Shown: piece after piece, positions 1-64,000 of the stretch | How the letters are laid out: every line of letters starts with the position of its first letter | Numbering within the stretch: the stretch's first letter is position 1 | Assembly: GCF_005869845.1 (NCBI RefSeq) | Contig: NZ_VAWF01000001.1 | Location: 434,001-498,000, forward strand | DNA: 64,000 nt | Direction: 5' to 3' | Origin: Fodinibius saliphilus | GTDB lineage: Bacteria; Bacteroidota; Rhodothermia; Balneolales; Balneolaceae | The notes under the pieces: generated by a model | What the model saw: the letters and a program-made list of their open reading frames with translations, nothing else | Told to the model about the DNA's origin: nothing | Database searches by the model: none | Translations under genes and position numbers: made by a program

Positions 1-711
1 CGGGTTGCAATGCCTGTGGTAGATTCTGATGGTATCTTGGTAGGTATTGTTACAGTAGATGATGTTATTGATGTTGCCGAGGAAGAAACCACTGAGGACA
101 TGCAACTTATGGCCGGTATGGATGCGCTGGATGATTACTATTCTCAGACTTCTGTTTTTGAGATGGTCAAGAAACGCATTGGATGGCTTGCCTTTTTATT
201 TATTGGTCAGCTGTTTACCACTACAGCTATGGGAGCGTATGAAAGTGTAATTGCAAATGCCGTATTTTTATCTCTTTTTATTCCGATGATTATTTCCAGT
301 GGGGGGAACTCTGGTTCGCAGGCTGCTACGCTTATTATTCGTGCACTTTCTACCGATGATATTGATATGAACGAATGGCTAAAGGTATTGGGTCGCGAAC
401 TATTATCGGGTTTGATGTTGGGGGGGATTATGGCTGTCATTGGATTTTTTGTAATTCTCGGCTGGGGCTATATGATTAATGATGCTTTTACCCAAGAGCT
501 GGTACTCAGTGCCATGGTGGTAGGCCTAAGTCTTATAGGAGTGGTGTTGTGGGGTAATCTTAGTGGTTCAATGTTACCTTTTGTATTGTCAAAGATGGGG
601 TTGGACCCAGCGGTAACCTCGGCACCTTTTGTCTCAACACTTAGTGATGTCACAGGAATTATTATTTATTTTTCTATTGCGATTGCCTTACTTGAAGGCG
701 TAGTACTTTAA
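1..711 (+). CDS. mgtE: MgtE-type magnesium channel, C-terminal part (5' end outside window)
   Basis: The reading frame is open from the first base, so the gene starts upstream of the window. What remains is the end of a CBS domain (PVVDSDGILVGIVTVDDV), a linker helix, and a membrane domain of about five hydrophobic segments. The motif PMIISSGGNSGSQ followed by TLIIRAL is the family signature of the MgtE pore, where the conserved glycine/asparagine stretch lines the Mg2+ path. In the family, the cytosolic N and CBS domains gate the channel by sensing Mg2+. The gene ends 30 bp before thyA on the same strand, so co-transcription is possible but a functional link is not evident. No terminator is visible in the gap. 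Confidence 0.93.
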   Translation, partial: RVAMPVVDSDGILVGIVTVDDVIDVAEEETTEDMQLMAGMDALDDYYSQTSVFEMVKKRIGWLAFLFIGQLFTTTAMGAYESVIANAVFLSLFIPMIISSGGNSGSQAATLIIRALSTDDIDMNEWLKVLGRELLSGLMLGGIMAVIGFFVILGWGYMINDAFTQELVLSAMVVGLSLIGVVLWGNLSGSMLPFVLSKMGLDPAVTSAPFVSTLSDVTGIIIYFSIAIALLEGVVL

Positions 712-741
712 CAAAAAGATAAAACGTTAGAGAGCATACTC

Positions 742-1590
742 ATGAAACAGTATCTGGATTTAGTCAGCAATGTATTGGAACATGGCACAAAGAAGGAAAA
801 TCGTACAGGTATTGATACGATATCTAAGTTTTCTGAATTCTATAAAGTAGATCTTTCGGAAGGTTTTCCACTGTTAACTACAAAAAAAGTATATTTTAGA
901 TCGGTTATTCTCGAAATGTTATGGTATCTACGGGGCGAAGATCATATTCGTTGGTTACGGGATGAGAATGATTGCCATATTTGGGACGATTGGGCTAGTG
1001 ATGATGGGCATGTAGGCCCAATTTACCCAGTGTTGTGGCGACGTTTTCCCTATTATGAAGAAGAGGAAATTCGTTTTGAAGGAGATGCCTCACATATTTG
1101 CAAAACTATGTGTGTGAAGAAAGAGTTTGACCAGGTAGAGCGTGCTATCAAAATGCTTAAAGAAAACCCCCATAGCCGTCGTATTGTAGTGAGTGCATGG
1201 CATCCGGGTTTACTTAAGCAGATGGCATTGCCACCTTGCCATATCATGTATGTTTTCAATGTTACCAATGGTAAGTTAAACTGTCATCTGACACAGCGTT
1301 CTGGTGATATTGCGTTGGGAATTCCTTTTAACCTGGCCTGCTATTCTGCACTTACCATGGCTATTGCTAACGAGGTGGGGCTTGAATATGGAGAGTTTGC
1401 CCATACCATTGTTGATGCTCATATCTATGAAAATCACGTGGATGGATTAAAGGAGCAGCTCAAGCGCGAACCGCGTCCGCTACCTACCTTGGAAATTGCC
1501 GATAAACCGGTGGATGAACTCGAATTTGATGACTTTATACTAAAGGGATATGATCCCCATCCCGGAATTAAATTTGAGGTAGCAGTATGA
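742..1590 (+). CDS. thyA: Thymidylate synthase
   Basis: Makes dTMP from dUMP using methylene-tetrahydrofolate, in the cytoplasm. The length of 282 residues is slightly above the usual 264. The nucleophile is Cys166 in PPCHIMYVFNV. Also conserved are the arginine of QRSGD, the asparagine of PFNLACY, the HIY dUMP-binding pair, and the C-terminal DPHPGIKFEVAV. The loop that usually reads GPVYGxQWR is GPIYPVLWRRFP here. It is followed by an acidic stretch and extra residues (about 103-128), which explains the added length. The stop overlaps the start of folA (ATGA), a coupling that makes sense because TS oxidises the folate that DHFR reduces again. Confidence 0.95.
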   Translation: MKQYLDLVSNVLEHGTKKENRTGIDTISKFSEFYKVDLSEGFPLLTTKKVYFRSVILEMLWYLRGEDHIRWLRDENDCHIWDDWASDDGHVGPIYPVLWRRFPYYEEEEIRFEGDASHICKTMCVKKEFDQVERAIKMLKENPHSRRIVVSAWHPGLLKQMALPPCHIMYVFNVTNGKLNCHLTQRSGDIALGIPFNLACYSALTMAIANEVGLEYGEFAHTIVDAHIYENHVDGLKEQLKREPRPLPTLEIADKPVDELEFDDFILKGYDPHPGIKFEVAV

Positions 1591-2060
1591 CACTTGCTGC
1601 AATAGTAGCTCACGATCCAAACTTAGTAATTGGTAAAGATGGTGACCTTCCATGGCACTATTCTGAGGATCTAAAATATTTTAAACGCACTACGATGGGA
1701 CATCCCATGATCATGGGGCGGGTAGTTTTTGAAGAACTCGATGAAAAACCCTTACCGGGCCGTGAGAATATAATACTAAGTCGCTCAAGCGATTATGATC
1801 ATGTACCTACTTTTTCTTCGATAGAGGAGGCCTTGCAATATGTAAAAGATGAAGAGATAACATTTATCATAGGAGGGGGGAAGGTATATCGTCAGTTTAT
1901 GGATCGCATAGATAAACTGTTTGTCACTGAAATAAAGGAAACTTTTGAGGGTGATACCTATTTTCCGGAATATCGGGATGATATTGGTAGCACTTGGAAA
2001 GAAATTAAGCGCGAGGATAAACAGGAGCTCTCTTTTGTGGTGTATGAACGAATGAAATAA
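1587..2060 (+). CDS. folA: Dihydrofolate reductase
   Basis: Reduces dihydrofolate to tetrahydrofolate with NADPH, restoring the cofactor consumed by the upstream thymidylate synthase. The length of 157 residues is typical. The substrate-site segment LPWHYSEDLKYFKRTT carries the catalytic acid Asp28. MIMGRVVFEEL and FIIGGGKVYRQF are the two NADPH-binding stretches. The start ATG overlaps the thyA stop by 4 bp, indicating translational coupling. The gene ends 4 bp from the convergent stop of the HD hydrolase, with no terminator hairpin between them. Confidence 0.96.
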   Translation: MTLAAIVAHDPNLVIGKDGDLPWHYSEDLKYFKRTTMGHPMIMGRVVFEELDEKPLPGRENIILSRSSDYDHVPTFSSIEEALQYVKDEEITFIIGGGKVYRQFMDRIDKLFVTEIKETFEGDTYFPEYRDDIGSTWKEIKREDKQELSFVVYERMK

Positions 2061-2064
2061 AGAT

Positions 2065-3321
2065 TTATACGTTTATACTTTTCAGGTGAACCACATAGGG
2101 TTTTACTACCGGTTGTGTAAGAGCAATGATATTTTGTGTATCAGCTGCTTTAGAAAATTCTACTGCTTTGTCTTTTTCTTCGAGTATCCAGATGCCTTCA
2201 TTTTCATAGCGATAGGCCTCACTGTAGCTTTCATCAAAGCAGAAGTAATAGGAGGCTGAATCATTGTCATAAGGTAAGCCTTTTTCTTTCAGGGATTTCT
2301 GAGTTTTTGCTTTTACGTTCTTAACTAGTTTTTTAGTGGGCTTATTGTTTAAAAAAGTTGTTCGGAATAACGAACGCGCCTGGAAACGCTTACAAAGGTT
2401 TGCCAATATTGGATCATCGGAATGCTGCCAGTACTTAATACTTTGGAAAACATCATTGTCGTCGAGCTGTAGATACTTCTCTAGTACTGTTTTTGAAACT
2501 CCCTTCTTTGCACTGGGTTGGTTCTCTAAGAAAAATTGCAGTGCGGGAGAAGCGTGATATAGCTTCTTTCCTTTTGCAATGAGTGCACGAACACGCCTAA
2601 AGATATTGCGAATAAGAATATCAGCACTTAGTACTGTTTTATGCAGATACACTTGCATATACATCAGCCGACGGGCCAATATATAGTTCTCGATAGCATA
2701 AATTCCTTTTTTCTCAATCACAATATTGCCTTTATGTACCCGCATGGTTTTTAGGATACGTTCAATGCCCACCGACCCTTCATAAACCGAGGTAAAAACG
2801 CTATCCCTTTTAAGATAATCGAGTCGGTCGATATCAAGTTGAGATGAGATCAGCTGATTTAAAAATGGTTTTTTAGGGTATTGGTCAGTGAATATCTTTA
2901 TTGCCAGATCGAGTACCCCGTTCATCTCTTTGTTCAGATATTTCATCACAGCAAGGGTCATCTTTTCGTGGTGAAAATCTTCAATGAGATTGAATTCGAG
3001 CGTATGAGATAAAGGGCCGTGACCAACATCATGGAGCAGAACGGCAATTAGGGTGGCCTCGTATTCAGCAGGACTAATGGTTGTATCTTTCTCCCGGAGG
3101 TTATTTAATGTGCGTTGTGCCAACTCCATGGCACCAAGGGCATGAGAAAACCGAGAATGTTCAGCGGCAGGGAATACAAGATAACCGAGTCCCATCTGTT
3201 TAATACGCCGCAAGCGTTGTATATACGGGTGATCAATAAGATCGAGAATAATCCCTTTTGGAACGGTGATAAAACCGTGGATAGGATCGTTAAATATCTT
3301 GTATTGAGTACTTTTATCCAT
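2065..3321 (-). CDS. HD-domain phosphohydrolase (dGTPase-like, COG1078 type)
   Basis: A 418-residue protein of the HD superfamily related to dNTP triphosphohydrolases. The metal-binding residues are visible: His60 in RFSHALGAMELA, the pair His97-Asp98 in LLHDVGHGPLSH, and a later aspartate in DIDRLDYLKRD. The N-terminal segment KIFNDPIHGFITVP is typical of this subgroup. The substrate is not known from sequence; family members hydrolyse dNTPs or related phosphates. It converges on the thyA-folA pair with a 4 bp gap. That neighbourhood suits nucleotide-pool control, but the opposite orientation means they are not one operon. Confidence 0.85.
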   Translation of the reverse strand: MDKSTQYKIFNDPIHGFITVPKGIILDLIDHPYIQRLRRIKQMGLGYLVFPAAEHSRFSHALGAMELAQRTLNNLREKDTTISPAEYEATLIAVLLHDVGHGPLSHTLEFNLIEDFHHEKMTLAVMKYLNKEMNGVLDLAIKIFTDQYPKKPFLNQLISSQLDIDRLDYLKRDSVFTSVYEGSVGIERILKTMRVHKGNIVIEKKGIYAIENYILARRLMYMQVYLHKTVLSADILIRNIFRRVRALIAKGKKLYHASPALQFFLENQPSAKKGVSKTVLEKYLQLDDNDVFQSIKYWQHSDDPILANLCKRFQARSLFRTTFLNNKPTKKLVKNVKAKTQKSLKEKGLPYDNDSASYYFCFDESYSEAYRYENEGIWILEEKDKAVEFSKAADTQNIIALTQPVVKPYVVHLKSINV

Positions 3322-3376
3322 TGGAATACGTAATTAATTTGCTACACAATTGCCTCAAAGGTAACGAGTAGTACTG

Positions 3377-3823
3377 TTATTCAAAAAAGCTTTCCGGGAG
3401 GATATATTTCTTTTTATTGGGAATTTCAGGCAAGCGAGTAGGTCGCTGTTTCTTAAGGTCAAACCAAACACCATGAGCTGTTGCTACAGATGCAAGCTTC
3501 TTATCGTCGGCGGTATAAATGCCCTGGAAACTGGTAATGCTTGAGTTGCCTAATTTTTTAATACCCGATCCAATTAAAATATCAGCAGGATATTCTATGG
3601 GATTGATAAAGTCGATTTCAATATTTGCCAGCACAAAACTAAAGCCATGCTTAAGTTGTCCGGCAAGTTTGTTAACATCTTGGATAAAATTTATACGAGC
3701 TTCTTCGTAGTAGGTACTAAAAATAGCGTTGTTAACATGACTGAGGGGATCTAAATCCCTAAATCGAACTCTAACAGTAGTCCAGTGGGGGAAAAGGTTT
3801 TGATCGTAATCGGGTCGTACCAT
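3377..3823 (-). CDS. Acyl-CoA thioesterase, 4HBT hot-dog fold (YbgC/FadM-like)
   Basis: The protein has 148 residues. The active-site region near the N-terminus, RVRFRDLDPLSHVNNAIFSTYYEEAR, holds the Asp, His-Val-Asn and downstream Glu of the 4-hydroxybenzoyl-CoA thioesterase fold. These enzymes hydrolyse acyl-CoA thioesters in the cytoplasm; the chain-length preference cannot be read from sequence. It lies 55 bp upstream of the HD hydrolase on the same strand. The ATG at 3823 places the hot-dog fold about 12 residues in, as usual for the family. Confidence 0.86.
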   Translation of the reverse strand: MVRPDYDQNLFPHWTTVRVRFRDLDPLSHVNNAIFSTYYEEARINFIQDVNKLAGQLKHGFSFVLANIEIDFINPIEYPADILIGSGIKKLGNSSITSFQGIYTADDKKLASVATAHGVWFDLKKQRPTRLPEIPNKKKYILPESFFE

Positions 3824-4053
3824 GGATGTTATCTAGTTAAAAAAGTTAGCGGAGTTTATTCATATAAACTATGTAATTATGGCAAGTATTTGAGTAGGAA
3901 TTTAGCAAAATACGGTGCCATTTTATGAAATCTAAAGATGTGATCTTATATGGGTAAATCAAAAGCTGGAAATCAGTAAATTACATTTAGCTGAACAATA
4001 TTGAATCCTTATATTCACAAACTTAATATCAGAAACTAATTTAATTTGATCCT

Positions 4054-5133
4054 ATGTTTGATTCTGCTGAAAAAGAATTTTTAGAAGAGCTTTTAATTAC
4101 CCCAAGTCCAACCGGCTTTGAGTCTGCTGGACAAAAAGTGTGGAAAGGTTATGTAGAGCAATTCGCCGATAAGGTGCAAGCTGATGCTTATGGGTCAGCA
4201 ACGGCTCAATTGGAGACTAGCTTTGATGTTATAACGGTAATGATTGAAGCTCACTGCGATGAGATTGGCATGATTGTTCAGCATATTACTGACAAAGGAT
4301 TTATTTATATAAACAAGTTGGGGGGCAGTGATTCAACTATTGCTCGGGCCAAACAGGTAAACATACATACCAAAGATGGTATTGTATCTGGTGTAACGGG
4401 GAATACTGCTATTCATTTACAGGATAAAAAGAATGGAGGGGGCAAAGAGCCTGCCTGGAAAGATATATATGTTGATATAGGAGCTTCAAGTAAAGAAGAG
4501 GCTCTGCAGATGGTACAAGTTGGAGATCCTATCACTTATGCAGATGAGCATGATTACCTTACCGAAAATATTTTAACCGGCAGGGCACTGGATAACCGCA
4601 TCGGTGGATTTATCATTGCTCAAGTGCTTAAGAATTTAAATGAGCAGAGAGAAGATCTTTCTGTGAATGTTGTTGCTCTTAACTCAGTACAAGAAGAAGT
4701 AGGGGGCTATGGAGCTCGTATGATGAGCTACAGGGTAAACCCAGACTTGGCTTTAGTAACAGATGTAACACACGCTACAGATACGCCCGGTATAGACCAT
4801 AAAGAACATGGGTTTGTTAAATTGGGAGAGGGACCGTCAATACAGCACGGCGGTGCAAACCATCCCAAAATTGTGGAATTTGTAGAGCAAGTATCCGATG
4901 AAAATGAAATCGGGATACAGCATGAAGCAACCAGTGTTCGTACGGGTACCGATACCGACAGTATATTTTATCAAAAAACGGGTATTCCGAGCGCACTTAT
5001 TTCACTACCCCTGCGATATATGCACTCCCCTGTTGAGACAGCATCAATGAAAGATGTTGAATCTGTTGTTAATCTGATGACAGAGTCAATATTAGCTCTA
5101 GATCCGGATCAAACATTCCATGTTTTGAAATGA
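4054..5133 (+). CDS. M42-family metallo-aminopeptidase
   Basis: A 359-residue enzyme of the M42 (glutamyl aminopeptidase/FrvX/tetrahedral peptidase) family, which trims peptides in the cytoplasm using two metal ions. Metal ligands and catalytic residues are visible in order: the His and Asp in IEAHCDEIGMIV, the bridging Asp in GRALDNRIGGF, the catalytic and metal-binding Glu pair in NSVQEEVGGYG, Asp in VTDVTHATD, and the last His in LRYMHSPVE. Family members assemble as dodecamers. The gene stands alone, 230 bp from the divergent thioesterase, and is followed by a clear terminator. Confidence 0.92.
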   Translation: MFDSAEKEFLEELLITPSPTGFESAGQKVWKGYVEQFADKVQADAYGSATAQLETSFDVITVMIEAHCDEIGMIVQHITDKGFIYINKLGGSDSTIARAKQVNIHTKDGIVSGVTGNTAIHLQDKKNGGGKEPAWKDIYVDIGASSKEEALQMVQVGDPITYADEHDYLTENILTGRALDNRIGGFIIAQVLKNLNEQREDLSVNVVALNSVQEEVGGYGARMMSYRVNPDLALVTDVTHATDTPGIDHKEHGFVKLGEGPSIQHGGANHPKIVEFVEQVSDENEIGIQHEATSVRTGTDTDSIFYQKTGIPSALISLPLRYMHSPVETASMKDVESVVNLMTESILALDPDQTFHVLK

Positions 5134-5241
5134 TGTATTACTGACACGAAGCTATGCCTCAATTTGATAGATTAACCCCAACTTGATTTAAATAGTTAGA
5201 AAATAAATCGATCTGCGAAATGGAATAGGAAGGTATGCTCT

Positions 5242-5274
5242 AAAGGCTTGTTCATTATGAGCAAGCCTTTTTTT
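5242..5274 (+). terminator. Rho-independent terminator after the M42 peptidase gene
   Basis: A 12-bp stem (5242-5253 with 5259-5270, one G-U pair) encloses a 5-base ATTAT loop and runs into eight consecutive T (5267-5274). The rest of the 5134-5460 gap is AT-rich, and I see no gene or further signal in it. Confidence 0.85.
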
Positions 5275-5460
5275 AAATAACAAATCTGGTAGAGCTGCTG
5301 AATTATTCTAACCAAATAATGAAAAAAAACTCACTGTTTAAAGTTAGACTTTTGTGTTCTCTTTGCAACCATTCTAATTTGAGCGAGAACCAATTTTTAA
5401 TACATGAAGTAATATCAAATATTTACTAATTACTTTATAGTATTTAGTGAATATTTCTGG

Positions 5461-6384
5461 TTAAGAAACGGCCTTATTAATTCGATTGGTTAAGGCAGGA
5501 ATAAGTTCGTTTTTTTGTGTTTCACTAAGTGGCTCAACAGCAATAGATGTAAACCCTTCATGATCAGCTTGACGAAATCGGTCGTATAACTCGTGGGCCA
5601 TCTGCTTATAATCACCTGCATAATGCACAATATTATCCGCTTTGATGTTGTCATATTTTTGATGCAGTAAATAGAGGGTATCTTGATTGTTTATATCTCC
5701 TTTTAGCCAATGTACAGTAGCATGGGGGGAATAATGGGTATATTTAATACCTGGGCTTTTGGGGTTTTGCTCCTTTGAAGATTCGTTATTAGTAATAATT
5801 CTTTTATTAACTATGGACTCAATTTGTTTAGCACTTATCGCTCCAGGCCTGTAAATACAAAAGGGTTCTGATGAAACGTCGAGAACGGTAGATTCTAAAC
5901 CAATGTCGGTTTCACCGGCAGCAATTACAGGGAAATCATCCCCAAAATCTTCTTTCACGTGCTCTGGCTTAGTGGGGCTTGGTTTACCTGATGAGTTTGC
6001 ACTGGGCGCTACTAGCGGTCCTACTTGTTCAATAAGTTCTTGTGAAATAGGATGTTGAGGCCATCGTAAGGCAACGGTACTTAATCCGCCAGTGAGCAGA
6101 TCTAATACCTCCGGCTTTTTGGGAAAAATAAGAGTAAGTGGACCAGGCCAAAAATGCGCCATTAGTTTTTCCGCAGCAGCAGGAACTGTTTCAGCAAAAG
6201 AATCTACTGTTTTTCTATGAGCGATATGAACTATTAGCGGATTATCAGCAGGACGTGCCTTTTGATCAAAGACTTTTTGAATAGCGGTAGGGTTCCAGGC
6301 ATCGGCACCCAAACCATAGACCGTTTCTGTGGGGAAGGCTACAAGATCCCCTCTGTTTAATATGTTGATAAATCGATTAAGCAA
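5461..6384 (-). CDS. Threonylcarbamoyl-AMP synthase (Sua5 type, two-domain)
   Basis: Makes threonylcarbamoyl-AMP from threonine, bicarbonate and ATP for the t6A modification at tRNA position 37. Residues 1-190 form the YrdC domain (LVAFPTETVYGLGADAW, then ARPADNPLIVHI, then VAPSANSSGKPSPT). The remaining 110 residues form the C-terminal Sua5 domain, introduced by SPGIKYTHYSPHA, the linker that closes over the active site. The start is a TTG inside the last codons of mfd (8 bp overlap), with an AAAGAGG ribosome site six bases upstream. Translation is therefore likely coupled to mfd. The long form (307 residues) is Sua5 rather than the short TsaC. Confidence 0.92.
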   Translation of the reverse strand: MLNRFINILNRGDLVAFPTETVYGLGADAWNPTAIQKVFDQKARPADNPLIVHIAHRKTVDSFAETVPAAAEKLMAHFWPGPLTLIFPKKPEVLDLLTGGLSTVALRWPQHPISQELIEQVGPLVAPSANSSGKPSPTKPEHVKEDFGDDFPVIAAGETDIGLESTVLDVSSEPFCIYRPGAISAKQIESIVNKRIITNNESSKEQNPKSPGIKYTHYSPHATVHWLKGDINNQDTLYLLHQKYDNIKADNIVHYAGDYKQMAHELYDRFRQADHEGFTSIAVEPLSETQKNELIPALTNRINKAVS

Positions 6385-9300
6385 AGCTAACCTCTTTTAT
6401 TTCTGAAGCAGTAAATTTACTTAAAAATTCAGCGGCGGCTTCAAGATCGGGAATCTCCGTAATAACAAAACGCACACGATCATCTTTTTGGATAACTTCA
6501 AATCGTCCTTCAGCCTTTTCCTGTAATCTTTTCAGCAGTGTCTGGAATCGATTCCCATAAAATTCATTACCCAGCTCAGAGTCGTGTTTTGGGCAGCTTA
6601 GCCACATGCGATTTGAACGAATTCGTACTTTAGTCATAAGTAATTGCGATGCATATAGTTTTATAACTGTGGAGGTGATAAGGTTTTGAGTAGCATCGGT
6701 AACTGGACCAAAGCGATCTTCTACTTCTTCTTTCCAATCTTTAATCTCTTCAAGAGATTCTGCGCCAGAGAGTTTTCTATATAGGTTAAGCCGTTCAACA
6801 TTATCGGAAACATAATCTTTATCAAGTAGGGCAGGATGGTCAAATTCAACTTGGGTTTCTGGAAGTTCCATCTCTACTTCCACGTCATCAAATACATCGC
6901 TAAATTCTTGTTCTTTAAGTTCCCTTACAGCATCATTGAGTATCTTTTGATATAAGTCGAAACCTAAATCATTAATATAACCACTTTGTTCGGCTCCCAG
7001 GATATCACCAGCACCTCGAATATCGAGGTCACGCATTGCGATATTAAAGCCCGACCCAAGATCCGAAAATTCCTCGAGAGCGAGCAAGCGTTTTCTAGCC
7101 TCATCGGTTAATGATTTAATATCAGGAGTGATAAGGTAACAAAACGCTTTTCGGTTTGATCTCCCAACACGTCCTCGCAGCTGATGGAGTTCTGCCAACC
7201 CAAATCGATCAGCGCGATTGATAATCATAGTATTAGCATTGGAGATATCGATACCATTTTCCACAATGTTCGTGGAAAGGAGTACATCAAATTTATGATC
7301 GTAAAAGTCTTCTATAATCTTTTCAAGTTTACTGGAACTCATCTGGCCGTGTGCATGGCGGACCCGAATATCGGGTACCAACTGACGTACCATATTTGCT
7401 ACGGCCTCTATATTTTTCACTCTATTATGGATGAAAAATACTTGCCCACCCCGAGAAACTTCCTGCATCAGGGCATCCCGTATCAAGTCTTCATCAAAGC
7501 TGTGAATTTCTGTTTGCACCGGCTGACGGTTGGGCGGAGGGGTATTAATAATGCTAAGGTCGCGAGCGCCCATCAGAGAGAATTGAAGCGTTCTGGGAAT
7601 AGGAGTAGCTGTAAGAGTAAGAACATCTACTGTGGCCCGATACTCTTTGAGCTTTTCTTTTGTTTTGACGCCAAAGCGTTGTTCTTCATCTACAATAAGT
7701 AACCCCAGGTCTTCAAATTCAACATCCTTCGATGTGAGGCGGTGGGTACCTACCAAAATATCTACTTTGCCTTGATTAAGACGCTTAAGAGTCTCTTTTT
7801 GCTCTTTGCGGCTTCGAAATCGTGATATTACATCAACCGTGACGGGAAAATCCTTCATCCGCTTAGCAAATGTTTTGTAATGTTGGTCAGCCAATATCGT
7901 GGTTGGTACCAGTACAGCTACTTGTTTGTGGTCCATTACTGCTTTAAATGCCGCTCGTACAGCAACTTCTGTTTTACCAAAACCAACATCTCCACATACG
8001 AGTCGGTCCATGGGGGTATTGGTTTGCATATCTTCCTTAACGGCTTCAATAGTATCCCGTTGATCTGGAGTTTCTTCAAATTCAAAACGGGCCTCCATTT
8101 CGGTTTGCCATGAATTATCAGGGGAAAACTCAAAGGCATCTTGTGATTTCCGTTTTGCATAAAGCTTAATAAGGTCTCGGGCAATATCCTTAACCTTCTT
8201 TTTGGTCTCAGCCTTTTTACGAGCCCAGCGTCCGGAACCCAATTTATCTATTCTTGGTTTGGTCCCTTCTTTACTGGAATATTTCTGTATTTTATGAAGG
8301 TTAGATACATTGACATATAGCGTAGAATTTTCTTGGTAGTGAAGGACAACTGATTCTTGCTCTACGCCCCGGACCTCAATTTTTTTGAAGCCTCTAAAAG
8401 TTCCGATGCCATAGTCAACATGAACTACAAAATCTCCTACGTTAAGATCCCGAAGCTCTTTAACAGAAATACTGTTTTTTGTACGTCTTTTCCTGGTTTT
8501 AGGACGATGGTAGCGGTTAAAAATTTGATGGTCTGTATATACGGCCAGTCCTTGTTCATTTAGGATAAAACCTTCATGAATGGTTTCAACCGAAAGGTGA
8601 TAGCGAAGATTTTCGGAAGGTTCTCCAAGCAGTTCTTCAAAACGATCGCGTTGCCCTTCATTGTCACACAGAATATAGGTATCAAAACTTTGTTTGCTCA
8701 AGCTTTCGATATCATCACGCAAGAGTTTGATACTGCCATTGAAATCTGGTTGGGGACTGGCATCGAGGCGAAACTCCCAGTCAACTTCTTCCTCTTCAGA
8801 AAAGCCGCCAAGGAAAATACGGGAATGTCCTTCTATGTCCTTTTTTAACTTATTCTTATCTACATAAAGGTGTTCGGGAGTTAGGTCTTCGTCGGAAGCT
8901 TTTTCATCATAGGCCTTCTCTGCTTTTTCGTAACGATCCTCAATATCTCCTTTAATAAGGGATTGGTTTGCCAAGAGGATAATAGCATCGTCATCGAAGT
9001 GGGAGAGTAGGCTGTGTTTATTATCTTGGCTGAGCCCGGAAGCATCAGGTACGAAACGGGCAGTATCCAAAAAAGAGACAGAACGTTGAGAGTCAGGGTC
9101 GAACTCCCTAATAGATTCTATTTCATCACCAAAAAATTCAAGGCGGATGGGGTAGTCTCCCGAGTAGGGATAGATATCCAAAATACCACCGCGATGAGCA
9201 AATTCACCGGGGTGATCTACAAATTTCACAGGTTGATACTCCTGATCTACCAGCTCTTCTTTTAATTGTTGCATATCGACGGCATCTCCCTTTTTGATGG

Positions 9301-9721
9301 TAATAGAAGCTTTAGAAAAGTTTTCAGGAGAAACGATTTTCTCGAAAATTGCCGGAGCAGAGGTAACCACAACCGATTTATCACCCGTATCAATATTTTC
9401 TAATACCTCAGAACGCAGTACAACAGGAGTACTATCAGTAATTTGCTGGGCATCATAGGGATGATGTCCTGTAGGCGGGAAGTAGCTAGCTTGCTCTAAC
9501 CCCAAGGTATCAAGGTCTCCCTTCATAAATTCTGCCGACTCGGTATCAGGATAAATGACTACCAGCTTATCATACTTTTGCGCCAGTTTTGCAACCAGGA
9601 GAGAAGGAGTAGAACCCACAAAGTGATTTAGAAATATCGCATTTTGTTGGTTAATATGCTTATATAGATCTCGCCATGGAAGTTGGCTGGAAAATGTTTT
9701 TAGAACCGACTGTAAAGCCAT
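6377..9721 (-). CDS. mfd: Transcription-repair coupling factor Mfd
   Basis: An ATP-driven translocase that removes RNA polymerase stalled at DNA lesions and recruits UvrA. It has 1114 residues, the usual size. Domains in order are: a UvrB-homology region (to about 330), the RNA-polymerase-interacting CarD-like domain ([18 protein letters not shown]..., about 425-500), the RecG-like helicase with Walker A in [18 protein letters not shown] and the DEEQ box in [11 protein letters not shown], the second RecA lobe with [17 protein letters not shown], the TRG motif region, and the C-terminal UvrA-masking domain. The gene is the first of a two-gene unit with sua5. The 100-bp upstream gap separates it from the end of the bat genes. 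Confidence 0.97.
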
Positions 9722-9821
9722 GAAAAAGTAGGAGGTTAATAATTGGAACTCTTAGAAATGCATATAACAAAAATAAGCATTTAAACAGTTCTTTTATAGA
9801 GCTGTAAATGCATGTCCATTA

Positions 9822-10814
9822 CTATTCTACTGCTTTCCGAAAAAGAAACTGCTCAGACACTAAAGCAAATACCAGTAAAAGAATACCGGGTAGTAAAAAA
9901 CGTGGATATAAATCTTGGTAATCGGTATAGATAATTTCCTCAATTTCCGATTTCTCAAGGTTATCAATTTTAGAATAGATCTCTTCTAGTTTTTCGGTAT
10001 CCGTAGCCCGAAAATAGGCTCCCCCCGTCATATTGGCAATTTTTTTAAGCATCTCTTCATCAATATTGACTTCAACATTTTGATAGCGATTACCAAAGAT
10101 AGGATCTTTCACAGGGTAGGGGGCTGTACCGCGAGTACCGGCACCAATAGTATATACTTTTATATCATAAGATAAAGCTAGATCAGCAGCTGTAACAGGG
10201 TCAATTTCCCCGGAGTTATTTTGCCCGTCGGTAAGTAGAATGATAATTTTACTTTTCGCTTCACTCTTTTTTAACCGATTAACGGCTGTGGCAATCCCCA
10301 TTCCGATAGCGGTGCCATCTTCTACTACCCCCATCTCTACATCTCCAAGTAACCGTTTTAATAAATCATAGTCGAGAGTAGGGGGCACCATGGTAAAGCT
10401 TTTACGGGCAAAAAGAACAAGACCTATGCGGTCTGAAATTCGTTGGTTGATGAAATCTTCGGCAACATCTTTGGCAGCCTCCAGCCTATTGGGTTGAAGA
10501 TCTTCGGCTTTCATGGAAGTCGAAATATCGACTGTTAGTACAATGTCGATACCTTCAGCATTTTGTTCTATCGTAGTATTTTTATACTGTGGACGGGCAA
10601 TAGCCAAAACAATAAGAATGAAGGCGATCCATTGTAAAATAGGAGAAACCCATACCCCCAGAGATCGCCAATTTCCAGAAAGGTTTTTGAGACCTGAGGT
10701 ATCGGAGAAGGTTAGGCTGGGCGTTTTTTTTGTCCATATTGTCCAGATATGATACCCAATGATGGGTATCAAGAGTAGAAGCAACCAAAGCCATTGTGGA
10801 TTATCCCAACTCAT
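9822..10814 (-). CDS. BatA-like VWA-domain membrane protein
   Basis: A 330-residue protein: two N-terminal membrane segments (about 8-25 and 57-75), a cytosolic or periplasmic von Willebrand A domain, and one C-terminal membrane segment (about 305-325). The MIDAS metal site is complete: DISTSMKAEDL (DxSxS), a threonine in the DGTAIG stretch, and LLTDGQNN. This is the BatA pattern of Bacteroides aerotolerance operons; the molecular role in that family is still poorly defined. The start ATG overlaps the stop of the upstream partner by 4 bp (ATGA at 10811-10814), so the two are translated together. Confidence 0.88.
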   Translation of the reverse strand: MSWDNPQWLWLLLLLIPIIGYHIWTIWTKKTPSLTFSDTSGLKNLSGNWRSLGVWVSPILQWIAFILIVLAIARPQYKNTTIEQNAEGIDIVLTVDISTSMKAEDLQPNRLEAAKDVAEDFINQRISDRIGLVLFARKSFTMVPPTLDYDLLKRLLGDVEMGVVEDGTAIGMGIATAVNRLKKSEAKSKIIILLTDGQNNSGEIDPVTAADLALSYDIKVYTIGAGTRGTAPYPVKDPIFGNRYQNVEVNIDEEMLKKIANMTGGAYFRATDTEKLEEIYSKIDNLEKSEIEEIIYTDYQDLYPRFLLPGILLLVFALVSEQFLFRKAVE

Positions 10815-11830
10815 GCATTAACCTCTTCCCGTTTTTGTTGTTCATGAAAACGTTTACGTTCGGCTTCTACCTTAGATTTATGATTTTTTCGCTTATGTTC
10901 AATACGTGGACCATCTACATCTTTGGCGCGTTCCAGGAAATTATGTGCTTTTCTAAGTGCCCGTTGTGCTTGATCGGTAGTAGGTTGGAATTTAGCAAAT
11001 TTCACCATATCTGCCTCTTGGAGTACGGCCTGAGTGTCAGCAAGCAGATCGTCATCTATGACTCTTTTTCTAAGCGCTCGTAGGAGCTCACTACTGGTAG
11101 ACTCAAGAGCCGGTATTCCGTATAGGTTTTCATAATATTGGCGTATAGCATCTCCCAGTACAATATAGAACTCTTTAAAATCTTCATGGCTATCCAGCTT
11201 ACTCTTTTCAAGTTGTTTTATTGTTTTTTCAAGCTGGCTAAGAGGATTTATAAAAGGTTCGGGGCTAAACGTTTTTGGCTCTTTCGGTTCGCTTCGGTCA
11301 CGATTTTTCAAATAATAGTGATAAATGAGATATCCTGCTGCGATTAAAAGTAACAGGGCCACAATATAGGGCCACCAGGCTTTAGCAAAAGCAAAAATAG
11401 GTTTAAGAGGACGAAACTCTTGTTCCTCTTTTGCCAGTACGCTATGAAATGGTACTCTTACCGGATTAGTATAAAGAACAGTAGTATCCTGCTGTAGAAT
11501 TAAGCTTACCGGTAAAGGCGGAATGGTAGTATCTGCAGTAGCAAAAAATTGCAGTTTATAAGAAATACTATCCTTATATGTGGATTGTTGGAAATGACGC
11601 CGTGAACGTATTTCAAAACTATTACCGAAATGAGATGAATCAGGGAAGGTTATTTGATCATACTGCTTACTACGGTTAAGTGTCAGAGAGTAATTGAATG
11701 TGTCGCCTACCTGTAGCGAATCAATGTTTACATACTCACTCACAGTCTGGCCCATGCTGATACTGGGAACCAATATTAGCAGTAACAGGGCCGGCAGAAA
11801 AAAGAAGTTATTAAACTTGGTACTTATCAC
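10811..11830 (-). CDS. Bat-operon membrane protein with beta-rich extracytoplasmic domain (BatD/DUF4381-like)
   Basis: Begins with a convincing signal peptide if translation starts at the GTG at 11830 (FFFLPALLLLILVPSISMGQ, cut after Ala/Gly-like residues). The in-frame ATG at 11932 would put 34 polar residues before that signal, so I prefer the GTG. A beta-rich domain follows (about 110 residues, with repeated Y-S-L and S-Y-K-L strands), then one membrane span (WWPYIVALLLLIAAGYLIYHYYL) and a charged helical cytosolic tail. Position and layout match the protein that precedes BatA in DUF58/VWA clusters. The biochemical activity is unknown. Confidence 0.68.
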   Translation of the reverse strand: MISTKFNNFFFLPALLLLILVPSISMGQTVSEYVNIDSLQVGDTFNYSLTLNRSKQYDQITFPDSSHFGNSFEIRSRRHFQQSTYKDSISYKLQFFATADTTIPPLPVSLILQQDTTVLYTNPVRVPFHSVLAKEEQEFRPLKPIFAFAKAWWPYIVALLLLIAAGYLIYHYYLKNRDRSEPKEPKTFSPEPFINPLSQLEKTIKQLEKSKLDSHEDFKEFYIVLGDAIRQYYENLYGIPALESTSSELLRALRKRVIDDDLLADTQAVLQEADMVKFAKFQPTTDQAQRALRKAHNFLERAKDVDGPRIEHKRKNHKSKVEAERKRFHEQQKREEVNA

Positions 11831-12044
11831 AGTTTCTTGGTAATAATTAATCAGATACCTTGAACAATTAATTCTGTTTTTTATTGTGTCAGTCATTTGC
11901 ACCGGCGCTAAAAATAGAAAAAATCTCTCCATTCAGAAAAAGTAAGTCAAAGCAATTATTTATTTGGCATTTTTAATTAAGATGTGCATTAATTTTATGA
12001 AAATGGTATGTTGGACGAGGATTATTTGCAAATAAAGGGTCACT

Positions 12045-13340
12045 ATGTTCAGAACGCTATTAGTTAGTATCATAACAAGCTTTGTGCTTCTAGGTTGTAA
12101 CACTGGTAAAACTGAGAAATCACAAGTAAAAAAGGAAAAGCAGAACCAACAGGTTGATTCTGCTAATGTTGTTAAACGAGATATGTATGGGACCCCTGTT
12201 GATAGTTTCCAGGTTGCTGATCATGAAATTAAGCGTAATGAAAGTCTTTATGTGATACTGGATAAATTCGATTTTACTCCTAAAGAGATTCACTCTTTTA
12301 CACAGAAAGCACGTAATGTACTGGATTTCAATAATCTGCGCCCTGGCCAACGTTATCGAACGTATGCTTCAGTTGACGATAATGGGATTTCACGATTGGT
12401 ATGGCAACCCAACAAGCTTGAGTATGTGGTTTTTGACTGGGCTAAAGACTCATTGAAAGCTTACCGGGCTGCACATCCGCTTAAAAAAAAGAAATCCGTG
12501 GCATCGGGAGAAGTTTCCAGCTCGTTGTATCAGACAATAAGTGATAAAGGAGCAAGTCCGCTTCTTGCTTATAAGATGGCAGATATTTTTGCATGGCAAA
12601 TAAACTTTTTTGGATTGCGTGAAGGAGATTCATTTAACGTCTTATATGAAAAGCAGTTTATAGGAGATGACTTTTGGAGTGTTGGGGATGTACTGGCTGC
12701 TACATTTAACCATCGGGGAGAGATATACCAGGCATACAAATATAGCAATGGGGAAGTAGAGGGTTACTTTACTAATGAGGGCAAGAGTGTTGAGAAAGCA
12801 CTGCTTAAGGCTCCATTTAAGTTTAGTCAACGTATAAGTTCTCCATTTTCACGTAATCGTTATCATCCTATATTGAAAAAGCGTCGACCTCACTATGGTA
12901 TTGATTATGCTGCACCGCGAGGGACACCGGTATTATCGGTAGGAGATGGGATAGTTACTAAAGCAGAATATGGTAATGGCAGTGGATATATTGTCAAAAT
13001 AGAACACAATGGAGTTTACCAAACTGCGTACATGCATTTGCGCGGTTTTGCAGATGGTATCCATCGGGGGGCTAAAGTAGAACAGGGACAGGTTATTGCT
13101 TATGTAGGAAATACAGGCATGTCTACTGGTCCTCATCTTCACTACTCATTATACAAAAACAATCAACCTGTGAATGCACTGGGTATAGATTTACCATCTT
13201 CTGAATCAATTCCGGATAGCTTGATGGAAGATTTTAAAAAAGTGAGAGATTCACTCAATAAGCAGTTAGAAAGTAAAAATTCTAATTCTGCCGGTGATAC
13301 GGAAAATGAATCTATGATTACGTATGTTAATAATCATTAG
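12045..13340 (+). CDS. M23-family murein peptidase lipoprotein
   Basis: A 431-residue lipoprotein: the signal ends in the lipobox VLLGC with acylated Cys18. Residues 60-150 resemble the LysM-like/OapA-type N-domain of Csd3/MepM peptidases (HEIKRNESLYVILDKF, then NNLRPGQRYR). The C-terminal LytM/M23 domain has the zinc ligands in HYGIDYAAPRGTP and HLHYSLYKN, with a further catalytic His in TAYMHLRGF. These enzymes cut peptidoglycan cross-links (DD-endopeptidase) in the periplasm. It is divergent from the BatD-like gene and converges on the DUF58 gene, the two stop codons sharing TTAG (13337-13340). It therefore sits inside an otherwise minus-strand Bat cluster. Confidence 0.91.
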   Translation: MFRTLLVSIITSFVLLGCNTGKTEKSQVKKEKQNQQVDSANVVKRDMYGTPVDSFQVADHEIKRNESLYVILDKFDFTPKEIHSFTQKARNVLDFNNLRPGQRYRTYASVDDNGISRLVWQPNKLEYVVFDWAKDSLKAYRAAHPLKKKKSVASGEVSSSLYQTISDKGASPLLAYKMADIFAWQINFFGLREGDSFNVLYEKQFIGDDFWSVGDVLAATFNHRGEIYQAYKYSNGEVEGYFTNEGKSVEKALLKAPFKFSQRISSPFSRNRYHPILKKRRPHYGIDYAAPRGTPVLSVGDGIVTKAEYGNGSGYIVKIEHNGVYQTAYMHLRGFADGIHRGAKVEQGQVIAYVGNTGMSTGPHLHYSLYKNNQPVNALGIDLPSSESIPDSLMEDFKKVRDSLNKQLESKNSNSAGDTENESMITYVNNH

Positions 13341-14212
13341 TAACGGTGAACACGCCGGCGGAAGAATGACATGAGCGGACGAATGTAGGAAGTGTTGGTA
13401 TTCAGTTCTATAGTATCAATTTTCATTCTTAGAAAACGATCACGTAAGTTTTCTTTCTGTATTTTACGTTTTTTAAGGTATTCTTTCCGCACTTTCTCGC
13501 TCGATGTATCAACTAATACCTCTTCTCCGGTTTCTGCATCTTTTAGTGGCATCAGCCCTAATTCGGGAAGTTCATCTTCAAACTCATCATTAATGAATAT
13601 GTTTACCAAGTCATGTTTTTGACTGGTAATCTTCATCTGCTTGTCATAGTTCTCATCTTGGAAATCGCTGGCAAAAATCACAATAGCTCTGCGATTAAGA
13701 AGCCGGTTAACATAAGAGAGAGCCTCACTAAGATCAGTACCGGTACTTTCAGGTTCAGTTGTTAGCAGTTCTCGGATGAGTCGCAGTACGTGTTTACGGC
13801 CTTTTTTAGGAGGGATTACCTTTTCAACTTTATCAGTAAAAAGGATGAGGCCTACCTTATCACCATTCTTAATAGCACTAAAAGCTAGTACAGCACAAAT
13901 TTCGATAGATAATTCCATCTTACTTTGACCTTTACTGCCAAATATTCCACTGGGAGAGATGTCTACGCACAGCATCAGCGTTTGTTCGCGTTCCTCCTCA
14001 AACTGTTTAATAAAAGGATCTCCAGTACGGGCCGTGACATTCCAGTCGATTTGCCGAATATCATCTCCATAATTATACTCCCGAACTTCAGAGAACTCCA
14101 TGCCTCGGCCTTTAAAAGCTGATTGATATTCACCACCAAGTATATTGTTAACCATCCCCTTGGTACGAATTTCAATTTTTCGGACTTTTTTTAAAATCTC
14201 TTTGGAAATCAT
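13337..14212 (-). CDS. DUF58 domain protein of the Bat/MoxR cluster
   Basis: A 291-residue soluble DUF58 protein. The family signature GRGMEFSEVREYNYGDDIRQIDWNVTART appears at residues 35-63. It is followed by a VWA-like fold with the partial MIDAS LCVDISPSG and FASDFQDEN. In related genomes this gene is followed directly by the batA/batD-type genes and preceded by a MoxR AAA+ ATPase that acts on the VWA proteins as a chaperone. Here the M23 peptidase separates it from the others and no moxR is visible upstream in the window. Its start is followed upstream by a 470-bp gene-free region. Confidence 0.9.
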   Translation of the reverse strand: MISKEILKKVRKIEIRTKGMVNNILGGEYQSAFKGRGMEFSEVREYNYGDDIRQIDWNVTARTGDPFIKQFEEEREQTLMLCVDISPSGIFGSKGQSKMELSIEICAVLAFSAIKNGDKVGLILFTDKVEKVIPPKKGRKHVLRLIRELLTTEPESTGTDLSEALSYVNRLLNRRAIVIFASDFQDENYDKQMKITSQKHDLVNIFINDEFEDELPELGLMPLKDAETGEEVLVDTSSEKVRKEYLKKRKIQKENLRDRFLRMKIDTIELNTNTSYIRPLMSFFRRRVHRY

Positions 14213-14292
14213 ACTGTAATAATTGTCTTCTGTTGATAGCGCTTAAGGATAATGTAATTAGGAAGCATTTAAAAGTATATAATTCACCCAAA

Positions 14293-14301
14293 GGGGGGGG
14301 G
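14293..14301. repeat. Run of nine G
   Basis: Nine consecutive guanines on the plus strand, 81 bp upstream of the DUF58 start, between genes. Runs of this length are prone to slippage. It is followed by a short TGTGC...GCACA inverted repeat (14306-14322). Confidence 0.9.
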
Positions 14302-14409
14302 TGCATTGTGCTGGGCTCGCACAGCAGGATTACACAAGTGGTTCTATTTTTTTAATGACCCTCTGATTATTTGATAAGAACGGTGTATAGGCCTGGAAGA
14401 TATGTATAG

Positions 14410-14533
14410 GTTGCAATAATGTGTTTTGAAAAAATGCAACAATTCCCGATCTTGTGAGGCGCCCTGAAACGGGTGTCTCTCTTGATGAATAGTCAGGGCC
14501 TCACAACTGATACTTGTGAGGCCTTATTTTTTT
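14410..14533 (+). ncRNA. Candidate structured RNA with alternative hairpins ending in a terminator
   Basis: On the plus strand there is first a GTTGCA/TGCAAC hairpin (14410-14415 with 14435-14440). Then come three segments that can pair in two mutually exclusive ways. Segment 1 (14452-14467) pairs with segment 2 (14493-14506) over 14 bp with a 2-base bulge. Alternatively the end of segment 2 (14497-14506) pairs with segment 3 (14514-14523) over 10 bp, followed by TTATTTTTTT. The second form is a standard intrinsic terminator and the first would prevent it. This is either a transcription-attenuation leader or a small stable RNA. I do not recognise a known riboswitch or the SRP RNA, tmRNA or RNase P cores. 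The wider gap 14213-14682 has no gene. Confidence 0.5.
14497..14533 (+). terminator. Intrinsic terminator closing the candidate RNA
   Basis: A 10-bp perfect stem GGCCTCACAA / TTGTGAGGCC (14497-14506 with 14514-14523), a 7-base loop, and seven T at 14527-14533 after TTA. There is no plus-strand gene upstream for it to terminate, since DUF58 runs the other way. This suggests a non-coding transcript or a leader. Confidence 0.75.
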
Positions 14534-14627
14534 CCACCATTGCAATGATACTTAGTCCTCCCTTCCAGAAGCAATTACTAGATATCTATTAACAGTTTAA
14601 TAACATTTTGGTAACGGTTTAGTCAGA

Positions 14628-14675
14628 TATAATGCTTGTATTTAGATATGCAATCACTTTATAGATACAAGCATT
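14628..14675 (+). promoter_or_regulatory. TATAAT box with an 11-bp inverted repeat, probable promoter/operator of the winged-helix gene
   Basis: AATGCTTGTAT (14631-14641) and its exact inverse ATACAAGCATT (14665-14675) are separated by 23 bp and end 7 bp before the start codon at 14683. The first arm overlaps a TATAAT (14628-14633). The layout suits an operator bound by a dimeric regulator, plausibly the winged-helix protein itself, although the repeat could also fold in the mRNA and hide the start site. Confidence 0.55.
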
Positions 14676-14682
14676 TCAGCAG

Positions 14683-14952
14683 ATGATAATTGGTAGTGAA
14701 TTCAGTAAAAAATACCAAGAGTTACTTAAAGAAGTTGGCACTCATGCTAATAATGATACTTCACACAGCATTGCTGTAAAAGATATTAATGCTAATTTAA
14801 ATCTGGATCGCACGGAAATTAAAAATGTGCTAGAGTATCTAGAGGGGTTAGGGTACATTGAGACAAAAACGATAGGGGGCCCCTTATTATATGGCCATAT
14901 CACAATTACGGCTTCAGGACTATCTAAATGTGAAGAGCTTACAAAAAGCTAA
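14683..14952 (+). CDS. Small winged-helix DNA-binding protein (hypothetical)
   Basis: A protein of 89 residues with no membrane segment. The middle reads as a helix-turn-helix (IAVKDINANLNLDRTEIKNVLEYLEGLGYIE), followed by a wing-like hairpin (TKTIGGPLLYGHITIT) and a final helix ASGLSKCEEL. This is the general MarR/PadR/ArsR-like winged-helix layout. It could be a transcription regulator of its own gene, given the inverted repeat directly upstream. I do not recognise a named family. It is transcribed toward ald, 118 bp away, without a visible terminator in between. Confidence 0.7.
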   Translation: MIIGSEFSKKYQELLKEVGTHANNDTSHSIAVKDINANLNLDRTEIKNVLEYLEGLGYIETKTIGGPLLYGHITITASGLSKCEELTKS

Positions 14953-14988
14953 GTATTTTTAGAGTGTAAATTTTTCTAAGCCAGGGAG

Positions 14989-15020
14989 TTAAATATTTTC
15001 GAAAAAAATACCTACCTTTC
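14989..15020 (+). promoter_or_regulatory. Possible Bacteroidota-type promoter of ald
   Basis: TACCTTTC at 15013-15020 resembles the -7 element TAnnTTTG, and a TTA at 14989-14991 sits 21 bp upstream in place of the -33 TTG. It lies about 50 bp before the ald start. Two mismatches make it tentative. Confidence 0.35.
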
Positions 15021-15070
15021 GCACGGATTTTAATCCTGAAGTATTTTCTTATAACAAAACATTCGTATCC

Positions 15071-16183
15071 ATGATTATAGGTGTACCCAAAGAGATAAAA
15101 ACACACGAAAACCGCGTCGCTCTTCTACCCGGAGGCGTCTTAAAGATGAAACGCAACGGTCATGATGTATTGATCGAGAAAGGAGCTGGAATAGGCAGTG
15201 GTTTTTCTGATGAAAAATATACTGAAGCTGGAGCTACTATCGTTGATGACGTCGACAAATTGTGGGAAAAGTCTGAAATGATAATGAAGGTTAAAGAACC
15301 TATTGAGGTTGAATATGACCGAATGCAGGAAGGACAAATTATCTTTACATACTTCCACTTCGCAGCCAGCAGAGAACTGACAGAAGCAGTTATTGATTCA
15401 AAATGTATTGCTATTGCTTACGAGACGGTAGAAAAGGCTGATGGCTCTTTGCCGTTACTAATTCCTATGAGTGAAGTTGCTGGACGGATGGCTTCTCAAG
15501 AAGGTGCAAAGTATTTAGAAAAGGCACAAGGGGGCCGTGGTGTACTGCTCGGTGGTATTCCTGGAGTAAAACCTGCTAATGTTATGGTTATTGGTGGTGG
15601 CATTGTTGGAGTTAATGCAGCCAAGATTGCAGCTGGGATGGGTGCTAATACTACAATTATGGATATTGATATGCCTCGTTTGCGGTATCTTGACGATGTT
15701 ATGCCTTCAAATATTGATACAATGTTCTCGTCAGAGGCCAATATTAAAAAGCTTTTGCCTGATGTTGATATGATTATTGGTGCAGTACTAAAGCCGGGAG
15801 CAAAAGCGCCGCACTTGGTAACGCGTGAAATGCTTGGTGATATGAAAAAAGGAGCTGTACTGGTAGATGTGGCTATTGATCAGGGCGGATGTTTTGAAAC
15901 TTCGAAGCCTACTACTCATGACAATCCTATTTATGATGTAGATGGTATTGTTCATTACTGTGTAACAAACATGCCGGGAGCAGTACCCTTTACCTCTACG
16001 CTGGGACTAACAAATGTCACCTTGCCTTATGCGGTAGATATAGCTAATAAAGGTTGGAAGAAAGCACTTGATAATGATGAAGAATTAAAGAAAGGTCTTA
16101 ACATTGTTAATGGTGATGTGGTCTATAAGGATGTGGCAGATGCATTTGATATGGACTTTACTTCCATCGATAGTGTATTCTAA
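15071..16183 (+). CDS. ald: Alanine dehydrogenase
   Basis: Interconverts L-alanine and pyruvate plus ammonia with NAD+/NADH. The length of 370 residues matches the family. MIIGVPKEIKTHENRVALLPGGV is the family N-terminus with the substrate-binding Arg; KVKEPIEVEYDRMQEGQIIFTYFHFA holds the catalytic Lys and His. MVIGGGIVGVNAAKIAAGMGA is the Rossmann NAD loop, followed by Asp in IMDIDMPRL, which selects NAD over NADP. The gene is monocistronic with its own terminator. Alternative calls such as the transhydrogenase alpha subunit are excluded by the length and the absence of membrane segments. Confidence 0.95.
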   Translation: MIIGVPKEIKTHENRVALLPGGVLKMKRNGHDVLIEKGAGIGSGFSDEKYTEAGATIVDDVDKLWEKSEMIMKVKEPIEVEYDRMQEGQIIFTYFHFAASRELTEAVIDSKCIAIAYETVEKADGSLPLLIPMSEVAGRMASQEGAKYLEKAQGGRGVLLGGIPGVKPANVMVIGGGIVGVNAAKIAAGMGANTTIMDIDMPRLRYLDDVMPSNIDTMFSSEANIKKLLPDVDMIIGAVLKPGAKAPHLVTREMLGDMKKGAVLVDVAIDQGGCFETSKPTTHDNPIYDVDGIVHYCVTNMPGAVPFTSTLGLTNVTLPYAVDIANKGWKKALDNDEELKKGLNIVNGDVVYKDVADAFDMDFTSIDSVF

Positions 16184-16202
16184 CAGATACTGTTATTTAA
16201 AG

Positions 16203-16237
16203 AAGCCGAATATCATTGAAGGTATTCGGCTTTTTTT
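16203..16237 (+). terminator. Rho-independent terminator of ald
   Basis: A 10-bp stem AAGCCGAATA / TATTCGGCTT (16203-16212 with 16223-16232), a 10-base loop, and a run of seven T (16231-16237). Confidence 0.88.
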
Positions 16238-16397
16238 ATTAGTTGGCCGTACCCTATTTTTTCGCCAATGTTTGCAGTAGTATGAAACATGTTGTGGAAC
16301 ATATAAAATATTTCTTGAACTGATCAGTTGTAATACACTGGTATTCATTGTGATAGAAATGTTAATAAGTAGGTTGACAATTTGTTAATAAGTATTC

Positions 16398-16430
16398 TTG
16401 TTTAGCATAAGTCATCCCGTTATATTTTTG
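16398..16430 (+). promoter_or_regulatory. Bacteroidota-type promoter of parAB
   Basis: TTG at 16398-16400 and TATTTTTG (TAnnTTTG) at 16423-16430, with a 22-bp spacer, 38 bp before the parA start. Upstream at 16289-16302 there is a short inverted repeat (ATGTT-4-AACAT) that may be an operator. Confidence 0.5.
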
Positions 16431-16467
16431 CTTCGCTACATTACTAATAGTTCTATAATTTTCGTAC

Positions 16468-17268
16468 ATGGGTAAGATAATTTCCATTGCCAATCAGAAA
16501 GGGGGCGTTGGTAAAACGACTACGGCTATCAATCTTGCAGCGAGTTTAGCCGCCGTTGAACATACGACTCTTATTATTGATATCGATCCTCAAAGTAATA
16601 CTACAAGTGGTCTGGGTATCGAATCCAAAACAGTGACCAACTCTGTCTATGAAGTGATGGTAGGTGGAGTGGATGCAAAAGATGCTATTCGCGAAACGGA
16701 ATTGCCTTTCTTGGAGCTTATTCCGTCTCATATTAATCTTGTGGGTGCTGAGATTGAAATGATCGACCGCGAAGAGCGCGAACGTATTCTTGAAAAGGCG
16801 ATAGGAGATCTTAAAGAAGAGTATGATTTTATTATTATAGACTGTCCCCCTTCTTTGGGTCTTCTTACTATCAATGCACTAACAGCATCTGATTCAGTTC
16901 TTATCCCTGTACAGTGTGAGTATTTTGCTCTTGAAGGGTTGGGTCAGCTTTTGAATACCATAAAGATTGTTCGCCAACATCTTAATACAGAGCTTGAGAT
17001 TGAAGGCGTATTACTTACAATGTACGATACCAGAACTCGCCTTTCAGACCAAGTTGCCGATGAGGTTCGCAAATATTTTGATGATCGTGTTTTTGAGCAG
17101 ATCATCAAACGGAATGTTCGGTTAGCAGAAGCCCCAAGTTTTGGAAAACCTGCTGTACTTTATGATTCTACCAGTGTAGGAGCTAAAAACTATTTGGCTC
17201 TTGCTCGTGAAATAATTCGACGTAATAAAGATCTTTTTAAAGATAGTCCTGTGTTAGCAGAGGGCTAA
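16468..17268 (+). CDS. parA: Chromosome-partitioning ATPase ParA (Soj)
   Basis: A 266-residue ATPase that moves ParB-parS complexes to separate new origins. It has the deviant Walker [16 protein letters not shown] at residues 11-25 with the signature first lysine, the switch region [14 protein letters not shown], and the Walker [14 protein letters not shown]. The length and the absence of an N-terminal HTH fit the chromosomal type rather than the plasmid type. It precedes parB by 14 bp in one operon, with a candidate promoter upstream. No perfect parS palindrome was spotted in the window. Confidence 0.96.
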
Positions 17269-17282
17269 AGAGTATTTAATTC

Positions 17283-18221
17283 ATGGCATCAAAAAAAGTT
17301 TTAGGTCGCGGTTTAGGCGCTTTTTTCCCAGAATATGATGAAGGGTCTGAAAGTACAGAAAAAGGGGAGAAAGGAGAAGGTAAAGGTGGTGATACCGAAG
17401 GTACGGCATATATTGAGCCTAAGAAACGAGTAAATATTGTTTTAGATGTTCCGGTTGATAATATCCGCCCTAATCCTCATCAGCCTCGAAAAGAGTTTGA
17501 TGGAGAACGACTTGAGGAACTTGCAGATTCCATAGATCAACATGGGCTTATTCAACCTATAACAGTACGTTATATCGGTGAAAAACGCTTTGAACTTATT
17601 AGTGGAGAGCGTCGGCTCCGTGCCTCTAAGTTAGCTGGGTTGGAAGAGATTCCAGCATATATTCGTGAAGTTAATGACGAAGATATAATTTCATTTGCGC
17701 TAATTGAGAATATTCAGCGTGAAGACTTAAACCCTATTGAGGTTGCATTGGGCTATAAGCGGTTAATTGATGAGGCCGGCTATACCCAGGCAGAGGTTGC
17801 AGAACGGGTGGGTAAAAACCGTACTACTGTTACAAATATGCTTCGCTTGCTTAGTCTACCGGCATTTATTCAAGCAGGTTTGCGAGACAATAAAATATCT
17901 ATGGGACATGCGCGTGCTTTGATTCCTATTGAAGATGAAGGAGATCAAAAAAAGATTTTTAATAAAATTATTGAAAAGGGATATTCTGTTAGAAAAACAG
18001 AAAAGCTTGTCCGTAACCTCAATAAAGAGGAAAAAAAGCCAAATGAAGAATCTAAGGAAGAGAATAAAGCTCTTTATAAAGAGATATCTAATCGGCTTCG
18101 GAGTAAACTAAGTACTAAAGTAAATATTAAATCTAAAAAGAATGGTGGCGAAATACGTATCGAATATTATTCGGATGAAGAGCTGGATCGCCTGCTCGAT
18201 CTATTTGACGATATCTCTTAG
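17283..18221 (+). CDS. parB: Chromosome-partitioning protein ParB (Spo0J)
   Basis: A 312-residue CTP-dependent DNA clamp that loads at parS and spreads. Visible features are the N-terminal ParA-stimulating patch KKVLGRGLGAFFP, a low-complexity acidic and glycine linker (about 20-45), the CTPase motifs NPHQPRKEFD and ISGERRLRASKLAG (GERRxRA box), ENIQREDLNPIE, the HTH TQAEVAERVGKNRTTVTNMLRLL, and a charged C-terminal dimerisation tail. It is the second gene of the parAB operon. Its 3' end overlaps the start of the DUF5683 gene by about 47 bp in another frame. Confidence 0.96.
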   Translation: MASKKVLGRGLGAFFPEYDEGSESTEKGEKGEGKGGDTEGTAYIEPKKRVNIVLDVPVDNIRPNPHQPRKEFDGERLEELADSIDQHGLIQPITVRYIGEKRFELISGERRLRASKLAGLEEIPAYIREVNDEDIISFALIENIQREDLNPIEVALGYKRLIDEAGYTQAEVAERVGKNRTTVTNMLRLLSLPAFIQAGLRDNKISMGHARALIPIEDEGDQKKIFNKIIEKGYSVRKTEKLVRNLNKEEKKPNEESKEENKALYKEISNRLRSKLSTKVNIKSKKNGGEIRIEYYSDEELDRLLDLFDDIS

Positions 18222-18843
18222 CCTTACCATTCTTTTTGGAGTTGTACCTGTTTTGGGGCAGTCACTTACAAATAATGAGGGGGCGCCATATACCCATTTC
18301 GAACGAAAGCAGTTTGACAGCGCTTTCCATTTGAATATAGCTGATTCTACAGATAGGGAAATTACTCCCGGTTTACCGGATCCCATGAGTGTGATGTATA
18401 AATCAATGATTATCCCGGGTTGGGGGCAGGTTATTAACAAACAGGTCTGGAAAGTTCCTATTGTATATGGTTTGCTTGGCGGTTTAGGTTATTATAGTGT
18501 CCGCCTTAATAAACAGTATCATGATTATCGGGCTGCTTATTATAATCTGAATCCAGAGACTGATAATGATTTACGGTTTGGACCAACCCCATCTTATATT
18601 CCGGAGGATGCTAATCTACAAGAGCTGCGTACCATACGAAACACATATCGAAACCGACGAGATCTAGTCTATGTTGGAATAGTATTAGCTTATGGGCTTA
18701 ATATTGTAGATGCATATGTATTTGCTCATATGCGCTCATTTGATGTTTCTAAAGATCTCAGCATGAGACCACACATTAAACCTACAATAACGGCGCAGGC
18801 TACACCAGGAATTTCGCTTTCAATAGATTTTATAACAAAATAG
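18175..18843 (+). CDS. DUF5683 family exported/membrane protein
   Basis: The ATG at 18175 starts a signal peptide (IACSIYLTISLSLTILFGVVPVLGQ), giving 222 residues. An earlier in-frame start at 18142 would add 11 residues before it. The central motif MYKSMIIPGWGQVINKQ followed by a membrane segment (PIVYGLLGGLGYYSV) is the DUF5683 signature, and a second hydrophobic segment is near residue 165. The function is unknown. In Bacteroidota this family often follows parAB, as here, where it overlaps the parB end. The close coupling suggests shared expression more than a proven role in segregation. Confidence 0.8.
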   Translation: MKSWIACSIYLTISLSLTILFGVVPVLGQSLTNNEGAPYTHFERKQFDSAFHLNIADSTDREITPGLPDPMSVMYKSMIIPGWGQVINKQVWKVPIVYGLLGGLGYYSVRLNKQYHDYRAAYYNLNPETDNDLRFGPTPSYIPEDANLQELRTIRNTYRNRRDLVYVGIVLAYGLNIVDAYVFAHMRSFDVSKDLSMRPHIKPTITAQATPGISLSIDFITK

Positions 18844-18852
18844 TAGACGCTT

Positions 18853-19557
18853 ATGGGTAACAATAAAGAAAATGAAGAACTAAAAGTCCCCGAACATTTT
18901 GATGATAGCCACTCCAGTGATGTTTGGAGTATCTTCAAAATAATGGGGGAGTTTGTAGATGGTTTTGATAAATTATTTAAAATAGGTCCTTGCGTCTCCT
19001 TTTTTGGGTCTGCCCGAACAACTGAAGGAGATGATTATTATGAATTAGCGCGGTCTACGGCTCATAAGGTAACAGATCAGGGTTTCGGCGTGATAACAGG
19101 GGGAGGGCCCGGTATTATGGAGGCTGCTAATAAAGGTGCTCAAGAGGGAGATGGGAAATCTGTTGGACTTGGAGTTACATTACCTCATGAACAGGGCGTA
19201 AATACCTTTGTTGATAACGATTATATAATAAACTTTCACTATTTCTTTGCTCGCAAGGTAATGTTTGTGAAATATGCTCAGGGTTTTATCGTCTTTCCGG
19301 GTGGTTTTGGTACGTTAGATGAGTTTTTTGAGGCATTGACATTAATTCAGACAAAAAAAATCAATACATTTCCTATTGTTTTAATAGGTGTAGACTACTG
19401 GAAAGGATTGGTAGACTGGATTAAAGAGCGCATGGTTGAGGAAGGTACAATATCTGCTTCTGATGTTGACCTGTTTCACTTAACGGATGATCCTGATGAG
19501 GCAGTCAATATTATATGCGAATTCTATCAGAAACATACACTAAGTCCAAATTTTTAA
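18853..19557 (+). CDS. LOG-family (TIGR00730) Rossmann-fold nucleotide-processing protein
   Basis: A protein of 234 residues. The family motifs are present: GGGPGIMEAANKGA (phosphate loop) and PGGFGTLDEFFE (the PGGxGTxxE signature with the catalytic Glu). LOG proteins cleave nucleoside 5'-monophosphates to release the base and ribose 5-phosphate, and are often misnamed lysine decarboxylases. The N-terminal 45 residues, which include a predicted helix, precede the Rossmann core. It starts 9 bp after the DUF5683 gene, so it is probably the fourth gene of the parAB operon. The natural substrate here is unknown. Confidence 0.88.
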   Translation: MGNNKENEELKVPEHFDDSHSSDVWSIFKIMGEFVDGFDKLFKIGPCVSFFGSARTTEGDDYYELARSTAHKVTDQGFGVITGGGPGIMEAANKGAQEGDGKSVGLGVTLPHEQGVNTFVDNDYIINFHYFFARKVMFVKYAQGFIVFPGGFGTLDEFFEALTLIQTKKINTFPIVLIGVDYWKGLVDWIKERMVEEGTISASDVDLFHLTDDPDEAVNIICEFYQKHTLSPNF

Positions 19558-19724
19558 ACTGCTTCTTACTGCCACTCAATTTTCAAGAAACAAAAAATGA
19601 ATTATTGACTATAAATATATAACTAGTATACAATAAAATGCTTAGGTTTAAGTTTTACTTTTAAAATAGAACTTTAATTCATTACATTTACTGTTTTCAA
19701 AAATTCAACAAAAACGAAGGGATA

Positions 19725-20747
19725 ATGAAATTGTTAAAAAACTGCATAACAACCGTTGTATTTAGTCTTTTAATAGTAGGGGCAGTGTCAAATGTAGATG
19801 CCCAAGATAAGCGATCAGCGGTAAAAACATATAACAAAGCTTTAGAGTCGGCTCAAAATGGTGATATTGAGCAGTCTATCAATTTATTCAACCAAGCAAT
19901 TACCCAAGCAGAGTCTTTAGGTGAAGAAGGGAAAGATATTCTGCAGCGATCTCAACAAAAACTGCCACAGGTGCATTACCAGCTGGCCTTACAGCGATAC
20001 AAAGCTTTTAAAAGTAATAATTCGATTGAAACATTAGATGCAGCGATTAATGAATTCAGGAATACTAAAGATGTTGCTGAAAAGTATAATGATCAACGTC
20101 GTGCCAAAAAAGCAAATGGTATAGTTACCAAGTTGATGTATTCAAAAGCATTATTGTATTATCAACAAGGCAATAACAACGATGCTTTAACTACACTTGA
20201 TAAAGTTATTGAACGAAATGCCAACTATGCTAAGGCTTATTACCAGAAAGGTATTGTCATGAAGAAGGTAGATAGTAAAAATATTGATGATGCTATTGCC
20301 CAGTTTGATAAAGCTATTAAGGTAGCCAATGAAATTGGTGAAAGTCGTACGGCTACTCGTGCTAAAGAATCGGCACGTGATCAGTTAGTGTATCAAGGGG
20401 CTCAAGCTATTAGTAATGAAAACTTTGAAAGAGCAGTAGATTTGCTAGATCGTGCATTAAAGTATGATTCGACCTCTGCTGATGCTTATTTCCGTCTTGC
20501 TGAGGCACATAATAAGATGCAAAACTGGCAAAGTGCAGCTAATAATGCTCAAAAGGGGCTGGATTACGAAAAAGGTGGTAAAACCGAACAGGCAAAAATA
20601 TACTTTGAATTAGCAACTGCTTACAAAGGGTTGGGACAAAAAGAAAATGCATGTAGTGCCTTTAGTAATGCTTCCTACGGATCATTTAAATCGCCTGCCC
20701 AGCACCAAATGGAATACGAACTGAAATGTGATAGCGCTACAAATTAA
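19725..20747 (+). CDS. Exported TPR-repeat protein
   Basis: The protein has 340 residues. It has a signal peptide (CITTVVFSLLIVGAVSNVDA, cleaved before Q27), then several tetratricopeptide repeats. The clearest are NKALESAQNGDIEQSINLFNQAI, ALLYYQQGNNNDALTTLDKVI, AKAYYQKGIVMKK..., NENFERAVDLLDRALKYD and ADAYFRLAEAHNKMQNW. These form a scaffold for protein contacts, probably in the periplasm or at the inner face of the outer membrane. The partner is unknown. The gene has its own 167-bp upstream region and its own terminator, so it is likely monocistronic. Confidence 0.85.
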   Translation: MKLLKNCITTVVFSLLIVGAVSNVDAQDKRSAVKTYNKALESAQNGDIEQSINLFNQAITQAESLGEEGKDILQRSQQKLPQVHYQLALQRYKAFKSNNSIETLDAAINEFRNTKDVAEKYNDQRRAKKANGIVTKLMYSKALLYYQQGNNNDALTTLDKVIERNANYAKAYYQKGIVMKKVDSKNIDDAIAQFDKAIKVANEIGESRTATRAKESARDQLVYQGAQAISNENFERAVDLLDRALKYDSTSADAYFRLAEAHNKMQNWQSAANNAQKGLDYEKGGKTEQAKIYFELATAYKGLGQKENACSAFSNASYGSFKSPAQHQMEYELKCDSATN

Positions 20748-20773
20748 GTATTCTGTTTTATTAAACTATTTGG

Positions 20774-20801
20774 GGCCTCCGGTTTTCGGAGGCCTTTTTT
20801 T
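20774..20801 (+). terminator. Rho-independent terminator after the TPR gene
   Basis: An 8-bp GC-rich stem GGCCTCCG / CGGAGGCC (20774-20781 with 20787-20794), a 5-base loop, and seven T. Confidence 0.9.
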
Positions 20802-20909
20802 ATTTGGTGATGTTGTGGTTCTTTTGTTTTTAAGTGAGCACAGCATTGGCTATTTTCCGCTTCTAATTTATTTGATGCTAATTTACAAACCTTCTCTACT
20901 ATCACAACC

Positions 20910-22919
20910 ATGAATCACACCATTACTTCGCTTGATGAGCTGTGCGTAAATACGATTAGAACCCTATCGATGGATGCTGTACAAGCAGCTGAATCTGGCC
21001 ACCCTGGTATGCCCATGGGTATGGCTGATGCAGCTTATGTACTTTGGACTAAGTTTTTAAAACACGACCCTTCTAACCCTGATTGGTACAACAGAGATCG
21101 TTTTATACTCTCAGCAGGGCATGGATCGATGTTGCTATACAGCCTCTTACATCTTACTGGTTATGATTTATCATTAGAAGAACTTAAAAATTTTCGTCAA
21201 TGGGAAAGCCTTACTCCAGGGCATCCCGAGTACGGGCACACGCCGGGTGTAGAAACAACAACAGGTCCGTTGGGGCAGGGGTTTGCTACTGGTGTGGGTA
21301 TGGCAATGGCTGAAAGACATTTGGCTGCTAAATTTAATGAAGCTGGATTACCCATTACAGATCATTATACCTACGGTATTGTCAGTGATGGTGATCTTAT
21401 GGAAGGAATCTCACAAGAAGCCGCTTCTCTTGCCGGACATTTGAAGCTTGGCAAGATTATTTATCTCTATGATGATAATGAGATCTCAATTGATGGAAGT
21501 ACTGATCTATCTTTTACAGAAGATGTTTCTAAGCGATTTGAGTCATGTGACTGGCATATTATTGAAATCGACGGTCATGACCGCGATGCAGTAGAGAAGG
21601 CAATTTTAGAAGCACAGAAAGAAACAGATAAACCATCACTGATTCGCTGTAGAACACATATCGGATTTGGTAGCCCAAATAAACAAGATAGTGCTTCTTC
21701 CCACGGTGCTCCCCTTGGTGAAGATGAGATTAAGAAAACGAAAGAAAATTTGGGTTGGGATCCTGAGGCAACTTTCCACATTCCCGATGACGTGTTAGAG
21801 CACTTTAGAACAGCCAAAGAGAAAGGCAGTGAATATCGTGACCAATGGGAAGCACGGTTTAACCAGTATAAAGAAACGTATGGCGAACAAGCAGCTCAGT
21901 TTGAGGCCGCTATTAGCCGGGAACTACCGTCTGATTTTGAAGATTTTTTACCGACTTTTGAGGCTGATGAAGATGGTTTGGCAACAAGGGCCTCTTCCGG
22001 TAAGGTAATTCAGGAAATGGCACCCAATATTCCTCATTTAATTGGCGGTTCGGCAGACCTTACGGGTAGTAATAAAACCTGGATGGATGATTCCGGAATT
22101 TTTAGTGCTTCGAACTATGCCGGACAAAATATCCATTTTGGAGTACGTGAGCATGCCATGGGAGCGGCACTTAATGGTATGGCATTACATACCGGCGTAA
22201 TTCCTTATGGAGGAACGTTTTTAATCTTTTCAGACTATTGCCGTCCGGCAATACGTCTTGCTGCACTTTCAAATATACCATCCATATTTGTGTTTACGCA
22301 TGACAGTGTAGGCCTTGGTGAAGATGGGCCCACCCACCAACCTATTGAGCATTTGGCATCATTACGAGCTATGCCTAATGCTTTGGTCTTGCGACCAGCT
22401 GATGCAAATGAGGTTGCCTGGAGTTGGAAGGCAGCAATTAGCTATACAGAAGGCCCATCACTTCTTGCACTTACCAGACAAAATGTTCCAACCTTTGAAC
22501 GTACCAAAGAGAATGCAGCATCAAATACGCTAAAAGGCGGATACATTTTAGCTGATTCTGATAAAGAGCAGCCGGATGTAATTTTGATGGGAAGCGGTTC
22601 AGAAGTTCAGTATGCCATGAAAGCTAAATATAAACTTGCTGATGAGGGTATCGATGCACGAGTGGTGAGTATGCCATGCTGGAAACTGTTCCGAGAACAG
22701 GATAAATCTTATAAACAAAAGGTATTGCCTTCGGCAGTAACAGCACGTATATCTATTGAGGCCGCTGCTACTTTTGGCTGGCGTGAGTGGATAGGATCCG
22801 AAGGGATAGCTATTGGGTTAGATCACTTTGGAGCTTCTGCGCCGTTTCAAGATATTTATAACCACTTCGGTCTAACAACAGATAATATTGTACAAGAAGC
22901 TCGTACTCTGGTAGACTAA
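20910..22919 (+). CDS. tkt: Transketolase
   Basis: A thiamine-diphosphate enzyme that moves two-carbon units between sugar phosphates in the pentose-phosphate pathway. The length of 669 residues is full. The N-terminal domain has [18 protein letters not shown] and [17 protein letters not shown]. The ThDP/metal-binding motif begins GDLMEG and ends in DDNEISIDG. The middle domain has the catalytic Glu in [17 protein letters not shown] and the donor-site stretch [19 protein letters not shown]. The C-terminal domain carries VSMPCWKLF. The gene stands alone behind a terminator and converges with the PP2C gene, 17 bp apart. Confidence 0.96.
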
Positions 22920-22936
22920 ATTTCTGTTCCCAGAAA

Positions 22937-24082
22937 TTACTCTTTATGGTGTACACAGGTAAAGGTGATATCATCGCCCGGCTTTTCGTTGCCGATAAAG
23001 TTTTCAAGTGAGGATTGAATTTTGCGGATGATCGTTTTGGCGTGTAATGATCCATATACACTAAGTATGGCGTCAAGACGATCTTCTCCGTACTCTTCAC
23101 TCACCTCATTGCGAGCTTCTGTCAGGCCATCGGTATAGAATAAGATGCTATCTCCCGACTTAAAATGGAAAACCTTTTCCTGCATATGGTGTTGTAAGTT
23201 TGCTGATGATGTCATACCAAGCGCATAGCCATCAGAACGCAGGTCGAAGGTTGCATCTCGCTCATCACTGAAAAAGATGGGAGCATTGTGGCCGGCTCGT
23301 GCAAATATCAGTTTATCTTCTCCTTTTGGAAAAAAGCCGGCACAAGCGGTAACAAAGGTTTTGTCTTTAATATCTGATTTCACATAATTATTGAGCTCCA
23401 TAAATAGCTCTTTAGGAGTGGGATTGCTTTTTTCAATAATCAGGTGAACAAGTGCCTGCATACGAACCATGTATAGTGCAGCTGTCAACCCTTTACCGGA
23501 AACATCTGCAATAACGATATACGTACCTTCTTCAGTCTCAATAATATCCACATAGTCACCACCTACTTCTTTTGCCGTATTGGCAAATGAGACAATTTCT
23601 AAATTATCAGTTTGATGTTCAGTATTGGGTAATAGGCTGAGTTGAATTTCACGGGCCAAGTCAATTTCTCGTTTGACATCAGACTTTTCAAGTAATTCAA
23701 CCAGCAAAAGCATTAACATAGATCCAAAAGCAAAGGGGACTAACAGATCATAAAAAATTACGAAGCCGGTTATTTGTAGAAATCCGAAAAGATAGTGTGC
23801 TACAAATGAAATTAATGATAGACCAAAAAGAAGTCTTCTGGTTGGGTTTAACCGCTGGGTGAGGGCAGAGAATAATCGCAAAAATTTCATATGCCCGGGC
23901 ACCTTACTATCGACTCGTTGCTCTAAATCTTCGTTGATTGCTTCAGAGTATAGTTGTTTTAGCCGATCGGTATCATTGTAAAACTCTTTACCGATACGCT
24001 CCCGGGTCATACCGGAAACATATTCTTTATAAAACGATTTTGTATTTTGGAAAGCAGATTGTGCTTCGTTTTTTAAGCCCAT
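22937..24082 (-). CDS. Membrane-anchored PP2C (RsbU/SpoIIE-type) serine phosphatase
   Basis: A protein of 381 residues. The N-terminal 85 residues are charged and helical. Two membrane segments follow (LFGLSLISFVAHYLFGFLQITGFVIF and LLVPFAFGSMLMLLLVELL, about 85-130). A short linker EIDLAREIQLSLLPN then leads into the SpoIIE domain. Metal-binding residues are visible in EVGGDYVDII, VIADVSGKGLTAALYM and FYTDGLTEARN, ending with KPGDDITFTCV. Enzymes of this kind dephosphorylate anti-sigma antagonists in partner-switching pathways; no STAS or HPK partner lies nearby, so the target is unknown. Confidence 0.88.
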   Translation of the reverse strand: MGLKNEAQSAFQNTKSFYKEYVSGMTRERIGKEFYNDTDRLKQLYSEAINEDLEQRVDSKVPGHMKFLRLFSALTQRLNPTRRLLFGLSLISFVAHYLFGFLQITGFVIFYDLLVPFAFGSMLMLLLVELLEKSDVKREIDLAREIQLSLLPNTEHQTDNLEIVSFANTAKEVGGDYVDIIETEEGTYIVIADVSGKGLTAALYMVRMQALVHLIIEKSNPTPKELFMELNNYVKSDIKDKTFVTACAGFFPKGEDKLIFARAGHNAPIFFSDERDATFDLRSDGYALGMTSSANLQHHMQEKVFHFKSGDSILFYTDGLTEARNEVSEEYGEDRLDAILSVYGSLHAKTIIRKIQSSLENFIGNEKPGDDITFTCVHHKE

Positions 24083-24203
24083 GTAAAAATGTGATCAATA
24101 ATAATTGAATGTAAAGTACTTATTCGAAAACAATAGTAAAAAGTTTTACCTTTCCTTTTGCCCGTTGAAAAAAATAAATTAACCAAGTAAAAATAAATCC
24201 AGA

Positions 24204-26984
24204 ATGTCTAGAAGTTTCTTGTTTTTAATAGATGGTATGGCTTTAGCCTATCGTTCACACTATGCTTTTATCCGCAGTAATTTAAAGAATTCCGAAGGGA
24301 TTCCCACAGGGCCAATATTAGGTTTTGCCAATACACTGGAAAAGTTACTTCAAGAGCATAAGCCTAGCCATATCGCGGTTGCATGGGATACTGACAAACC
24401 AACTTTTCGCCATGAAATGGATGAAGAGTATAAAGCAAATCGCCCTCCACAACCTGAAGAGCTTACAATCGGAATTCCTCTTATCAAAGAGATGATTGAA
24501 GGATATGGAATCAAGAATATAGAGCAAGATGGCTATGAGGCAGATGATATTATTGGTACGATTGCCGAAGGGGCCAATGCCGAGGATGTGGATGTGTTTT
24601 TGGTAACACCGGATAAAGATTTTATGCAGTTGGTACATGATCATATCACGATGTATAAACCGGATAATAAAAATGGTGGATTTAATAAGATTGACCGTGA
24701 AGGAGTAAAAGAGTATTTCGGTGTTTACCCTGAAAAAGTGATCGATGTATTGGCAATTTTGGGGGATACCTCCGATAATATTCCCGGGGTTAAGGGAATT
24801 GGTAAAAAAGGGGCTCCCAAATTGATTAACAAATATGGGACCTTGGAGGCAGCCATAGAAGATGCGCCTAATATGAGTTCCAAACGCCATCGCGAAGGAT
24901 TACAAGAATATGAAGAGGAAGCATTACATGCTAAGGAGCTGGTAACGATTAAAACGGATGTGCCTAATACTGTAGATTGGGAAGAACTTGAGTGGGAAGG
25001 CCCGAATGAAGAAGAATTGGGGACGTTCTTTAAGAGAATGGAGTTTCGGACACTTACTAAAAAGTATCTTGATGAAAAGATTAATCGATCAGCTGATAAA
25101 AAGTCGGCACCGGCAGATGAAAATCAGGCAGATCTTTTTATCGCAGAAGATGATACAGAAGAGGAATCACCGCTACAAAAGTACGATGAAGATATTGTCA
25201 CATATGAGTTAGTGGATACCTCAAAAGCTCTGGTAGCATTGGTTGAAAAATTATCTGGCAAGAACCGTCTTTGTTTTGATACGGAAACCGATGGCATTGA
25301 TCCCATGGAAAATGAGCTGGTTGGGATCTCTCTATCAACAACGCCTGGTGTAGCATATTATATACCGGTAAATGTGGAAGAGGGGATGCCTGAAAAGGAG
25401 GTGCTAGAGACTTTAGCCCCCCTTTTTAAGGATGAAAATACTTTGAAAATAGCACATAACTATAAGTTTGATTATATGATGCTAAATAGGGCTGGGCTCA
25501 AGATAGGAGGTCCTGCTTTTGATACTATGATAGCAGCCTACCTTATTGATGCAGATCAAAAACTTAAAATGGATACACTTGCCAAAGAGTACCTGAACTA
25601 TGAGTGTATTTCTATCACCGAATTGATCGGCGAAGGGCGGAAGCAAAAGACGATGGATGAAATTGCTGCGGCCGATATAAAGGTATATGCCTGTGAAGAT
25701 GCAGATATCACACTCCGGTTGTATGAACGATTGAGTGATGCTCTGTCGGATGATGATTTGGATGAGATCGCAGAGACGCTTGAATTCCCTCTTATGGAGG
25801 TTCTAGCAAGGATGGAGATGAATGGTGTGCGTCTGGATAAGAAGATGCTTGAGGAGTTCTCTCAGGAACTGCGAGAGGAATTGATAAGGCTGGAAGAGAC
25901 TATTTACGAGAAGGCCGGTACCGAATTTAATATAAATTCTCCAAAGCAGCTGGGAGAAGTGCTTTTTGACAAAATGGGACTGCCTGCTGGAAAAAAAACC
26001 AAGACAGGCCAATATTCTACGGCTGAATCGGTATTGAAAAAGTTAGCAGATGACTATGAAATACCAGACCTTATTTTGGAATATCGGGCATTGAAAAAGT
26101 TGAAGTCTACTTATGTAGATGCTTTACCCAAGCTGATTAATGAAGAGACTGGACGAATCCATACAAGCTTTAACCAGAGTATAGCAGCAACAGGACGTCT
26201 TTCTTCTTCCAATCCGAATTTACAGAATATTCCTATTCGTACCCCACGTGGACGTGAAATCCGTAAGGCATTTATTGCTGATGAGGGTTGTCAGCTTCTT
26301 TCTGCTGACTATTCACAGGTTGAGCTCCGGGTTATCGCTTCAATAGCCGAAGATGAAAATATGATGGAGGCCTTTAATAATGATGAAGATATCCATTCTC
26401 GTACTGCCAAAGAGATTTTTGAGCTGGATGATATCAAAGATGTTACTTCCAATCATCGTCGTAAGGCTAAAGAAGTGAACTTTGGAATTCCGTATGGAGT
26501 AAGTGCATATGGACTGGCGAATCGTCTTAATATCAGCAACACCGAGGGTAAAGAGATAATTGATCAGTACTTTGAGCGTTTCCCGGGTATACAGGACTAT
26601 ATAGATGAGACTAAAAACTTTGCCAAAGAAAATGGATACGTGAAAACTCTGTTGGGGCGCCGTCGTTATATTCCCCAGATAAATTCAGGTAATTGGAATG
26701 TGCGATCTTTCGCAGAACGAACAGCGATCAATATGCCGATACAAGGTACAGCAGCAGATATTATTAAGATCGCGATGATAAATATTCAAGAGTATCTTGA
26801 AGAAGAGCAGCTCAAAACACGGATGCTCTTACAGGTGCATGATGAATTGATTTTTGAAGTTCCTAAGGAGGAAGCAGATGAGGTACCTGAGAAACTTAAA
26901 GAGTTAATGGAATCTGCCTATACGCTCTCTGTACCACTGAAAGTGGATATGGGTCTTGCTGATAATTGGTTAAAAGCCCATTAG
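24204..26984 (+). CDS. polA: DNA polymerase I
   Basis: A three-domain repair and Okazaki-fragment polymerase of 926 residues. Residues 1-290 are the 5' nuclease (FLIDGMALAYRSHYAF, DGYEADDIIGT, GDTSDNIPGVKGIGKKGA). Residues 330-520 are a complete 3'-5' proofreading exonuclease: CFDTETDG (Exo I), HNYKFDYMML (Exo II) and YACEDADITLRLY (Exo III) keep all acidic residues. The C-terminal 400 residues are the polymerase, with motif A SADYSQVELRVIA, the O-helix RRKAKEVNFGIPYG and motif C LQVHDELIFEVP. The final stop TAG overlaps the convergent DUF2914 stop. Confidence 0.97.
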   Translation: MSRSFLFLIDGMALAYRSHYAFIRSNLKNSEGIPTGPILGFANTLEKLLQEHKPSHIAVAWDTDKPTFRHEMDEEYKANRPPQPEELTIGIPLIKEMIEGYGIKNIEQDGYEADDIIGTIAEGANAEDVDVFLVTPDKDFMQLVHDHITMYKPDNKNGGFNKIDREGVKEYFGVYPEKVIDVLAILGDTSDNIPGVKGIGKKGAPKLINKYGTLEAAIEDAPNMSSKRHREGLQEYEEEALHAKELVTIKTDVPNTVDWEELEWEGPNEEELGTFFKRMEFRTLTKKYLDEKINRSADKKSAPADENQADLFIAEDDTEEESPLQKYDEDIVTYELVDTSKALVALVEKLSGKNRLCFDTETDGIDPMENELVGISLSTTPGVAYYIPVNVEEGMPEKEVLETLAPLFKDENTLKIAHNYKFDYMMLNRAGLKIGGPAFDTMIAAYLIDADQKLKMDTLAKEYLNYECISITELIGEGRKQKTMDEIAAADIKVYACEDADITLRLYERLSDALSDDDLDEIAETLEFPLMEVLARMEMNGVRLDKKMLEEFSQELREELIRLEETIYEKAGTEFNINSPKQLGEVLFDKMGLPAGKKTKTGQYSTAESVLKKLADDYEIPDLILEYRALKKLKSTYVDALPKLINEETGRIHTSFNQSIAATGRLSSSNPNLQNIPIRTPRGREIRKAFIADEGCQLLSADYSQVELRVIASIAEDENMMEAFNNDEDIHSRTAKEIFELDDIKDVTSNHRRKAKEVNFGIPYGVSAYGLANRLNISNTEGKEIIDQYFERFPGIQDYIDETKNFAKENGYVKTLLGRRRYIPQINSGNWNVRSFAERTAINMPIQGTAADIIKIAMINIQEYLEEEQLKTRMLLQVHDELIFEVPKEEADEVPEKLKELMESAYTLSVPLKVDMGLADNWLKAH

Positions 26985-27373
26985 TTCTTTATAGTAAAGG
27001 ATTTGGTGGCCAATATATTACCTTCACTGTCTTCAATCATGACGCGCCAGGGGCCGGTCCAGCTTGGTAAGATCGACTTTGAGCTCCAGGTGCGCCATTT
27101 TTTCGCTGCAACGGTAAGGGGAATGCGAGCTTTTTCTTCTTCCTTGTAATGCCACACATGAAATATTTTTGTTGAATCGATTGCACCTTCAATAAGTGTG
27201 TAGCAGTAAACAGACCCGATATTTGCAGAAAAGGCAGTATCTTTCTTTATCGGTTGACGATCCTGAACATCTTGCGCAATGGTTATTTGTGGAACTCTTA
27301 GATTCTGAGCCTGAACAGAAATACTTGTTCCTAGCAGTACTACAAATATTGATATCGTTTTAAGAGTATTCAT
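26981..27373 (-). CDS. Exported DUF2914 family protein
   Basis: A protein of 130 residues. The signal peptide is TISIFVVLLGTSISVQA, cleaved before Q23. The rest matches the DUF2914 pattern of conserved aromatic positions: FSANIGSVYCYTLIEGA, HVWHYKEEEKARIPLTV, the WRTWSSKSI segment, WTGPWRVMIED and GNILATKSFTI. This is probably an immunoglobulin-like beta sandwich in the periplasm. No activity is assigned to the family. Its stop shares the bases TTAG with the polA stop, so the two mRNAs overlap at their 3' ends. Confidence 0.78.
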   Translation of the reverse strand: MNTLKTISIFVVLLGTSISVQAQNLRVPQITIAQDVQDRQPIKKDTAFSANIGSVYCYTLIEGAIDSTKIFHVWHYKEEEKARIPLTVAAKKWRTWSSKSILPSWTGPWRVMIEDSEGNILATKSFTIKN

Positions 27374-27775
27374 AATATCTAATTTTGTTTATTCAATACT
27401 AATCTTTTTTTAATATGCGAAAAATTAGTTAAAACTACTTATTTACTGGTAAGCAGAGGGGAGATTTCCGAATTTTGCTTGCAAGTAGTTGATGCACAAG
27501 TAATGAATACTTTTAAGGCGGGGATATAACTTTCTCGAACTTACTATTTATATACTTTTCAACGGTTTGTTACTTATAACTTAGGGATGTCATCGCTATT
27601 TTCCTTTTCCTTCCTAACACCAATTATGGAAAGGGATCGGTTGCATTTCCAGTGGTTTTGGAAACCTGTCAATCATAAGTTTTGAGTGGGTTCTGTTTCA
27701 GTTAATAAGGTACTAGTAGTATCGTAGTATCACTTCGGGATAATGCGAAAAGACTTATAAAAAAGCCTTCAATTG
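27374..27775. other. Gene-free interval, 402 bp
   Basis: Upstream of the DUF2914 gene and downstream of the TRIC gene on the minus strand. The only structure I see is the small imperfect repeat TTCCAGTGGTTTTGGAA (27647-27663). There is no coding ORF, tRNA or clear terminator. Confidence 0.6.
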
Positions 27776-28399
27776 CTATTCTTCAAGTCTAAAACGAGGC
27801 AGGTGCAGCGACCATTGAATAGCTGCCAGGCGTAGGCCAATGACGACGGTCATACCAAGAATAATATTGGTAACCGAGGATAAACCTGTAAACTGTAACA
27901 GAAGATATACAGTAGCACCAGCCAGGGCTGCTGTAGCATAAATATCACGGCGCATAATGAGTGGAATATCATTAGATAATACATCGCGAATCAGCCCACC
28001 GACAGTACCGGTAATAGCTGCCATAATAACAATAATAACTCCATTGGATATTACTTCTTGCGTAATTTGCGCCCCGGTAATTGTGAAAACGGCAAGTCCC
28101 AGGGCATCAGCTAAAAGCAATGCTTTCTCCGGGGGAGCTTTATGACGTGTATACCATATTGTTGCCAGGGCCGATATAATAATTACGGATAGGTAAGTAG
28201 GGTCTGCAATCCAAAAGATAGGGTGGCGATCCAAGAGAAGGTCACGGGTAGTACCACCACCAATAGCAGTTACCACCGCAATAATTACAACACCCAGCAG
28301 ATCAAGGCTTTTGCGCCCTGCGGCTAACGCCCCGGATATGGCAAAAACGGAGACGCCGAAAAGATCTAATAAATATAATAGTTGTATCTCGTCCAGCAT
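27776..28399 (-). CDS. TRIC-type cation channel family membrane protein (UPF0126/YadS)
   Basis: The protein has 207 residues and about seven membrane segments arranged as two copies of the same three-helix unit. Each copy carries the glycine-arginine signature: GGGTTRDLLLDRHPIFW and GTVGGLIRDVLSNDIPLI. Prokaryotic homologues form trimeric K+/Na+-permeable channels in crystal structures; related YicG/YadS proteins are linked to glycine uptake. The specific ion or solute cannot be told from sequence. The gene is on its own between non-coding stretches. Confidence 0.85.
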   Translation of the reverse strand: MLDEIQLLYLLDLFGVSVFAISGALAAGRKSLDLLGVVIIAVVTAIGGGTTRDLLLDRHPIFWIADPTYLSVIIISALATIWYTRHKAPPEKALLLADALGLAVFTITGAQITQEVISNGVIIVIMAAITGTVGGLIRDVLSNDIPLIMRRDIYATAALAGATVYLLLQFTGLSSVTNIILGMTVVIGLRLAAIQWSLHLPRFRLEE

Positions 28400-28453
28400 A
28401 GTTCAAGAATATTCTCGTATTAATAAATGGGTTCGGAAAGATCAGTGAGAATA

Positions 28454-28488
28454 TAAAAAAAGGGAGTTCATTTAATGAACTCCCTTTT
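28454..28488 (-). terminator. Terminator of the DUF6588 gene
   Basis: A near-perfect hairpin (28458-28472 with 28474-28488, realistically a 13-bp stem and 5-base loop) followed on the minus strand by a U tract made by the A run 28455-28461. It lies just after the stop at 28512. Confidence 0.85.
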
Positions 28489-28511
28489 AAAAAGTAGTAC
28501 TGCTTAATTTT

Positions 28512-29636
28512 TTATCTAAAGCTAATACCGAAGCCTACGTTGTAACTGGAATAATTGGAAAGGGTGTAAGACCCAGAAATGTGGAAGACGGCGAAACGAA
28601 ATCGAAATCCAGCAAGGGCTCGGAACCCGTTATCACCATCAATAGAAATATCAAGTGGTTCATCAACGGCATCAACAATGAATGGTTCGTTATTATTTGG
28701 ATCATTGGAATAATCGGGATTCGGAACTACAGTAGGATAGGAGCCCGGCGTTTTTATATTAAATGTGGATGCTTCATATCCGATTCCCCCATAAATTGAT
28801 ATCATGGGTAATGTTTTACCAACCAGTGCATTTATTGACCAAGCGTCAGTGTTCATTGTAATTTTCTGACCGTCCCATTGTGAAGCTGAATATGGATTTT
28901 CAGTATTTTGGGGGTCTTCAATAACGTCTTGAGCGGTTACATCAAAACCTGAACCGACTTCCATGTTCGTATATCCAAACATAAGTGAGAGGTTAACTGG
29001 TAGTAGGTTACCTCCTGGTAACCATTGGTTAATGCCATGTTTAGCACCTACCCCAAATAGGTTAAAGGATCCGAAATCACCAATCGTTGTTTTTGGCATA
29101 TAACGGAACATTAGTTCAGTGTCTTTAATAAGACCGACACCTGCTTTTATCATTGGGGAGGGAACATATCCAAAGTCAGTCCCTTTAGGCATCTGAAAGT
29201 CAAAGATCTTTTGCTCACTTATTCCTCCTGGTCCATCAGGATCTGCATATGCAGCCAGGGTAGGCCCTGCAATATCTTTTCCATTTATGGTTTGAGCAAT
29301 ATTGCCACCACTCTCTATTTCTAATTGTTGCAGATTCAGGCTTTGCACATCAAAGGTCTTGTCTGCACCAGGTACTATAGCAAGACCGGAACTTATCGTT
29401 AGATCAAAACCGAATTTTTTATGAGGTTTGGCTGTATTTGTCCAACCGGTGTTTAAAGCAGCACCAAATCCAGATCCAAATGGTTGAAGGTATGCTCTTG
29501 CTAATGTATTAGCGTCAGCTTTTCCCGATTGTAAAATCTGCCCGACATCTCCAATTTGGGCATTAGCGGGTAATGTGGAAAAGCCCAAAATCCCGATGAA
29601 TAGCCCCAGTAATAATGTTCTGTATCTTAATTTCAT
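28512..29636 (-). CDS. DUF6588 family outer-membrane beta-barrel-like protein
   Basis: A protein of 374 residues. It has a signal peptide (LLLGLFIGILGFSTLPANA, cut before Q27), then a sequence of alternating short beta strands and turns ending in the aromatic-terminated strand SYNVGFGISFR, a typical outer-membrane barrel C-terminus. The stretch YLQPFGSGFGAALNTGWTNT early in the mature part is the pattern I associate with DUF6588. The function is unknown; a structural or transport role at the outer membrane is inference. It is monocistronic, with a strong terminator. Confidence 0.75.
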   Translation of the reverse strand: MKLRYRTLLLGLFIGILGFSTLPANAQIGDVGQILQSGKADANTLARAYLQPFGSGFGAALNTGWTNTAKPHKKFGFDLTISSGLAIVPGADKTFDVQSLNLQQLEIESGGNIAQTINGKDIAGPTLAAYADPDGPGGISEQKIFDFQMPKGTDFGYVPSPMIKAGVGLIKDTELMFRYMPKTTIGDFGSFNLFGVGAKHGINQWLPGGNLLPVNLSLMFGYTNMEVGSGFDVTAQDVIEDPQNTENPYSASQWDGQKITMNTDAWSINALVGKTLPMISIYGGIGYEASTFNIKTPGSYPTVVPNPDYSNDPNNNEPFIVDAVDEPLDISIDGDNGFRALAGFRFRFAVFHISGSYTLSNYSSYNVGFGISFR

Positions 29637-29710
29637 AGATATTGTGTTTAATTGCGACCCTAATTTGTGTATGTGGAATACTACGTAATTTACAGCTAAC
29701 TCTCTAGTTC

Positions 29711-30640
29711 TTAATCTTCTTTTAGAGAATCAAGAATGTTAAGGTATGAATCGTAGCGACCGGGGTCAATATTGCCTTTTTCAAAGGCTTTAATTACGCC
29801 ACAACCGGGTTCATGGCTGTGAGTACAGTTATTGAATTTGCATTTTCGACGCGGTTCCAGCATCTCAGGGAAAAACAAGGAGAGTTCCCAAGGATCAATA
29901 TTGACCAGTCCAAATTCGCGAATACCGGGTGTATCAACAAGATAGCCCCCGTCGACAAGTGGTAGTAATTTCGCAAAGGTCGTGGTATGGGTTCCTTTTT
30001 CATTATAGGAAGATATGTCTCCGACTTTACGCTCAATATTCGGATTGATATGGTTAAGAAGACTAGTTTTGCCCACTCCCGAAGGTCCTACAAATACTGA
30101 TGTGATATTTTTCAGGCTGTCTTTGAGGCGGTCAAGAGAGGAGTCATCTTTGATGCTTGTTGTTAATATTCCATAGCCTAACGATTCATAGAGTTCGGTA
30201 AGGTATTCAATGGAGTGTAGGTCTTGGTCATCGGCCAAATCCATCTTATTAATCACTACTCTAGCAGGTATTTGGTAGGCTTCGCAGGTTATAAGAAATC
30301 GATCCAGAAATTGAGGTTTTAGTTTTGGTTGTTTGACTGCTACTACAACATAGGCAGCATCAATATTGGCAGCCAAAATTTGGTTACCCTGTTGGTGATG
30401 GGTAGACTCTCGAATTAAGTAATTTTCCCGATCCTCAATTTCTTCGATACTGCCGGTACCGTCATCATTAATTGTAAAATGCACATAATCACCTACTGCA
30501 ATAGGATTAGTCAGGGCATGGTCTTCGAGCCGAAACCGTCCGGGCAGCCGACAGTTGATGCTGGTAGTTTCTTCACTCTTTTTATATGATACTTCGTACC
30601 AGCGACCTGTTGATTCTACAACGCGTCCTCGATATTTCAA
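29711..30640 (-). CDS. rsgA: Ribosome small-subunit-dependent GTPase RsgA
   Basis: A circularly permuted GTPase that acts in late 30S maturation. Residues 1-70 form the OB fold (GRVVESTGRWYEV...). The G motifs come in the permuted order: G4 INKMD, G1 GPSGVGKTSLLN, G2 near GTHTTTF, and G3 DTPGIREFG. The C-terminal zinc knuckle C-x4-C-x-H-x5-C reads CKFNNCTHSHEPGC. The start is a TTG at 30640 with an AAAAAGAT stretch upstream. That start gives the canonical first strand, and no better ATG exists. It is transcribed after lon, 100 bp away across the lon terminator. Confidence 0.95.
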   Translation of the reverse strand: MKYRGRVVESTGRWYEVSYKKSEETTSINCRLPGRFRLEDHALTNPIAVGDYVHFTINDDGTGSIEEIEDRENYLIRESTHHQQGNQILAANIDAAYVVVAVKQPKLKPQFLDRFLITCEAYQIPARVVINKMDLADDQDLHSIEYLTELYESLGYGILTTSIKDDSSLDRLKDSLKNITSVFVGPSGVGKTSLLNHINPNIERKVGDISSYNEKGTHTTTFAKLLPLVDGGYLVDTPGIREFGLVNIDPWELSLFFPEMLEPRRKCKFNNCTHSHEPGCGVIKAFEKGNIDPGRYDSYLNILDSLKED

Positions 30641-30677
30641 ACGTTATCTTTTTATTTATTCAAAGTTTAAAGGGCCT

Positions 30678-30715
30678 AAAATAAAGAAGTCACCCCGATA
30701 AATCGAGGTGACTTC
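30678..30715 (-). terminator. Terminator of lon
   Basis: A 14-bp stem with two mismatched or wobble positions (30686-30699 with 30702-30715). Read on the minus strand it is followed by TTTATTTT. The tight loop means the inner base pairs are probably open. Confidence 0.75.
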
Positions 30716-30740
30716 GAAAACATTTTGTCTTATATAGTTT

Positions 30741-33275
30741 CTAATCCATTACAATGGTTTCTTGGGTAGCATCATTGGATTTGGAACCTTTACCTTTTTG
30801 AGCCTTATAACTATCGCTTACTTTAAACCGATCTGCTGGCTCTTGAACAACTTCTTTTTCAAGCACGATATCTAGAAGAGGATCCATGCGCTCCAGGTAT
30901 TGCACCTTCAGATCACCAAGGACATCTTCTTCGATTTCGGCCACATCTTTTTCATTTTTTTGAGGAAGTAGCACTTTTTCAATACCAGCTCGTTTAGCAG
31001 CAAGTACTTTCTCTTTAATCCCGCCAACTGGTAGTACCAATCCACGCAGGGTGATTTCTCCGGTCATAGCTAAGGTCCCCTTGACTTTACGCTGGGTAAA
31101 TATCGAGGCTACAGCCGAGAAGATAGAAACTCCGGCAGAGGGTCCATCTTTGGGTACTGCTCCTTTGGGTACGTGAATATGGAGATCCCAATATTTGAAT
31201 GCCTCATCAGGAATATTTAGCTCCTCGGAGTTTGCTTTCAAATAGGACATTGCCAGCATGGCTGATTCCTTCATTACATCACCAAGCTGACCAGTAATAT
31301 GAAGTTTACCTGATCCTTTTGAGACGCTTGCCTCAATAAATAAGATATCACCACCATAAGGGGTCCAAGCTAAGCCAGTAGCCACGCCGGGTACTTTAGT
31401 GCGTTCTGCTACTTCGTTAAAGTATTTTTGCTTGCCTAGGTAGTCTTGAAGGTCATCCTCACTTACTTTATGAGGACCTTCTTCTCCTTTAGCAATTTTT
31501 GCAGCGACCCCTCGGCAAACTGATCCTATCTTGCGTTCCAGAGATCGAACGCCCGATTCTCGTGTATGTTCTTCAATGATCTGTTTTATTGCCTCATCAT
31601 CAATTTCAATTTGGTCTTCTTCAAGACCATTTTCCTTGATCTGCTTAGGCAGTAAGTGTTCTTTGGCAATCTCTGTTTTTTCTTGAAGCGTGTATCCGCT
31701 TATATTAATTATTTCCATTCGATCGCGTAACGGAGCCGGAATGGTATCTAAAGAGTTTGCCGTAGCAATAAACAGAACTTTGGAAAGGTCATAGTCCAGT
31801 TCAAGGTAATTGTCAGCGAAGCTATCGTTTTGTTCAGGGTCTAGCACCTCAAGCAGAGCAGATGTGGGGTCTCCGCGATAATCAGATCCTACTTTATCAA
31901 TTTCATCAAGCATCATAACAGGATTGCTAGTCTCTGCTTTTTTCATCGCACGGATAATACGTCCGGGCAAAGCCCCGATATAGGTACGGCGGTGTCCTCG
32001 AATTTCTGCTTCGTCATGAATTCCGCCCAGGCTGAAGCGTTCAAATTTACGATTTAGAGCACGGGCAATAGATTTACCAAGTGAGGTTTTACCAACCCCG
32101 GGAGGGCCGTAAAAACAGAGGATTGGCGCCTTCATATCATTTTTCAGCTTTAGTACAGCTAGATACTCTATAATACGTTTCTTAACCTTATCGAGCCCAT
32201 AGTGATCTTCATCAAGAACATTTTGAGCGTTTTCCAGGTCTAGGTTGTCATCGGAATATTTCTCCCATGGAAGATCAAGGATCCACTCAATATAATTATG
32301 GATAACTCCATAGTTGGGAGAGGAGTTAGGCGTACGATCAAGTCGTGTGAGCTCTTTTTCTACCGTTTCCTGAGCTTCTTCAGGAAGATCTTTTTCTTTA
32401 GCACGCTGGCGCAGGTTTTCAACTTCTTGGTGTTGTCCATCTTCGCCAAGGGCTTCCTGTATGGCTTTCATTTGTTGACGTAGGTAAAAGTCACGCTGTT
32501 GTTCGTCAATATCAGACTTCACCTTGGTACGAATCTCTTCGCTGAGATTCAATACCTGTAGCTCTTTGTTTAAATACTCCATCACCAGTTCTATGCGATC
32601 AGAGAACTGAAGTGTCTCTAATACTTCCTGTTTATCAGCAGTAGAGACATTGAGGTTTGAGGAGATAAAGTTAAGCAAAAAGGTAGGGCTGCTGATATTA
32701 TTTATAGCAACCGATGCCTCTGATGGAATATTAGGGGAGAGGTTTACAATTTTGCTTGCGGTCTCTTTTACCGATCGGATCGAGGCATCAAGTTCAACCC
32801 CTTCAAGGTCCATCTGCTGGCGGTATGGTTTAACAGTAGCCTTAAAATAGGGATCCTTTTGTAAAAACTCCTCAACCTTAAAGGTTGTTTTTCCCTGGAT
32901 GACAATACTTTTACTGCCATCAGGCATTTTTATCAGTTTAAGAATTTGTGCTACCGTACCAACCTCGTAAAGATCTTCTCCGTCAGGGTCTTCATCTTCT
33001 TCATCTCGTTGGCTTACAACCCCAATAGTTTTATCAGATTCGTACGCTTCTTTAACCAAGTTAAGGGAACGATCTCGTCCCACGGTAATTGGTACAACAA
33101 CACCGGGGAAAAGTACAGTATTTTTAAGGGGAAGGATAGGTAACTCATCGGGGATTTCAGATTCCGTCAGCTCCTTTTCCTCCTCTTCAGACATTAGAGG
33201 TATCGCCTGTTCGAAATCATCGAACTGGTCTTCCAGATCCTCAAAGTCAGCAATATTATTGAAGATATTCTCCAT
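30741..33275 (-). CDS. lon: ATP-dependent protease Lon
   Basis: A cytosolic AAA+ protease that degrades misfolded and regulatory proteins. It has 844 residues. The N-terminal substrate domain begins at LPILPLKNTVLFPG (residue 45) after an unusually acidic 40-residue leader. A helical region with DEQQRDFYLRQQMKAIQEALGE follows, then the Walker A GPPGVGKTS (390-398) and Walker B MMLDEIDK. The protease domain has the catalytic dyad Ser713 (KDGPSAGVS) and Lys756 (GGIKEK). The C-terminal 30 residues are a lysine-rich, probably flexible tail. I see no heat-shock operator such as CIRCE upstream. Confidence 0.97.
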   Translation of the reverse strand: MENIFNNIADFEDLEDQFDDFEQAIPLMSEEEEKELTESEIPDELPILPLKNTVLFPGVVVPITVGRDRSLNLVKEAYESDKTIGVVSQRDEEDEDPDGEDLYEVGTVAQILKLIKMPDGSKSIVIQGKTTFKVEEFLQKDPYFKATVKPYRQQMDLEGVELDASIRSVKETASKIVNLSPNIPSEASVAINNISSPTFLLNFISSNLNVSTADKQEVLETLQFSDRIELVMEYLNKELQVLNLSEEIRTKVKSDIDEQQRDFYLRQQMKAIQEALGEDGQHQEVENLRQRAKEKDLPEEAQETVEKELTRLDRTPNSSPNYGVIHNYIEWILDLPWEKYSDDNLDLENAQNVLDEDHYGLDKVKKRIIEYLAVLKLKNDMKAPILCFYGPPGVGKTSLGKSIARALNRKFERFSLGGIHDEAEIRGHRRTYIGALPGRIIRAMKKAETSNPVMMLDEIDKVGSDYRGDPTSALLEVLDPEQNDSFADNYLELDYDLSKVLFIATANSLDTIPAPLRDRMEIINISGYTLQEKTEIAKEHLLPKQIKENGLEEDQIEIDDEAIKQIIEEHTRESGVRSLERKIGSVCRGVAAKIAKGEEGPHKVSEDDLQDYLGKQKYFNEVAERTKVPGVATGLAWTPYGGDILFIEASVSKGSGKLHITGQLGDVMKESAMLAMSYLKANSEELNIPDEAFKYWDLHIHVPKGAVPKDGPSAGVSIFSAVASIFTQRKVKGTLAMTGEITLRGLVLPVGGIKEKVLAAKRAGIEKVLLPQKNEKDVAEIEEDVLGDLKVQYLERMDPLLDIVLEKEVVQEPADRFKVSDSYKAQKGKGSKSNDATQETIVMD

Positions 33276-33438
33276 GAAAAAGCAATAGTTTTATCAAAGT
33301 TTTTGTATTCTTGAATATAGACGATGCAAATAAAGAGCCAAGCGGCAACCTTCTACCAATTAGTCATGGTTACTGGCAAAATAACAAAATGTTCGGTTAA
33401 TTAGTTGATGAGTTGACAGGTTGGCAGGAAAACAAGCA

Positions 33439-34998
33439 TCAAAAATGAAACTGCAAACCTGCAAAGGCCCCGCCTATAAGTTCAGAGGTTAATGTTCGAG
33501 AACGAATTAATATTTGAGTACTGATGTTGAAGGTCCAATTCTTAGTTTCAATACCCGTTCCCAACCCAACTTGAGTGGGTAGCCCAGAAGCAATTCGGGT
33601 GCCTGCTCGTATTGGTAATTGTTTAAGAAGATAGCCTTCTATTCCAAGATGGACTGCCAGTTTAGTATTTGTAAATGCATTATCTTTTAAACCAAGGGTT
33701 AAATCTCCCATCAACTTGATTCTTGAGTACTCAATCATAATGCCGGCGTTTAAAGAAGTAGGAAGCAGGGTGTTGAATTCATCCTCATCTACGTTCTTAC
33801 TCTGAAGTAAAGGATTTTCAAGATCTGTTGCTTGGTCAAAGTATGAAAGATACTGTCCATTGGATCCAATAAACATCGTTTCAACAGCAGGCTGTAGCCC
33901 GGTTGATACAGTATCTTTGGGGATTTCCAATTGAATGGGGGCGGTTCGATGTTGAATAATACCCACATCATTAAGTGACAGACCAACACGAATGGACTTT
34001 GAAGTGATAGACTTTTTGCCGCCTTTATTTATCGTGGAAAAGTCATTACCCAATGGAATAATATAGGTTACCCCCCAATCGAATCCCAGACCGTAGCCTG
34101 TATTATTTAGTTCCAGCTGGCGGTCAAAGTTATTTTTGATACTTTCACTGACCGAAGTTCCATTTCGATATGCCTGTAGTGCACGAGAGTAGCTGCCAGT
34201 TGACTGGTAGGAAAAAGAACTTGCGAATGTGGTACGGTTACCATCTTTGGAGCGAATATAACGAGCGTCGTATTTCATATTCATCCCCGGACCGGCAAGC
34301 ACAAGTTTAGGGGCAATGCCGATGTATAACTTATTTATTTGCGGAGAAAGGCCATTTAGAAATGTGAATTCTCGCGAATAACCGAAAGAGAGTTCATAGA
34401 GATGGTTTCTTTGTTGGTGCAGTGTAAAGTCTCGAACATCATTATTTTTTAATTTTGCAAAATCATTAGAATACCAGCCACGTCCTACCTCTATTCTTGA
34501 AGCAAAACGAGCACGGGCAACGATAGAAAAAGCTTCATTTTCATTTTGCCATAAAGCGCCTCCCAAAATAACATCTGACCGTGTTTGATGTTCAGATTTT
34601 AGACGGTCAGATGGGTAGTTATTATCCAATATGGTATCACGTTCTTTGGTAGAAATGGAAACGTTTTTGGCTTGGTAGGGGAAATATATATTCGTAAAAT
34701 TAGAATATTGGCTATTAGCATCGCTTGAAGATAAAACCGGTTCATGTAAAATGCCGAAATGTCCGAGCCCAATATGCCACTGTCCCGATCGGTTGCGTAC
34801 CATTAAATTTGCTGGATTCCATAGTGTTGATTCGAATCCAGCGATATATGCTGTACCTCCCCCTCCAAGGGCCGTATTTCGCGCACCCAGTACCGGTTGA
34901 GCCATTGACATGTGGGGTACAACAGAGGCTATGGCCATCAGTATAAAGCCCCAAAAGGTAAAGGAAGTAAAGCTCGTTGAGTATTCCGGTTTAGTCAT
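33439..34998 (-). CDS. PorV/FadL-like outer-membrane protein (DUF5723-like)
   Basis: A protein of 519 residues. The signal peptide is FWGFILMAIASVVPHMSMA, cut before Q34. The mature N-terminus VLGARNTALGGGGTAYIAGFESTLWNPANL is the glycine-rich signature of PorV/OmpP1-like barrels, followed by many amphipathic strands and the terminal strand AGLQFHF. Such barrels act in type IX secretion or as surface proteins in Bacteroidota; I assign the fold, not the role. The gene follows the helicase gene by 22 bp and is probably on the same transcript. Confidence 0.72.
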   Translation of the reverse strand: MTKPEYSTSFTSFTFWGFILMAIASVVPHMSMAQPVLGARNTALGGGGTAYIAGFESTLWNPANLMVRNRSGQWHIGLGHFGILHEPVLSSSDANSQYSNFTNIYFPYQAKNVSISTKERDTILDNNYPSDRLKSEHQTRSDVILGGALWQNENEAFSIVARARFASRIEVGRGWYSNDFAKLKNNDVRDFTLHQQRNHLYELSFGYSREFTFLNGLSPQINKLYIGIAPKLVLAGPGMNMKYDARYIRSKDGNRTTFASSFSYQSTGSYSRALQAYRNGTSVSESIKNNFDRQLELNNTGYGLGFDWGVTYIIPLGNDFSTINKGGKKSITSKSIRVGLSLNDVGIIQHRTAPIQLEIPKDTVSTGLQPAVETMFIGSNGQYLSYFDQATDLENPLLQSKNVDEDEFNTLLPTSLNAGIMIEYSRIKLMGDLTLGLKDNAFTNTKLAVHLGIEGYLLKQLPIRAGTRIASGLPTQVGLGTGIETKNWTFNISTQILIRSRTLTSELIGGAFAGLQFHF

Positions 34999-35020
34999 AT
35001 GTTAAAGTGATAGATACTAG

Positions 35021-37294
35021 TTAGCCGATGACTTCGAGTTTTGCTACTCTGAGCATTAAAGTTTTTCGGCCTCGTCCCTTAAAAAAGACCACTACTTTTG
35101 TTCGTTCTCCTTTACCACTTCTATTGATAATTTTTCCAGGACCAAATACATCATGTTCTACTTTGGCACCAACTTGGAATGGGTCTTCGTCGGGATTATC
35201 GTAATGGATCTGTGTATTATTAGATGATCGATTATTTTTATTATACAGTGGTTTTTTCCAGTCGTATTCTACTTCAGTATTATTTTTTTGGGTATTCTTG
35301 TTTCTCGAATTTTTATTGTCTGAGAAGCGTTCCTTATCCTGTTTTATGGATCCACCCGTTTCGGTGCGTACTACATCAGCACTTACTTCGTCAAGGAAGC
35401 GAGAACGGATTTTTCGTTGTTCTTCGCCATATTTATATCGGCTTCGACAGTGACTAAAGAATAACTGTTCTTCGGCTCGGGTTATTGCCACATAAAAGAG
35501 GCGCCGTTCTTCTTCAATATTAACCTCTTCGTTGTTTCGGCTGCCTACCGGGAAAAGCTCTTCTTCGAGTCCTACTACAAAAACTACCGGGAATTCCAAT
35601 CCCTTCGCGGCATGTACCGTCATCATGGTAACAGCCGGCTTTTCCTCATCATATTTATCAGTATCGGTAATAAGGCTGATTTCCTGAAGGAAAGCACTGA
35701 GTGTGGGATTATTATTATTTTTTTCGAAGTATGAGATGGCATTTTCGAGTTCTAAAATATTCTCCCTTCGCGTCATTGCCTTGGGCGTATTTTCCTCAAC
35801 CAATGCTTTCATATAGCCTGATCGTTCGAGCAGCTTTTTTGTTACATTAATAAGCTTTTTACCACTGGCAAGATCTTGCTTCAGCTCGTTAATCATGGCT
35901 ACAAACTCTTTTACGCTGTTTTCTGCCGGTTTGTAGACATCAGCTTCTTCAACATTTTCCAGTATGCGCCAAAGTGACTGATCGGTTTCACGAGCTTTAG
36001 CCATCAGGTCAGAAAGCGATTTATTCCCGATCCCACGCGAGGGTTCATTAATAATTCGCATAAGGTTGGTATCATCATCGGGATTTATCAATAATGTTAA
36101 ATAAGCTAGTACATCTTTAACCTCTTTCCGTTGGTAGAAGGAAAGACCTCCCACTAGCTGATAGGTAATACCCTTGCGTCTGAAGGTTTCTTCAAAAACA
36201 CGACTTTGGTAGTTTGTACGATAAAGAATTGCAAAATCACTGTAATCATATCCCTTACGAGCTTTTAAATCCCGGATATAATCTGCGACGCGATTGGCTT
36301 CGTCCCGTTCATCGTAGTTGTCTAAAACGGTAATGGTTTCTCCCATCCCGTTATCAGTCCACAATGTTTTATCCAGCTGCTGGGAGTTGTTTTTGATGAT
36401 GGAATCAGCTGCTTTTAAAATAGCCTTTGTAGAGCGATAATTTTGTTCAAGGGGGATCTTTACGGCTTCCTCATAATCATTCTTAAAGTCCAGGATATTG
36501 CGTATATCAGCACCACGAAAAGAGTAGATGCTCTGCGCATCATCACCAACAACACAAAGGTTTTTATATTTATTGGCCAACATATTGGTCACTTTGTACT
36601 GGGCATGGTTGGTATCCTGATACTCATCAATCAAGATATACTTGAAGCGATCCTGATACTTTTCCAGGACATCTTCATGTTCCTCGAACAGTTCAATCGG
36701 CTTGATAAGGAGGTCATCAAAATCCATGGCATTATTCTGTTTAAGCCGCTCAATATAAATGCCATAAATTTTGGCTGTAATATCGTCTAGGGTACTATGA
36801 ACAAACTTCTGATTGTAATGGTCCGGGCTAATAAGTTCGTTCTTGGCATCACTGATTCGGCGCTGAATAATTCGAGGTTTAACCTCTTTGGGATCGTATC
36901 CTTGCTCTTTGAGAATCTGTTTAATGGCATTCTTCGCATCATCCATATCGTAGATGGAATAATCAGAGGTAAATCCAATTCTTTCGGCCTCATAACGAAG
37001 GATTTTTGAAAAAACGGAGTGAAAGGTTCCCATCCACAATTTTTTGGCTTGCTCACCAATAAGCTGCTGAATACGCTGCTTCATCTCCCTTGCTGCCTTA
37101 TTGGTAAATGTTAAGGCTAAAATTTCATTGGGAGCAGCTTTTTGCTGTTGAATAAGATAAGCAATGCGGTAAGTCAGTACTCGTGTTTTTCCACTACCTG
37201 CTCCTGCAACAATAAGGAGAGGACCTTCACTGTGACGTACAGCTCGTTTCTGCTGCTTATTTAAATCATGTATAAAATCGGGTTCCTTGGGCAT
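35021..37294 (-). CDS. UvrD/PcrA-type DNA helicase
   Basis: A 3'-5' superfamily-1 helicase of 757 residues for DNA repair and rolling replication. The motifs are complete: Q motif DLNKQQKRAVRH, motif I AGAGSGKTRVLTYR, II LIDEYQDTNHAQY, III GDDAQSIYSFRGA, IV EQNYRST, V TVHAAKGLEFPVVF and VI RRLFYVAITRAEEQLFFSHC. After residue 660 come a basic, Asn/Lys-rich linker and a Tudor-like end (VGAKVEHDVFGPGKIINRSG) that binds RNA polymerase in PcrA. That C-terminus favours PcrA-like over Rep. The PorV-like gene follows 22 bp downstream. Confidence 0.94.
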   Translation of the reverse strand: MPKEPDFIHDLNKQQKRAVRHSEGPLLIVAGAGSGKTRVLTYRIAYLIQQQKAAPNEILALTFTNKAAREMKQRIQQLIGEQAKKLWMGTFHSVFSKILRYEAERIGFTSDYSIYDMDDAKNAIKQILKEQGYDPKEVKPRIIQRRISDAKNELISPDHYNQKFVHSTLDDITAKIYGIYIERLKQNNAMDFDDLLIKPIELFEEHEDVLEKYQDRFKYILIDEYQDTNHAQYKVTNMLANKYKNLCVVGDDAQSIYSFRGADIRNILDFKNDYEEAVKIPLEQNYRSTKAILKAADSIIKNNSQQLDKTLWTDNGMGETITVLDNYDERDEANRVADYIRDLKARKGYDYSDFAILYRTNYQSRVFEETFRRKGITYQLVGGLSFYQRKEVKDVLAYLTLLINPDDDTNLMRIINEPSRGIGNKSLSDLMAKARETDQSLWRILENVEEADVYKPAENSVKEFVAMINELKQDLASGKKLINVTKKLLERSGYMKALVEENTPKAMTRRENILELENAISYFEKNNNNPTLSAFLQEISLITDTDKYDEEKPAVTMMTVHAAKGLEFPVVFVVGLEEELFPVGSRNNEEVNIEEERRLFYVAITRAEEQLFFSHCRSRYKYGEEQRKIRSRFLDEVSADVVRTETGGSIKQDKERFSDNKNSRNKNTQKNNTEVEYDWKKPLYNKNNRSSNNTQIHYDNPDEDPFQVGAKVEHDVFGPGKIINRSGKGERTKVVVFFKGRGRKTLMLRVAKLEVIG

Positions 37295-37402
37295 AGGTAT
37301 TTCGGAAAATAAGTATTATGGAACGTCAATTAAGCATATACAGCTAATATACCACTGTAATTCTATTTAAAGAGTGTATTTGCTTGTTAGTTATTGGCTG
37401 TT

Positions 37403-40108
37403 CTATTGATCTAATTCTTCTAAATTAGCTCGGAGTTTTTCGAGATTTGTCTCAGTATCTTCTTTCTTTTGTCGTTCACGCTGGACAACTTCTTCTGGGG
37501 CATTATTGACAAATCCGTCGTTATTTAGCTTTCCTTCAACAGATTTAAGAAACCCTTCTAGTCGGTCAATCTCTTTTTGAATTCGTTCTCGTTCTTTATC
37601 AAGATCAATAAGTCCTTCAAGGGGTACAAATATTTCTGTTCCCTCAATAACAGAGGATGCCGATTTTTCTGGTTTTTCCAGATCTGCTTCTGCCTTAAAG
37701 GTCGCAATCGATTGCAGCTTATGGAAAATCCATTCATTTTCATGAAGGGCTTTTGCTGTTTTTTCGTCTTTTGCCTGGATAATTAGCTTGATATCATCAT
37801 TGGGACTCAGCTTAAATTCAGCACGGATATTTCGTATAGCTGAGATCATTTTCTGAATAAGTGAAAACAAAGCCTGATCAGAATCAGAAACAGCCGACTC
37901 ATTAAATGTGGGCCAGGAAGAAACGATCATGGCTTCTTCGGTGCTACGTTCTCGAATATGTTGCCAGATCTCTTCGGTAATGAACGGCATAAACGGATGC
38001 AAGAGTTTCATCAGCTGTTCAAAGAAGTTGAAGCCGCGACTCAGACGATCTGCGGGGATATTAGCTCCCGATTCATCTGCTTTAATAAGTTCGATGTACC
38101 AGTCACAGAAATCGTCCCAAATAAGCGAATAAATTTTATGCAGTGCCTCATTGATTCGAAACGATTCCATGTCTTTATTAATAGCGTCAATCGTTTCGTG
38201 TAGTCTCGAGAGCATCCAGCGGTCAACTAAGTTACTCTCATCAATTTCCAGTGAATCGGAAATAGTTGTGCCTTCAGTTCGGTTCATCGACAAGAAACGG
38301 AAAGCATTCCAGATCTTGTTGGCAAAATTTCGACCTTGTTCACAGAGTTGCTCTTCAAAAAGCAGATCGTTGCCGGCAGGGGAGGAGAACAACATTCCCA
38401 CACGAACACCGTCGGTACCGTACTGTTCCATCAATTTAATAGGATCGGGAGAGTTCCCAAGTGATTTTGACATCTTTCGCCGCTGACTGTCACGAACAAT
38501 ACCAGTATAATAGACATTGCTAAAGGGTTTTTCGCCTTCAAATTCGTAGCCCGCAATAATCATTCGAGCTACCCAGAAAAACATAATTTCAGGAGCGGTA
38601 ACCAGATCTTGTGTAGGATAATAGTATTCCAGCTCTTCATTCGCTTCACCAGTACGGATAAATTCCGGATCAAAAACGGTGATAGGCCACAACCAAGAAG
38701 AGAACCAGGTATCCAATACGTCTTCATCTTGGTGGATATCTTCGGCCGTTAATTCTGCATTGCCTGATTTTTCTTGAGCCTTTTCTACTGCCTCGTCTTC
38801 AGTTTTGGCAACGACATAATCAGTTTTTCCGTCTCCATAATACCAAGCCGGTATGCGCTGCCCCCACCAGAGCTGACGAGAGATACACCAATCGCGAATA
38901 TTGTTCATCCAGTGGTTATAGGAGTTTTTAAATTTGGCAGGATGAAACTGAATATTGTCGTTCATTACATTTTCCTGAGCAGGTTTGGCCAGCTCATCCA
39001 TTTTACAGAACCACTGTAGGGAAAGTCGAGGTTCAATAATGGCATCGGTGCGTTCAGAATATCCAACTTTGTTGGTCATCTCTTCGATCTCGACTAGCTG
39101 ACCTGACGCTTCCAATTCTTTAATAACAAGATCCCTCGCTTCAAAACGATCTTTACCGACGTAATGCGCTGCTTCTTCACTGAGCGTTCCGTCAGCATTG
39201 AGCATGTCAATAATTTCAAGGTTGTGTTTTTGCCCAATTTCATAGTCATTTTCATCGTGAGCAGGAGTTATTTTCAGGCAGCCTGTACCATAGTCCATAT
39301 CAACATAATCATCGGCAATAATAGGCACTTCACGCCCTACGATTGGGATGATGGCTGTTTGTCCAATAAGGTCTTCGTATCGTTCATCTGCGGGATTTAC
39401 ACAAACTGCCGTATCTGCAAGTATTGTTTCTGGACGCGTAGTAGCGATGGTAACCCATTCGTCACTGTCTTTTATTTTATACCGAACGTGGTAGAGTTTA
39501 GACTGTTCCTCACGATGAATTACCTCTTCATCTGAGAGGGCTGTTTGTGCTTCTGGATCCCAGTTGATCATACGCTTACCGCGGTAGATATAGCCTCGAT
39601 TGTAGAGTTCAATGAAACAATCAATGACTGCTTCATACAGGTCGTCTTCCAAGGTAAAACGTGTGCGTTCCCAGTCACAGGAGGCCCCCAGTTTTCGCAA
39701 CTGTTGTAAAATGATGCCACCGTGTTCATCGGTCCAGTCCCAAGCGTGTTCTAAAAATTCTTTGCGGGTTAGGTCGGCTTTGGTGATACCTTCTTTGCGG
39801 AGCTTTTGAACAACTTTAGCTTCTGTAGCAATAGAGGCGTGGTCGGTACCAGGTACCCAGCACGCATTTTTCCCTTGCATACGGGCTCGTCTTACAAGAA
39901 CATCCTGAATAGTATTATTAAGCATATGTCCCATATGCAGTACTCCCGTAACGTTTGGCGGGGGAATAACAACCGTATAAGATTCACGGTCATCATCTGG
40001 TTCTGAATGGAAAAAGCCATTATCCTCCCAGAAGCTGTACCATTTATCTTCAATGCTACCGGGTTTAAAATGTTTTGGGATGTCTTGAGAAGCCGTGGAT
40101 TTGTCCAA
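37403..40108 (-). CDS. valS: Valyl-tRNA synthetase
   Basis: A class I synthetase that charges tRNA-Val and edits threonyl-tRNA. The active-site motifs are PPNVTGVLHMGHMLNN (HIGH) near residue 45 and RKMSKSLGNSPDP near 530. The editing CP1 domain runs through TTRPETILADTAVCVNP and YGTGCLKITPAHDEND. The C-terminal 70 residues are the coiled coil that contacts tRNA. There is no ATG near the 5' end. A TTG at 40108 has AAAAAGG ten bases upstream, while a TTG at 40129 (seven residues longer) has none, so I prefer 40108. It follows rsmB after about 120 bp. Confidence 0.96.
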   Translation of the reverse strand: MDKSTASQDIPKHFKPGSIEDKWYSFWEDNGFFHSEPDDDRESYTVVIPPPNVTGVLHMGHMLNNTIQDVLVRRARMQGKNACWVPGTDHASIATEAKVVQKLRKEGITKADLTRKEFLEHAWDWTDEHGGIILQQLRKLGASCDWERTRFTLEDDLYEAVIDCFIELYNRGYIYRGKRMINWDPEAQTALSDEEVIHREEQSKLYHVRYKIKDSDEWVTIATTRPETILADTAVCVNPADERYEDLIGQTAIIPIVGREVPIIADDYVDMDYGTGCLKITPAHDENDYEIGQKHNLEIIDMLNADGTLSEEAAHYVGKDRFEARDLVIKELEASGQLVEIEEMTNKVGYSERTDAIIEPRLSLQWFCKMDELAKPAQENVMNDNIQFHPAKFKNSYNHWMNNIRDWCISRQLWWGQRIPAWYYGDGKTDYVVAKTEDEAVEKAQEKSGNAELTAEDIHQDEDVLDTWFSSWLWPITVFDPEFIRTGEANEELEYYYPTQDLVTAPEIMFFWVARMIIAGYEFEGEKPFSNVYYTGIVRDSQRRKMSKSLGNSPDPIKLMEQYGTDGVRVGMLFSSPAGNDLLFEEQLCEQGRNFANKIWNAFRFLSMNRTEGTTISDSLEIDESNLVDRWMLSRLHETIDAINKDMESFRINEALHKIYSLIWDDFCDWYIELIKADESGANIPADRLSRGFNFFEQLMKLLHPFMPFITEEIWQHIRERSTEEAMIVSSWPTFNESAVSDSDQALFSLIQKMISAIRNIRAEFKLSPNDDIKLIIQAKDEKTAKALHENEWIFHKLQSIATFKAEADLEKPEKSASSVIEGTEIFVPLEGLIDLDKERERIQKEIDRLEGFLKSVEGKLNNDGFVNNAPEEVVQRERQKKEDTETNLEKLRANLEELDQ

Positions 40109-40230
40109 AATTAGGAAACCTTTTTGCAAGTTTATGTTAACAGGATTATAAGATCGGGAAGATACGAAAAAGGAAAGAAGATGTAGAGTGATCGATTAAA
40201 ATCACTCTACAGGATCTGATTTTTTAAAAA

Positions 40231-41550
40231 CTAGCTTACTCGTTTAAGTAATACGCCAAAGTGGCCATCACAATTGTGCTTGTGAGGCAGGGTTTGGTAA
40301 GCAAGTCCTCCGTGTACTATAATTTCATCTGGTACATAGCCTTCTACCGATTGTATTTCAAAATTCTCGTGGCGATCCAGGAAGTTCATTACTTGTTCCA
40401 TGTTTTCTTCCTCTTCAAGCGAGCAGGTACTGTAAACAAGGCGACCGCCTTTTTTTACCATTTTAGCAGCAGAATCTAAGAGCTCAGATTGAAGCTTAAT
40501 AGCATTTTCAAGTCCCTCTTTATCGCGACGCCAACGGAGGTCGGCACGCTTGCTAAGAACACCGGTTCCGGTACATGGGGCATCAAGAAGTACTCCATCA
40601 GCTTCTTCGAGCTCTAATTCAGTCACGTCTGCCCGACGAACTCGTATATTCTCTGCATGATAAGACAGAGCACTTTGTGCTAATTGGTCTAATCGGTCTG
40701 ATGAGATATCCACAGCAAGAATATCTCCTTCTCCATTCATAAGGTCTGACATGAGAACACTTTTGGTCCCCGGAGCAGCACAGAGGTCATAGATGGATTC
40801 ATTTGGCTGGGGATCCAGAAGGTAGGGGGCAAAACCGGCAGCTATATCCTGAACCTGACAAAACCCTTTTTTAAGCCAACCATTAGAGATAAAAGGAGCC
40901 ACACTTTCCACACGAAAGTAGCCGGGTAACCAGTCACTTTCCTGAAAATCGATGTCATTTTTTGACATCCGAAGCTTAAAGTTCTCCGTTTTTGTGCGCA
41001 GATTATTTGCGCGGATGTAATATACCGGCCGTTGATTATTGGCCTGCATCAGTTTAAAAGCTTCGCGTTCACCAAAGCGATCAGTCCATCTTTTAACTAA
41101 CCACTCGGGATGAGAGAACGTTGTTGCAACCAGCTTAGTACGATCTTCAAAGTCTGGTTTGGGTAGATTGTCGATATCGCGCTGTAAGTTACGTAAAATA
41201 GCGTTGGTAAGATCTCCTGTACGAGATCCCAATTCATATTTTGCTATCTCAACAGATTCATTGATAGCTGCATAATCAGGAGTGCTATCCATAAAAAGCA
41301 TGTCATAGACGCCCAGTCGCAAAATGTTTTTGAGACTGGATTTCATCTCCTCAATCTTGACATTGGAAAATTGATCAATCAAAAAGTCAAGGTAACTCCG
41401 ACGTCGTAAAATATTTTGAACATATTCACGTACTTCGGCACGTTCACGAGATTCAAGTCGATCCGCTTTTGCGTAATTGAGAACGTTGTTCTCATCAAAT
41501 TCTATTAATATTTCCACGCTGACAGTGCGAGCAGATGCTTCAGTATCCAA
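40231..41550 (-). CDS. rsmB: 16S rRNA m5C methyltransferase RsmB (Sun)
   Basis: Methylates C967 of 16S rRNA with SAM. The N-terminal 140 residues are the NusB-like RNA-binding domain (ARTVSVEILIEF...SRTGDLTNAILRNL). The C-terminal methyltransferase has DLCAAPGTKSVLMSDLM (SAM loop), the release Cys in LLDAPCTGTGVL and the catalytic Cys in VYSTCSLEEEEN. It is 439 residues long. The start is TTG at 41550, with an in-frame stop only 18 bp upstream and AAAAAGGA eight bases before it, so the TTG is well supported. The gene heads the rsmB-valS minus-strand pair. Confidence 0.94.
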   Translation of the reverse strand: MDTEASARTVSVEILIEFDENNVLNYAKADRLESRERAEVREYVQNILRRRSYLDFLIDQFSNVKIEEMKSSLKNILRLGVYDMLFMDSTPDYAAINESVEIAKYELGSRTGDLTNAILRNLQRDIDNLPKPDFEDRTKLVATTFSHPEWLVKRWTDRFGEREAFKLMQANNQRPVYYIRANNLRTKTENFKLRMSKNDIDFQESDWLPGYFRVESVAPFISNGWLKKGFCQVQDIAAGFAPYLLDPQPNESIYDLCAAPGTKSVLMSDLMNGEGDILAVDISSDRLDQLAQSALSYHAENIRVRRADVTELELEEADGVLLDAPCTGTGVLSKRADLRWRRDKEGLENAIKLQSELLDSAAKMVKKGGRLVYSTCSLEEEENMEQVMNFLDRHENFEIQSVEGYVPDEIIVHGGLAYQTLPHKHNCDGHFGVLLKRVS

Positions 41551-41756
41551 TGCGGTATCCTTTTTAGGTTAAACTTTTAAAATTTCTATATGTTTTCGGC
41601 CATTAATCATTCTAAGACTTTAGCCCAATACTGCTGATGCAAGTTAATAATGTGTACAGGTCGAACAGGTTGCAAAAAATACGAGATTAGGAGGGGAGTT
41701 GCTAATGGATAATTGCCAAATTATTATCAATCTTTGGCTTCGCACAAAATAGGGTT

Positions 41757-43067
41757 TTAATAATATTGAGTGAAAAGGTAGAAGGGGGTGCCAAGTAGCA
41801 GGATGGCTATGCCCAATAACGCTCCCCAACCGGTAAAGACAATACTTGAGTAAAGCAGATAGCTACAGATAATTATGAAAATAATGGGAGTTGCAGGGTA
41901 AAGAGGAACAGAGTACGAGCGAGGTTGTTCATTTGAGCGTATTCTGATAACAATAAGAGAGGCTGTTGTTAATAAAAAGAAAAACCAGAATACAGGAGCA
42001 GTATAATCAACCATTGTAGTAACCGCTTCCTTAGTAAAGCTCCCCAGAATTACCAGTCCTGTTGCAATCACTCCTTGCAGAATAAGCGCATTCGTAGGAG
42101 CGTTAGATCCACTATGCCATCGCCCAATAAGCTTAAAAATTGAGAAGTCACGGCCTAGGGCATAGTTGGTTCTGGCACCGGTTATAATGGTGGCATTGGC
42201 AGTGGAGAAGGCAGATATAATAATAACTATCGCTATTATTAGTGAGCCATGGCTTCCGGTTATTTGATTGCTTAATGCTACACCAATTGTATCAGAGTTA
42301 CGTAGTGTCTCGAGCCCTAGTGCATGTAGATAAGCACTGTTAATAAGTAGATATAAAGCTGTAATAATTCCTATTCCAATAAGTAATACACGAGATATAT
42401 TTTGGCGAGTATTTTTAAGTTCTGCAGAAAGGTATACACCTTCATTCCAACCACCATAGGTAAGTAGTACAAATATCATAGCTGCCCCGGCTGATGTGTT
42501 GACAGAACTTTCAGAGATCTCAGCAGATTGGGAAGTGGCAATAAGACCAGCAAAGCCTGTAACTAAGAGTAAGCTAACGATAAGGATCGTCAGTATAGTT
42601 TGTAAATTTTTTGAGGAGCTTGTCCCCAAAATATTAACAATGGTAAGGCTTATGACTGTACAACCTGCATATATAGCATTACTATTTGGACCGAAATCAT
42701 AGATTAAAGTAGCATAGTCTCCAAGTATAAATGCTGCTAATGCTATTGATCCGGTTTGAATTACAGTCATCCGACCCCATGAAAATAGAAATCCAATGCC
42801 GGGACCGAATGCTTTCGTTAAAAAATGATATTCGCCCCCTGCATCCGGATGATTTGCAGCCAGTTCGGCATAGCATAAGGCTCCGAGCATTGATATCACA
42901 CCACCGGCCAACCAAAAAGCAATGTATTCCATACCCGATGCTGAATTTTGTGCTACCATCGAAGGGAGACGAAAAATACCGATGCCTATTACAATACCTA
43001 CAACAACTGAAATGGCACTTAAGTTGCCAAAAATAGGTAGGGGACGACCGGAATTACTATTGTTCAT
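41757..43067 (-). CDS. APC-superfamily amino-acid permease
   Basis: A protein of 436 residues with about twelve hydrophobic segments. The first helix ISVVVGIVIGIGIFRLPSMVA carries the GIGIF motif, the unwound substrate-binding break of the LeuT fold. SMLGALCYAELAANHPDAGGEYHFLTKAFG is the conserved loop of the APC family, and FVLLTYGGWNEGVYLSAELKN is helix 6. The pattern is closest to LAT/exchanger-type permeases; the substrate is not predictable. It starts 27 bp after the exported methyltransferase gene on the same strand, so the two are likely co-transcribed. Confidence 0.87.
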   Translation of the reverse strand: MNNSNSGRPLPIFGNLSAISVVVGIVIGIGIFRLPSMVAQNSASGMEYIAFWLAGGVISMLGALCYAELAANHPDAGGEYHFLTKAFGPGIGFLFSWGRMTVIQTGSIALAAFILGDYATLIYDFGPNSNAIYAGCTVISLTIVNILGTSSSKNLQTILTILIVSLLLVTGFAGLIATSQSAEISESSVNTSAGAAMIFVLLTYGGWNEGVYLSAELKNTRQNISRVLLIGIGIITALYLLINSAYLHALGLETLRNSDTIGVALSNQITGSHGSLIIAIVIIISAFSTANATIITGARTNYALGRDFSIFKLIGRWHSGSNAPTNALILQGVIATGLVILGSFTKEAVTTMVDYTAPVFWFFFLLTTASLIVIRIRSNEQPRSYSVPLYPATPIIFIIICSYLLYSSIVFTGWGALLGIAILLLGTPFYLFTQYY

Positions 43068-43094
43068 AATATGAGAGTCAGATATGAAGGTCGC

Positions 43095-43955
43095 TTAGTT
43101 CTTGATTGGGTTCCAATTGTTGATTTCGGCTTTTTTATCAGCATGTATCTGCATGATGCCATCAATCTGGTTATTTCCTATTCGTCCGCTACAAACGAGA
43201 CTTTGAGCTCCATTTGAAGCTTTTATTGTAATTCGCCGCCCTTTCAAATAAGCACTTTTGATGCTATAGGTAGCTCCCTGGTTGTCGGTAAGGTTGACTT
43301 CTATTTTTTGAAAATTTTGGGTTATATCCATCGAAAATGTCCTTGTGCCATTTGACCATTGCCAACTTCCCTCTACGTTAGCAGGAATAACCCAATAAAA
43401 AATATTATGAGTATGGGTGCTGCCTTTAACTTTAAATGCATCTTGTTTATCGGGTTCCCATTTCCCCATGTCAAAGCTGTGAGATACTATTTTAGTGCCG
43501 GGCTCGAGTGTTTGTAAAAGTTCGGGCCGTAGCTTTTTATTAATGGATGGAAGCAGATACATTGTAATTATAGATGCATTGCTAAAGTCTGTTTCAAAGA
43601 TGTCCGCTTCCACGAACATTACCTGTTTGTCTACTCCCTTTTGATAGGCCTTTTCGCGGGCTTCTTTTATACGTTTTGGGTCCAACTCCACACCATGTCC
43701 ACTGGCTCCATGCAGGGCTGCAGTAATTACGATACGTCCGTCTCCAGAACCAAGGTCAATAACATAGTCACTGGGTTGCAGGTCAGCTATTTCCAGCATT
43801 CGGCTAACAACCTTCTGTGGGGTTGCTACATATGGAACATCCAGATTTTGTGCTGTCAGGGAATGCGCAGGAATTAGGAATAGTGCTATGAAGAGTAAGC
43901 TGAAAGAGGGGAGGCAAGAACTGTGAGCCTTATAACTTTGAAAATAGTTCTTCAT
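43095..43955 (-). CDS. Exported class I SAM-dependent methyltransferase-like protein
   Basis: A protein of 286 residues. It begins with a signal peptide (FSLLFIALFLIPAHSLTAQ, cut near residue 36). The mature part starts VPYVATPQKVVSRMLEIADLQPSDYVIDLGSGDGR, a complete SAM-binding motif I (residues 65-73), with the acidic ribose ligand Glu90 in GVELDP and EADIF as motif III. From about residue 195 a beta-rich domain follows (WQWSNGTRTFSMDI, YSIKSAYLKGRRITIKA). A secreted SAM enzyme is odd because SAM is cytosolic. The signal may act as a membrane anchor, or the fold may serve another purpose. The substrate is unknown. Confidence 0.8.
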   Translation of the reverse strand: MKNYFQSYKAHSSCLPSFSLLFIALFLIPAHSLTAQNLDVPYVATPQKVVSRMLEIADLQPSDYVIDLGSGDGRIVITAALHGASGHGVELDPKRIKEAREKAYQKGVDKQVMFVEADIFETDFSNASIITMYLLPSINKKLRPELLQTLEPGTKIVSHSFDMGKWEPDKQDAFKVKGSTHTHNIFYWVIPANVEGSWQWSNGTRTFSMDITQNFQKIEVNLTDNQGATYSIKSAYLKGRRITIKASNGAQSLVCSGRIGNNQIDGIMQIHADKKAEINNWNPIKN

Positions 43956-44206
43956 AATTACGCTCCTTTTTAAGTTGATGAATGAAACCAGATTTGATTT
44001 TATATTCCTTTATATTTAGTAATGTATTGATTTAAAGTTTAAAAACCTTATTAATAAAGCCTTTATTGTCATTTACCATTAATTATCAAGGCAGTACTTA
44101 GTTTAGGTTGGGTAATATTGTATATTGGTATAAGTCTAGTTGTTTAAGCTTATACAGTATGAGGAGGGTATGCAATCATCTTGCGTAATTTGGGGAATCT
44201 TTCCTT

Positions 44207-44238
44207 TTGCCTTTTCATTGGAAAAATCCTACCTTTTG
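44207..44238 (+). promoter_or_regulatory. Bacteroidota-type promoter of atpDC
   Basis: TTG at 44207-44209, a 20-bp spacer and TACCTTTTG at 44230-44238, close to the TTG / TAnnTTTG consensus, about 80 bp before the atpD start. The rest of the 43956-44320 gap holds AT-rich sequence, the divergent start region of the methyltransferase, and no credible gene. Confidence 0.55.
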
Positions 44239-44317
44239 CCACTTCCAGAGCTATGGAATAAAGCGTTATTTAAACGCAAGAAATTATCAAAACTTAACCC
44301 TTTACAATCGAACATAA

Positions 44318-45820
<1,503 letters not shown>

Positions 45821-45829
45821 AGGTAACTC

Positions 45830-46249
45830 ATGACTAGCTTTAAAGCACAAATACTTACTCCTGAAGGTTCATTATTTGATGATGAAGTGACAGGGGTTCA
45901 GATGCCCGGAGAAATGGGCAGTTTCGAAGTAAAAACCCTTCACGCAAATATTATCTCTTCACTTGAAGTAGGAGAGATCCTTGTTCGCAAGGCAACCGGA
46001 GATGAACAGCATTTTTCTGTTACCGGTGGTTTTGTTGAAGTGGTTGATAATAAACTTACTTTACTAGCCGAAGCTGCAGAACCGGTCGAGGAGATTGATA
46101 TCGAGCGTGCCAAGGAAGCCAAAGAGCGAGCCAAGGAACGTCTCGAATCCGATGACTCTGATATCGATAAGGAGCGAGCAAAAAAAGCCCTTGAACGTGC
46201 TGAAAATCGCATTAAATTAGCTGCTGATTTTAGCGTGAGTACACAATAG
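45830..46249 (+). CDS. atpC: F1 ATP synthase subunit epsilon
   Basis: The central-stalk subunit that couples rotation and can inhibit ATP hydrolysis. It has 139 residues. The N-terminal beta sandwich (FKAQILTPEGSLFDDEVTGVQMPGEMGSFEVKTLHANIISSLEVGE) is followed by the helical C-terminal pair (ERAKEAKERAKERLES... and KERAKKALERAENRIKLAA). It lies 9 bp after atpD. This separate atpDC pair, with the remaining subunits elsewhere, is the usual Bacteroidota arrangement. Confidence 0.95.
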   Translation: MTSFKAQILTPEGSLFDDEVTGVQMPGEMGSFEVKTLHANIISSLEVGEILVRKATGDEQHFSVTGGFVEVVDNKLTLLAEAAEPVEEIDIERAKEAKERAKERLESDDSDIDKERAKKALERAENRIKLAADFSVSTQ

Positions 46250-46277
46250 TAGCTAATTCTGTTTTGATAATTTCTAG

Positions 46278-46308
46278 AAGGCAACCTCGTAAGGGGTTGC
46301 CTTTTTTT
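46278..46308 (+). terminator. Rho-independent terminator of atpDC
   Basis: A 9-bp stem AAGGCAACC / GGTTGCCTT (46278-46286 with 46295-46303), an 8-base loop, and seven T (46302-46308). Confidence 0.9.
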
Positions 46309-46544
46309 ATTTTAACTGGCAGACATTAAATACTAGAGACTTTTGTAAAAATTCTGAGTCGATAACCGTAAAGCTGCCTTAATTATTTGCTGTTCCAAGC
46401 AAGGCATTCTCTTAGCTTTCTCAATATATTGTACAAAGTTTTCTTCCTGGAGAAAAAGGGCAGGAGGGTTAACGTATTTTTTAAAAAGTTGCCTAATCAC
46501 TTTCTCCACAGCCACATATATAATGGCTTCTTAATTCACCTGTA

Positions 46545-48902
46545 TTACCATCCAATACGACCCGTGCCAGTATCTTTATTATCTGTACTATCAGGATCTT
46601 TCGGCATTACAAAGCCCGGAGGTTGTTCAAATGAATCATAACTCCATGGTGCTTTAGGATCAGCAGTAGCCCGATTGATAAAATTACCGACAATAGGTAG
46701 AGCAGAACGGGCTCCCTGACCAATGCTATAGTTGAGGTCAGTAGGGAATCGAATCATTCTGTTTGCACCACCGACCCAAGCCCCCATAACCATATGAGGC
46801 ATCATACCTACAAACCAGTTGTCAGCACTATTTTGGGTCGTACCTGTTTTACCAGCAACATCTTGGCGCACATTATATACATTACGAAGGCGTACTCCTG
46901 TTCCATAGTAGCCTTCTCCGCCATTAATAACACCGCGCATCATATCAACCATCATATAGGCTGTTTCAGGGCTAATAACTTCATCCCTATATTCAGGGCG
47001 GTATTTTTTAATGATATTGCCTTCTTTGTCCTCAATTCGAGTAATAGCTATGGGATCGATATGGACTCCTTGATTTGCAAAGGTCGTATAAGCACTAACA
47101 AGCTCTAACAGTGAGACCTCGGCAGTACCGAGGGCTATAGATGGGTAAGCCTTTGTATCAGACATATCAATACCCATATTTGAAGCCATCTGTTTAATCT
47201 TTTGAGCAGCAGGTGCTAGCTCTTCAAGCTTGGTAGTATTGGGATTACCCGCCAGTTCCGGTAATAGTCGGATTGTTACATTATTCAAGCTACGAGCTAA
47301 TGCCTGTCGCAAGGGAATCATCTTGGGACCGGAAGGGATAGAGGGGTCCTTGGGTTTCCATGCTTTACCACTGCGATCGTAAAATACACTAGGGTATTTA
47401 GAAAACCTGTGATAGGGTTTATAGCCATTATCGATGGCAACGGAGTAAACAAAGGGCTTAAAGGTAGAGCCCGCTTGGCGCTCGGACTGATAAACATGGT
47501 CGTATTGTACATTGCCGTAGTTAGAGCCACCCACCCATGCCAAAATATTTCCATTATTAGGGTCTATGCCTACAAATCCTGCTTCTAGTCTAGTTTTTAC
47601 ATGTTTCACTGAATCGACAAAAGCATTGTCAGCAAGCAGGCTATCAAAAACAACGGATTCCTGGTCGGTATTATACTTTGAAAAGGCGTTTTTATAGCGA
47701 TCAGTATCTCGGATAAATTCGCGTAAGAAGCGGGGATATTTATCCCAAAATCGTCTCATATATCCGCCATTCTCAATTGCTGTTTTACATGTAGAAATTG
47801 AGGCATTTCCAGTGGTCCATTCACACTCATATATGGTTTGTAAAGAATCCAGTTTTGACCGCAGAGCTTTTTCAGCATACCGCTGTAGTCGGGAATCAAT
47901 GGTAGTATAAATTTTAAGTCCGTCTGTATATAGATTATATCCGTTTTTCTGAGTCCATTTGTCGACTTTCTTTCGAATATATTCGCCGAAATAGCGGCTT
48001 TCTTGTCCTGCTTTTGAAGGCGGATGGTAGTCAAGAGCTATCGGTTCTTCACGCAACTTGCCATAGACAGCGTCACTTATAAAGCCCCTCTTGTTGAGTA
48101 AGAAAAGAACAGTATTGCGGCGATTTTTGGAGTTCTGGGGATTAATGCGGGGATTATACAAATATACTCCCTTTAAAGAACCTACCAAGGTTGCTGCCTG
48201 TGATATAGTAAGATCTTTAGCTTGTTTTCCGTAGTGGGTTTGGGCAGCAGATTCAATGCCAAAGGAACTATTGGGAAACTCCACCGTATTCAGATACATC
48301 TCAATAATCTCACGTTTGGTGTAGTTTTGTTCCAGCTGAATAGCAGTTAACATCTCTCTCAGTTTTCTAATGATAGAAAATTCACGACCAATTTTTTTAT
48401 ATAGATTTCGTGCTAACTGCTGGGTAATTGTAGATCCGCCCTGTATACGACCATTAATTAAGTGCCAGGGTACCGCAAGCGTACGAACCATATCAATTCC
48501 CCAATGGTTATAGAATCGATGATCTTCGGTCGCCACTAAGGCATCTACAATGTGTGGTGACATCTCTTCGATGGGTACATAGGTACGGTTCTCGGTATAA
48601 TACCTATCCAAAACAACGCCATCACGACTTAACAATTCTGAAGCAACAGCTGTTTTAGGATTTTCAAGCTGTTTTATGGAGGGTAGTCCCTGCATCAGGT
48701 AAAGCGTAAAGCCGGTAAAACCAATAATAAAAGTACCGACTACAATGGCAGCCCATTTTAAAACATTATTTGTTGTATAGTTCCATACCCAGTGAGATTT
48801 TTCTGGAGAAGAATCATTATTATCTTGCTTTGCATTTTTACGACGATATTCCGGATCGTTAAAGTAACGGTCCATTTCATTTTCGTAATCTGAGTTGCTC
48901 AT
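46545..48902 (-). CDS. Class A penicillin-binding protein (PBP1A-type transglycosylase/transpeptidase)
   Basis: Polymerises and cross-links peptidoglycan. One membrane anchor (about 48-70) is followed by the GT51 domain with VATEDHRFYNHWGID and GGSTITQQLARNLYKK. A linker follows, then the transpeptidase domain with Ser-x-x-Lys in QAGSTFKPFVYS, Ser-x-Asn in ARSLNNVTIR and Lys-Thr-Gly in VAGKTGTTQNSADNW. The protein is 785 residues from the ATG at 48902; a TTG one codon earlier also exists. The proline and aspartate-rich tail ends GTGRIGW. It is last in a minus-strand run with lpxH and the polyprenyl synthase, all feeding the cell envelope. Confidence 0.94.
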   Translation of the reverse strand: MSNSDYENEMDRYFNDPEYRRKNAKQDNNDSSPEKSHWVWNYTTNNVLKWAAIVVGTFIIGFTGFTLYLMQGLPSIKQLENPKTAVASELLSRDGVVLDRYYTENRTYVPIEEMSPHIVDALVATEDHRFYNHWGIDMVRTLAVPWHLINGRIQGGSTITQQLARNLYKKIGREFSIIRKLREMLTAIQLEQNYTKREIIEMYLNTVEFPNSSFGIESAAQTHYGKQAKDLTISQAATLVGSLKGVYLYNPRINPQNSKNRRNTVLFLLNKRGFISDAVYGKLREEPIALDYHPPSKAGQESRYFGEYIRKKVDKWTQKNGYNLYTDGLKIYTTIDSRLQRYAEKALRSKLDSLQTIYECEWTTGNASISTCKTAIENGGYMRRFWDKYPRFLREFIRDTDRYKNAFSKYNTDQESVVFDSLLADNAFVDSVKHVKTRLEAGFVGIDPNNGNILAWVGGSNYGNVQYDHVYQSERQAGSTFKPFVYSVAIDNGYKPYHRFSKYPSVFYDRSGKAWKPKDPSIPSGPKMIPLRQALARSLNNVTIRLLPELAGNPNTTKLEELAPAAQKIKQMASNMGIDMSDTKAYPSIALGTAEVSLLELVSAYTTFANQGVHIDPIAITRIEDKEGNIIKKYRPEYRDEVISPETAYMMVDMMRGVINGGEGYYGTGVRLRNVYNVRQDVAGKTGTTQNSADNWFVGMMPHMVMGAWVGGANRMIRFPTDLNYSIGQGARSALPIVGNFINRATADPKAPWSYDSFEQPPGFVMPKDPDSTDNKDTGTGRIGW

Positions 48903-48910
48903 CAATTATA

Positions 48911-49684
48911 TTATTCAAATGGTTGTAGAGACTGCAGTTGCGGCACCCAAGAAACGAGAGAAATCGAACTATTATTATAAAATGCCATTGTCCGATGCTG
49001 ATAAAAGGTACCTAAATTTATATAGGTTCCGAAGTCGAATTCTTTCTGACGGGGTATATGGTCATGGCCACAAAGAATAAAGTCAATTTCGGTACTCGCC
49101 AGTGTTCTTGATGCCCACTCATCTAACTTTTTTTCTTTTTCTGTGTTCCATTCCAATGAACGGGTAAAGCGGGAAAAGTATTTCATGATATTTATTCCCA
49201 CACGTGGCGGAAACAGCGTTTGGTACAGCGAAATGAACTTATCGGAACGCAGCAGCCGATGCAGGCGTGGGCGGGGAAGGTGTAGCAGCTCATCAGCTAA
49301 CCCATCCCCATGGAGCGTCATTACCGTATTACCATTAACCTGGAGCATCATATGTTCGTGTTTAAGCTCAAAACCTAAGTTCTCAAAATAGTCACGAGTC
49401 CAATTGTCATGATTACCCGTAATAAATAGAGTAGGTCCCATATCTTTATTAAAAGAAGAAAACCGTTCTAGAACCCTTTCCCCAATAGCAGGTATGACAT
49501 CGGGATATTCCATCCAATAATCAAAAAGGTCGCCCAAGATAGCTATGCCAATCTTGTTACGTTGACAGTAATTGAGAAGTTGAATCAGCTCTGATTCAAT
49601 ACGTTGGTTTATTTCGTCAGAAAAACCGCCGAGATGTGCATCAGAAAGAAAAATCATCGGCTGATCAACAGTAGAAATTCTCAT
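48911..49684 (-). CDS. lpxH: UDP-2,3-diacylglucosamine diphosphatase, LpxH-like metallophosphoesterase
   Basis: Removes UMP from UDP-diacylglucosamine to give lipid X in lipid A synthesis. It has 257 residues of calcineurin-like fold with metal-binding motifs in order: FLSDAHLGG (DxH), ILGDLFDYW (GDxxD), ITGNHDNW (GNHD), MTLHGDGLAD, and FILCGHDHIPRQ. The long insertion around 130-165 matches the LpxH cap that forms the acyl chamber. It sits between the polyprenyl synthase (14 bp) and PBP1A (8 bp). The presence of LpxH shows that the organism makes lipid A and so has an LPS-type outer membrane. Confidence 0.88.
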   Translation of the reverse strand: MRISTVDQPMIFLSDAHLGGFSDEINQRIESELIQLLNYCQRNKIGIAILGDLFDYWMEYPDVIPAIGERVLERFSSFNKDMGPTLFITGNHDNWTRDYFENLGFELKHEHMMLQVNGNTVMTLHGDGLADELLHLPRPRLHRLLRSDKFISLYQTLFPPRVGINIMKYFSRFTRSLEWNTEKEKKLDEWASRTLASTEIDFILCGHDHIPRQKEFDFGTYINLGTFYQHRTMAFYNNSSISLVSWVPQLQSLQPFE

Positions 49685-49698
49685 ACGGCCGCTGGGCG

Positions 49699-50718
49699 TT
49701 ATTTTTTACGCTCGATGATAAACTTAATAAGGTCTTCAAACGCTGCACGATCTTCAGATTCTGGGAGTTCAGCTAGCGTTTCAAGAGCCCGGTTTGCGTA
49801 GTCATTCATAATTGATCGTGCGTATTTAACGCCTCCTTTATCGTGCACAAAAGAAACAATTTTGTCGACATCGGCTTTCTTTTTTCGGCGTTTTCGCATT
49901 AGGTATCGTGCCCGGACCTTCTCCATGGTAGAAGCATTATCGAGGGCTTTAATAAAAGGAAGGGTTACTTTTCGCTCCTGAATATCATTGCGCTTTGGTT
50001 TGCCAATATCATTGACACCGTAGTCGAAAATATCATCTCTAATTTGGAATGCGATCCCGGTCCATTTACCAATATTGTGCATTTTTTTATGCATCTTGGG
50101 GTTATCTGTCGTTGAGATAGCACCACATTCACAGCACGAAGCAATAAGACTGGCCGTTTTCTCCGAAATAACTTTAAAATAATATTCTTCATCCATGTTG
50201 AAAAGGCGAGCTGCTTTAAACTGGCGAAGCTCTCCTTCACTCATTTGCCGTACCGCCTCAGAAAGAACTTTTAAGAGCTTGTATTCTTCATGGTCCAGTG
50301 CGGTAAGTAAGCCTTTGGAGAGTAGGAAATCTCCTAGTAATACTCCTGCCTTATTATTCCATACTTTATTAATACTAAGGAACCCGCGTCGTACTTCGGC
50401 TTCATCCACAACATCGTCATGTATTAGAGTAGCCGTATGCAGTAACTCAATCATAGTGGCAGCTACATAGCTTCGCTTGTTAACTTCTCCAAAAAGTCGT
50501 GCCGACATAAATACGAGTGTAGGGCGAATTTCTTTTCCTTTCTGACGGAGTAAATATTGTACGACTTTATCTAATACCCACACATCAGTACGCAACGCTT
50601 TTTTATAGAAAGTACGAAACTCAGATAAACTACCTTTAACAGGTGCGGTTATATCTTGAAGTGACTTCTTTTGCTTGCGTTTAAAAGTAGTTGCTTTTTC
50701 TAGCTGCGTATTAATCAT
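49699..50718 (-). CDS. Long-chain trans-polyprenyl diphosphate synthase
   Basis: Condenses isopentenyl diphosphate onto allylic diphosphates to make the side chain of menaquinone. It has 339 residues. The first aspartate-rich motif is LIHDDVVDEAEVRRG and the second is QIRDDIFDYG. A basic segment GKEIRPTLVF precedes them, and KKTASLIASC-like residues line the pocket (EKTASLIASCCECGA). The residues just before the first DDxxD are small or aliphatic (IELLHTATLIH), which allows a long product, likely 35-40 carbons. It is the first gene of the minus-strand envelope run, divergent from pgi. Confidence 0.88.
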   Translation of the reverse strand: MINTQLEKATTFKRKQKKSLQDITAPVKGSLSEFRTFYKKALRTDVWVLDKVVQYLLRQKGKEIRPTLVFMSARLFGEVNKRSYVAATMIELLHTATLIHDDVVDEAEVRRGFLSINKVWNNKAGVLLGDFLLSKGLLTALDHEEYKLLKVLSEAVRQMSEGELRQFKAARLFNMDEEYYFKVISEKTASLIASCCECGAISTTDNPKMHKKMHNIGKWTGIAFQIRDDIFDYGVNDIGKPKRNDIQERKVTLPFIKALDNASTMEKVRARYLMRKRRKKKADVDKIVSFVHDKGGVKYARSIMNDYANRALETLAELPESEDRAAFEDLIKFIIERKK

Positions 50719-50867
50719 GAAACGTTTGTGATCACTTAGGTATTGGAGCCGAAAATAAAAGTTGAAATTTAGTAATTATTCAGGTTTTATACCCCATCAA
50801 TTCTAAAAGCTGATAATAGCTTCTAATATAGAGTTTGAATAGTAATTTCTAAATAGTGTAATCGACA

Positions 50868-52154
50868 ATGATTAAGCTTGATGTAAGCAGGGCAAAAAAG
50901 TTTTTGACCGATGAAGAGTTTGACCAAGCCCGGGATAAGGCATCTGAGGCGCTTATGACGGTAAAGGAGCGAAATGGAAAAGGTGCTGAGTGGTTGGGGT
51001 GGAGAGATCTACTGAGTGATCCTAATGACGCAATACTGGAACAACTTCATAGTATGGCTACTAAAATTAGAGAAAATGCTGATGTTTTTATCGTTTGTGG
51101 CATTGGCGGATCTTATCTCGGTGCGCGCGCAGTGATCGATGCACTAGCCTCTTTTTTTGGAAATAAAGGGCCTGAAATAATTTATGCAGGACACCATATG
51201 AGTGGGCAGTATTTAGAAGAATTATTGGCTTACCTCGAAGAGTTAACCAAAGACGGAGAGCCTAAAAGTGTTTATTGCAATGTAATATCCAAATCAGGGA
51301 CGACCCTGGAAACAGCTCTTTCGTTTCGATTTATTAGAAGTTGGATGCAAGATCAGTACCCGGATACATTACAAGATCGGATTATCTGCACTACAAGTTC
51401 AGTAGGAGGAGCCCTGAATAAGCTTGTAGATCAATATAGGTTTCAAAAGTTTGTTATCCCTGATGATGTAGGAGGACGGTTTTCTGTATTAACGCCTGTC
51501 GGGTTATTACCGATTGCTGTGGCGGGTATTGACATTCGCAGTCTTTTTTATGGCGCCGTTTCAAAGTATGAAGAACTGGAGGAAGAGGCAGGGTCATTAT
51601 TGGATTATGCTGCGGTAAAATATGCTTTATTTAAGAAGGGTAAGGCCGTAGATGTGATCACTTCTTTTGAGCCGCAGCTTGCGTCTTTGGGAGGGTGGTT
51701 ACAACAACTATTGGGTGAAAGTGAAGGTAAGGGTGGAGAGGGGATGTTTCCTGCTGTTACGACTTATTCAACTGACCTACATAGTTTGGGACAGTTTATC
51801 CAAGATGGAGCTCGCATTGTCATGGAAACATTTATAACGGTGGGAGATTCTAAGGGGGGATTGACAGTAAAAGAGGCAGAAGAAAATAACGATGGGCTCA
51901 ACTATCTTGCAGGCATGACGTTTCATGAAATTAATAAACGAGCGTTTGAAGGCACAATTCAGGCTCATGTCAAAGGTGGAGTCCCCTCTGTCGTCGTTAA
52001 TTTAGACAAATTGAATGCACAACATCTCGGTGAGTTTATTTATCTTTATGAGCTTTTTACGGCCGTCTATTGCTACAGTTTGAACGTTAACCCATTTAAT
52101 CAGCCGGGCGTAGAAGATTATAAAAGTGAAATGTATCAACTATTGGGAAAATAA
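50868..52154 (+). CDS. pgi: Glucose-6-phosphate isomerase
   Basis: Interconverts glucose 6-phosphate and fructose 6-phosphate. The length of 428 residues corresponds to the shorter Bacillus-type enzyme. Substrate phosphate is held by VCGIGGSYLGARAVIDAL and VISKSGTTLETALSFR. The catalytic Glu is in QLLGESEGKGGEG, and a catalytic His/Lys pair lies in TDLHSLGQF and GVEDYKSEMYQLLGK. The gene is divergent from the polyprenyl synthase and followed after 6 bp by the deoxynucleoside kinase, so they probably share a transcript. Confidence 0.95.
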   Translation: MIKLDVSRAKKFLTDEEFDQARDKASEALMTVKERNGKGAEWLGWRDLLSDPNDAILEQLHSMATKIRENADVFIVCGIGGSYLGARAVIDALASFFGNKGPEIIYAGHHMSGQYLEELLAYLEELTKDGEPKSVYCNVISKSGTTLETALSFRFIRSWMQDQYPDTLQDRIICTTSSVGGALNKLVDQYRFQKFVIPDDVGGRFSVLTPVGLLPIAVAGIDIRSLFYGAVSKYEELEEEAGSLLDYAAVKYALFKKGKAVDVITSFEPQLASLGGWLQQLLGESEGKGGEGMFPAVTTYSTDLHSLGQFIQDGARIVMETFITVGDSKGGLTVKEAEENNDGLNYLAGMTFHEINKRAFEGTIQAHVKGGVPSVVVNLDKLNAQHLGEFIYLYELFTAVYCYSLNVNPFNQPGVEDYKSEMYQLLGK

Positions 52155-52160
52155 CAAGGT

Positions 52161-52829
52161 ATGTCAGAAGTCAATAATGACAAGCAGCCAGGAACAAGCC
52201 CTTCCGAAGATCTCCAATTTATTGCTGTTGCCGGTAATATTGGAGCCGGGAAATCATCATTAACCGGATTACTTGCCAAGCATTTTGGCTGGGAAGCATT
52301 CTATGAATCAGTAGATGATAATCCCTATCTCTCAGATTTTTATGAGGATATGCGCCGATGGAGCTTTAATTTGCAGATTTACTTTTTATCTAGTCGATTC
52401 CGGCATCAAAAACAGATGCTCGAACAGGAAGGGCGTTTTGTACAAGATCGGACGATTTATGAGGATGTAGAGATTTTTGCAAAGAACTTGCACAACATGG
52501 GGTTAATGAGTGATCGTGATTTTGCGAACTATGAGGCTCTATTTGAAGAGATGACAGACTATCTTCAACCTCCAGGTCTTTTGATTTATATTCGCGCGCA
52601 GGTTTCAACCCTAGTTGATCAAATTCAGCAGCGCGGTAGAGATTATGAAAATACAATTCGAATTGAATACTTAGAACGTTTAAACCGTTTGTATGAGGAC
52701 TGGATCGACCGCTATCCGCATGAAAAGCTTATTATCGATACAGATGATCTTGATTTTGTGAATAACAAAGAGGATCTCGGGCAAATTATTGGGCTTGTAG
52801 AACAAAGACTTTTTGGCTTGTTTAATTGA
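52161..52829 (+). CDS. Deoxynucleoside kinase (dGK/dAK type)
   Basis: Phosphorylates deoxynucleosides for salvage, in the cytoplasm. It has 222 residues. The P-loop is AVAGNIGAGKSSLTGLL, the catalytic Glu-Ser lies in FYESVDDNPYLSDFYEDMRRW, the substrate-binding Gln-rich helix is FNLQIYFLSSRFRHQKQM, and the DRS-like motif is QDRTIYEDVEIFA. The LID arginines lie in QQRGRDYENTIRIEYLERLN. This is the DCK/DGK family; substrate choice (dG/dA versus dC) cannot be decided. It sits between pgi and yceD on the same strand. Confidence 0.9.
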   Translation: MSEVNNDKQPGTSPSEDLQFIAVAGNIGAGKSSLTGLLAKHFGWEAFYESVDDNPYLSDFYEDMRRWSFNLQIYFLSSRFRHQKQMLEQEGRFVQDRTIYEDVEIFAKNLHNMGLMSDRDFANYEALFEEMTDYLQPPGLLIYIRAQVSTLVDQIQQRGRDYENTIRIEYLERLNRLYEDWIDRYPHEKLIIDTDDLDFVNNKEDLGQIIGLVEQRLFGLFN

Positions 52830-52875
52830 TTGCAGGTAAACCCAATAATTCATATTTTTGCTAGCTATTACGGAT

Positions 52876-53388
52876 ATGTCAAAACTTGAATTTAACATAG
52901 TAGAAATACCTGAAGGAGAAAGTCGACGAACAGTCGAGCTCTCCGATGAAGATCTTGACTTATCTCCGCATACTTTTGTTGGAGGTGAGGTAGAGATACT
53001 ATTTTACCGTACGCTTCATTTTATCCGGGTAAATTTCCATGTAGATTCTGATATTGAATTAACATGTGATCGGTCTTTGGAAAAATATATTCAGCCGGTC
53101 GAATCAGACTATGAAGTTGTATTCAAGGTTGATGTTAAGGAAGAGAAAGAAGATGAAAACGGTGCTGTACGGCGTTTTAACTTCTCCTCGAATACATTAA
53201 GTATTGAAGACGAAGTCCGTGATACTATTTTTCTGAATGTTCCTATTAAAAAATTGCATCCCAAGTTTATTGACGACGAAGGGAAGCCAAAAGATTTTGA
53301 CACAAAATCATTTGGAGCTACAGAAAACGATGACGATACCGAGATTGTAGATCCTCGGTGGAAGAAGTTGAAAGAATTAAAGAATTAA
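52876..53388 (+). CDS. DUF177/YceD family protein
   Basis: A protein of 170 residues from the ATG at 52876; a TTG at 52858 would add six. The conserved core ELTCDRSLEKYIQPVESDYEVVFKVDV keeps one Cys of the pattern. The end TDIVDPRWKKLKELKN-like stretch (VDPRWKKL) is the classic YceD C-terminus. The family always precedes rpmF, as here (24 bp), and in plants a relative is needed for 23S rRNA accumulation. A role in ribosome assembly is therefore likely but not proven in bacteria. Confidence 0.88.
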   Translation: MSKLEFNIVEIPEGESRRTVELSDEDLDLSPHTFVGGEVEILFYRTLHFIRVNFHVDSDIELTCDRSLEKYIQPVESDYEVVFKVDVKEEKEDENGAVRRFNFSSNTLSIEDEVRDTIFLNVPIKKLHPKFIDDEGKPKDFDTKSFGATENDDDTEIVDPRWKKLKELKN

Positions 53389-53412
53389 CAGCAATATTAC
53401 CATCTATTAATA

Positions 53413-53592
53413 ATGGCACAACCAAAACGACAACATTCAAAGTCCCGCCAGGGGAAACGTCGCTCTCACCATAAAATTGGAGAGCCTACATTAGCTGAAT
53501 GCAAAAATTGTGGTGCCCTGCATCGCTATCATCATATCTGTAAAGAGTGCGGTTTTTATCGCGGTCGTCAAATTCTTGATGTGAACAAATAA
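53413..53592 (+). CDS. rpmF: Ribosomal protein bL32
   Basis: A 59-residue ribosomal protein of the large subunit. It starts MAQPKRQHSKSRQGKRRSHH, the family N-terminus. It holds a zinc ribbon formed by two C-x2-C pairs (ECKNCG and CKECG), so this is the zinc-binding (C+) form rather than the zinc-independent paralogue. It follows yceD by 24 bp and precedes plsX by 21 bp, the order found across many bacteria, linking ribosome and lipid synthesis genes. Confidence 0.96.
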   Translation: MAQPKRQHSKSRQGKRRSHHKIGEPTLAECKNCGALHRYHHICKECGFYRGRQILDVNK

Positions 53593-53613
53593 TTTTAGTT
53601 AAATCCCTATTTC

Positions 53614-54597
53614 ATGATCATTGCTGTAGATGCCGCAGGGGGCGACTACTATCCCGAAAATCCGGTTAAAGGTTCTATTCAGGCTCTTAATGAATCAACG
53701 GAGTTAACAGTTATTTTGGTAGGGCCAGAAGATATAATTGAGCAGGAGTTATCAAAGCATGACTATGATGAGCAGCGTCTTTTGGTGCAGCATGCTCCTG
53801 ATATTATAGGTATGGATGAAGCTCCGGCACAAGCGGTAAAGAGCAAACAAAATTCATCTATTGTATCTGGAATAGGGATGCATAAAGCCGGTAAATGTAA
53901 GGCTTTTGTAAGTGCTGGAAATACCGGTGCTTTGCTTGCAGCTTCTTCCTTTCTGCTAGGAAAGCTTGAAGGTGTAAGTCGTCCTACGATTGCAGCAATG
54001 TATCCTACAGTGAAAGGTTTGCGCTTGTTACTTGATGTTGGAGCAAATCTTGAAGTACGACCGGACATGTTCGTTCAGTTTGCCCATATGGGTAAAATAT
54101 TCGCCAATGAGATTATGGATGTGGAAGACCCAACGGTTGGGCTTCTTAATGTTGGGGAAGAAGAAGAAAAAGGGACTAGTGTGCTGAAAGATGCCTTTAA
54201 AGAACTTGAAGCGCTTCCTAATTTTGTGGGAAATGTAGAAGGGCGTGACATATTTTCTGCTGAGGCAGATATTTTCCTCAGTGATGGCTTAGTAGGAAAT
54301 CTGTTATTGAAATTTGGTGAGTCAATACCGGAAGCACTGAATACTTTTGTTAAGAAAGGAATACAAAAACTCGAGTTAGGTCCTGAAGAGGCCAAGCTCG
54401 TAGGGAAGGTATTAAAAGCTTCTCTGGCCGAATTCGATTCGGACCGCATTGGTGGTGTGCCCTTCCTTGGTGTTGATGGAGTAAGCATGGTAGGGCACGG
54501 AAGTAGTTCACCTCTTGCGATTAGAAATATGATACTGAATGCCGCAAAATGTGTGGATCATAGTATCAATAAGAAAATTGTAGCATCTCTTAAATAA
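53614..54597 (+). CDS. plsX: Phosphate acyltransferase PlsX
   Basis: Converts acyl-ACP to acyl-phosphate for phospholipid synthesis. It has 327 residues. The N-terminus IIAVDAAGGDYYPENPVKGS corresponds to the usual MDxMGGD motif, with Met replaced by Ala in DAAGGD. Other family segments are SAGNTGALLAAS, LDVGANLEVRPDMFVQFAHMG, GLLNVGEEEEKG and GVDGVSMVGHGSSSP. It sits in the standard place between rpmF and fabH (13 bp gap). Because plsX needs the acyl-ACP made by the following genes, the operon couples fatty-acid and phospholipid synthesis. Confidence 0.95.
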   Translation: MIIAVDAAGGDYYPENPVKGSIQALNESTELTVILVGPEDIIEQELSKHDYDEQRLLVQHAPDIIGMDEAPAQAVKSKQNSSIVSGIGMHKAGKCKAFVSAGNTGALLAASSFLLGKLEGVSRPTIAAMYPTVKGLRLLLDVGANLEVRPDMFVQFAHMGKIFANEIMDVEDPTVGLLNVGEEEEKGTSVLKDAFKELEALPNFVGNVEGRDIFSAEADIFLSDGLVGNLLLKFGESIPEALNTFVKKGIQKLELGPEEAKLVGKVLKASLAEFDSDRIGGVPFLGVDGVSMVGHGSSSPLAIRNMILNAAKCVDHSINKKIVASLK

Positions 54598-54610
54598 ATA
54601 ACCCTCTTAC

Positions 54611-55603
54611 ATGGCTGAAGTAAAACGAGCAGCAATAACAGCAGTAGGCCACTATTTGCCTGACAATAAGTTAACAAATCATGACTTAGAGCAAATGGTG
54701 GATACCAATGATGAATGGATCCAAACAAGAACTGGTATTAAAGAACGTCGGATTTTAAAAGACGATGATAAAGCAACTGCTTTTATGGGAGCAGAAGCTG
54801 CAAAAGAAGCACTTGATGAGCGAGGCATTTCTGCTGATGAGATCGATGTTATCATCTGTGCTACTGTTACTCCCGATTACCTTTTTCCGGCGACAGCATG
54901 TCTTATTCAAAGCAAAATAGGGGCAAGTAATGCCTATGCTTTTGATCTTTCTGCAGCATGTTCCGGCTTTCTTTTCGCTTTATCTACCGGAGGAAATTTT
55001 ATTGAATCAGGAAGGGCCCAGAAAGTACTTGTTATTGGGGCTGACAAAATGAGTTCCATTGTTGATTATACCGACCGCTCCACTTGTATCCTTTTTGGAG
55101 ATGGAGCTGGGGCTGTTTTATTAGAAGCGTCGGAAGACGGCAATGGTATAGTAGATTATATTAATCGCTCTGAAGGGGATACCGGATTAGCATTGTATCA
55201 GCCTGCCGGTGGAAGTTTAAATCCTGCTACTGAAGAATCAGTTGCTGACCGTCTCCACTATGCGAAACAAGATGGACGTACTGTCTTTAAGAAGGCAACA
55301 GTTGGTATGGCAGATGTTTCGGCTGAGATTATGAAAAAAAATGATCTTACAGCTGATGATATATCATATCTGGTCCCGCATCAGGCAAATCTTAGAATCA
55401 TTGATGCTACAGCAAATCGTATGGGACTCGACAGCGAAAAAGTGATGGTAAATATAAATAAATACGGTAATACTACTGCAGCAACGATTCCGCTTTGTTT
55501 GTTTGATTGGAAATCGAAACTAGAAAAAGGTGATAATCTAATCTTAGCGGCCTTTGGTGGGGGATATACCTGGGGCGCTATCTATTTAAAATGGGGAATG
55601 TAA
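54611..55603 (+). CDS. fabH: Beta-ketoacyl-ACP synthase III
   Basis: Starts fatty-acid synthesis by condensing an acyl-CoA primer with malonyl-ACP. It has 330 residues with the full triad: Cys117 in [13 protein letters not shown], His in [10 protein letters not shown] and Asn in [30 protein letters not shown] is the family N-terminal signature. Whether it prefers acetyl or branched primers cannot be read directly. The next gene, fabD, begins 5 bp after its stop. Confidence 0.96.
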
Positions 55604-55607
55604 TATC

Positions 55608-56495
55608 ATGAGTTCAGCGTATCTTTTTCCAGGACAAGGAGCACAATCTGTTGGGATGGGTAAAAAACATTATGAACAGGATGAGATATTTGCATCTTAT
55701 GTAGATCAGGCCAATGATATACTCGGTTTTGATCTCAAAGAGATTATGTTTGAAGGACCGAAAGAGAAATTGAAACAAACTGAGTATACGCAGCCTGCGA
55801 TCTTTCTGCATTCTGTAGCATTGTATAAGAAACTGGATGCTAATCCCGACATGGTAGCGGGTCATAGTTTGGGTGAATTTTCAGCTTTGGTCGCATGTGG
55901 TGCTGTGGACTTTGAAGATGCGCTTAAAATTGTGCGTCGCCGAGGTGAATTAATGCAGCAAGCTGGGGAAGAAAATCCCGGAACAATGGCTGCGGTTATC
56001 GGTATGGACGATGATATAGTAGAACGTATTTGTGCAGAAGCTACTGAGCAAACGGGTAAAGAAGTAGTCGCTGCAAACTATAATTGTCCCGGCCAGTTAG
56101 TTATTTCCGGGGATGCTGATGCAATTCAGAAAGCTGTTGATCTGCTTAAAGAAGAAGGGTGCCGTTTAGCAAAAGTTCTTGAAGTAAGTGGAGCTTTTCA
56201 CTCTTCCTTGATGCAGCCGGCTTTTGATGGGTTGCAGAGAAGTCTGGAAGATTTAGATATTTCAGAACCTGAGTGCCCTATTTATAGCAATTATACTGCA
56301 GAACCTACAACTGATCCCGAAGAGATTCGCTCTAATTTATTAAATCAGTTATTGAACCCGGTTCGCTGGACACAGACACTGGAAAATATGAACAAGAACG
56401 GTGCAGAGTCATTTATTGAAGTTGGTCCTGGCAAGGTGCTTCAGGGACTGGTAAAACGTACCCTTGATGATGTTAAAATAAGTGGTCTTCAATAA
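55608..56495 (+). CDS. fabD: Malonyl-CoA:ACP transacylase
   Basis: Loads malonyl groups onto ACP. It has 295 residues. The N-terminus is AYLFPGQGAQSVGMGK. The nucleophile Ser87 is in VAGHSLGEFSALVA, with the Arg in VRRRGELMQQA and the catalytic His in SGAFHSSLMQPA. QPAIFLHSVAL and NYNCPGQLVISGD are further family stretches. It is placed between fabH and fabG with a 60-bp gap to the latter. Confidence 0.96.
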   Translation: MSSAYLFPGQGAQSVGMGKKHYEQDEIFASYVDQANDILGFDLKEIMFEGPKEKLKQTEYTQPAIFLHSVALYKKLDANPDMVAGHSLGEFSALVACGAVDFEDALKIVRRRGELMQQAGEENPGTMAAVIGMDDDIVERICAEATEQTGKEVVAANYNCPGQLVISGDADAIQKAVDLLKEEGCRLAKVLEVSGAFHSSLMQPAFDGLQRSLEDLDISEPECPIYSNYTAEPTTDPEEIRSNLLNQLLNPVRWTQTLENMNKNGAESFIEVGPGKVLQGLVKRTLDDVKISGLQ

Positions 56496-56555
56496 ATAAA
56501 ATTATTATTGTAGCATTCTTTTGATTTCTGCTATAAAACCTTAACAATTATTATT

Positions 56556-57305
56556 ATGAGTTTATCTATTGAAGGAAAAACAGCATTAGTAACCGGTGGA
56601 AGCCGTGGCATTGGTCGTGCTATTGCACTGATGTTAGCTGATTATGGTGCTGATGTTGCTATTACCTATAGAAGTTCTGTAGATGCAGCTAATGAGGTAA
56701 AAGAATTGATTGAGGAAAAGGGACAAAAGGCTAAGGCTATTCAGGCTGATGCCGTTAAGTTTGACAGTGCTGAAGAGGTTATTTCTGAAATTACCGGAGA
56801 TTGGGAAAAATTAGATATTCTCGTAAATAATGCTGGTATTGCACGTGATAACTTAATTCTTCGTATGACCGAAGAACAGTGGGATCAGGTTATCGATACA
56901 AACCTAAAGAGTATTTTTAATTATAGTAAGGCTGTAGCCAAGCCTATGATGCGAAATCAGGGCGGCTCAATTATTAATATTAGTTCTGTAGTTGGGATAT
57001 CAGGAAACGCCGGACAAAGTAATTATGCGGCTTCAAAAGCTGGCCTTATTGGTTTTACAAAATCCTATGCAAAAGAATTAGCTTCGAGAAATATTAGAGC
57101 TAATGTTGTAGCACCTGGATATATTACCACCGAAATGACCGAAGAATTGAATGAAAAAGTATTGGAGTCTATTAAAGAAGAGACTCCGCTCGGCAGGGCA
57201 GGAGATGCTGATGAAGTAGCTTCTACAGTTTTGTTTTTAGCCTCCGATATAAGTAAGTACATTACAGGTGAAACAATTCGCGTAGACGGTGGAATGGCAA
57301 TGTAA
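56556..57305 (+). CDS. fabG: 3-oxoacyl-ACP reductase
   Basis: NADPH-dependent reductase of the elongation cycle. It has 249 residues of SDR fold. The cofactor loop is VTGGSRGIGRAIA, followed by NNAGIARDNLI. The catalytic Ser is in INISSVVGISGN and the Tyr-Lys pair in NYAASKAGLIGF. Arg in ITYRSS supports NADPH use. The final segment TGETIRVDGGMAM is the family C-terminus. It is followed by a 142-bp gap to acpP that contains a strong hairpin. Confidence 0.95.
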   Translation: MSLSIEGKTALVTGGSRGIGRAIALMLADYGADVAITYRSSVDAANEVKELIEEKGQKAKAIQADAVKFDSAEEVISEITGDWEKLDILVNNAGIARDNLILRMTEEQWDQVIDTNLKSIFNYSKAVAKPMMRNQGGSIINISSVVGISGNAGQSNYAASKAGLIGFTKSYAKELASRNIRANVVAPGYITTEMTEELNEKVLESIKEETPLGRAGDADEVASTVLFLASDISKYITGETIRVDGGMAM

Positions 57306-57372
57306 AAAGAATCTTTTATTCTTTTTATTAATAAGAAATTGAGAAAGTGTATTTTTATCTATTTAAATTGTA

Positions 57373-57416
57373 TTTTCTGCCCATGCTTTACGAAAGTAGG
57401 CAGAAAACAATTTTTT
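57373..57416 (+). terminator. Hairpin with U tract between fabG and acpP (attenuator or processing site)
   Basis: A 9-bp stem TTTTCTGCC / GGCAGAAAA (57373-57381 with 57399-57407) encloses an inner CTTT-ACG-AAAG stem (57386-57396). It is followed by CAA and six T (57411-57416). A weaker AT-rich hairpin lies just after the fabG stop (57304-57326). It could end part of the upstream transcript or act as a 5' structure for acpP mRNA. Confidence 0.6.
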
Positions 57417-57447
57417 AATTAACTCGAAAATAAGTTAAATACAAATT

Positions 57448-57684
57448 ATGTCACAAGACGTCGAAGCAAAAGTAAAATCAATTATTGTTGATAAATTAGG
57501 TGTTGATGAATCAGAAGTTACCCATGAAGCTAACTTCACAAACGATTTAGGGGCTGATTCTCTTGACACTGTTGAACTTATCATGGAGTTTGAGAAAGAT
57601 TTTGATATCAGCATTCCTGATGAAGATGCTGAGAATATTGCAACAGTAGGTAATGCTGTTGAATATCTACAAGAGAAAGTATAA
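57448..57684 (+). CDS. acpP: Acyl carrier protein
   Basis: A small acidic protein of 78 residues that carries the growing acyl chain on 4'-phosphopantetheine attached to Ser38 in [17 protein letters not shown]. Helix II and the recognition acidic residues are standard, and the end is [10 protein letters not shown]. It follows the hairpin described for 57373-57416 and precedes fabF by 23 bp. Confidence 0.97.
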
Positions 57685-57707
57685 AACTCATACGCTAAAC
57701 AACTAGC

Positions 57708-58952
57708 ATGTCGAAACGTAGAGTAGTCATTACCGGAATTGGTGCCCTTACCCCCGTTGGTAAGACGGCACCAGATTTCTGGAATGGATTAATTTCAGGA
57801 AAGAGTGGCGCTCAACCTATTGAGCACTTTGATACATCGGAATTTCCAACCAAGTTTGCGGCCCAAATTGAAGGCTATGATCCAGAGGATTACTTCGATC
57901 GTAAAGAGGCACGCCGGTTGGATAAGGTATGTCAGTATGCATTAATTGCTGCTGATGAAGCTATTCAAGATACTGGTTTAGATCTCGATGATATCAATAA
58001 AGATGATGTTGCCGTAATCGTTGGAACTGGAATTGGGGGAATGATTACATTCTATGAACAATCTGTTTCCTTCCATGAACATGGACCACGTGGGGTATCA
58101 CCATTCTTTATTCCCAAACTCATTCCAGATATGGTAGCAGGCCAGATCTCAATTAAGTATGGGTTTAAAGGACCAAACTTTTGTGCTGTTTCTGCTTGTG
58201 CTACGGGTTCTCACAATATAGCCTTGGCCTACGATTCAATTCGTAACGGGCAATGTGATATGGCGGTTTCCGGCGGGTCAGAAGCACCCGTTTCCAGAAT
58301 AGGTGTTGCCGGCTTTAATGCCATGCGTGCAATGTCTACTCGTAATGATGATCCTAAAAAAGCATCACGACCTTTTGATAAAAACCGAGACGGATTCGTA
58401 CTTGGTGAAGGGTCTGCAATTATGTTTTTGGAAGAGTATGAACATGCTAAAGAGCGTGGAGCTCAAATTTATGGCGAAATAGTAGGGTATGGATTTTCAG
58501 CTGATGCTCACCATATTACTGCTCCGGACCCGGATGGGGAAGGAGTGATACTAGCTCTAAATCGAGCACTCGATTCAGCTGGTATTGAACCAGAAGATGT
58601 TGATCATATCAATATGCATGGTACTTCAACACCGCTGGGTGATATTGCTGAGACTAATTCTATTAAGAAAGTTTTTGGCGACCATGCCTATGAAATAAAT
58701 CACAACTCTACAAAGTCTATGACAGGGCATGCACTTGGCGCTGCAGGAGCAATGGAGGCATTAGCTACGATGCTTAGCAGTTACCATGGCATGATACCAC
58801 CGACCATAAATTTTGAAACGCCCGATCCGGATTGTGATCTCAACTATACATTTAACGAATCTGAAGTTCGTGATGTGAAGTATGGGCTAAATAATGCCTT
58901 TGGTTTTGGTGGCCATAACACAACACTCGTGTTCAAAAAATTTGAAGAATAA
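57708..58952 (+). CDS. fabF: Beta-ketoacyl-ACP synthase II
   Basis: Elongates acyl-ACP. It has 414 residues. The nucleophile Cys164 is in VSACATGSHNIALAYD, and the catalytic His pair lies in NMHGTSTPLGD and KSMTGHALGAAGAMEAL. The C-terminal NNAFGFGGHNTTLVFK is the glycine-rich loop that gates the acyl pocket. The sequence fits FabF better than FabB because of the length and the N-terminal RRVVITGIGALTPVGKT. It lies 3 bp before rnc. Confidence 0.96.
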   Translation: MSKRRVVITGIGALTPVGKTAPDFWNGLISGKSGAQPIEHFDTSEFPTKFAAQIEGYDPEDYFDRKEARRLDKVCQYALIAADEAIQDTGLDLDDINKDDVAVIVGTGIGGMITFYEQSVSFHEHGPRGVSPFFIPKLIPDMVAGQISIKYGFKGPNFCAVSACATGSHNIALAYDSIRNGQCDMAVSGGSEAPVSRIGVAGFNAMRAMSTRNDDPKKASRPFDKNRDGFVLGEGSAIMFLEEYEHAKERGAQIYGEIVGYGFSADAHHITAPDPDGEGVILALNRALDSAGIEPEDVDHINMHGTSTPLGDIAETNSIKKVFGDHAYEINHNSTKSMTGHALGAAGAMEALATMLSSYHGMIPPTINFETPDPDCDLNYTFNESEVRDVKYGLNNAFGFGGHNTTLVFKKFEE

Positions 58953-58955
58953 TTA

Positions 58956-59699
58956 ATGTTCGACAGACTCAAGTCATATTTTAAGAGTGATATAGAGTTA
59001 ACACCTGAACACGAGCAAAGAATTAAAGAGTTAGAGGGGATTATCGGTACTACTATCGATAACCCCTTTATTTACATTAGAGCTCTCAGACATCGTTCAA
59101 CATTGGAGGACGATAATTTTTCAAGCACTGATTCGTATGAAAGATTAGAGTTCCTGGGAGATGCTGTGCTGGATCTTATCGTAACGGAGATTATTTTTGA
59201 TCTTTTTCCTGATAAGAATGAAGGCTTTTTAACAAAACTACGAGCTAAACTCGTTAAAGGAGATAGTCTTGCCATGTATGCTCGTAACTTAGAGCTTTAT
59301 GACTTAATGCTTCTTGGAGAACGAGTAAGAGGGCAGGGTGTCGAACAGTCGAAAAGTGTGCTAGCAGACGTCTTTGAAGCTCTCACAGGGGCTACTTATC
59401 TAGATTTAGGATATAAACCTACCTCAGATTTTGTCAGAAGAATTATTGAAGGATATGTAGACTTTAATACGATTATAACTTCTCTGGATAATTATAAAAG
59501 TTTGTTATTAGAGTTTGCCCAAGCGGAACGTATGGAAATTCCTACCTATAATGTTATTTCCGAAGAAGGACCGGGGCATAACAAAACATTTGGCGTAGAA
59601 GTACTTGTCGATAAAAAACCCATTGCCCGTGGAAAAGGGAAGAGCAAAAAAGAGGCAGAACAAAAGGCAGCACGAAAAGCACTGGAAAAATTGCAGTGA
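58956..59699 (+). CDS. rnc: Ribonuclease III
   Basis: Cuts double-stranded RNA in rRNA and mRNA maturation. It has 247 residues. The N-terminal RNase III domain has the signature ERLEFLGDAVLDLIVTEIIF, with the second acidic cluster in LADVFEALTGATYLDLGY. All four metal-binding acidic residues are kept. The C-terminal dsRBD runs from YKSLLLEFAQAERMEIPTYNVI to KKEAEQKAARKALEKLQ. The acpP-fabF-rnc linkage is conserved in many Gram-negative bacteria. The operon appears to end here; no clear hairpin follows. Confidence 0.96.
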   Translation: MFDRLKSYFKSDIELTPEHEQRIKELEGIIGTTIDNPFIYIRALRHRSTLEDDNFSSTDSYERLEFLGDAVLDLIVTEIIFDLFPDKNEGFLTKLRAKLVKGDSLAMYARNLELYDLMLLGERVRGQGVEQSKSVLADVFEALTGATYLDLGYKPTSDFVRRIIEGYVDFNTIITSLDNYKSLLLEFAQAERMEIPTYNVISEEGPGHNKTFGVEVLVDKKPIARGKGKSKKEAEQKAARKALEKLQ

Positions 59700-60033
59700 T
59701 GGTATAATTATCCTCTCCTTTAATTTGTAGTAGAAATCCCCTCAGGTTCAATAGTATATTTAACTATCAACATTTTAAAATTAAAAAATTAAAATAATAT
59801 GTAGCGTGTTAGATAATCTCTAGTTGTCATTCAGCTTATAAAGTTAGAGGGGTAAAAACTTGAACATTAAAGGATTATAATTTAATAGCTTGCAAAAAAA
59901 TACTAGCTTAATTTAAAGCAAAAGAGAAGGGAGTAGGCAAAAGAATAGTTTTTTAGGAGCAAATAGTTGATTGGTTCTATTTATTGATGTTGCTATTCTT
60001 AGCGTTTGCCTTCTTTAAAAAATAAGGGGGAAG
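59700..60033 (+). other. Gene-free interval before the sigma-54 activator gene, 334 bp
   Basis: Very AT-rich, no ORF or RNA gene seen. It ends with an unusually strong ribosome site AAGGGGG (60024-60030), in contrast with the weak or absent Shine-Dalgarno sequences of most genes here. Confidence 0.6.
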
Positions 60034-60039
60034 ATGCAT

Positions 60040-61074
60040 ATGGGAGATGTAGTAAAGAAGGAAATCAACAACCAAGATAAGAAACCGGTATTCATTACTC
60101 AGAATCCTTTGATGGTGGAGTTACTGGAGAAGGTGAAACTAATTTCGAGAACGAATGCTACAGTTCTAATAACAGGCGAAAATGGTACGGGTAAAGAAGT
60201 AATTGCCCAACTTCTGCATTATTTTGGTTCTCGTTCGGATGAAGATATGGTAGCTGTTAACTGTGGGGCAATTCCATCGGATTTAGTGGAGAGTGAACTT
60301 TTTGGTCATGAAAAAGGAGCTTTTACTGGTGCTCATGAAAAAAAAGCAGGGTGTTTTGAACAAGCTCATGGGGGTACGCTTTTTCTGGATGAGGTTGGTG
60401 AGATGCCGAAGTCTATTCAGGTTAAGCTATTGCGTGCGGTAGAGCTGGGTTCTTTCAGAAGAGTCGGTGGAAAAAAAGAGATTGATGTTGATATAAGTTT
60501 GATCTCAGCTACAAATAAGATTTTGATTGACCAAGTAAAATCGGGGAGCTTTAGAGAAGATCTGTTTTTCAGGCTGAATGTGGTTGAGTTATACGTTCCA
60601 CCACTCCGACACCGGAAAGAGGATATCCCTTTATTAGTAGAGTTTTATAAAAACTTTTTCTGCGAAAGATATTATATTGAAAATATCGAGTTTACCGATG
60701 AATGTTTGGAGATATTTAAGTCCTATGATTGGCCAGGCAATGTACGGGAGCTAAAAAATATTGTGGAACGTTCCGTGGTCCTCTCCAAAGGTGAAACAGT
60801 TGATATGGATGCTATTCCGTCTCATATTCATCGTGGTGAGAATATTTATCCGGTTTGCACGGGTAATCCGAATCATAATATTATGCAGATTCCCATAGGT
60901 ACAAGCTTGGAAGAGATAGAGCGGAAGGTTATTGATCATACGCTTTCTTCGGTTGATAATAATAAGACGGAAGCGGCAAAGATTTTGGGATGTAGTAGAA
61001 AAACACTTCATAACAAGCTGGATAAGTATAAAAAAATGACGGAAAGAAATGCTCAAGCTGTTGGGAATGATTAA
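60040..61074 (+). CDS. Sigma-54-dependent transcriptional activator without receiver domain
   Basis: A protein of 344 residues made of an AAA+ domain and a Fis-type HTH, lacking any N-terminal sensor or receiver. The motifs are: Walker A GENGTGKEVIAQLLH, the sigma-54-contacting loop in FGHEKGAFTGAHEKKAG, Walker B GTLFLDEVGEMP, the sensor I stretch DISLISATNK, the R-finger in FRLNVVELYVPPLRHRKEDIPLL, and sensor II WPGNVRELKN. The C-terminus EAAKILGCSRKTLHNKLDKY is the Fis HTH. The strong AAGGGGG site lies 9 bases from ATG 60040 and only 3 from ATG 60034, so I choose the former. Without a receiver it is probably controlled by level or by a partner protein. Confidence 0.92.
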   Translation: MGDVVKKEINNQDKKPVFITQNPLMVELLEKVKLISRTNATVLITGENGTGKEVIAQLLHYFGSRSDEDMVAVNCGAIPSDLVESELFGHEKGAFTGAHEKKAGCFEQAHGGTLFLDEVGEMPKSIQVKLLRAVELGSFRRVGGKKEIDVDISLISATNKILIDQVKSGSFREDLFFRLNVVELYVPPLRHRKEDIPLLVEFYKNFFCERYYIENIEFTDECLEIFKSYDWPGNVRELKNIVERSVVLSKGETVDMDAIPSHIHRGENIYPVCTGNPNHNIMQIPIGTSLEEIERKVIDHTLSSVDNNKTEAAKILGCSRKTLHNKLDKYKKMTERNAQAVGND

Positions 61075-61259
61075 TTAAGAAGAGATCGGATATTTATACT
61101 TCTAGGCTAGGAGATGTGTGAATAAGCTTTCGGATGCATTGCTTATATCTTTTGATTTGCTACATATCTATTTAATCAGGTGATTAAATAATCTTTTCTA
61201 TACTATAATAAGCACATCTTTGTATAGATTAAGATAGTAACCAGAGAGAAGGCTGCTTT

Positions 61260-62120
61260 TTATTTTTCATCTAATTTGTACGGAAGTTTCCAGCTCATAG
61301 TGAAAGGCAAATGGTCGAGCTCAATTGTTTTACCATACGAAAGAATGGCTCCTTGTAATATAGCATTCTTTAACTGGCGGATATTACCAGGCCATTGATA
61401 GTTAAAACATGCATATAATGCTTGGGATGAGATGTTAAGGTTTTCAAAATATTGTGATGATTTCTTAATCTCGTTAACAAAGAGCTTAATTAACACGGGA
61501 ATATCTTCTTTACGCTCTCGAAGGGGAGGAAGCATAATTACCACTGGATCTAGCTGATCAAGTATTATTTGCCAAATATTTGAGTGAATTATTGTATGGT
61601 AAGCTTCTTCATTTATAGAAAGAAGCAGACGTGGCTGTGAGCTTTTTTTGAATCGGAATAATTGATGACATCCATTTCGAAATGAATTAATAATATTCAA
61701 CATAAACGTTTCAGAAAGTTCTGAAAACTGATCGAGGTGAAGGGTGCCCGCCGTTGCCTTTTCAAGAGCATCGTACCGTACAGTAATCCCGCTTTGGTTG
61801 AATTCAAGGTGTCCCCAGAAGGCGTCTTTGTACTCATCTTCGTTAATATTCAAACAATAAAAGGAGTGAAAGGGCTTATCTTTACGAGAGCTATTTTCAT
61901 GAATAACTTCAGCGAGTCTTTTTTTGCCCGAACCGATTTCTCCAACAATGATCACATTTGAGTCTCGTTTGGCCAGCTGTAAAACTTTGTATGATATATC
62001 TTGCATCAGTATGCTCTGAGAAGATTTTGTCAGATCACTGATTAGGTTAGTTTCTAAATCCAAATTTATCTTTGATTTGATCATGGCTGAGGTGTATCTG
62101 ATTGAAATGTAAGTTACCAC
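61260..62120 (-). CDS. Degenerate sigma-54-activator-like AAA+ protein without GAFTGA or HTH
   Basis: A protein of 286 residues from a GTG at 62120; an ATG at 62084 would give 274. It aligns with the preceding activator: Walker A VGEIGSGKKRLAEVIH, Walker B GTLHLDQFSEL (second acidic residue replaced by Gln), R-finger region LDPVVIMLPPLRERKEDIPVLI, and sensor II WPGNIRQLKNAI. The loop where GAFTGA belongs reads WGHLEFNQSGITVRYDALEKA. The protein stops soon after the AAA+ lid, with no HTH. It cannot remodel sigma-54 in the usual way, so an antagonist, a hetero-oligomer partner, or decay are the options. It converges with the complete activator. Confidence 0.8.
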   Translation of the reverse strand: MVTYISIRYTSAMIKSKINLDLETNLISDLTKSSQSILMQDISYKVLQLAKRDSNVIIVGEIGSGKKRLAEVIHENSSRKDKPFHSFYCLNINEDEYKDAFWGHLEFNQSGITVRYDALEKATAGTLHLDQFSELSETFMLNIINSFRNGCHQLFRFKKSSQPRLLLSINEEAYHTIIHSNIWQIILDQLDPVVIMLPPLRERKEDIPVLIKLFVNEIKKSSQYFENLNISSQALYACFNYQWPGNIRQLKNAILQGAILSYGKTIELDHLPFTMSWKLPYKLDEK

Positions 62121-62282
62121 GTGAATAGGTCAAAGTTAGCTATTACTCACCGGCAACTTACTTGTTATCTAATTGCAGTTATTGAGTAGGTGTATTGAAT
62201 TACCGAAACCTTTACAACGATAATTTATTTTCTTTTCTATTCCTGTCCTTCGTATAGTTTTAAAATCACCTACACTGATAAC

Positions 62283-62299
62283 CACAACAAATGTGCCAA
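62283..62299 (-). promoter_or_regulatory. Possible sigma-54 promoter toward the degenerate AAA+ gene
   Basis: On the minus strand TTGGCAC-ATTTG-TTGTG: the -24 half is exact, the spacer is right, and the -12 half has TTGTG in place of TTGCA. It lies 163 bp upstream of the GTG start at 62120. Confidence 0.35.
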
Positions 62300-62562
62300 C
62301 TTTTCCCTCAAAAGATACCTGTTTCAGTAGATGTCACATTTAATACTTGTAGGCCTAAAGGTAATGTGATTGATCAGTAAAATGGGTTTTAAGGTATTAA
62401 GTTTTGTGTGAACAAATTTCATAGAATACTTTGGTATGTGTAATATTGATGCAAGAAAGAGCTTAAAAATGATATCTCATCTTGCAACGTTTTAACCTTC
62501 ATTAAAGAGAGAAAGCTACTTATTAAGTCATATAGTGGGATTTTACATACTGGATAATGGAT

Positions 62563-62578
62563 TGGCATAGGTATTGTA
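62563..62578 (+). promoter_or_regulatory. Possible sigma-54 promoter toward the glycosyltransferase gene
   Basis: TGGCAT-AGGTA-TTGTA, two mismatches from TGGCAC-N5-TTGCA, 267 bp upstream of the glycosyltransferase start. The position next to a sigma-54 activator gene raises its plausibility. The -12 C is missing, so it remains tentative. Confidence 0.35.
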
Positions 62579-62844
62579 TAATTCATTTTGTCGTACAGTA
62601 AATAATTAAACATAGTTACTGGTTTATAATTTGAAAAAAAAATTAAAAATGCTTTATGACTTACTGTTCATGAGAAGAGAACGACTCTGCATAGTATAAA
62701 TAGTGATTGGTTTTAGCCATACGATAGATAGTCTACACTGTAGCAACAATTTGTAGGTTTTAGTTAAAACAAAGTTCACTAGAGTGGGTGAAGATGTGTA
62801 ATTCCTTCTTTGGATTATAAACTACATTAATTGAGTAGAAACAG

Positions 62845-64000
62845 ATGACTTTTTTTGAGGTTATACAGTATTCGGTGGCAATAATTTTTGGGTTATTTCT
62901 TATTAATCAATTCTTGTTCAGTATTTTTGCTTTAAAAGCAAATAAGAAAGATGATTTCTCCACAACCCGGCAACGAAAATTTGCCATCATGCTTACCGGA
63001 CATAATCTAGAGAGTATTATTACCAGAAGCTTATATAGTCTTTCAGGGCTGGTTTATCCCCAGAGCTTATATGATCTTATTGTTATTGCAGATAATTGTA
63101 CTGATAACACGGTAGAAGTTTCGGAGCGGCTCGGGGCTCGTGTTTTACATAGGAAAGAAGGGACTCCCGAAAGCAGAGAGTATATGATTAAATGGGGGCT
63201 TCAACAGCTAAATAACATTGCACTGGAATATGATGCTGTTGTATTTATTGATGCCGGTAGTTTAATTTCTGGCAATTACTTAGAAGTTATGAATTACTAT
63301 TTAGAACAGGGGAGCCTGGTAATACAAAGCAACTACCAATTATTACCTAAGAAACAGAGCCGTTTTGCTGAAATTGTTCGTATTGAGTTCTTATTAAAAA
63401 ATTTTGTGAGGCCATTGGGACGTAAAGCACTCGGTTTGGAAACGGTATTGCGAGGGAGTGGAATGTGTTTTTCAACAAGATTGCTAGAGCAAATACCTTG
63501 GAAAGCTCGATCCAGAAATGATGTGAGCGATTACGGACTGGAGATTCAATTAAGCGATATATTAATAGAGTTTGCCCCCGAAGCGTCAGTTTCTGTGGAA
63601 TTTGAACCCGAATCAAGAGAACAGTTCGCAAGAGTTCTTAAAAGCATATATAAACCTTATTCCGGAATTTTCAAGTGGGGGCCCAAGTTATGGGGAGCTA
63701 CCTTTCAGAAAGGAAACATCAGGTTTCTGGAGCTTTTTATTGATTTAATAATGCCAAGATCTGTAACACTTATTGTGTTTCCTGTTACCCTAATGATCGT
63801 AAGCATATTACTTTGGGAAATAGGATGGAGTCCTATGTCAGTAATATTAGTCTGGATGATTTTAGCGGGGTTGGGAATGCTACAACTTTATATAGGACTT
63901 ACAGCAGCTGATTTATCCCACAGGCTGTATTGGACAGCGATGTATGTTCCCAAAAACTTGATTACAAAGATTAAATACAAGTTTGCTAATTACTGGCAAG
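62845..64000 (+). CDS. Membrane-anchored family-2 glycosyltransferase (3' end outside window)
   Basis: The frame is open to the end of the window (385 codons seen). Residues 8-30 are a membrane anchor. The GT-A domain has LIVIADNCTDNTVEV (nucleotide-sugar site) and VVFIDAGSL, where the metal motif DxD reads D-A-G. VLRGSGMCFSTRLL is the acceptor-side loop, followed by SRNDVSDYGLEIQL in the place of the usual ED pair. Two membrane segments follow (about 305-326 and 333-352). The architecture suits a processive or polymer-linked glycosyltransferase for exopolysaccharide. The changed DxD and the ED region make the catalytic status uncertain. Confidence 0.85.
   Translation, partial: MTFFEVIQYSVAIIFGLFLINQFLFSIFALKANKKDDFSTTRQRKFAIMLTGHNLESIITRSLYSLSGLVYPQSLYDLIVIADNCTDNTVEVSERLGARVLHRKEGTPESREYMIKWGLQQLNNIALEYDAVVFIDAGSLISGNYLEVMNYYLEQGSLVIQSNYQLLPKKQSRFAEIVRIEFLLKNFVRPLGRKALGLETVLRGSGMCFSTRLLEQIPWKARSRNDVSDYGLEIQLSDILIEFAPEASVSVEFEPESREQFARVLKSIYKPYSGIFKWGPKLWGATFQKGNIRFLELFIDLIMPRSVTLIVFPVTLMIVSILLWEIGWSPMSVILVWMILAGLGMLQLYIGLTAADLSHRLYWTAMYVPKNLITKIKYKFANYWQ

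Follow-up and report, generated by a model that had tools for sequence, protein, structure and literature searches.

The plus-strand segment 14459-14533 of the window (the whole stretch of 64,000 nucleotides of Fodinibius saliphilus DNA analysed here) is very probably a stand-alone small RNA gene of about 75 nt, one copy of an uncatalogued multi-copy family. On balance, we consider that it encodes an sRNA of the Balneolales which would most likely act in trans, through base-pairing of an exposed core. The identification as a small RNA gene is well supported by comparison of related loci, which shows the family itself, how it is structured and conserved, how many copies there are and where they lie.

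An earlier note on this DNA had described two competing pairings within 14410-14533, and direct reading of the sequence confirms both: TCAGGGCCTCACAA (14493-14506) can pair with TTGTGAGGCGCCCTGA (14452-14467) through 7+7 pairs separated by a 2-nt bulge, and GGCCTCACAA (14497-14506) forms a perfect helix of 10 bp with TTGTGAGGCC (14514-14523), followed by TTATTTTTTT at 14524-14533. The plus strand of this region folds at -44.7 kcal/mol (z -5.63), which none of 200 shuffles equalled; the minus strand reaches a z of -2.83, equalled by two of 200 shuffles. A DNA search finds most of the region repeated elsewhere in the same genome. The neighbourhood is also as the note had it: there is no plus-strand gene upstream, the nearest ORF on that side coding for a DUF58 protein on the minus strand (13337-14212), and a small winged-helix-like ORF of 89 aa lies downstream, outside the RNA, on the plus strand (14683-14952). 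The top Pfam match of the latter is TrmB, at 19.9 bits, below the curated cut-off of 25.6. Ahead of it, plus-strand positions 14589-14642 form a separately conserved block in the alignment of three orthologues, probably the promoter or regulatory region of the winged-helix gene. An intergenic run of nine Gs is found upstream of the RNA, at 14293-14301.

A covariance model of the family matches positions 14456-14533 (G000:C1:448456-448533 in genome coordinates) with 80.7 bits. Two further genomes of the genus carry orthologues of the window copy with the same neighbours (L009 and L010), and in the alignment of the three Fodinibius sequences 14459-14533 is identical. The onset of this identity agrees approximately with the start near 14459 that we infer from the position of a candidate promoter. 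This includes TTTTG at 14424-14428, which we take to be the -33 element of a Bacteroidota-type promoter; it is the counterpart of a TTG at -35 to -33 in the canonical copies described below, and is also present in L009 and, judged by eye, in L010. The candidate -7 element, CGATCTTG at 14447-14454, is a weak match to TAnnTTTG, but is placed like the AT-rich box of the canonical copies and has counterparts in both orthologues (CGATTTTG in L009 and GATATTAC in L010). The upstream part of the supposed 'antiterminator' arm, TTGTGAG at 14452-14458, overlaps this candidate promoter and start. From 14459 onwards, the plus-strand transcript would consist of a 5' hairpin, GCGCCC(TGAAAC)GGGTGT (14459-14476), indicated by folding and by stem counts over the family; an almost invariant single-stranded core, TCTCTCTTGATGAATAGT (14476-14493), indicated by column invariance and unpaired probability; a terminator hairpin (14495-14525) with the loop CTGATAC at 14507-14513, indicated by stem changes and loop conservation; and the conserved U tract (14524-14533).

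The copies share a common plan of a short 5' hairpin, the core UCUCUCUUGAUGAAUAGU, a terminator hairpin and a U tract, which we analysed on alignments of subsets of copies (21, 50 and 29 rows). In the alignment of 50 copies, 11 of the 12 pairs of the terminator stem show changes on both sides, and in the structure as a whole both sides have changed in 149 cells, compared with 36 on average for the shuffles. Sliding the partner columns out of register destroys the pairing, and RNAalifold likewise recovers the terminator stem. Concerning the 5' hairpin, 34 of the 39 distinct 5' segments form a stem of at least 5 bp that ends at the core, compared with 15% of shuffles, and about 16 different stem sequences occur in these segments. 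In the alignment count, 84.8% of its cells are paired and both-side changes occur in one of five pairs, this hairpin varying so strongly among paralogues that an alignment suits it poorly. RNAalifold proposes in its place CGUC/GAUG, a helix of 4 bp in the core region; because this helix lies in invariant sequence, variation neither supports nor refutes it. Two copies (L028 and L123) are devoid of the 5' hairpin, the core coming after a -7-like box.

The core comprises 15 invariant columns in the 50 copies, and has a mean unpaired probability of 0.70 (minimum 0.48), against 0.09 for the 5' arm of the terminator. The terminator loop stays YUGAUAC-like while the stem varies: GATA occurs in 40 of 81 core-bearing loops versus 5 of 119 other terminator-like hairpins, in a count of related, non-independent sequences whose background is every locus then collected, hairpin-less matches included. 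A possible pseudoknot, in which CAAG of the canonical loop would pair with CUUG of the core, is seen by eye in canonical copies only and was set aside; paralogues keep the core and not the loop. Ten pattern matches with neither hairpin nor terminator, which look like chance occurrences (L058, L062, L069, L073, L079, L086, L104, L115, L125 and L133), were left out of the alignments and of the neighbour, start-codon, 5'-stem and alternative-helix counts. L146 appears to be a chance match of the same kind; it was left out of the 5'-stem and alternative-helix counts, and is retained in the neighbour count and among the 790 ORFs considered below.

We found copies of the family in all 12 analysed genomes of the genus. 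The genome of F. saliphilus itself has four clear copies with E-values of 4.6e-9 or better in the covariance-model search (the window copy at G000:C1:448456-448533, plus C3:20219-20293, C4:298093-298171 and C2:563214-563285), and three additional model matches with E-values of 0.015-0.72. Several copies per genome share a common unpaired segment, each with its own terminator. Among 296 sampled genomes of the phylum, matches are present in 43, of which 42 belong to the same order and one (G089) lies outside it with a weak score of 33 bits; no genome of the order appears among the misses listed, which are all but 233, and many other genera possess one strong copy only. A model of the core plus terminator matches 68 of 69 genomes of the Balneolales, including two with weak matches only (G328 and G329), and the missing genome is 73% complete. 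Finally, an exact scan of GTDB genomes with 17 letters of the core gave at least 117 stretches, which among the matches listed are mostly from Balneola, Fodinibius/Aliifodinibius, Gracilimonas, Rhodohalobacter and MAGs of Balneolaceae or Balneolales.

One type of copy, which we call canonical and which has the 5' end GCGCUCAAGUAGCG (or ACGC...), lies upstream of, and in the same direction as, genes with STAS and HATPase_c_2 domains that resemble RsbV and RsbW (Pfam, one example of each). Of 135 canonical loci, a set in which some places are counted twice from two collections and some loci are incomplete, 123 have the STAS gene as their first or second downstream ORF. Upstream of the RNA, 102 distinct canonical copies display the TTG at -35 to -33 and an AT-rich box at -12 to -7 from the hairpin. 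After the RNA, a motif resembling those of ECF promoters (G.A.C, 8-20 nt, CGTA) is found in 57 of 98 copies, as compared with 0.4% of shuffles, and the rsbV/rsbW-like genes therefore probably have their own start. In these copies (e.g. L208, and L002 on the reverse strand) the motif begins within or directly past the U tract, ahead of the rsbV/rsbW-like genes. We also considered the rsbV leader as a target of the RNA, and by eye could not find any conserved complementary site.

A search of the 64-kb window against Rfam 15, which the earlier note had called for, found no family at or above its gathering score, and the same holds for 15 loci that contain copies; four hits from a permissive scan of 14212-14690 are all below gathering scores. 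6S-Flavo, also a small structured RNA of Bacteroidota, was matched neither at gathering score nor among these four hits. We could not find any small-RNA literature naming Fodinibius or Balneolaeota. Within the literature, Rfam 15 and the phage and plasmid searches reported below, the family appears to be undescribed, and it brings a highly conserved small RNA family to an order for which we found no such literature. It is near-universal in the order, fixed before rsbV/rsbW, expanded in some genera, and has its module in tRNA-Lys trailers; these four features offer a concrete and testable way into Hfq-free post-transcriptional control.

In the mechanism that we favour, with moderate confidence, a Bacteroidota-type promoter would produce an RNA of about 75 nt beginning at the 5' hairpin, and the terminator hairpin with its U tract would define the 3' end. 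Both ends would be shielded by the hairpins while the almost invariant UCUCUCUUGAUGAAUAGU stays accessible, so that this pyrimidine-rich core could pair in trans with purine-rich sites in mRNAs. Paralogues with different promoters would pass different signals to common targets, as sibling sRNAs.

Such an anatomy, in which a hairpin protects the 5' end, an invariant segment is exposed, a terminator follows and the copies have different promoters, resembles that of FopS/GibS, a multicopy sRNA family of Bacteroides thetaiotaomicron (PMC11697453). According to that source, FopS begins with its single-stranded seed, has the RRM protein RbpB as partner, and was deposited in Rfam (PMC11697453). In contrast, the Balneolales RNAs mostly begin with a 5' hairpin, RRM_1 was not found in the F. 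saliphilus genome, and the family has no match in Rfam 15, a release that may not contain FopS. Sibling sRNAs such as LhrC of Listeria are similar in having near-identical copies with one common conserved unpaired segment, but differ in sequence and phylum, and the targets of the Balneolales family are candidates only.

Concerning these candidates, the exact complement of the core, ATCAAGAGAGA, gives 70 matches in 12 genomes against 7 for the reversed control, many of them being the RNA genes themselves; with up to three mismatches there are 278 against 93, RNA genes included. The arrangement TCAAGAGAGA-N0-10-ATG occurs in 67 of 92 genomes, some of these occurrences being RNA genes and tRNA trailers, versus 30 of 92 for CTAAGAGAGA. 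Two 7-mers of the core complement, ATTCATC and TCATCAA, take ranks 6 and 7 among 210 words of the same composition in the surroundings of 790 start codons, these being ranks alone with no significance value, and other 7-mers of the core complement are unremarkable there (CATCAAG 147 of 420, TCAAGAG 61 of 420). Several exact complement matches lie 0-8 nt before the start codons of prophage tail- or terminase-like genes and of a transposase, and the same placement is seen for two four-helix-bundle-like proteins and a TssD-like protein (products judged from translations). We also took 40 hand-chosen sites where TCAAGAGAGA comes just before an ATG at short spacing: an ORF of at least 50 aa follows at 11 of them, versus 2 of 20 control sites. 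A region that looks prophage-like by eye (L318-L320, G009:C1, ~1383-1411 kb) has purine runs like AAGAGAGA before many start codons, and the 790 ORFs of the family loci have no such signal. Given these runs before many prophage genes, and the 11 of 40 against 2 of 20, we claim no target.

The main rival is a tentative one, namely that the core and the YUGAUAC-loop hairpin form a module for a putative RNA-binding protein, in which case the copies would either titrate this protein, in the manner of CsrB, or mark or stabilise RNAs. It draws on the fact that weaker matches of the model are tRNA 3' trailers, in which UCUCUCUUGA precedes a terminator whose loop is of the CUGAUAC or UUGAUC type. The trailer module comes after tRNA-Lys(UUU) at 13 loci from six genera and after tRNA-Val(UAC) at one, and a related sequence comes after tRNA-Leu(CAA) at one locus, counts that concern selected matches and are no census (L193, L194, L197, L200, L202-L204, L237-L242, L251 and L256). 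L201 resembles these loci, and its tRNA is cut. The tRNA-Lys trailer pattern matched none of the 12 genomes of the genus, where presence cannot be judged from this pattern. RNAs from tRNA 3' external transcribed spacers are a known class, acting as sponges of sRNAs, and are similar in that part of the family module lies in tRNA 3' trailers; however, the trailer has the core's own letters and not their complement, so that it would share targets or proteins with the family rather than sponge it.

Under the protein-binding reading, the tRNA-Lys trailers would belong to the same circuit as the small RNAs. The loop that remains constant under a changing stem, with the GATA bias given above, and the tRNA trailers suit this reading as well as or better than base-pairing; the core is invariant across the whole order, and mRNA sites are, at 11 of 40 against 2 of 20, unconfirmed. 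However, the trailer copies retain only UCUCUCUUGA of the core, and neither Hfq nor RRM_1 was found in the F. saliphilus genome: PF17209 (Hfq) is absent, in a search that was positive in 5 of 14 control genomes, and so is PF00076 (RRM_1), positive in 2 of 14 controls, one of them a Bacteroides. Both absences count against the base-pairing reading as well. A more specific and rather doubtful version is that UCUCUCUUGAUGAAUAGU and the YUGAUAC-loop terminator are one module read by a putative global RNA-binding protein, both on the sRNAs and on tRNA-Lys(UUU) trailers. If true, a single RNA circuit would connect the supply of tRNA with the partner-switch response of RsbV/RsbW, since the dedicated sRNAs with this module are nearly always located beside rsbV/rsbW.

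It is quite unlikely that the family amounts to no more than a conserved terminator or 3'-end module within longer transcripts such as 3' UTRs and tRNA operons, with no function as a free RNA. The occurrence of the core-terminator module after tRNA genes, and of some type-D paralogues 52-67 nt past a co-directional ORF, would agree with this, but promoter-like boxes lie immediately ahead of the canonical copies, the 5' hairpin is kept as a structure, and the window copy has no plus-strand gene upstream.

Similarly, we now regard as very unlikely the interpretation originally given to the window copy, that of an attenuator whose terminator and antiterminator govern the winged-helix gene. What stands from the earlier note is the small, undescribed regulatory RNA, in view of a conserved, structured, multi-copy family with no match in Rfam 15, and what does not is the attenuator with mutually exclusive hairpins. 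Both pairings are indeed present in the sequence, a nascent RNA from 14410 or 14452 ending at 14512 does pair the upstream arm when folded, and the downstream gene is co-directional at the three orthologous loci. However, the arm 14452-14458 falls outside the identical block, immediately before it, and reads TTGTGGG in one orthologue, where a G-U keeps the pairing, and TTACTGA in the other, where the pairing is lost. Over the family, helices of at least 8 bp that join the terminator arm to the 45 nt preceding the core are present in 8 of 125 distinct members, versus 7 of 125 with shuffled upstream sequence. The covariation that the note had proposed to look for is found in the terminator stem; pairing of upstream sequence with the terminator arm is at shuffle level. 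In the full RNA, the terminator fold is better by 6.3-9.3 kcal/mol with each of four start sites, and the winged-helix gene has an upstream conserved block of its own. Moreover, the next gene is co-directional for the window and canonical copies but not at ten type-D loci and at L030 and L060, where the next ORF is convergent, 18-76 nt downstream, and these paralogues therefore cannot be leaders. If transcription were to begin at 14452 or 14410, a kinetic switch might conceivably operate, though in the window copy alone.

A mobile or selfish repeat element would account for multiple copies per genome in varied contexts, but is extremely unlikely given that hairpin, stem and promoter differ among copies with pairing retained, that the canonical locus is syntenic, and that we found no similar sequence in phage or plasmid records. 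Eight pattern matches on viral contigs were taken as chance after reading their sequences; one of the viral-contig loci considered (L263) has a hairpin-like sequence past the core, but apparently lies, by eye, inside an ORF.

Beside the stand-alone RNA family that we favour, two other sequences were observed among the collected loci. In five genomes of family f51 (L243, L246, L247, L248 and L249), another conserved sequence, GTGCAAATGGGGTAATAGCCGTCTGTAGATGATAAACAAGCACC, stands before a terminator, and four of these loci have a tRNA-Met on the other strand; it is possibly another small RNA. Two genomes of one genus (L244 and L245) have a segment CTCTCTCTCATAGCTAAATATCTCTCCTTGATTTAG ahead of a terminator, which may be a distant relative of the family or a look-alike.
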